From: a virus
Strand: one strand, 5' to 3'
Length of the DNA stretch: 26,258 bases
Virus record (IMG/VR): IMGVR_UViG_3300030333_003618
Coordinates: 1 to 26,258 of that record
Shown here: in pieces, positions 1 through 26,258 of the stretch
Numbering within the stretch: the first letter of the stretch is position 1
Layout: the number at the start of each line of letters is the position of its first letter
Notes under the pieces: model-generated
Told to the model about the DNA's origin: nothing
The model's database searches: none
What the model saw: only the letters and a program-made list of their open reading frames with translations
Translations under genes and position numbers: made by a program

Positions 1-1
1 T

Positions 2-2833
2 GGTGGTGATGTAAATATAACTGGAGTAACTACATTTTTAGATGATGTATATTTTAATCAGCTTATTAATGCGGAAGTATTAAAGGTAGGAATTTTAACT
101 GTTACTGAGAGATCAGATGTTGGTCTTGGTGGAACAGTTTTTCGTGTTATTGTTGAAGATAGTAAGAATGATCCTTCTGGATCTGAGTATCTACAACCAT
201 ATGCAGGTCGTGTAGGAATAGGAAGTACACAACCAGAAAGAACATTAGATGTAATTGGTGATGTTCATTTTTCTAAGGACATTTATGATTCTGTTAATTC
301 ATCAGGTGCTAATGGATATTACTTAAATCAAGATAATAATGGAATAAGATGGGTTCCAACACCACCTGTTGGTATTGAGGGTATTTTAATACAGGAAAAT
401 AGTCAATATATTCCAGTTACAGGTGCTGCAAATACTTTTGGTGCTATTAATTTTTCACAAACTAATAGTCTTGGTTTAGGTACAGATAATCTTGTTGCAG
501 ATCCAGATCCAGACAATTCCTCTTTTATTGCAAGAGTAAGGGGTAAGGATTATTGGGGATATATGGGTGGATATACTGGTAATGATGTCCCAATTTATAG
601 GATGTCAAATGTTGGTATTCAGAATAATAATCCACAAGTTGCTTTAGATGTAACTGGTAATGTTCATGCCACAGGTGCAGTAGATTTTGATTCAACTCTA
701 AATGTTGATAATAATACAACTCTTAGAGGTTCATTAGAAGTAACTAATGCTACAGATCTTAATAGTACATTAAATGTTGCTGGTCAAACAGTAATTGAGT
801 CTACAGCAGGATCTAGTGATAAAGATACTGGTGCTCTTGTAGTAGAAGGTGGTGTAGGTATTGAGCAGAATCTTAATGTTGGAGGTATTGCCCATGTTCG
901 TAATCTTAATGATGCTACTAATGCAGACACTGGTGCATTACAGGTTGATGGTGGTGTAGGTATTAATAAGAAACTGTATGTGGGTGATACTCTAACAGTT
1001 GTTAGTGATACAGATCTTGATGGTAAATTAAATGTTGAAGGTGAAACTACACTTCAAGATAATTTAATTGTTAATCAAAATACAGATCTTGATGGTACAT
1101 TAAATGTTGATGGAAATGCTAAGTTTAATAATCCTGTTGAACTTGACTCAACATTAATTGATCTTAATGGTACTGCTGCGGGACCAGGTGTTGGTAAAAC
1201 TGATTGGCGTTTAGCATCTGTTGGTACTGGTGTATCATGGAGACCATCTGGTGTTGAAACTAAAAATACTATTTGGGTCACTAAAGATGGTGATGATAGT
1301 AATAGTGGATTATTAGAAGGTGATGCTAAGGGTACAATAGGTGCAGCAGCGGCTATAGCATTAGAAGGTGATAGTATTAATGTTCGTGCTGGAGTTTATG
1401 TAGAGAATAATCCTATTGGTCTTAGGACTGATGTTGCAATTACAGGTGAAGATTTACGATTGGTAACTATTGTTCCAGATAATCCTGATAAAGATGTATT
1501 CCATGTTAGAAATGGATGTTTAATACAGAATCTTAACTTTGCTGGTGCTACTCAGGCAACTAATCATCCTGGTTGTGCTGCTGTAGCATTTCCACCAACT
1601 CTTAATACATTAAAGGCAAATACTGGATATATTAAATTAGGACCATTTGTTGTTCCTGCTAATAAGAGATATAAGAGTCCTTATGTAAGAAACTGTACTA
1701 ACTTCATGACTGGTAGTATTGGCATGAAAATTGATGGAGATCATGCAACTGCAAATGCTGTAGGTGATGATCTTAAATCAATGGTATGTGACTCTTTCAC
1801 TCAATATAATGAAAATGGTATTGGTGTTTCATTAACCAATAATGGATATGCTCAGTTAGTTTCTATATTTACTATTAACTGTGATGTAGCAATTTATGCT
1901 GATACTGGTGGTCAATGTGACCTAACAAACTCTAACTCATCATTTGGTAATTTTGGATTAAAGGCAGTTGGATTAGGTTCTACTGAATTTACTGGAAAGG
2001 TTAATATAGATACTGCTGCTGAAAAAGATACTATAGTCTTTAAGGAATTGTTTGATCCTGCAGGTAATGCAAGAAGACCTTACGATGGTCAGGCATTGTA
2101 TTTTAATATTGATTTGGATAATTATCCTGATGCAGATGGTACTGGAAGAATTAATGCACCATTGCAACAGTTAAAATCTGTTAATATAATTAATAAGGGA
2201 ACTGGATTTAGTGCAATTTCTCCACCTAATATTATTATTAGGGATGCTGATGGCACAACAACACCAAAAGGACCACAAGGAATTGTTGCAGAAGCATTAG
2301 CAACTGTAGATTCATTTGGACAATTATCTGAAATTGATGTTGTAAGTACTGGAAGAAATTATCTATCGACACAAAATATTGTTGTTGATATTGATGGAGA
2401 TACAAGTCTTGCAACAGCAGTAATGGAACCAATTTATTATACGGTTTCTTCTGCATCAACTACAACTGCTGCTCCAGCAGGAATTACCAGCGTTACCTTT
2501 AATGAGTTTATTCCTTATGAGTTAAAACTTGATGATCCTATTGACTTAAGAAGAATTAGTAGGATTCTTACCAGTTCACATTCATTCGAGTACGTTGGTA
2601 CGGGAACGGATATAAATAGGTCAACACCTCTTCAAGGTGCTGTTCCTATTAAAGAGAACGAAGTTGTTGCTTTAGACGGAGCACAAATACCTTTCACCAG
2701 TACGGATCAAAAAGGTAATTTTGATATTGGAGCTGGTATCCAAGTTGATCAAACAACAAACACAATTCGGGGAAGAGATTTTAGTCGAGCAATCCAAGCC
2801 GAAGTAACACCACTAATACTAGCATTGAGATAA
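2..2833 (+). CDS. Large virion/tail-fibre protein with beta-helix-like region (5' end cut by window)
   Basis: The reading frame is already open at the first base, so the N-terminus lies outside the window; 943 residues are visible and an internal ATG at 563 is not the real start. The first third carries fibre modules typical of marine T4-like phages: a VGIGSTQPERTLDVIG unit, TLNVDG-like units, and two GALxVxGGVGI copies (about 824-886 and 923-984). From about nt 1265 the text WVTKDGDDSNSG followed by INVRAGVYVEN looks like the start of a right-handed beta-helix of the pectin-lyase type. The C-terminal part has GTGFSAISPPNIII and the FEYVGTGTDINRSTP motif, which recurs in variant form in the large fibre at 12402. 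The next gene starts 3 nt after the stop, so the two are probably co-transcribed. Role inferred: tail-fibre or baseplate-associated structural protein. No enzymatic residues were recognised. Confidence 0.8.
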   Translation, partial: GGDVNITGVTTFLDDVYFNQLINAEVLKVGILTVTERSDVGLGGTVFRVIVEDSKNDPSGSEYLQPYAGRVGIGSTQPERTLDVIGDVHFSKDIYDSVNSSGANGYYLNQDNNGIRWVPTPPVGIEGILIQENSQYIPVTGAANTFGAINFSQTNSLGLGTDNLVADPDPDNSSFIARVRGKDYWGYMGGYTGNDVPIYRMSNVGIQNNNPQVALDVTGNVHATGAVDFDSTLNVDNNTTLRGSLEVTNATDLNSTLNVAGQTVIESTAGSSDKDTGALVVEGGVGIEQNLNVGGIAHVRNLNDATNADTGALQVDGGVGINKKLYVGDTLTVVSDTDLDGKLNVEGETTLQDNLIVNQNTDLDGTLNVDGNAKFNNPVELDSTLIDLNGTAAGPGVGKTDWRLASVGTGVSWRPSGVETKNTIWVTKDGDDSNSGLLEGDAKGTIGAAAAIALEGDSINVRAGVYVENNPIGLRTDVAITGEDLRLVTIVPDNPDKDVFHVRNGCLIQNLNFAGATQATNHPGCAAVAFPPTLNTLKANTGYIKLGPFVVPANKRYKSPYVRNCTNFMTGSIGMKIDGDHATANAVGDDLKSMVCDSFTQYNENGIGVSLTNNGYAQLVSIFTINCDVAIYADTGGQCDLTNSNSSFGNFGLKAVGLGSTEFTGKVNIDTAAEKDTIVFKELFDPAGNARRPYDGQALYFNIDLDNYPDADGTGRINAPLQQLKSVNIINKGTGFSAISPPNIIIRDADGTTTPKGPQGIVAEALATVDSFGQLSEIDVVSTGRNYLSTQNIVVDIDGDTSLATAVMEPIYYTVSSASTTTAAPAGITSVTFNEFIPYELKLDDPIDLRRISRILTSSHSFEYVGTGTDINRSTPLQGAVPIKENEVVALDGAQIPFTSTDQKGNFDIGAGIQVDQTTNTIRGRDFSRAIQAEVTPLILALR

Positions 2834-2836
2834 GAC

Positions 2837-4810
2837 ATGGCAGTAGCACCAATTAATAAATTTATTACGATTGCGGTTCCTGTTTCACCCAACGAGCAAG
2901 AATTATATAAAGCACCCGTAGGTACTTCTGCTATTTTGTTGTATGCTCAAGTAGCAAACGTTTCAGCAGCATCAACATTTCCAAAGATTACATTTACACA
3001 TAGAAGAAGAAGTGTTGCCACAAGAACTTCAGGAAATTTAAGAGATAATAGACTTGTTAGAGATATTGAGATACCACCAAATGATGCATTAGTTATTGTT
3101 GATGGTAGATTAGTTTTAGAAAGAACTGCACTTGTAGAAGATTCTGTTCGTATTTCTGGTATTCAGACAGGAATTACTACAATAACAGATGTTAGATATA
3201 ATGGTGAAACTGGAATAACAACAGTCACAACATTAGTTCCTCATGGTTTTAATGTAGATGATCAGGTAACTATGGCTGGTATAGCATTTACCTGTCCATC
3301 AACTGCTGGTATAACTAGTGCTATTTTTCCTAACCCACAAGTTGCTTTTGTTATTGATTCTATCGAAGGTGCTGTAGGTACATCAAAGACATTTACAACT
3401 AATTCTGGTATTGTTAAGAATTTACCTCATACTTATAGAGGAGCATTCCATAGGTTTGTTGGACTAGCAACTGAGAATGCTACACCTCTTGGAATTAGTA
3501 CAGGTACTACTGGTGGTCCATATTCTATCACTGCTGCTGATTATGATCCAACTGATGGTGATGTTGAATTAAAGATTGGTAGTCATGCATTATTGGGAGC
3601 AACTCTACATACACCAACTATAATTGGTGGTGCTAATGGTGATTATAATCGTTCTACTGGTGTATTGAGATTAAGAATACCAAGTCATAATTTTAGTAAT
3701 ACTCAAAAGATTAAACTTAAAGAAGAATCATTTACATTTTCTTGTGGTTCTGGAACAGCAAAATATCCAAGACCTGCTAATCCTGATTCAGGAAGAGAAG
3801 CAGATCCTGCTTGGAATAGATGGTTATCATTCTCAGTTGTAGATTCTAATAATATTGATGTTCAGGTAGGAACTACTGCTAGTGGTGGTAATCATACTTT
3901 AACTGCTGTAGAATCTGGTAGTGTTCAGAGAGCAACTGATTTTGTTGTCCTTGATCCAAATTCATTGAAGTTTAAGTGTTCTCAAGATAATTATAAAACA
4001 GTACACACATATCCTAGATCAACTGATCCAGCAATAACTAGAGGAGCAATTGCTGTTGGTCAAACCACTTATGCTCACACTTTTGTTAAAGCAACGGATG
4101 CTGTTACTTCTTCTGGATTAATTAATAATAATTGGACTCCTACTGCTGCGACATATAATTCATTAACAGGAGATTTACAATTAACAATAGGATCTGGTCA
4201 TGCATTGTTAGCTGCTGATACTCATCAGGCTGATACTGGAACTACATATGATCCAAAAGTTGGGATTATGACTGTTCAACTAGCAGCAACACCAACTCAG
4301 GTTATTCAGACAGGACAGCAGGTTAAGATTAATGCTGGTGGTGTAACTTTCAGTTGTAATGCTGGTGGTGGAGTTGCTAATCAGGCATATCCAAGAACAA
4401 CAGACCCTATCTATGAGCAATGGAAATCAATTACTCGTATTAATGATAGTAAATTTAGTATTGATGTTGGTGTAGGTACTGGTGGTCAATATACCCATAC
4501 ATTTGTATCAGGTGTTTCTGGTGCTATTAATAGAGCAACAAGTAGAATTAGCATACCTGCTAATTCATTACAATTTACTTGTATGAGAGATTGGCATAAA
4601 GCAGTCAAGACATATCCAAGAAGTACTGATCCTGCATATCAAAAACAATTAGCAATAGGATCAACATCTACTACTACAGTTACAGTAAATGTTGGTAAGA
4701 CAAATACTGATACAGTTACAATTCCAGTTGGAATATCATCTTCTGGTGGAAGGGTCGGTCCATTACAGATGGAATTTATTGGAAGTATTCTAGAGAACAG
4801 TACAACATAA
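2837..4810 (+). CDS. Virion structural protein with Cys/YPR repeats
   Basis: This 657-residue protein lies 3 nt after the preceding stop and 1 nt before the next start, a tightly packed structural operon. The N-terminal 130 residues (MAVAPINKFITIAVPV, then a region rich in beta strands) look like a conserved attachment domain. The rest is a repeat protein: a segment with F-x-C followed 10-15 residues later by YPR and a DP dipeptide occurs four times, with cysteines at 303, 381, 507 and 582. A degenerate fifth (C153) has FPNPQ in place of YPR. I see no other cysteine in the protein. Short HGFNVDDQV and HALLAADTH stretches separate the units. Similar YPR repeats occur in cyanophage structural proteins from memory, but no biochemical role is known to me. 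Most likely a tail or fibre accessory protein. Confidence 0.75.
   Translation: MAVAPINKFITIAVPVSPNEQELYKAPVGTSAILLYAQVANVSAASTFPKITFTHRRRSVATRTSGNLRDNRLVRDIEIPPNDALVIVDGRLVLERTALVEDSVRISGIQTGITTITDVRYNGETGITTVTTLVPHGFNVDDQVTMAGIAFTCPSTAGITSAIFPNPQVAFVIDSIEGAVGTSKTFTTNSGIVKNLPHTYRGAFHRFVGLATENATPLGISTGTTGGPYSITAADYDPTDGDVELKIGSHALLGATLHTPTIIGGANGDYNRSTGVLRLRIPSHNFSNTQKIKLKEESFTFSCGSGTAKYPRPANPDSGREADPAWNRWLSFSVVDSNNIDVQVGTTASGGNHTLTAVESGSVQRATDFVVLDPNSLKFKCSQDNYKTVHTYPRSTDPAITRGAIAVGQTTYAHTFVKATDAVTSSGLINNNWTPTAATYNSLTGDLQLTIGSGHALLAADTHQADTGTTYDPKVGIMTVQLAATPTQVIQTGQQVKINAGGVTFSCNAGGGVANQAYPRTTDPIYEQWKSITRINDSKFSIDVGVGTGGQYTHTFVSGVSGAINRATSRISIPANSLQFTCMRDWHKAVKTYPRSTDPAYQKQLAIGSTSTTTVTVNVGKTNTDTVTIPVGISSSGGRVGPLQMEFIGSILENSTT
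3731..4640 (+). repeat. Protein-coding tandem repeat, two A-B pairs of Cys/YPR modules
   Basis: Within the 2837 gene the modules alternate. The A types (Cys codons at 3743 and 4355) have a glycine-rich stretch between Cys and YPR. The B types (3977 and 4580) have a charged/aromatic stretch (DNYKTVHTYPR, DWHKAVKTYPR). The A-to-B distance is 78 and 75 codons, and A-to-A is 204 codons. This fits one duplication of a unit of about 200 residues. Confidence 0.65.
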
Positions 4811-4811
4811 T

Positions 4812-7800
4812 ATGGCAAAGTATATTAGTGGAAGAGTCAGGCGTACCGATCAGGACAAATTAACTGATGATAGGTTTAAGTATTTACGTCTAGAAGATGC
4901 AGAACCTAATTTAGGTGATTCTCCAGATATTGCTGGTACTCCTAATATTCCTTCTGGACAACAATTTCAACTTATTAGTGTACTTAATAAACCAGGAGAA
5001 AGATATTGGTCCCCTATTCAGGGTGGTGTTATTCCTGGATCTAGCAGTGTATTTGAGGAAGGAGTTCTTGTAGGTACTCTTAGTAGTATTACACAATTTG
5101 ATTTTCGTGGTAATGCGACCACTGCAACTGTAGGATTTACTTCTGATCCAAGAGTAACTATTACAACTAGACCTCCAGGAGATAATGAAAGGGTATTATA
5201 TAAAGAAAATAATGATTTTGCATCATCAAACAAACTTCAGTTTAAGAGTTCTGTTGGTATTCTTACTGTAAGTAATGGTTTACAAATTACTGGTAGTGGA
5301 AGTTATAATTCATTTGTTGTACAAACTGATGGTAAAGTTGGTATCAATACAGTACCATCACAAGAATTACATGTTAATGGTGATATAAGAATTGAAGGAA
5401 CGATATATGATCAGACTAATAGTGCAGGTGCCAACTCAAATATTTTACAGAAAAATAATGCTGGTGGTATTGAATGGAAAGCATTAAGTCAAGTTCAGGC
5501 TGGTGCAGGTGGAACAATAAAAGATATACAATATCACGGTTCTACTGGAGTAGTTGCTGGTGCTGGTAATTTTAATTATGATCCTACTACTCAACGTGTA
5601 GGACTTAATATAGAAAATCCTGAAGCATTATTAGATGTTAGGGGAGATGTTAATATTACTGGTTTGACTACAGCAACAAAATTAGATGTTACTGGGGTTT
5701 CTACATTTTCTGGAATAACTTCTTTTAGAGAAGATGTTAAGTGGGATGATAATAAGAAGGCATTTTTCGGAGATGGGTCAGATCTCTCCATATATCATGA
5801 TACTTCAAATTCGTACATTGAAGACGTTGGTGCTGGTGGTCTTAAGATTCGTGGAACTAATGTAAGTTTTGAGAAGATTCCAGCAGGATTTTCTCCAGAA
5901 TATATGATTAATGCAACTGCTGGTAGTCTAGTTCAGTTGTATCATGATGGGTCTGAAAGATTCCGTACTACTGGAACGGGCGTTAGTATAACTGGCACAC
6001 TTGATACGGATGATCTTATAACTGATAATATTAATATTACTGGAAAGGTTACAACTAAGGATTTGGGTGTAACGGGTATAGCAACGGTTGATAATGTACA
6101 AATATATGATAATAGAATTGAAACTACAACAGGTAATTTAGTATTAAATTCTAGTGCAGGAACATTAGAAGTTGTAGATAAACTATATGTTAATGATGTT
6201 CAAGATTCAACGACACCAGATAATGGTGCAATACAGGTTGCTGGTGGTGTTGGTATTGAAAAGAGATTAAATGTTGGTGGCGCAGTTTCATTTACAGGTC
6301 CATCGGTTGGTGTAGCAGTTACTCTTGCTGGAGCTGGTGGTATTACTACTACTGGTGGAGATTTATATATTGGTGATGATTTATTTGTTAACTCAAATAT
6401 AACTGTAGTTGATTTTAATGCCCAATGGGGTAACATAACAAAGCAGTTAAACACTAATAGATTTAAGGCAACGGGTATATCTACGTTTACAAATAAGGTA
6501 CATCTTTTAGACGCTGATGTGTTGCATTTTGGTGGTGCTGCGGATGAATCTGGTGATTTACAGATATGGTATGATAATACTAATGCTGCATCTAAAATAA
6601 AAGATACCTCTGGTGAGATTAATATTCAGAGTACTAACATAGATCTTCAAAATACTAGTGGTACTAATTTAGCTAAGTTTTCGTCAGGTGGAAGTGTAGA
6701 TTTATATCATGATGGTGATCTTAGATTTAACACTTCTGGAATCGGAGTTACCGTAACTGGTAAGATACTTCCATCAGCAACTACTACTCATGACATTGGA
6801 TCAGCAACAGAAAAATGGGATAGTGTACATGCACAGACATTTATAGGTGCAGTAACAGGTATATCAACTGGTGCAGATCGTACCTATGTTTCAACAAATG
6901 GTGATGATGCTAATAGACCTATAACATTTGTTGATAATAATACTGCTGGATATAAACAGTTCTATTTTGATGCTAATACTTTAACTTTTAATCCATCTGC
7001 AAATCGTATTAATATTACTAATGCAACTATAGGTAATGATTTAACTGTAACTGGTCCTTCAACATTCTCTGGATTAATTGATCTTGATGCTGACATTGAG
7101 GGTCATGTCAATCCATCAGCAACTGATACCTATAATATGGGATCATCATCTACTGATAGATGGAATAACATATATGCAAATCAATTTATAGGAACATTAA
7201 CAGGTATATCAACTGGTGCAGATAAGATTAAAGTAACTGCATTGACGAAGGATCAGGGTGCAGGTAGTGATGAGTTTACAAGTACAACACATCATTTAAC
7301 CTTTATTGAGGGAGCAGGAACTGGTGGATATGAAAATGTAGTTACTCATACAAATGCATATTTTTCCCCACGAGCTAATCATTTAGTACTCGGTGCTACT
7401 GGTATTACAGATTCTGGTAGTTTATATGCTGCTGGCAAATTAGAAACTGGTGGAGATTTAATAGTTGGTGATGCTTCAACTCTCAAGGGTACTACAATTA
7501 TTGGTGAAGGTTTTAGTCATGGTTCATTAAATGTTAAAGGTAAAATTACTTCACATTTAATTCCTACTGGTAATACGGTGAATATTGGTTCTGCAACAAC
7601 AACTTGGGGTACAGTATATGCAGATACCTTCGGAGGTGGAAGTGCAACTAAAGCAGAAACAGTTCAGATACATCAACAAGCAACTGGTACATATCATTTT
7701 ACTTTTGTAGGTACTAATAATGTTTCTGGTGCTAATGAATATCAGGATGTTTGTGTTGATAGTGCAGGTGATGTCACCTATGATATGAATGCGAATAAAC

Positions 7801-9506
7801 TTGTAGTACCAAAAATACAACCAGGAGTTCTTCTTGATGCAGCAGATGCTGGAAACGTAGGTGATGTACCTGTATCTGATGGTACTAATTGGACTTGGGG
7901 TCCACCAGGATCTGGTATTACTACCACTGCACAGAATTTGCAGGGTGGTGCAGCATATAAGATTCCATATCAATCTGCTGCTGATACTACTTTATTCCTT
8001 CCTAATGGTGCAGAGGGTAAAGTATTAACTGGTCATGGTAGTACTATTGCTCCATCTTGGGAATCTACTGTTGCTACTGCTACTAATTTACTTGGTGGAG
8101 CAAAGGGATCAGTACCTTATCAATCTGCTGCTGATACCACTGCATTCCTTGCAGTTGGAACAGAAGGAAAGGTATTAACAGTAGGTGCTGATGATACTAT
8201 CGTATGGGGTGATGTAATTGCAACTGCTACTAATCTAATTGGTGGTAGTGCTAATTTCCCAAATATAGTATATCAATCTGCTGCTAATACTACTAACTTC
8301 TTAACTGCTGGTAGTGCTAATAAGTATCTGAAGATGAATGGTGCTGGTAATGGAATTGAATGGGGTGATGTAATTGCAACTGCTACTAATCTAGATGGTG
8401 GAGTAGCATCACAGATTCCTTATCAATCTGCTGCTAATACCACTGCTTTTATTGCTAATGGATCTGCTGGACAAGTACTTACCAGTAATGGAACATCTCC
8501 TCCATCTTGGGGAGATGGTGTTGGAAGTAGTGTAGAAACACTAGCAAGAAATACTTCTACTGCTTGGCATTATTTAACTTTTGTTGATTCTAATAATTCT
8601 ACTGCTGCTGCTGAACAAGTATACACTACTAGCTCATTACAATTTAAACCAACCGATAATCTATTGAAGATTACTAGTGATGATGGAGTAGGTGGTGGAA
8701 TTCAAGCTTATCAGATTGCTGAAGGTGGTAGTGGACTGGTAGGATCTGCTAGTTCTATAATTATGGCAACAGGAGATAGTGGAGATCATAAGTGGTTCTG
8801 GACAGATCCATCAAAGGTAATCGAAGATGGTGGTGGAGTAACCGCAGTTGAAGTATTATATACAAACGCATCTAATGGTGATAATTATAGCTGTTCTCAA
8901 TCTGTATCAATAACAGCTCCTGATTCTAATACACAAAGAATTAACTTCCAATTCAATGGTACTGTTGGTGCTAATGCTTATGGTAGAAAATTTGTTCAGA
9001 GTACAGCACCTACTTCAGCATGTGATGGTGATATATGGTATGATACTAGTACTGCAACTGGTGGAGCAGACGAAGTAGTAATTCCTTCTGGTACTTTTAT
9101 GTTATTTTATCAGTCTTCTGCTCCTACTGGATGGACAAAATCAACATCACATAATAATAAAGCACTTAGAGTTGTAAGCGGTAATGGTGGCGGTAGTGGT
9201 GGTAATAAATCATTTACAAGTACTTTTGCTGACAGATCTACAGGAAATCATACTCTAACTTCATCACAAGTACCTGCTCACAGTCACGATTACAATAACT
9301 ACTACTATGCAGAGAATAATGGTAATTCTGGATTGCCAAATAATAATGCAGGTTCTAGAAAAGGTAATGACTGGGATAACAATCCATTCAATTTAGGTCA
9401 AACTACCAGTAATCAATCTGGAACTACTGGTCAATCACATAATCATGGTAATCTAGACTTGCGTGTTCGGTACGTTGATGTTATAATATGTTCTAAAGAC
9501 TCATAA
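4812..9506 (+). CDS. Long tail fibre-like protein with collar/gp37-like tip domain
   Basis: 1564 residues, starting 1 nt after the previous stop. The N-terminus (MAKYISGRVRRTDQDKL) precedes about 1100 residues of fibre modules: KVGINTVPSQELHVNGD, several YHDG units followed by T.G.GV.ITG, a GAIQVAGGVGIEKRLNVGG unit and HDIGSATEKWDSVHA-type units. Four tandem repeats of about 50 residues follow (7935-8517). The C-terminal 140 residues have the shape of a phage collar/fibre tip: PSGTFMLFYQSSAPTGW near the start, then H-x-H pairs at 1490/1492 and 1543/1545, ending LDLRVRYVDVIICSK. In T4 gp37 such HxH pairs bind iron inside the trimeric needle; the same role here is inferred. The fibre-assembly-chaperone-like gene at 9796 supports a receptor-binding fibre. 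Probable trimer. I did not recognise a specific T4 orthologue. Confidence 0.8.
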   Translation: MAKYISGRVRRTDQDKLTDDRFKYLRLEDAEPNLGDSPDIAGTPNIPSGQQFQLISVLNKPGERYWSPIQGGVIPGSSSVFEEGVLVGTLSSITQFDFRGNATTATVGFTSDPRVTITTRPPGDNERVLYKENNDFASSNKLQFKSSVGILTVSNGLQITGSGSYNSFVVQTDGKVGINTVPSQELHVNGDIRIEGTIYDQTNSAGANSNILQKNNAGGIEWKALSQVQAGAGGTIKDIQYHGSTGVVAGAGNFNYDPTTQRVGLNIENPEALLDVRGDVNITGLTTATKLDVTGVSTFSGITSFREDVKWDDNKKAFFGDGSDLSIYHDTSNSYIEDVGAGGLKIRGTNVSFEKIPAGFSPEYMINATAGSLVQLYHDGSERFRTTGTGVSITGTLDTDDLITDNINITGKVTTKDLGVTGIATVDNVQIYDNRIETTTGNLVLNSSAGTLEVVDKLYVNDVQDSTTPDNGAIQVAGGVGIEKRLNVGGAVSFTGPSVGVAVTLAGAGGITTTGGDLYIGDDLFVNSNITVVDFNAQWGNITKQLNTNRFKATGISTFTNKVHLLDADVLHFGGAADESGDLQIWYDNTNAASKIKDTSGEINIQSTNIDLQNTSGTNLAKFSSGGSVDLYHDGDLRFNTSGIGVTVTGKILPSATTTHDIGSATEKWDSVHAQTFIGAVTGISTGADRTYVSTNGDDANRPITFVDNNTAGYKQFYFDANTLTFNPSANRINITNATIGNDLTVTGPSTFSGLIDLDADIEGHVNPSATDTYNMGSSSTDRWNNIYANQFIGTLTGISTGADKIKVTALTKDQGAGSDEFTSTTHHLTFIEGAGTGGYENVVTHTNAYFSPRANHLVLGATGITDSGSLYAAGKLETGGDLIVGDASTLKGTTIIGEGFSHGSLNVKGKITSHLIPTGNTVNIGSATTTWGTVYADTFGGGSATKAETVQIHQQATGTYHFTFVGTNNVSGANEYQDVCVDSAGDVTYDMNANKLVVPKIQPGVLLDAADAGNVGDVPVSDGTNWTWGPPGSGITTTAQNLQGGAAYKIPYQSAADTTLFLPNGAEGKVLTGHGSTIAPSWESTVATATNLLGGAKGSVPYQSAADTTAFLAVGTEGKVLTVGADDTIVWGDVIATATNLIGGSANFPNIVYQSAANTTNFLTAGSANKYLKMNGAGNGIEWGDVIATATNLDGGVASQIPYQSAANTTAFIANGSAGQVLTSNGTSPPSWGDGVGSSVETLARNTSTAWHYLTFVDSNNSTAAAEQVYTTSSLQFKPTDNLLKITSDDGVGGGIQAYQIAEGGSGLVGSASSIIMATGDSGDHKWFWTDPSKVIEDGGGVTAVEVLYTNASNGDNYSCSQSVSITAPDSNTQRINFQFNGTVGANAYGRKFVQSTAPTSACDGDIWYDTSTATGGADEVVIPSGTFMLFYQSSAPTGWTKSTSHNNKALRVVSGNGGGSGGNKSFTSTFADRSTGNHTLTSSQVPAHSHDYNNYYYAENNGNSGLPNNNAGSRKGNDWDNNPFNLGQTTSNQSGTTGQSHNHGNLDLRVRYVDVIICSKDS
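7935..8517 (+). repeat. Four tandem 49-52 residue repeats in the fibre shaft
   Basis: Units begin at 7935, 8085, 8232 and 8388, with lengths of 150, 147, 156 and about 130 nt. Each starts with NL.GG, followed by a PYQSAA.TT.F segment (VYQSAA in unit 3), then G..GKVL-like text and a Trp-containing end (SWES, VWGD, EWGD, SWGD). A stretch of 34 nt is identical at 8204-8237 and 8360-8393, one unit apart. That indicates recent duplication or gene conversion, and possible length change by recombination. Confidence 0.8.
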
Positions 9507-9508
9507 TA

Positions 9509-9799
9509 ATGAAGTTAGAACAAGGAAAATTTTGTCCCTTGATTGGTAAAGATTGTATTCAGATGCAATGTTCTTGGTTTACTCAAGTGAGAGGAACTAA
9601 TCCACAAACAGGTGAAGAAGTTGATGAGTGGGGATGTGCAGTGACTTGGATGCCTATGTTATTAATTGAAAATTCACAGATGCAAAGACAAACAGGGGCA
9701 GCAGTTGAATCATTTAGAAATGAAACTGTTAAAGTTGCTGATCGTTTAAGAATTGGACCTAAACCAATAAATATGTTGGAGGATAATACGATAAAATGA
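9509..9799 (+). CDS. Small four-cysteine protein of unknown function
   Basis: 96 residues, beginning 2 nt after the fibre stop and overlapping the next gene by ATGA. The N-terminal half carries cysteines at 9, 16, 21 and 43 (CPLIGKDC, QMQC, DEWGC), a spacing suited to a metal ion or iron-sulfur cluster. The second half is a probable helix (MQRQTGAAVESFRNETVKVAD). I do not recognise a named family. The position between a long fibre and a chaperone-like gene suggests a late, virion-linked or assembly role. Metal binding is inference only. Confidence 0.65.
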   Translation: MKLEQGKFCPLIGKDCIQMQCSWFTQVRGTNPQTGEEVDEWGCAVTWMPMLLIENSQMQRQTGAAVESFRNETVKVADRLRIGPKPINMLEDNTIK

Positions 9800-10338
9800 G
9801 TAACGAAAAAGAAAAACTAACTATTATACCCAGTGATAAGTATATTGGTATTGGGTTAACAGCATATGTCGGACTTGGTAGTGATTCTGATTGGGATTGG
9901 ATTGCAGATAATATTCATGCAGTTCAGTGGGATGGTACTTCAGGACATGGACATGTTGAGTATAATGATGGAACACCAGAAGTTGGATTAACTACAATAA
10001 CAGATTATAAAAAAGCATATAGGAAGTGGCAAGATGAAACAGACAGACTTACTACTGAACAAATAAGAATAGAAAGTGAAAAACGAGAATCAATAGATTG
10101 GACAAAATCTTTAAGAAAATGGAGAAATATATACATAGAAGATAGTGATTGGATAGTTGCAAAATCTCTTGAGGCAGGTGTTCCAGTACCAGACGAATGG
10201 AAAACATATCGACAGTCATTAAGAGATCTTCCGTCTGGATTAGATGCAAATACTATTGAAGCAATGGTTAAAGCAGCACAAACTGGAGTAGGACATACTG
10301 GATGGCCAACTGCGCCAGGAGGTTGGACTTTTTCTTAA
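9796..10338 (+). CDS. Tail fibre assembly chaperone-like protein
   Basis: 180 residues; its ATG overlaps the stop of the upstream gene (ATGA), so translation is probably coupled. A GGAGG lies 13 nt upstream, a longer than usual spacing. The C-terminal half matches the pattern of the phage tail assembly chaperone family: LRKWRNIYIEDSDW, then VPDEWKTYRQSLRDLP, corresponding to the RN.lL...DW...W..YRQ.LRDLP signature. The N-terminal part has the VQWDGTSGHGHVEYNDG and TDYKKAYRKWQDE segments often seen in that family. Such proteins help fold or trimerise the distal part of tail fibres, and the gene directly follows a fibre with a tip domain. It is probably a non-structural cytoplasmic helper. Confidence 0.75.
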   Translation: MSNEKEKLTIIPSDKYIGIGLTAYVGLGSDSDWDWIADNIHAVQWDGTSGHGHVEYNDGTPEVGLTTITDYKKAYRKWQDETDRLTTEQIRIESEKRESIDWTKSLRKWRNIYIEDSDWIVAKSLEAGVPVPDEWKTYRQSLRDLPSGLDANTIEAMVKAAQTGVGHTGWPTAPGGWTFS

Positions 10339-10340
10339 GT

Positions 10341-10832
10341 ATGAAAATAATTGATGATTTTTTAAGTGATGATGAGTATCAAAATCTTTTTTCATTCATA
10401 ACAAATAATAATTTTCCTTGGACTTATGGTAAAATTATAACCGATGGTTATGAACTAATTGATACTGAATATTATCAATTTACACATTCTTTTTATCAAT
10501 TTGATTTACCAACAACATATTTTCATCAGGTAGAATTTTTTAGAGAGAAGTTAGAAATGGCATCTCTCGTTAGAATAAAAGCAAATCTAAATCCTATAAC
10601 AGAAACATTACAGATTCATGATGATGCTTGGCATAATGATTTTGATAATATGACTACGGCAATTTATTATCTTAATACTAATAATGGGTTTACAAAATTT
10701 AAGAATGGTGATAAAGTAAATAGTGTTGCTAATAGAATAGTAATTTTTGATAGTAATCTGAAACATACAGGTACTTCTTGTACAGATACACATGCTAGAT
10801 TATTAATTAATTTTAATTATTTCCCTAAATAA
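10341..10832 (+). CDS. 2OG-Fe(II) oxygenase (prolyl-hydroxylase-like), first of two
   Basis: 163 residues from MKIIDDFLSDDEYQNLF. An in-frame ATG at 10302 would overlap the upstream gene by 37 nt and adds an unlikely N-terminus, so 10341 is preferred. An AGGAGGT lies 17 nt upstream, too far for a normal ribosome site. The double-stranded beta-helix fold is suggested by the metal ligands H93-D-D95 and H142, with R153 placed to hold the 2-oxoglutarate carboxylate (KHTG...HARLLINFNYF), and by the intervening TTAIYYLNTNNGFTKF strand pair. The expected reaction is hydroxylation of a protein side chain or small molecule using O2 and 2-oxoglutarate. The substrate is unknown. The stop codon lies inside a late promoter box. 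Confidence 0.75.
   Translation: MKIIDDFLSDDEYQNLFSFITNNNFPWTYGKIITDGYELIDTEYYQFTHSFYQFDLPTTYFHQVEFFREKLEMASLVRIKANLNPITETLQIHDDAWHNDFDNMTTAIYYLNTNNGFTKFKNGDKVNSVANRIVIFDSNLKHTGTSCTDTHARLLINFNYFPK
10825..10831 (+). promoter_or_regulatory. T4-type late promoter box (CTAAATA)
   Basis: CTAAATA overlaps the TAA of the oxygenase gene and lies 12 nt before the ATG of the collar fibre. CTAAATA is, as I recall, a described cyanomyovirus variant of the T4 late box TATAAATA. Position supports it, but the box is short and could occur by chance. Confidence 0.45.
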
Positions 10833-10843
10833 CCAAAAACGAT

Positions 10844-11359
10844 ATGCCTATTAAAATTAGAACTGGTTCAGCATGGAAAACCGTTAGTGATGGTGCTGAT
10901 GGATCAGATGGTAGTTCAACATTACCACAATATTGTATAATCATGTACTATGGAACTACTGCTCCTAATGGGTGGGCTATATGTAATGGTCAGAATGGAA
11001 CACCAGATTTAAGAAATAAGTTTATTGTTTCTACTGGTAGTAGTTATTCTCTTTCGGCTCAAGGTGGAGAAAATAGTGTATCACTCAGTACATCAGAAAT
11101 GCCATCACACGACCATGATGCCGATGCATCAGTAAGTGATCCAGGTCATAGTCATCAGTTAAAAGGTGGTGTTGATGATTCTGATAGTATGCCAGCTAGA
11201 GTTGCACCAAGTGATCAAAACTCAAATCTTCGTACTGATGCAATGAATGATGCAACAACAGGTATTAGTGTTTCAGTTGATATTGATAATGAAGGTAGTG
11301 GAGATGCTCACGAGAACAGACCACCATATTTTGCTCTTACGTTTATAATGAAAACTTAA
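10844..11359 (+). CDS. Short tail fibre with phage tail collar domain
   Basis: 171 residues. The N-terminus is short, and three G-x-y triplets (GADGSDGSS, residues 17-25) resemble a tiny collagen-like linker. A phage tail collar domain follows: YCIIMYYGTTAPNGWAICNG, then GTPDLRNKFIVSTG (residues 52-65), GGENSVSLSTSEMPSHDHD (74-92) and the closing ENRPPYFALTFIMKT. Histidine motifs HDHD (89-92) and HSH (102-104) resemble metal-binding turns in collar proteins. It is likely a short tail fibre or fibre tip contacting the cell surface. It is much shorter than T4 gp12 and so probably attaches to another structural protein. The genes on both sides encode 2OG oxygenases. Confidence 0.85.
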   Translation: MPIKIRTGSAWKTVSDGADGSDGSSTLPQYCIIMYYGTTAPNGWAICNGQNGTPDLRNKFIVSTGSSYSLSAQGGENSVSLSTSEMPSHDHDADASVSDPGHSHQLKGGVDDSDSMPARVAPSDQNSNLRTDAMNDATTGISVSVDIDNEGSGDAHENRPPYFALTFIMKT

Positions 11360-11363
11360 TTTA

Positions 11364-11948
11364 ATGTTTAAAGAATTGATTTGGGTAAAGAAAAAATCTT
11401 TATCTAAAACCTTTTGTGATAAAGTAATAGATAAATTTGAGAAAGAACCAAGAAAACACGATGGAGTTGTTGGTTCTAATGCTCCTAGAGTTGATAAATC
11501 TATGAAAGATACAACAGATATTAATATTACGAATATTAGTGGATGGGAAGAAGAAGATAAGATTTTTTATAAAGCATTGCAAGAAGGATTGGAAGAATAT
11601 GAGAAGTACTTAAAAAATATTCATTATAGATGCATTCCAAATTCTCAGTATAAGATGAAAGATGCTGGATATAAATTACAAAAATATGAACCTAATGGTT
11701 TTTATGATTGGCATAATGATTGGTGTATGAGTGAGAGTCGTGGATCAAGAATCTTTGTTTTTATGTGGTACTTAAACACACTTAAAGTTGAGGATGAAGG
11801 ATATACAGAATTTTTTGATGGTACAAGATTGCAACCTGAGTGTGGAAGCTTAGTATTTTTTCCTGCCACATGGACATATGTTCATCGTGGTAAGAGACCA
11901 AAGGTATGTAAATACCTATGTAATGGTTGGATATATGCAAAATGTTGA
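11364..11948 (+). CDS. 2OG-Fe(II) oxygenase (prolyl 4-hydroxylase-like), second of two
   Basis: 194 residues, beginning 4 nt after the collar fibre stop. The catalytic core is clear: YDWHNDW gives metal ligands H117 and D119, VHRG gives the distal H174, and K183 (nine residues later) is placed as the 2-oxoglutarate ligand, as in the prolyl 4-hydroxylase superfamily. RIFVFMWYLNTL, TEFFDGTRLQPECGSLVFFPATW and CKYLCNGWIY form the expected beta-strand framework. The N-terminal 100 residues are mainly helical and differ from the oxygenase at 10341, so the two are not a simple recent duplication. The substrate is unknown; location inside the fibre cluster suggests a virion protein or a late host target. 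Confidence 0.85.
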   Translation: MFKELIWVKKKSLSKTFCDKVIDKFEKEPRKHDGVVGSNAPRVDKSMKDTTDINITNISGWEEEDKIFYKALQEGLEEYEKYLKNIHYRCIPNSQYKMKDAGYKLQKYEPNGFYDWHNDWCMSESRGSRIFVFMWYLNTLKVEDEGYTEFFDGTRLQPECGSLVFFPATWTYVHRGKRPKVCKYLCNGWIYAKC

Positions 11949-11972
11949 CAAATTTTTTATCTGTGGTATAAT
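11945..11972 (+). promoter_or_regulatory. Consensus sigma70-type promoter with extended -10
   Basis: TTGACA (11945-11950) and TATAAT (11967-11972) are both perfect consensus hexamers separated by 16 nt, with TGG just before the -10 (extended -10). It begins in the last codons of the oxygenase gene. The predicted transcript start, about 11979, falls just after the first ATG of the following small gene. It would supply host-polymerase-driven early transcription for the two tiny genes, inside an otherwise late-looking block. Confidence 0.75.
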
Positions 11973-11975
11973 GCG

Positions 11976-12176
11976 ATGAGTCATATTACAGCATTAATGG
12001 ATGAAGAATATTTAATGAAGTGTGTGGTTGACCCTACTAAGAAAACTTTTTATATCTACTCTAATGAGGGAGATAGTAAAGAAATTGTATGTGATAATAC
12101 GAATCAATTTATGAATGTATTGGGTGTGGTACGTGCCATGTGTCCTGAAGATAGATTAGTATATACAGAAGTATAA
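11976..12176 (+). CDS. Small conserved-looking hypothetical protein
   Basis: 66 residues as the longest frame, acidic, with FYIYSNEGDSKEIVCDNTNQF in the middle. No family recognised. The start is uncertain: the promoter just upstream would begin transcription after this ATG. The in-frame ATG at 11997 (MDEEYLMKCVVDPT, 59 residues) is therefore favoured if that promoter is the main one, while 11976 can be used only on read-through transcripts. No convincing Shine-Dalgarno precedes either. The stop is embedded in a late promoter box. Possibly a small early takeover protein, by context only. Confidence 0.6.
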   Translation: MSHITALMDEEYLMKCVVDPTKKTFYIYSNEGDSKEIVCDNTNQFMNVLGVVRAMCPEDRLVYTEV

Positions 12177-12179
12177 ATA
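12172..12179 (+). promoter_or_regulatory. T4-type late promoter box (TATAAATA)
   Basis: Exact match to the T4 late promoter octamer, overlapping the last codon and stop of the 11976 gene and 21 nt upstream of the 12201 start. Such boxes are read by host polymerase carrying phage late sigma (gp55-type) factors. Confidence 0.65.
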
Positions 12180-12200
12180 AATCGGCTATTGGATTTTACA

Positions 12201-12344
12201 ATGCATAAAATTAGAGAACAAGACTCTTGGATTTCAAAAAAAGAGGTCAAATGTTATATTGATAATGATGAGGTAGATTGTTCTTTACTTAAAGAGGAAG
12301 ACTTTATTAAGATGCATACTGAGATGAATAATGATGCTCCTTAA
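12201..12344 (+). CDS. Very small acidic protein of unknown function
   Basis: A 47-codon frame from ATG at 12201 to TAA at 12342-12344, beginning MHKIREQDSWISKKEV and ending MNNDAP. It fills most of the 225-nt gap between the 11976 gene and the large fibre. It contains two cysteines and a charged, helix-prone composition. A late promoter box lies at the expected distance upstream. No Shine-Dalgarno and no family recognised. Its fit to the operon spacing is the main support. Confidence 0.5.
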   Translation: MHKIREQDSWISKKEVKCYIDNDEVDCSLLKEEDFIKMHTEMNNDAP

Positions 12345-12365
12345 TTTGTTCTACTTTTTACCTAA

Positions 12366-12372
12366 CTAAATA
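12366..12372 (+). promoter_or_regulatory. Late promoter box (CTAAATA) before the giant fibre gene
   Basis: CTAAATA lies 29 nt before the ATG at 12402, in a noncoding gap. It is bracketed by 7-nt inverted arms TGTTCTA (12347-12353) and TAGAACA (12371-12377). This is a sensible late promoter position for the 5.8-kb fibre gene. Confidence 0.55.
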
Positions 12373-12401
12373 GAACATAGAAATATATTGAATATTTACC
12401 A

Positions 12402-15400
12402 ATGGGTCTCAATAAGTTAGAGAATTTTATTAAGAATATCGAGGGTCGTATTCTTTATGTAAATCCAAATGATCTGGATGCTACAGACAGTATTGAAAAT
12501 CAAGGAAACTCTCTTGCAAAACCTTTCAAGACGGTTCAGAGAGCACTTCTTGAAGCAGCAAGATTTTCATATATTCGTGGTACAGATAACGATATTATAG
12601 AGAAGACAAGTATACTCTTATTTCCAGGCGAACATATAGTTGATAATCGTCCAGGATTTGCTATTAAGAAAGATGCAAGTAATCCTCTTCAAGCAAAGGC
12701 AGTTGCTCCAGGTGGTGCTCCTGAAACCATAGCACAAGATACCCTCACATTAAATTTAGATTCTAATTTCGACCTAACCCAGTCTGATAATATTCTTTAT
12801 AAGTTTAATAGTATTCATGGTGGTGTAGTTGTTCCTCGTGGTACATCTCTTGTTGGTTTAGATTTAAGAAAAACAAAGATAAGACCAAAATACGTTCCAA
12901 ACCCAACAGATGCTAATGTTAAGAAATCTTCTATATTCAAGGTAACTGGTTCTTGTTATTTTTGGCAATTCTCCATATTTGATGGGAATGAGAATGGATT
13001 AGTTTACACTGATGATTCTGATTTCAGTTCTAATAATCAGTCTAAACCAAGTTTTTCTCACCATAAATTAACTTGTTTTGAGTATGCTGATGGTGTTAAT
13101 GCTGCTGCAGGATATGATTTAACAGACCTTGATATGTACTATAGTAAGCTATCAAATGCTTATAATAGTTCTGCTGGTAAGGATAGAGGTATTAATGAGA
13201 AATATCCTGCTGATGCACTTGGATTCTCTAAACAGAGACCAGAATGGGAAATAGTTGGTGCATTTGCTGCTGATCCTGTTAATATTTCTGATATTAAATC
13301 TGGTGATGGAAGTAGTCCAACTACTGTTGTTACAGTTACAACAGCAACAGCACATGGATTAAATGCTGGTACTCCAATTAAGATTAAAGGTGTTGATACT
13401 TTAGATTATAATATTTCAACAGTAGTTCAGAATGTAAGTGGTGAGAAAGAATTTACATATCTTTTACCATTTGTAAGGACTAATTTACCTGCTAATCCTA
13501 GTTCTTCTAATGCGACAGTAACTATTGAGACTGATACAGTTGCAGGTGCATCTCCATATATCTTTAACTGCTCTATGCGTTCTGTATGGGGTATGAATGG
13601 TATGCTTGCTGATGGTAGCAAAGCATCTGGATTTAAGTCAATGGTTGTGGCACAGTTTACTGGTGTCTCACTACAAAAAGATGACCGTGCATTTGTAAAA
13701 TATAATCCAGATTCAAGATTATATAATAGTATTACAGTAAATCTTGCTAAAGGTTCTGCTCTTAATAGAGATGCATCTTCTACTGATCCTAAGAAAGTAT
13801 ATCATTTAGATAGTAAAGCAATCTATAGAAGTGGTTGGGAAACCAGTCATATTAAGATACAAAATGATGCTGTACTTCAGATTGTATCTGTATTTGCTAT
13901 TGGATTTAATAAGCACTTTGATATTCAATCTGGTGCTGATGCTTCAATTACAAACTCTAACTCTAACTTTGGACAGATCTCGTTGTCTGCTGAAGGATTT
14001 AAGAAAGATGCATTTGATAAAGATAACCATTGCTTTATAACAAATATTATTACACCAAAAGCAATAACTGAAACTGCTCAACAGATTGAGTGGCTTCCTC
14101 TTGATGTAACCAAGACAAAACAGACAGGTATTTCTAGTCATCTTTACATTGCTGATTATACAGATAAAGATGACGCACCACCAACTCTTATACAGGGTTA
14201 TAGATTAGGTGCAAACTTAGAAGATAAATTATATGCAAGTGTTGGAGCAGGAGCTCCCACTGTTAATAATGCATCCATTGTTATGGTTTCCAATACAACT
14301 GGTGCTGGTACAACAGTATCTAATGGATCATTAGTTGGTGAAAAGAGATATAGAGTTACTGTTGGACCTACTGGAACAACTAATAGACTTACAATAGGTA
14401 ATAATGAATTATTAACTGGTGAAAAAATAAGGGTCTTTAGTGATGATGGAGATCTTCCAGAAAATATTGATGATAATGTAGTATATTATGTAATTGATAA
14501 TGGTGATAACAATACTATATCGTTAGCATCAACTAAAACTAATGCTGAAAATGGTACTGCTATTAGTATTAATGATGGAACTAGTCTTTATGTTGTAAGT
14601 AGGGTATCTGATAAAGGATCTGGTGATATAGGACACCCAATTCAATATGATAGTGTACAAAATCAGTGGTATCTTCATAGTACTGTAGGTAATGCAATCT
14701 ATAATGCTATTGTTGGATTTACTGGTCCTGAAACATCAACTAATACTGGTTATGTTAATAGGGTTAATGATCCAAGATCTCTTGATGATAAACTTTATAA
14801 GTTACGTGTAGTTATTCCAAAGGAAGCAATAAACGCAAAAGATCCAACTGAAGGATTTGTTATCCAAGAGACTGGTACTACTGGATTTAGAAAAAATGCT
14901 GATGCTTCTGCAACATCAATATCAACTTCTGATTATGATTTTAATAAGAATCTAAGATTCATTAGAACTACATCTGAATCTGGTAATGTTGTAACTGTAG
15001 TAACAGAACAACCTCATAATCTAAATGTAGAAGATATTGTTAATATTAAAAAGGTAAAGAGTACTAATAATACTACTGCTGCAGAAAATAAAGGTTATAA
15101 TGGAACCTTTATAGTAACAGAAGTAAATAGTGATAAGCAATTTAGATATTCTACTACAGATGTAGATGGAGTTCTTCATGCTAATCCTGGTACATTTACT
15201 AATGATGTATCTGTTAGAGACACAGAACTTCCAAAATTTGAGAGAAATAATTGTAGAAGTAATTTCTATATTTACAGAAATGAGATTATATCTGAATATA
15301 TTGAAGGTATTCAGGATGGAATCTATCATCTATTTGCATTAAAAGCAGATAGATCAGTACCAACAGAATTTACTGGATTAAAGTATAGTCAAAGTGTTGA

Positions 15401-18191
15401 AGATTTATATCCTCAACTTGATAAAGATAACTATGATGACAACCCACAGTCAGCAAAATCATTTGCATTAAGAAGTCCTGTAGGTGATGTTGTTACTGAT
15501 GATCTTAAAAAGAGTATCACAAGAGAAAATACAGATACCTTTATCACAGATTTTGGCATAGGTCATAAGATTAGTGGAGTTTCAACAACAACTTCTGTTG
15601 CTACTATTACATTTGAGAGAGCACATAAGTTTGCACAAATAGTTGCAGGAACTGTTACTGCTGGTGCATCATATACAAATGGAACATATCAAAACGTTCC
15701 ATTATTATCTGGATCTCAGACAGGAACATGGGCAGGTGCAACTGCAAGAGTAGTTGTTGCTGGTGGTTCAGTAACTAGTGCTGAGATTGTATGTGCTGGA
15801 TCTGGATATTCTACAGGTGCATTATTCTTTGATCAGACTGTTATAGGTGCTGGTAATGGTAATGCTAGATTTACTGTAACTGAGGTAACTAATAATATTG
15901 GAGATTGTGTACAAGTAACTGGTATTGGTACTGTTACTGATGGTATTGCAACAATAACTGCTATTTCTGGTAATAATGCTATTCAGATTCCAAGAAGTGG
16001 AACTGATCTTGCTATTGCTGGTCAGTATGTTATCAATAATGGTCCATCTGCTGGGCTTGCATCCACTTCTTATGTAACATCAACTAAAGTTACTACATTT
16101 AATTGTACTTCTCCTCATGGATTAGTATCTGGTAATAAATTTAGAGTAATAAACGTTTCTAATAGTAATCTCGGTGATTTTATTGTAAAAGAAAGAGTTG
16201 GTGTTAATACATTTACTGCTATAACAAATGGTACTGTAGCATCTCCATCTCGTATTATTAAACATTCATTAGCTGCTACTAATGCAATATCTGATAATGA
16301 TAATGAATCATTAGGTGCAAGAGGAATATCATTCTATGATAATACTAATTTAACTTTAGGTGCTGCAGTTATTAAGGCTGCTAATGCTACCAGTCTTCAG
16401 ATTGTTGGTATTAATACACTTGCAAAAGCACCAATAGGTTCTTATCTTCAGATTGATAATGAGGTAATGAGAGTTTCTAGTTCTTCATTAAGTGGAACTG
16501 GTAATAATAAACTTACTGTTATTCGTGGTGTATTAGGAACACCAAAAGAAGATCATGAGATAGATTCTATAGTTAAAAGAGTTAATCCAATAGCAACTGA
16601 ATTACGTAGACCATCTATTATTCGTGCTTCTGGTCATACATTTGAGTATCTTGGTTTTGGACCAGGTAACTATTCAACTGGTTTACCACAGGTACAGAAC
16701 AGAACACTTACGGATAGAGAAGACTTCTTAGCACAATCACAAGAAAGATCTTGTGGTCAGGTTGTTTACACTGGTATGAACAGTGATGGAGATTTCTTTA
16801 TTGGTAATAAGAGAGTTAGTTCTTCTACTGGTAAGGAAAGAACATTTGATGCTCCTATTCCTACAGTTACAGGACAAGATCCTTCAAGATTAAGTGTTGT
16901 ATTTGATGAAGTTACTATTAAAGACAGACTTACTGTTGAAGGTGGTAAATCAAAACGAATCTTATCTCAGTTTGATGGTCCTGTTACTATTAACAATGAA
17001 CTTAAAGTTGAACAGAAGTGTACTGTAAATGGTGCATTAAGAGCATATAATTTAGATATTACAAGTGATGAGCAATCAACAAATGAAAATAATGGAGCAC
17101 TAGTCATTCTTGGTGGTGTTGGTATTAAGAAAAATCTTAATGTAGGTGGAGACTTTAGTTGTGCAAGTTTTGGTGCTGATGGATTAGTTGTTTCTGGTAT
17201 AGCAACATTCCAGAGTGATGTTAATGTAGATGGACCGCTTCATGTAAAAGATACAACACAATCAAATGGTGTTGATGAAGGTGCATTAATGGTTGATGGT
17301 GGTGTTGGTATTAACAAACAGTTATATGTTGGTGCTGGTGCTACAGTTCAGGGTAAATTGGATGTTGATTCTGATCTAAATGTTGATGGTGCTGCACAAA
17401 TTGATGGTAATACCGATATTGATGGAACTCTTACTGTTGATGGTTTAACTACTATTAACAATGGTGTAACTATTAATGCTGCTAGTAAGAACTTTACTAT
17501 TCAGAATGGTGCTGGAACTCCTGTCACTAAGTTTGACGTAGATACTGACAATGGTAATGTAATTTCTAAAGGAACATATACTTCTACTGGAGATATGCTT
17601 CCAGAAACTGATGAAGGTGCAAGTTTAGGTTCTGCATCTAAGAGATGGAATTATCTATATGCAACTAATATTACTGGTACTCTAACTGGTGGTGCTACTA
17701 AAGTAAAAACTACTGCTACGAATAGTGGAACTCATTATCTAACGTTTGTAGATGCTGCAACTTCAACTGATAAAGAAGATTTAAGAGTACATGCTAATTT
17801 CTATGTTAGTCCTAATACCACAGCATCTTCTGCTAACATGTATGTTAGAGGAGACATTACTGCATTTGCAGGTGCAGCATCTGATGATAGATTAAAGACT
17901 AATAAAGTTATACTTGATGGTGCTCTTGATAAAGTATTATCCTTAAGCGGATTTACATATAATTGGAATGGACTAGCAGTAGATCTTGGATTTGTTGCAG
18001 AGGAAAAACAGGTTGGTGTATCCGCACAACAAGTACAATCAGTATTACCAGAAGCAGTTAAGAGTGAGACACTTGATGATAAAGAAATTCTCGTAGTTAA
18101 ATATGAGAAAATAGTTCCACTTCTTATTGAAGCAATTAAGGAACTATCTGCTAAGGTTGATAACCTTGAACAAAAAATATCAGATAAATAA
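12402..18191 (+). CDS. Giant tail fibre with N-terminal beta-helix-like domain and C-terminal S74 self-cleaving chaperone
   Basis: 1929 residues. The N-terminus (MGLNKLENFIKNIEGRILYV, then NSLAKPFKTVQRALLEAARF) has the G.S..KPFKTVQ.AL.EA pattern that opens many phage pectate-lyase-like beta-helices. A FEYLGFGPGNY motif is encoded near nt 16645, followed by fibre modules including two GALxVxGGVGI copies (near 17090-17150 and 17275-17335). The C-terminus is an intramolecular chaperone of the endosialidase/peptidase S74 type: S1827-D-D-R-L-K1832 has the Ser and Lys of the catalytic dyad five residues apart, with GFVAEE, QQVQSVLPEAV, VVKYEKIVPLLIEAIKEL and a final coiled coil. In that family the chaperone trimerises the fibre and then cuts itself off just before the Ser. 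Cleavage after A1826 would release 103 residues. Confidence 0.85.
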   Translation: MGLNKLENFIKNIEGRILYVNPNDLDATDSIENQGNSLAKPFKTVQRALLEAARFSYIRGTDNDIIEKTSILLFPGEHIVDNRPGFAIKKDASNPLQAKAVAPGGAPETIAQDTLTLNLDSNFDLTQSDNILYKFNSIHGGVVVPRGTSLVGLDLRKTKIRPKYVPNPTDANVKKSSIFKVTGSCYFWQFSIFDGNENGLVYTDDSDFSSNNQSKPSFSHHKLTCFEYADGVNAAAGYDLTDLDMYYSKLSNAYNSSAGKDRGINEKYPADALGFSKQRPEWEIVGAFAADPVNISDIKSGDGSSPTTVVTVTTATAHGLNAGTPIKIKGVDTLDYNISTVVQNVSGEKEFTYLLPFVRTNLPANPSSSNATVTIETDTVAGASPYIFNCSMRSVWGMNGMLADGSKASGFKSMVVAQFTGVSLQKDDRAFVKYNPDSRLYNSITVNLAKGSALNRDASSTDPKKVYHLDSKAIYRSGWETSHIKIQNDAVLQIVSVFAIGFNKHFDIQSGADASITNSNSNFGQISLSAEGFKKDAFDKDNHCFITNIITPKAITETAQQIEWLPLDVTKTKQTGISSHLYIADYTDKDDAPPTLIQGYRLGANLEDKLYASVGAGAPTVNNASIVMVSNTTGAGTTVSNGSLVGEKRYRVTVGPTGTTNRLTIGNNELLTGEKIRVFSDDGDLPENIDDNVVYYVIDNGDNNTISLASTKTNAENGTAISINDGTSLYVVSRVSDKGSGDIGHPIQYDSVQNQWYLHSTVGNAIYNAIVGFTGPETSTNTGYVNRVNDPRSLDDKLYKLRVVIPKEAINAKDPTEGFVIQETGTTGFRKNADASATSISTSDYDFNKNLRFIRTTSESGNVVTVVTEQPHNLNVEDIVNIKKVKSTNNTTAAENKGYNGTFIVTEVNSDKQFRYSTTDVDGVLHANPGTFTNDVSVRDTELPKFERNNCRSNFYIYRNEIISEYIEGIQDGIYHLFALKADRSVPTEFTGLKYSQSVEDLYPQLDKDNYDDNPQSAKSFALRSPVGDVVTDDLKKSITRENTDTFITDFGIGHKISGVSTTTSVATITFERAHKFAQIVAGTVTAGASYTNGTYQNVPLLSGSQTGTWAGATARVVVAGGSVTSAEIVCAGSGYSTGALFFDQTVIGAGNGNARFTVTEVTNNIGDCVQVTGIGTVTDGIATITAISGNNAIQIPRSGTDLAIAGQYVINNGPSAGLASTSYVTSTKVTTFNCTSPHGLVSGNKFRVINVSNSNLGDFIVKERVGVNTFTAITNGTVASPSRIIKHSLAATNAISDNDNESLGARGISFYDNTNLTLGAAVIKAANATSLQIVGINTLAKAPIGSYLQIDNEVMRVSSSSLSGTGNNKLTVIRGVLGTPKEDHEIDSIVKRVNPIATELRRPSIIRASGHTFEYLGFGPGNYSTGLPQVQNRTLTDREDFLAQSQERSCGQVVYTGMNSDGDFFIGNKRVSSSTGKERTFDAPIPTVTGQDPSRLSVVFDEVTIKDRLTVEGGKSKRILSQFDGPVTINNELKVEQKCTVNGALRAYNLDITSDEQSTNENNGALVILGGVGIKKNLNVGGDFSCASFGADGLVVSGIATFQSDVNVDGPLHVKDTTQSNGVDEGALMVDGGVGINKQLYVGAGATVQGKLDVDSDLNVDGAAQIDGNTDIDGTLTVDGLTTINNGVTINAASKNFTIQNGAGTPVTKFDVDTDNGNVISKGTYTSTGDMLPETDEGASLGSASKRWNYLYATNITGTLTGGATKVKTTATNSGTHYLTFVDAATSTDKEDLRVHANFYVSPNTTASSANMYVRGDITAFAGAASDDRLKTNKVILDGALDKVLSLSGFTYNWNGLAVDLGFVAEEKQVGVSAQQVQSVLPEAVKSETLDDKEILVVKYEKIVPLLIEAIKELSAKVDNLEQKISDK
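18183..18190 (+). promoter_or_regulatory. T4-type late promoter box (GATAAATA)
   Basis: GATAAATA (matching NATAAATA) is formed by the last two codons plus the stop of the giant fibre gene and lies 14 nt before the next ATG. It would allow the following fibre genes to be transcribed late and independently of the 5.8-kb upstream gene. Confidence 0.55.
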
Positions 18192-18204
18192 CTAAAAAAC
18201 TACG

Positions 18205-20724
18205 ATGCCTAATATAAGGAAGAGCTTTCACTTTAGAGAAGGAGTCCAAGTCGATGATGAAGTACTCGTCGTTCGTGGATCTAGGGTGGGTATTGGTACT
18301 ACTGTACCTGATGAAGCATTAGATGTTCGTGGAGATGCTAAAGTAACTGGCATAGCAACAGTTAATAATATATTCTCTTCTGGAATATCAACTCTAACTG
18401 AAGTTAGAATAGGAACTGGTATAACAGTATCATCTTCTAGTGGTATTGTATCAGCAACTAAGTTTGTTGGAGATGGATCTCTTTTAACTGGTCTTCCTAC
18501 TTCGGCATGGACAAGTTATGGATCAACAGGAATATATAATCAATCTAATGTAGGTGTAGGTACTGCATTTCCAACAAGAGATTTACAAATAGGTGCAGAT
18601 CCTTATGCACAATCAACTCTTTCTGGTATAGGTATTGGATCTGATGGAAATATAAAAGCTAGTGGCATTGTAACAGCATCAAGTTTTGTAGGAGATATAA
18701 CAGGTGATTTAACAGGTGAAGTTAATGCAGGTTCATTAGATACTAATGCTAATGGAGTTGTTGTAACTGGAGACTTAAGTGTATCTGGTGTTTCTACACT
18801 TGGAGTATCGACATTTACTGGTGCGGTATCTATTGGTAGTAGTGCGTCATTTGGTGATGGCAAGTTTATATACATGGGTGATGGAGCTCCATTAGAAATT
18901 GGACATTATGATGGTGGTGGTCATTCACAAATTAAACATAATAGTGCTACTGCTGATTTGGTTTTATCTGCTGATAGACTTAGAATTATAAATCGAGCAG
19001 AGAATAAAGATTTAGCAAACTTTATTGAAGGTTCTCATGTTCGTCTTTATTATGATGGAACTGAAAGATTAGCTACATCTGGAGTCGGTGTTACTATAGC
19101 ATCTCAACTAGATGTTGGTAATGTTGTTGCATCTAGTGGATATGCAGGTGTTAGTGGAATAACAACAGTTGGTATTTCAACTACAGGTATTACTACAGCT
19201 CGTGGTAGATTATTTACTGCTGATGATATTAAATCTGGTAATGGATTAGAAGTTACTGGTGTTTCTACATTAAGTGATGATGTACAGTTTTTTGGTGCTG
19301 CTGGTATTACATCTGCTAGATGGGATAAGAGTCAAAATTCATTAGAATTTGTTGATGACGCATACGCAGTATGGGGTACTGGCAGAGACCTACAAATATA
19401 TCATAATAAGAGTTTGGCGAGTCAAAATGATGCTAATGGAGATGATATTACTGATAATACTAGATGCTCAGTAATTCATGAGACTGGATCAGGTGGATTA
19501 GTATTTAAGTCAGATGGTGGAGGTGGACCAGGAGCGTTCCAATTCTTTGATCAAAGTTGGAAACCATTGGTAAAAATGCACAGTGGTAATAATGCAAGAG
19601 TTCTTTTATATCATAATGGAAGAGAAAGGTTATTAACAACTGAAAATGGTATTAAGATAACAGGAATCACAACATCTACTGGAAGAGTTGATGTTGGTGT
19701 TGGTGGTACTGCATTTACAGCATTACCTACAGGTAGAGTTGGTGTAGGAACTGCAATTCCTGGAGTAGATCTTCAGATTAAGAAAGCAACTGGATCCGCA
19801 ATAGAAGTTATTTCTGATAGTGGTGACGCTAAAATAAGTATTGGTAATAATTCTGTAGGTGCTGGTAATAGTGCTGCATCTTTAAGATTTAATAATGCTA
19901 ATGATGGTACTCTTGATATTGTTAATTATGATATTGGAGGTATTAATATGTACCTTCAAGCAGGATCTGCTGGAGTTACTACTGGTAGGTTTGGATGGAT
20001 AGACGGACAAACAAATCTTGAAAGATTATCATTAACACATGAAGGTAAATTGGGTGTAGGTAGAACTAATCCAACAAATACTTTTGAGGTTGTAGGAACA
20101 TCCACTGTTACAGGTAATGCTTATATTGGAGGAACTTTAGGTGTAGCACAAACAATAACTTCACCAACATTCTCTGGAAATCTCGTAGGTAATGTAACTG
20201 GTAATGTAACTGGTAATGCAAATGGATTACAAAATACTCCAAATATTACAGTTGGTATAGTTACTGCTGGTATCTCTACCTTTGTTCAGATTGGAATTAA
20301 TACCTCAGAGATTCATGGTAATTCATTAATAGTAGGTGGTAGTCAAGGTGTAACTGGTAAAATTGGTATAGGAACTACAGCACCAGAATCTAGTACTGGA
20401 TATTTTGGCACTCCAGGAAATCTTCAAGTTCATGGTAGTGGTATAGGATTATATGGTGGTTCTCTTAATATTAAGGCAACTGTTGATGCTGGTATTGGTA
20501 TTGGAACGACTGAAGCTCGTGCAGTATTAGATGTTTATGATTGTTATTCTGGAGGTTCAGCTCAACCAGGAGTCGGTACAGCATCATTTATATTACCACC
20601 AAAAGTTACAACATCTGAAAGAGCAGGATTGGGTACAGATGCTTTACCTGGTGCAATTATTTGGAATCATACTGATAGTAAATTGCAGGTATATACTGGA
20701 ACAGCATGGGTTAATTTACATTAA
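18205..20724 (+). CDS. Tail fibre-like structural protein
   Basis: 839 residues, starting MPNIRKSFHFREGVQVDDE. It is built of marine phage fibre modules: RVGIGTTVPDEALDVRGDA, NVGVGTAFPTRDLQIG, RVGVGTAIPGVDLQI and KIGIGTTAPES units; SFVGDITGDLTG and NVTGNVTGNANG shaft segments; and YYDGTERLATSGVGVTI and YHNGRERLLTTENGI units. The C-terminus (SFILPPKVTTSERAGLGTDA, then GAIIWNHTDSKLQVYTGTAW) is a common fibre end in this group. There is no S74 or collar domain, so it may need partner proteins to trimerise. A 12-bp repeat (20188-20211) is tandemly duplicated in the shaft. The function is probably adsorption or baseplate decoration. Confidence 0.8.
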   Translation: MPNIRKSFHFREGVQVDDEVLVVRGSRVGIGTTVPDEALDVRGDAKVTGIATVNNIFSSGISTLTEVRIGTGITVSSSSGIVSATKFVGDGSLLTGLPTSAWTSYGSTGIYNQSNVGVGTAFPTRDLQIGADPYAQSTLSGIGIGSDGNIKASGIVTASSFVGDITGDLTGEVNAGSLDTNANGVVVTGDLSVSGVSTLGVSTFTGAVSIGSSASFGDGKFIYMGDGAPLEIGHYDGGGHSQIKHNSATADLVLSADRLRIINRAENKDLANFIEGSHVRLYYDGTERLATSGVGVTIASQLDVGNVVASSGYAGVSGITTVGISTTGITTARGRLFTADDIKSGNGLEVTGVSTLSDDVQFFGAAGITSARWDKSQNSLEFVDDAYAVWGTGRDLQIYHNKSLASQNDANGDDITDNTRCSVIHETGSGGLVFKSDGGGGPGAFQFFDQSWKPLVKMHSGNNARVLLYHNGRERLLTTENGIKITGITTSTGRVDVGVGGTAFTALPTGRVGVGTAIPGVDLQIKKATGSAIEVISDSGDAKISIGNNSVGAGNSAASLRFNNANDGTLDIVNYDIGGINMYLQAGSAGVTTGRFGWIDGQTNLERLSLTHEGKLGVGRTNPTNTFEVVGTSTVTGNAYIGGTLGVAQTITSPTFSGNLVGNVTGNVTGNANGLQNTPNITVGIVTAGISTFVQIGINTSEIHGNSLIVGGSQGVTGKIGIGTTAPESSTGYFGTPGNLQVHGSGIGLYGGSLNIKATVDAGIGIGTTEARAVLDVYDCYSGGSAQPGVGTASFILPPKVTTSERAGLGTDALPGAIIWNHTDSKLQVYTGTAWVNLH

Positions 20725-20730
20725 GGAGGT
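20723..20730 (+). promoter_or_regulatory. Strong Shine-Dalgarno site (AAGGAGGT)
   Basis: AAGGAGGT overlaps the stop of the 18205 gene and ends 6 nt before the ATG at 20737. It is the strongest correctly spaced ribosome site in the window; most other fibre genes here have none. It fixes the start of the polyglycine protein and suggests high or coupled translation. Confidence 0.85.
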
Positions 20731-20736
20731 TAATTA

Positions 20737-22560
20737 ATGTCTTCAGCAGTAACTAAACAACAATATTCTTATAGTAATGCAGTAAAATTCAGTGATTTGA
20801 GAAGAGATTTTGCAGAATCTAGTAGTGGTTCTGTACCTTTTTCTACTTATTATAGAGCAACTTCCTTATCAAATACTAATCCAATAGTACCTGATGCTAC
20901 AGAGAACACTCATGTTCCAACATCAAGTACAATATCAATGTCTGCTTTTAAGAATAATACTACTGTAAAAAGATATTATGTTACTCAAAGTGGTACTGAT
21001 TCTCAATTAGCAATTCATGGGTTATCTTGGAATGGTAATTTAGATAAGAATATTATAAAAGAATTTAGATTAACTGGAGTTATTAATAGTGCTACTAGAG
21101 GAGTTGATGCTGCAACAATATCTCAACCTAATTTAACTAATTGGAAATGTATTGTTAGTGGTCAAGTTAAAGGTGCTGGCGGTGGTGGAGGTGGAGGTGG
21201 TACAAACTGGAGTACAATATATGGACCTGCTTCTAGTATATCTCCTGCAAACAGAGTTAGATTAACTGGTGGATCTGGAACATCATGGACTACTATATTT
21301 GATTACGCATACACCGCAGGACAAAATTATGTCAAATTTTATCAAGGTGTATTTACTGTTTTTTATGGTGGAGTAGAAATAGGAACTCTTACTAGCAATC
21401 CTTTAACTTCTGGTAGCAGAAGATTTTATGGTGGAAATCTCGCAGTAGATAATGGCAATACTTGGGTTACTCCTTCATACTATGAATTAAAAGTTGAAGA
21501 ATCGAGAAATACTCATAGTGGAGGAACTTATACTTTTACTTATAATAATACTAATGTAGCAACTACAACAGAACCTACCAGTAGTGTTATTGTTGGTAAT
21601 AGAAGATATACTGTTGGATCTGAATATTCTTATACTGGATCTGCAATAAATTATGAAATAAAGGTAGAAGAATTAGCTTCTAATGATGGTGGTGAAGGTA
21701 GTGATGCTTTAGCAATACAATGTAATGATACTAATAATATAGAAATCAACATAAAACCTAGTGGTAGATTGTATGGTGGTGGAGGAGGAGGCGGTGGCGG
21801 TGGCACAGGTGCTACTGGATTGTCTGGACCTTGCTGGATACCAAGAATTAGTCAAACAAGTGGTAATTATACTGGATCTGCTTATGATCCTAAACCTAAA
21901 GGTGAATGGTATTCATATTGGAAAACTGATAATAACATTAGTTCAGGTGGTTGGAGTTATTGTTGTGACCATCGTGGTGACTGTTATGGTGGTTCTGACG
22001 CTGGTGATTTATCAACTAATGAGATGGCACAATCTATTAATATTCGAGGTACTATCTATAGAACTAGAGGATTTAGTGGACCTAATTTTAGTGGAGTTGG
22101 TGGTTATTCTAGAACAGCAGAAGGTGAAGGTAATGGAACTTATTCTAGTATGAGCCCCTATGGTGGTGGATGTTCAAGAAGATGTATAATTTTTTGTTGG
22201 CATAGAGGTACAAAAATTAAACCTAAATTCTATACAGTAGAAGATCCTGTAGAAAAACCAGGTGGTGCTGGTGGTGCTGGTGGTGCTGGTGGTCAAGGTC
22301 AAGGATCTAACCATAATTGGGCAAATGGTGTTAATGGTGGGAATGGTACTGCTGGTCAATGTCCTAATACTGGTAGTGCTGGTGAAGATGGAGGAAATGG
22401 AGGTAGAGGTGGAGATTATGCAGAATCAGGAACAGATGGAGGAAATGGAGGTGGATCTGGAGGTGCTGCTGGAAGAGCAATAAGTAGAGAAGGTACTAAT
22501 GCTTCTTGGACTATTACTGGTAGTGTAAACTCAACAACACTCAAAGGACTTTATACATAA
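20737..22560 (+). CDS. Polyglycine-rich putative fibre-tip adhesin
   Basis: 607 residues. The N-terminus has FSDLRRDFAESSSGSVPFSTYYR, resembling the ...DLR..FG...P..LS.YYRGG signature common near glycine-rich phage fibre tips. Glycine tracts then punctuate the chain: GAGGGGGGGG near residue 150, GGGGGGGGGG near 350, PGGAGGAGGAGGQ near 510, and a GGNGG..GG series to about 580. Between them lie strand-rich insertions with two similar units (YYELKVEES, NYEIKVEEL) and an insertion with several cysteines (for example WSYCCDHRGDC). In Salmonella phage S16 the gp38 adhesin forms a polyglycine-II sandwich whose loops bind receptor; a similar design is inferred here. It could instead be a glycine-rich structural protein of another kind. 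Confidence 0.7.
   Translation: MSSAVTKQQYSYSNAVKFSDLRRDFAESSSGSVPFSTYYRATSLSNTNPIVPDATENTHVPTSSTISMSAFKNNTTVKRYYVTQSGTDSQLAIHGLSWNGNLDKNIIKEFRLTGVINSATRGVDAATISQPNLTNWKCIVSGQVKGAGGGGGGGGTNWSTIYGPASSISPANRVRLTGGSGTSWTTIFDYAYTAGQNYVKFYQGVFTVFYGGVEIGTLTSNPLTSGSRRFYGGNLAVDNGNTWVTPSYYELKVEESRNTHSGGTYTFTYNNTNVATTTEPTSSVIVGNRRYTVGSEYSYTGSAINYEIKVEELASNDGGEGSDALAIQCNDTNNIEINIKPSGRLYGGGGGGGGGGTGATGLSGPCWIPRISQTSGNYTGSAYDPKPKGEWYSYWKTDNNISSGGWSYCCDHRGDCYGGSDAGDLSTNEMAQSINIRGTIYRTRGFSGPNFSGVGGYSRTAEGEGNGTYSSMSPYGGGCSRRCIIFCWHRGTKIKPKFYTVEDPVEKPGGAGGAGGAGGQGQGSNHNWANGVNGGNGTAGQCPNTGSAGEDGGNGGRGGDYAESGTDGGNGGGSGGAAGRAISREGTNASWTITGSVNSTTLKGLYT
22261..22293 (+). repeat. In-frame 9-bp tandem repeat (GGTGGTGCT)
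   Basis: Three and two-thirds copies of GGTGGTGCT encode GGAGGAGGAGG in the adhesin. Because the unit is a multiple of three, slippage would change loop length without shifting frame. Confidence 0.85.
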
Positions 22561-22580
22561 AATTAGATTTATTTTTTAAT

Positions 22581-22958
22581 ATGAATGAAAATTGGAAAAA
22601 TGAGTTATCAAATAAATTTGATAAACCACCTTCAACTGTTGGTGAAGGATTAGGTGAGGTTAATAAAGAAAACTTAAACCACGAGATGAATCAGCACGAG
22701 ATTTTTCTTGTCTTTTTCAGTTCAGTAGGTTGTCGTGCTTGTATTACTATGAAAGCTAGACTACCTAAATTAATTGAAGAAATGGAAGGTAAGGTACATT
22801 GTATAAGTATTGATGTAGAAGAACAATATGAAATTGCAGCATTAGCTAAGGTTGATACTGTTCCCACTATACAATTATTTTATAATGGTGAAATAAAGGA
22901 AATATGGGTAGGTCCAGTTAATAGGAGTGAAATTAAATCTAGTATTGAAAAACTTTAA
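22581..22958 (+). CDS. Thioredoxin-like protein
   Basis: 125 residues. A polar N-terminal extension of about 35 residues precedes a thioredoxin fold: FLVFFSSVGCRACITMK holds the redox pair C51-R-A-C54 at the start of the active-site helix, ISIDVEEQYEIAALAKV is the next strand-helix, and VDTVPTIQLFYNG carries the conserved cis-proline (P95). The usual WCGPC tryptophan is replaced by glycine (G50). The start at 22581 lacks a Shine-Dalgarno; M35 is a weaker alternative because it removes part of the fold edge. Thioredoxins occur in many marine T4-like phages, and some phage thioredoxins serve as polymerase processivity factors (T7, host-derived). A role in disulfide control of the cysteine-containing virion proteins upstream is possible but unproven. 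No signal peptide, so cytoplasmic. Confidence 0.85.
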   Translation: MNENWKNELSNKFDKPPSTVGEGLGEVNKENLNHEMNQHEIFLVFFSSVGCRACITMKARLPKLIEEMEGKVHCISIDVEEQYEIAALAKVDTVPTIQLFYNGEIKEIWVGPVNRSEIKSSIEKL

Positions 22959-23033
22959 TCTTATACATACCTTTGTATGGTTGCAAGGCAGACTCTATAA
23001 AACTTTAAGAACCAAAAGGCAAACTGGCACACG

Positions 23034-23058
23034 AGACTCCACATAGGAGTCTTTTTTT
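23034..23058 (+). terminator. Rho-independent terminator at the end of the structural block
   Basis: The stem AGACTCC (23034-23040) and GGAGTCT (23046-23052) has a 5-nt loop and is followed by a run of seven T (23052-23058). It closes the structural-thioredoxin block and would insulate the nuclease-methyltransferase unit from late read-through. Confidence 0.85.
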
Positions 23059-23066
23059 GTTATGAT
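23038..23066 (+). promoter_or_regulatory. Extended -10 promoter fused to the terminator
   Basis: TATGAT (23061-23066) is preceded by TGT (23058-23060), an extended -10, right after the terminator T-run. A partial -35 (TCCACA, 4 of 6, 23038-23043) lies inside the terminator stem-loop at 17-nt spacing. It would start transcription about 15 nt before the nuclease-like gene, whose ribosome site AAAAGGA is at 23076-23082. Confidence 0.6.
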
Positions 23067-23088
23067 GTAAGCATCAAAAGGATTTCTA

Positions 23089-23709
23089 ATGCTTACAAGA
23101 GAAGAACAAAATGAGATTCTTTCATTAACGAGAGAGTTTCTCCCATCTGTTTTAGAGGAGATTAATTTCGACCCTAATGACGGTAAGAAAGAGAAAGGAC
23201 ACAGAAGTGGTGAAGATTTAGAAACCACCTTTGTACGAGAATTTATTGAGAGAGACAACATAAGATTTACTGAACCAACTGCTGATAGAGCAATGGCAGA
23301 TTTCTTATTTAATGGTAATAAGGTTAATATTAAGTTTAGTTGTGTTAAAGGTGGACAACCAAACATGTGTGCTTGGGATAGATTATATAAGAAATTCTAT
23401 GATGGAGAAATAGATTCATACTGGATATTGATGATTAATGGTTTAACACAAGAGGTATGTCTTTTTAATCTATATGAACATCTTGACTATACCAATACTG
23501 ATTTGGGAACAGGACAGACGATGTTGACAAAAGCAAGATTTGTGAAATACTTTAATCAAGATAAAGACTATACAATTCAGAATAAAGATGATATACTGGA
23601 TAAGTTAGATTGGATTGATGAAGATGCTTGGGAAAGAATGACAAGAGCAAAAAGAAAGAAATTCAACGAAAGAAAGGAATTGCGTAATGATCGTAACCAA
23701 ACATTATAA
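23089..23709 (+). CDS. Putative PD-(D/E)XK-like nuclease (restriction-enzyme-like)
   Basis: 206 residues with AAAAGGA 6 nt before the ATG. The core is helix SGEDLETTFVREFI (E42/E45), then AD71-FLFNGNKV-N80-I-K82, the spacing of a PD-(D/E)XK active site with asparagine in place of the second acidic residue, followed by GGQPNMCAWDRLYKKF and a strand SYWILMIN. The C-terminal third is highly charged (MTRAKRKKFNERKELRNDR), suitable for DNA contact. The gene overlaps the methyltransferase gene by 23 nt, the arrangement of a restriction-modification pair. I did not recognise a named restriction enzyme family, and the asparagine makes catalysis uncertain. It could also be a DNA-binding accessory factor. 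Confidence 0.55.
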   Translation: MLTREEQNEILSLTREFLPSVLEEINFDPNDGKKEKGHRSGEDLETTFVREFIERDNIRFTEPTADRAMADFLFNGNKVNIKFSCVKGGQPNMCAWDRLYKKFYDGEIDSYWILMINGLTQEVCLFNLYEHLDYTNTDLGTGQTMLTKARFVKYFNQDKDYTIQNKDDILDKLDWIDEDAWERMTRAKRKKFNERKELRNDRNQTL

Positions 23710-24658
23710 TGATGATTGTGTAAAGTTTTCAGATTCGTATGAAGGTCAGTTTGACTCCGTAGTCACTGATCCACCATACGGAATTGAATATCTTGGCAAT
23801 GATTGGGACTCGTACCAAAATTGTATTGCATTTAAGTCATCTACATGGGAATCTATCTCTAAGGTACTAAAACCTGGTGGATATATGTTGATCTTTGGTG
23901 CATCAAAGACATTTCATAGACTGACATGTGCAGTTGAAGATTCTGGTCTTAAGATCAGAGATGTATTGATGTGGTTATATGGTCAGGGTATGCCTAAGAG
24001 TCAGAATATAGGTAAGAAAGATCCTAATTGGGAAGGATGGGGAACTGGACTTAAACCTTGTTATGAACCAATACTATTAGCACAGAAACCTATATCAGAG
24101 AAGACTATCGTTAAGAATTTTCAGAAGCATGGTGTGGGTGGAATCAATATAGAAGATACTAGATTAGAATCTGGAAGATGGGCAGGTAATGTACTACATG
24201 ATGGTAGTGACGAGGTAGAACAAGAGTTTGCCAAGTTTGGTGAACGAGGTAATGGATGGAATAGAAACTATGGTGTAGAGGATTATCAAGGAAGACAGTA
24301 TGGTGGTGGAGTATTTGGTGGAGGTGGATACATTGGAGATACCACATACTGTGATGAAGGAACTGCTAGTAGATTCTTTTATTCAACTAAGAGTTCAGTT
24401 AAAGAGAGAACACATAATAGAACTATTGAGAACAATCATCCAACAGTTAAGAATATGGAATTGATGAAATATCTTATTAAGTTAGTAACACCTAAAGGTG
24501 GTACAGTTTATGATCCATTTGCAGGGTCAGGTACTACATTAATTGCAGCAAAGGAACTAGAAGTTAATTCAGTTGGTGTAGAACTATCTGAAGAGTATTG
24601 TAAGATTATACAAGACAGAATTGATGCAGTAACGTCACCATTAGAACACATATTATAA
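23687..24658 (+). CDS. DNA methyltransferase, beta class (N6-adenine or N4-cytosine)
   Basis: 323 residues, starting inside the nuclease-like gene; AAAGGA lies 8 nt before the ATG. The catalytic motif DPPY (28-31) precedes the AdoMet-binding motif DPFAGSGTT (276-284), the motif order of beta-class amino-methyltransferases. HPTVKN (251-256) and NSVGVELSEEYCKIIQDRI match the conserved C-terminal text of this family. The region from about 110 to 240, rich in Gly and Trp (NYGVEDYQGRQYGGGVFGGGGYIG), is the likely target-recognition insertion. It methylates DNA bases in a specific but unreadable sequence. Roles could be self-protection against the upstream nuclease, or an orphan marking the phage genome against host restriction. 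Confidence 0.9.
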   Translation: MIVTKHYNDDCVKFSDSYEGQFDSVVTDPPYGIEYLGNDWDSYQNCIAFKSSTWESISKVLKPGGYMLIFGASKTFHRLTCAVEDSGLKIRDVLMWLYGQGMPKSQNIGKKDPNWEGWGTGLKPCYEPILLAQKPISEKTIVKNFQKHGVGGINIEDTRLESGRWAGNVLHDGSDEVEQEFAKFGERGNGWNRNYGVEDYQGRQYGGGVFGGGGYIGDTTYCDEGTASRFFYSTKSSVKERTHNRTIENNHPTVKNMELMKYLIKLVTPKGGTVYDPFAGSGTTLIAAKELEVNSVGVELSEEYCKIIQDRIDAVTSPLEHIL

Positions 24659-24664
24659 ACACAT

Positions 24665-24692
24665 TTGACATTTTATTTGTTTATGTTATACT
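24665..24692 (+). promoter_or_regulatory. Sigma70-type promoter with extended -10
   Basis: TTGACA (24665-24670) and TATACT (24687-24692) with 16-nt spacing, and TGT before the -10. It begins just after the methyltransferase stop and reads toward the 24781 gene. The 14 nt TTTATGTTATACTA around its -10 recur exactly at 25794-25807. Confidence 0.75.
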
Positions 24693-24707
24693 AATCCCAA
24701 CTTTCAT

Positions 24708-24757
24708 AACCTTCTCTTGGAAGTGAAAGAGTTCTGCTACAACCTTCTTTTGGAAGT
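24708..24757. repeat. Two tandem operator/hairpin-like repeats in the leader of the 24781 gene
   Basis: AACCTTCTCTTGGAAGT (24708-24724) recurs at 24741-24757 with one C-to-T change, 33 bp apart. Each copy contains CTTC-N5-GAAG inverted arms with a TYTTG centre. In DNA they would lie on the same helix face, three turns apart, just downstream of the predicted transcript start (an operator). In RNA each could form a small hairpin with GGA on its 3' side. No ribosome site follows. Confidence 0.6.
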
Positions 24758-24780
24758 AGTTAATTACAATAGATCAAGTT

Positions 24781-25764
24781 ATGCCAGCGATTAAGAATCG
24801 AATGGGAGAAATAGTCCCATTTCACCCTGTAAGAGAGAGTGGGGTTCTCGACACATATTGGATGGATTACCAAGAGTATTCAACGATAGAAGAATTATAC
24901 TGTCAGAGAGACACAGAAGGTCGATATAATAAAGCAAAGAGTTACCTATCAAGGTTTATACCAGAACATGCAGTAGTTACTATTGGTGTACTTACAAAAG
25001 CAGATAGTATGAATGGTAAGAAGTACAAGGCAGGTAGTAGATTTAGAGTTGATTCTAATACTAGAGCATACTGTTGGGGTAATGGAGGATCAAATGAGAT
25101 ACCACAGGAAGTATTGGTAGTTCAGTTCAATTTCCCATCATTTGATAGACTTAAACAGTGCTATGATACTTATGACTCTATCAATGCTACGGAGAAGAAT
25201 CAGGAAAAATTCTATGGAATAATTACTGGAATGTGCAACTATGAACCTACTTCTAAGAAGGTTAAAAAGGGTGTAGTTATTACTGCATTGAACATGGCAA
25301 GTAATTGTTTTCAACCTGAAGTTTACAGTAGTAAAGCACCTTCAACTGAAGCACTTCCTGGTCAGACATTCTATTTTATTGATGAGATAAAAGCATTTGA
25401 CCAGTTGATTAAGAATGAATCAAACTGGAACCAAACATGGACATGTGCTGCTATCATGTCAATGAAGAAGTATGGTACAGGGAATGAAAGATTGAATGAA
25501 GGACTTCTTAGACTTGATGGTAAGAAAGCAAACACAATACCAGATGAGTGGGATGGTATAACCACTATTATTGATGAGTGGAAGACTGATGATTTCTTAG
25601 GTGAAAAGGGAACACGATTTGCTCAGTTTGAGAATCAGGTTTCGTATTGTCTGTACTATATTGATAAGTGGATGGATGATAAAACTGTCAAGAGAATATC
25701 TAATAACTGGAAGGAAACTGCTTCCAAGTATAAAGATACTGTAGTATTAGATCAGTTCTTCTAG
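24781..25764 (+). CDS. ParB-like (DSNTR-motif) protein of unknown role
   Basis: 327 residues. The first 150 have a pattern seen in ParB/DndB-like phage proteins: YCQRDTEGRYNKAKSYL (40-56), HAVVTIGVL, then YKAGSRFRVDSNTRAYCWGNG (82-102; compare D.HTRAYLW or DGQHR), a PQEVLVVQF strand, and YDSINATEKNQEKFYGII (131-148), like the Y..DS..A.EK....G segment of that group. ParB-like folds bind nucleotides or act on DNA, but no catalytic residue can be assigned here. The C-terminal half (from 190) is unrecognised. It has its own promoter, repeats and terminator, so it is a single-gene unit between the methyltransferase and the helicase. Possible roles: DNA-binding regulator or nuclease-like DNA modifier. 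Confidence 0.5.
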   Translation: MPAIKNRMGEIVPFHPVRESGVLDTYWMDYQEYSTIEELYCQRDTEGRYNKAKSYLSRFIPEHAVVTIGVLTKADSMNGKKYKAGSRFRVDSNTRAYCWGNGGSNEIPQEVLVVQFNFPSFDRLKQCYDTYDSINATEKNQEKFYGIITGMCNYEPTSKKVKKGVVITALNMASNCFQPEVYSSKAPSTEALPGQTFYFIDEIKAFDQLIKNESNWNQTWTCAAIMSMKKYGTGNERLNEGLLRLDGKKANTIPDEWDGITTIIDEWKTDDFLGEKGTRFAQFENQVSYCLYYIDKWMDDKTVKRISNNWKETASKYKDTVVLDQFF

Positions 25765-25770
25765 TGTCAC

Positions 25771-25796
25771 AAGACCCCTTCAAGGGGTCTTTTTTT
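25771..25796 (+). terminator. Rho-independent terminator after the ParB-like gene
   Basis: The stem AGACCCC (25772-25778) and GGGGTCT (25784-25790) has a TTCAA loop (the outer part can extend to 8 pairs) and is followed by a T-run ending at 25796. It is the strongest hairpin in the window, 7 nt after the stop at 25764. Confidence 0.9.
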
Positions 25797-25807
25797 ATGT
25801 TATACTA
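25794..25807 (+). promoter_or_regulatory. Extended -10 element fused to the terminator
   Basis: TATACT (25801-25806) preceded by TGT (25798-25800), directly after the terminator T-run. The 14 nt are identical to the -10 region of the promoter at 24665. No good -35 is visible (TTCAAG at 16-nt spacing matches 3 of 6). It would drive the helicase gene at 25829. Confidence 0.55.
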
Positions 25808-25828
25808 TATTCATATTATGAGACTTTG

Positions 25829-26258
25829 ATGCAACTAAGACCACACCAACAAACTGCTCTTGACGCTATGGAAAAGCATAGTAAGGGACAGATCATTGTA
25901 CCTACAGGCGGTGGTAAGACTCTTGTTGCTATTCAGGATGCTATAAGACAATTAGAGGATGGTGAGAAAACTATTGTTGTAGTTGCTCCACGTATCCTAT
26001 TAGCAGAGCAATTATGTTCTGAGTTTTTGGAAGAGATTGAGAATCAGTTTTGTGATAAGATTAATGTAATGCACGTTCACAGTGGTGAGACAAAGCATTT
26101 CAGTACAACCAAACCAGTAGAAATTGCTAAGTGGTGTAAGTTTACTTTAGGTAATAAGTTTATCTTTACAACATATCATTCACTTCATAGAATACAACAG
26201 AGTTATGCTCATGTTGACACAATATACTTTGATGAAGCACATAACTCAGTTCAGAAAA
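25829..26258 (+). CDS. DEAD/DEAH-box superfamily 2 helicase (3' end outside window)
   Basis: 143 codons are visible from ATG at 25829 and the frame is still open at the window end. The start is supported by MQLRPHQQTALDAM, the usual opening of this helicase type. Motifs: Walker A PTGGGKT (25-31), motif Ia APRILLAEQL (53-62), TTYHSL (114-119) and the Walker B box DEAH (135-138, in IYFDEAHNS). The chain begins directly at the helicase core, so it lacks the N-terminal domain of T4 UvsW. It belongs to the restriction-subunit/UvsW-like group and should translocate on or unwind nucleic acid using ATP. A 3-codon frame (25818-25829) ends in TGATG overlapping this start. Promoter and terminator precede it. 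Confidence 0.85.
   Translation, partial: MQLRPHQQTALDAMEKHSKGQIIVPTGGGKTLVAIQDAIRQLEDGEKTIVVVAPRILLAEQLCSEFLEEIENQFCDKINVMHVHSGETKHFSTTKPVEIAKWCKFTLGNKFIFTTYHSLHRIQQSYAHVDTIYFDEAHNSVQK

Follow-up and report, generated by a model that had tools for sequence, protein, structure and literature searches.

The gp38 adhesin of phage S16 is built on a beta-helix, two extensions of which form ten glycine-rich helices, the third being GGGGGGGG; it carries five variable distal loops and docks onto gp37 through three tryptophans on an N-terminal helical bundle (PMC6851490). In the gp38 of phage PP01, loop A has been assigned to residues 119-124 and loop B to residues 161-170 (PMC12892980). A cyanophage fibre with a glycine-rich receptor end has also been described, Pam3 gp24, which is trimeric and has a TNF-like middle domain and its own assembly chaperone (PMC9608196). 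A protein of cyanophage S-SRM01, homologous to the one studied here, has already been annotated by HHpred as a gp37-gp38 adhesin tip complex (PMC8557907). The metaviromic islands of marine phages are likewise hypervariable and carry host-recognition genes, their listed contents including Gp38 adhesin (3) and Fe(II) oxygenases (8) (PMC3909814).

Here we describe a gp38-like adhesin encoded by a virus record of 26,258 bases, referred to below as the window. Its tail genes find their matches among Kyanoviridae and marine cyanophage-like records, none of which is a close relative.

The adhesin ORF and its neighbours

The adhesin ORF spans exactly positions 20737-22560 and encodes 607 residues, with a run of eight glycines at residues 148-155 and a run of ten at residues 347-356 (Table 1). 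When the protein was shuffled 20,000 times with its composition preserved, runs of at least eight glycines arose in 9 shuffles and runs of at least ten in 1. Since the tracts are coded by a mixture of GGT, GGA and GGC, they do not stem from a simple DNA repeat. Ten cysteines are present, seven of which lie within residues 365-511 (shuffling p 0.002, for bounds that were set post hoc). The initial annotation had described these tracts and a cysteine-containing insertion in one ORF, and our data confirm this description, the tracts lying far above shuffled expectation. It had further credited the gene with the best Shine-Dalgarno sequence of the window, and the AAGGAGGT site indeed ranks strongest among the 15 gene starts compared, ahead of the start at 9796 (-9.3 kcal/mol). 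A strong site is not a family trait, because a match longer than 5 nt was found in none of 63 relatives.

As in S16 and PP01, the adhesin gene follows directly behind a distal fibre gene (18205-20724), which stops 12 nt before the adhesin start; the S74 chaperone is carried by the other fibre gene. The C-terminus of the 839-residue distal fibre is conserved 5' of many adhesin relatives. Beside the fibre genes lie those of a tail assembly chaperone-like protein (9796-10338) and a short tail-collar protein (10844-11359), and a 2OG-Fe(II) oxygenase gene (11364-11948) sits immediately 5' of the long tail fibre gene.

Table 1. Features of the adhesin locus; positions refer to the window unless a relative is named
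Feature	Position	Strand	Remarks
Long tail fibre, 1929 aa	12402..18191	+	C-terminal Peptidase_S74 chaperone (domain and PHROG matches)
Distal tail fibre, 839 aa, probable adhesin partner	18205..20724	+	PHROG 3269 tail protein
Block exchanged relative to L075	18801..22946	+	94% identity on either side
Shine-Dalgarno sequence	20723..20730	+	AAGGAGGT; duplex -12.3 kcal/mol; 6 nt 5' of ATG
gp38-like distal tail-fibre adhesin	20737..22560	+	Single 607-aa ORF; AlphaFold2 core resembles S16 and PP01 gp38
N-terminal domain, probable docking part	20737..20967	+	Residues 1-77; family identity 0.61 over 1-80; pLDDT ~41
Gly8 tract	21178..21201	+	First glycine-rich strand of the core; block pLDDT mostly 80-97; aligns near S16 gp38 residue 115
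Insertion 1 (gp38 loop A), beta module	21205..21654	+	Residues 157-306; placed by hhalign; related to P-SSM2_035 modules
Gly10 tract	21775..21804	+	Counterpart of S16 gp38 151-GGGGGGGG-158 (hhalign)
Insertion 2 (gp38 loop B), Cys-rich hypervariable cassette	21829..22269	+	Residues 365-511; 7 Cys, 5 Trp
Second glycine-rich block and C-terminus	22270..22557	+	Residues 512-607; pLDDT mostly 82-97
Thioredoxin-like gene (CRAC)	22581..22958	+	PF00085, 2e-14; within the exchanged block
Flavin-dependent tryptophan halogenase, in relatives	L075:10504-11988; L001:7508-8965		Between distal fibre and Cys-rich adhesin

The predicted core has the gp38 architecture

A sequence search of the PDB with the adhesin returned only chance-level, low-complexity matches. 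Searches of Pfam (at the curated cut-offs) and PHROG gave no family match, PF05268 (GP38) being reached by one of 28 relatives (9e-4) and not by the window protein. The adhesin was compared at the level of structure, using an AlphaFold2 model built with 35 family sequences. Its mean pLDDT is 60, with three confident blocks (residues 81-157, 318-370 and 501-607, averages mostly 80-97) and low confidence in residues 1-77, insertion 1 and most of the cassette. A Foldseek search of the PDB placed gp38 chains in the top three positions, with weak E-values (0.67-1.5). In a VIA-align comparison with 29 chains, a set that does not include Pam3 gp24, the core aligned with S16 gp38 (6f45_D) at Z 19.3 over 194 residues (rmsd 3.5, 24% identity) and with PP01 gp38 (9v85_A) at Z 18.1; the next-best match reached 5.7. 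A relative that has no insertion 1 (L025) was modelled at a mean pLDDT of 82.5 and matched gp38 with Foldseek E-values of 4e-5 to 8e-4 and VIA Z-scores of 18.1 and 17.3, the next being 5.1. The gp38-like polyglycine scaffold that had been proposed from the letters, with structure prediction as its check, is thus upheld by the models, in which the core matches the polyglycine-sandwich gp38 far above everything else. By structural match of the predicted core, the receptor-binding part folds like gp38, as a glycine-rich sandwich on a beta-helix, and it shares with gp38 of S16 (PDB 6F45) and PP01 (PDB 9V85) a long glycine tract and variable distal loops.

The window adhesin departs from gp38 in size (607 against 249 residues, and so larger, as had been noted), in its insertions of ~150 and ~147 residues, in its Cys-rich cassette, in the thioredoxin gene 3' of it and in its N-terminus. 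We located insertion 1 with hhalign at S16 gp38 residue ~121-123 and insertion 2 directly past residue 160. Since the insertions map onto loops A and B, two receptor loops appear to have been expanded into domains. The variable segments therefore occupy distal loops, as they do in gp38, with the cassette at loop B. The docking tryptophans of gp38 have no equivalent, the first tryptophan of the window adhesin being residue 98; together with the low pLDDT of residues 1-77, this indicates that the docking domain is likely a different one. Because of this other N-terminus, and because PF05268 is not reached, we use the name gp38-like and refrain from classing the protein as a T-even gp38.

Insertion 1 is related to P-SSM2 sequence (phmmer 1e-8; local score 106, against a shuffled mean of 63.5 and maximum of 83), and the modules of P-SSM2_035 that are akin to it occupy other places within that protein. 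Neither insertion gave a tblastn match in 50,697 phage records.

A cyanophage family with a hypervariable cassette

Searched with tblastn against the same 50,697 records, the whole adhesin gave seven matches, all cyanophage-like, among them S-SRM01, P-SSM2, P-SSM5 and Marine virus AG-345-F15. A four-protein alignment (A1) revealed a common plan of an N-terminal domain, glycine blocks 1 and 2, a Cys-rich cassette, glycine block 3 and a short C-terminus. The adhesins of S-SRM01 (QPX48018.1, 362 aa) and P-SSM2 (P-SSM2_035, 1147 aa) share the N-terminus, the glycine blocks and a cassette in the same place with the window protein, which differs from them by an additional beta module in loop A and a longer cassette (147 residues, against 67 and 96).

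With the window protein alone as query, four pattern matches were obtained and none was confirmed; the family search required alignment A1 as query, and the scan of viral contigs then yielded 63 loci. Four of these were dropped as truncated (L029, L038, L065 and L067); adding the window and three records to the 59 complete proteins gave a set of 63, which fell into 39 clusters at 90%. L047, with a differing arrangement and a single cysteine, was excluded, which left 38 representatives. Their mean pairwise identity, by segment in the order of the common plan, was 0.61, 0.41, 0.46, 0.26, 0.45 and 0.36, the cassette value of 0.26 being approximate because identities in variable regions shift with the alignment used. 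Cysteine makes up 10.3% of the cassette and 0.0-1.6% of the remaining segments. The alignment with relatives that had been suggested as a check on hypervariability thus singles out the loop-B cassette as the least conserved segment. L047 and L048 are family members with one cysteine and otherwise arranged glycine runs. L085, L086, L094 and L126 encode a further set of glycine-rich proteins whose N-terminus is of a second kind; in the first three of these loci a gene of ~217 aa lies immediately 5'.

Exchange of the fibre tip and adhesin

A search with the fibre gene identified a contig, L075 (which L080, L083 and L163 also denote), whose identity to the window is 94.1% over positions 10179-18801 and 94.6% over 22946-24658. 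Between these flanks the fibre is mosaic over its final ~640 residues, with identities of 0.95-0.98 in the first 200 columns and 0.36-0.74 in the following ones, and the adhesins (607 and 516 aa) are only 33% identical. The accessory genes differ as well, being the thioredoxin gene in the window and, in L075, a tryptophan halogenase gene that separates fibre from adhesin plus a DUF6171 gene 3' of the adhesin. Identity restarts right past the stop codon of the thioredoxin or DUF6171 gene. We conclude that phages which are nearly identical elsewhere differ by exchange of the fibre tip, the adhesin and the accessory gene. This was the sole pair with both flanks above 90% and adhesins below 40% identity.

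In two further contigs, L081 and L082, the right flank is 90-91% identical to the window from 23089 onwards, and a stretch of 103 bases in L082 also matches the final part of the window's long fibre gene. At the same site (L081:3708-9866 and L082:5285-9866) they encode another glycine-rich protein that has no Cys cassette, accompanied by a run of genes for TauD (seen in L081), an Asp/Arg hydroxylase, a 2OG-Fe(II) protein, and methyltransferase and sulfotransferase-like proteins. Since the contents of the window, L075 and L081/L082 differ, we regard the locus as a single site with three alleles.

Accessory enzymes and the state of the cassette cysteines

The gene directly 5' of the adhesin encodes a tryptophan halogenase in 11 of the 38 upstream neighbours scanned (out of 39; L108 was left out). 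The next gene 3' is DUF6171 in 24/40 loci and a thioredoxin in one, the window itself; in S-SRM01 the adhesin is flanked by a halogenase 5' and DUF6171 3'. DUF6171 is a small CxxC..CxxC protein, one example being L001:10119-10454. No thioredoxin similar to that of the window was found in the viral contigs and cyanophages searched, and its phage matches are roseophages and one faecal contig; it is possibly a recent import along with the cassette.

Eight adhesin-linked halogenases used as queries led to 78 distinct loci, many of them from similar metagenomes. An adhesin was the next gene in 39 of the 45 loci with at least 47% identity (one of the six exceptions, L189, has just 378 bases remaining) and in 0/33 at 40% or less. 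The motif C-x(0-5)-W-x(0-6)-C, chosen post hoc, occurs in 28/28 non-redundant halogenase-linked cassettes versus 4/26 unlinked ones. On a tree from which L056 and L058 were excluded, three well-supported independent pairs contrast in halogenase and motif, too small a number for a statistical test, and in most pairings two are in favour and none against. At least four tryptophans are found in the cassettes of 7/9 halogenase-linked clusters versus 1/24 (five clusters short of upstream sequence being excluded), a difference that is weaker in a larger sample (14/28 versus 1/26). A simple rule based on tryptophan count was rejected, as the window has five cassette tryptophans and no halogenase in its 26 kb, and L075, with a halogenase, has four.

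The linkage in relatives suggests, at the level of gene order and motif, that the halogenase may modify the adhesin; the window has no halogenase. The opposing view, that thioredoxin and halogenase are unrelated cargo merely recombining at the same hot spot as the adhesin, is in our judgement evenly balanced between true and false. Halogenases at other sites are common in other cyanophages, and syn9, Syn1, P-SSM2, S-SSM7, S-PM2 and HTVC008M have halogenases with no such adhesin annotated alongside; independent contrasts are few, and phage islands are reported to carry unrelated genes too (PMC3909814). Against this view stands the single halogenase subfamily that lies directly 5' of the adhesin, to the exclusion of its distant homologues. 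The role of tryptophan halogenase in cyanophages has been described as speculative (PMC2984593). In titles and the beginnings of abstracts, with few subscription journals covered, we found no report tying a halogenase to a tail fiber, adhesin or receptor-binding protein, and the available text on metaviromic islands, which differ in this respect, mentions no link of halogenase or thioredoxin to an adhesin (PMC3909814).

The cassette cysteines could form a zinc or iron site and not a disulphide-held domain, a reading that we consider somewhat unlikely. CxxC pairs do occur in relatives, and the frequent 3' neighbour DUF6171 has the same kind of pairs; however, the best hmmsearch matches to zinc domains were at chance level (E 0.06-0.7), and the cassette of L025, modelled at a pLDDT of about 90 with three long strands, weakly resembles the disulphide-rich head of resistin. 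A resistin-like fold as such is too weak to be claimed (Foldseek probability 0.96, E 0.73; Z 3.5).

A more specific proposal, which we put forward tentatively and consider rather unlikely, is that cyanophage host-range loci are cassettes combining an adhesin with its chemical finishers. A dedicated subfamily of flavin-dependent halogenases would act on the Cys-rich loop-B domain, halogenating the tryptophan (or tyrosine) at its tip, and the cysteines of this domain would be set by DUF6171 or thioredoxin, the window representing a halogenase-free variant with thioredoxin.

Discussion

Collectively, our data make it very probable that the window adhesin acts in the manner of a T2-type gp38, forming the receptor-binding tip of a long tail fibre in a Kyanoviridae-like cyanophage. 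Residues 1-77 would dock onto the fibre end, the glycine lattice would serve as a rigid platform, and the two loop domains may touch the cyanobacterial surface. Disulphides (or metal) would hold the Cys cassette together, possibly aided by the adjacent thioredoxin.

The protein could instead be a self-sufficient trimeric glycine-rich fibre, as opposed to a monomer capping another fibre. Pam3 gp24 is likewise a cyanophage protein, and its glycine-rich distal domain resembles gp38 (PMC9608196); yet the window core matches gp38 throughout the aligned 194 residues, beta-helix included, and a separate distal fibre gene lies 5' of the adhesin, which makes this alternative improbable. That the beta-helix belongs to an enzyme, a polysaccharide lyase or depolymerase, is more improbable still: pectate lyases and tailspikes are among the weak structural matches, but their Z-scores (up to 5.7) are in the range of common arrangements and far under those of gp38, and no enzyme family was matched.

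The suggestion that the adhesin is the main host-range determinant of this phage is well supported computationally by its predicted fold, its variability and the exchange of fibre tip and adhesin. Adhesins like gp38 are already known, and this is an ordinary kind of protein in an uncommon form; what is new are the loop domains and the enzymes exchanged with them. Our findings extend the gp38 polyglycine adhesin to a cyanophage family in which the receptor loops have probably grown into exchangeable Cys-rich domains, and they name the part that most likely sets host range in these cyanophages. The near-identical phage pair, whose cassettes are exchanged, provides a natural experiment that is ready to use. 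We see the most interesting lead in the association with a dedicated halogenase, which occurs in relatives rather than in the window. The tight association of this subfamily with the adhesin offers a first concrete candidate substrate for the cyanophage enzyme. If the enzymes do finish the adhesin, the surface with which the phage binds its host would be chemically modified, and this would account for the presence of tryptophan halogenases in cyanophages.
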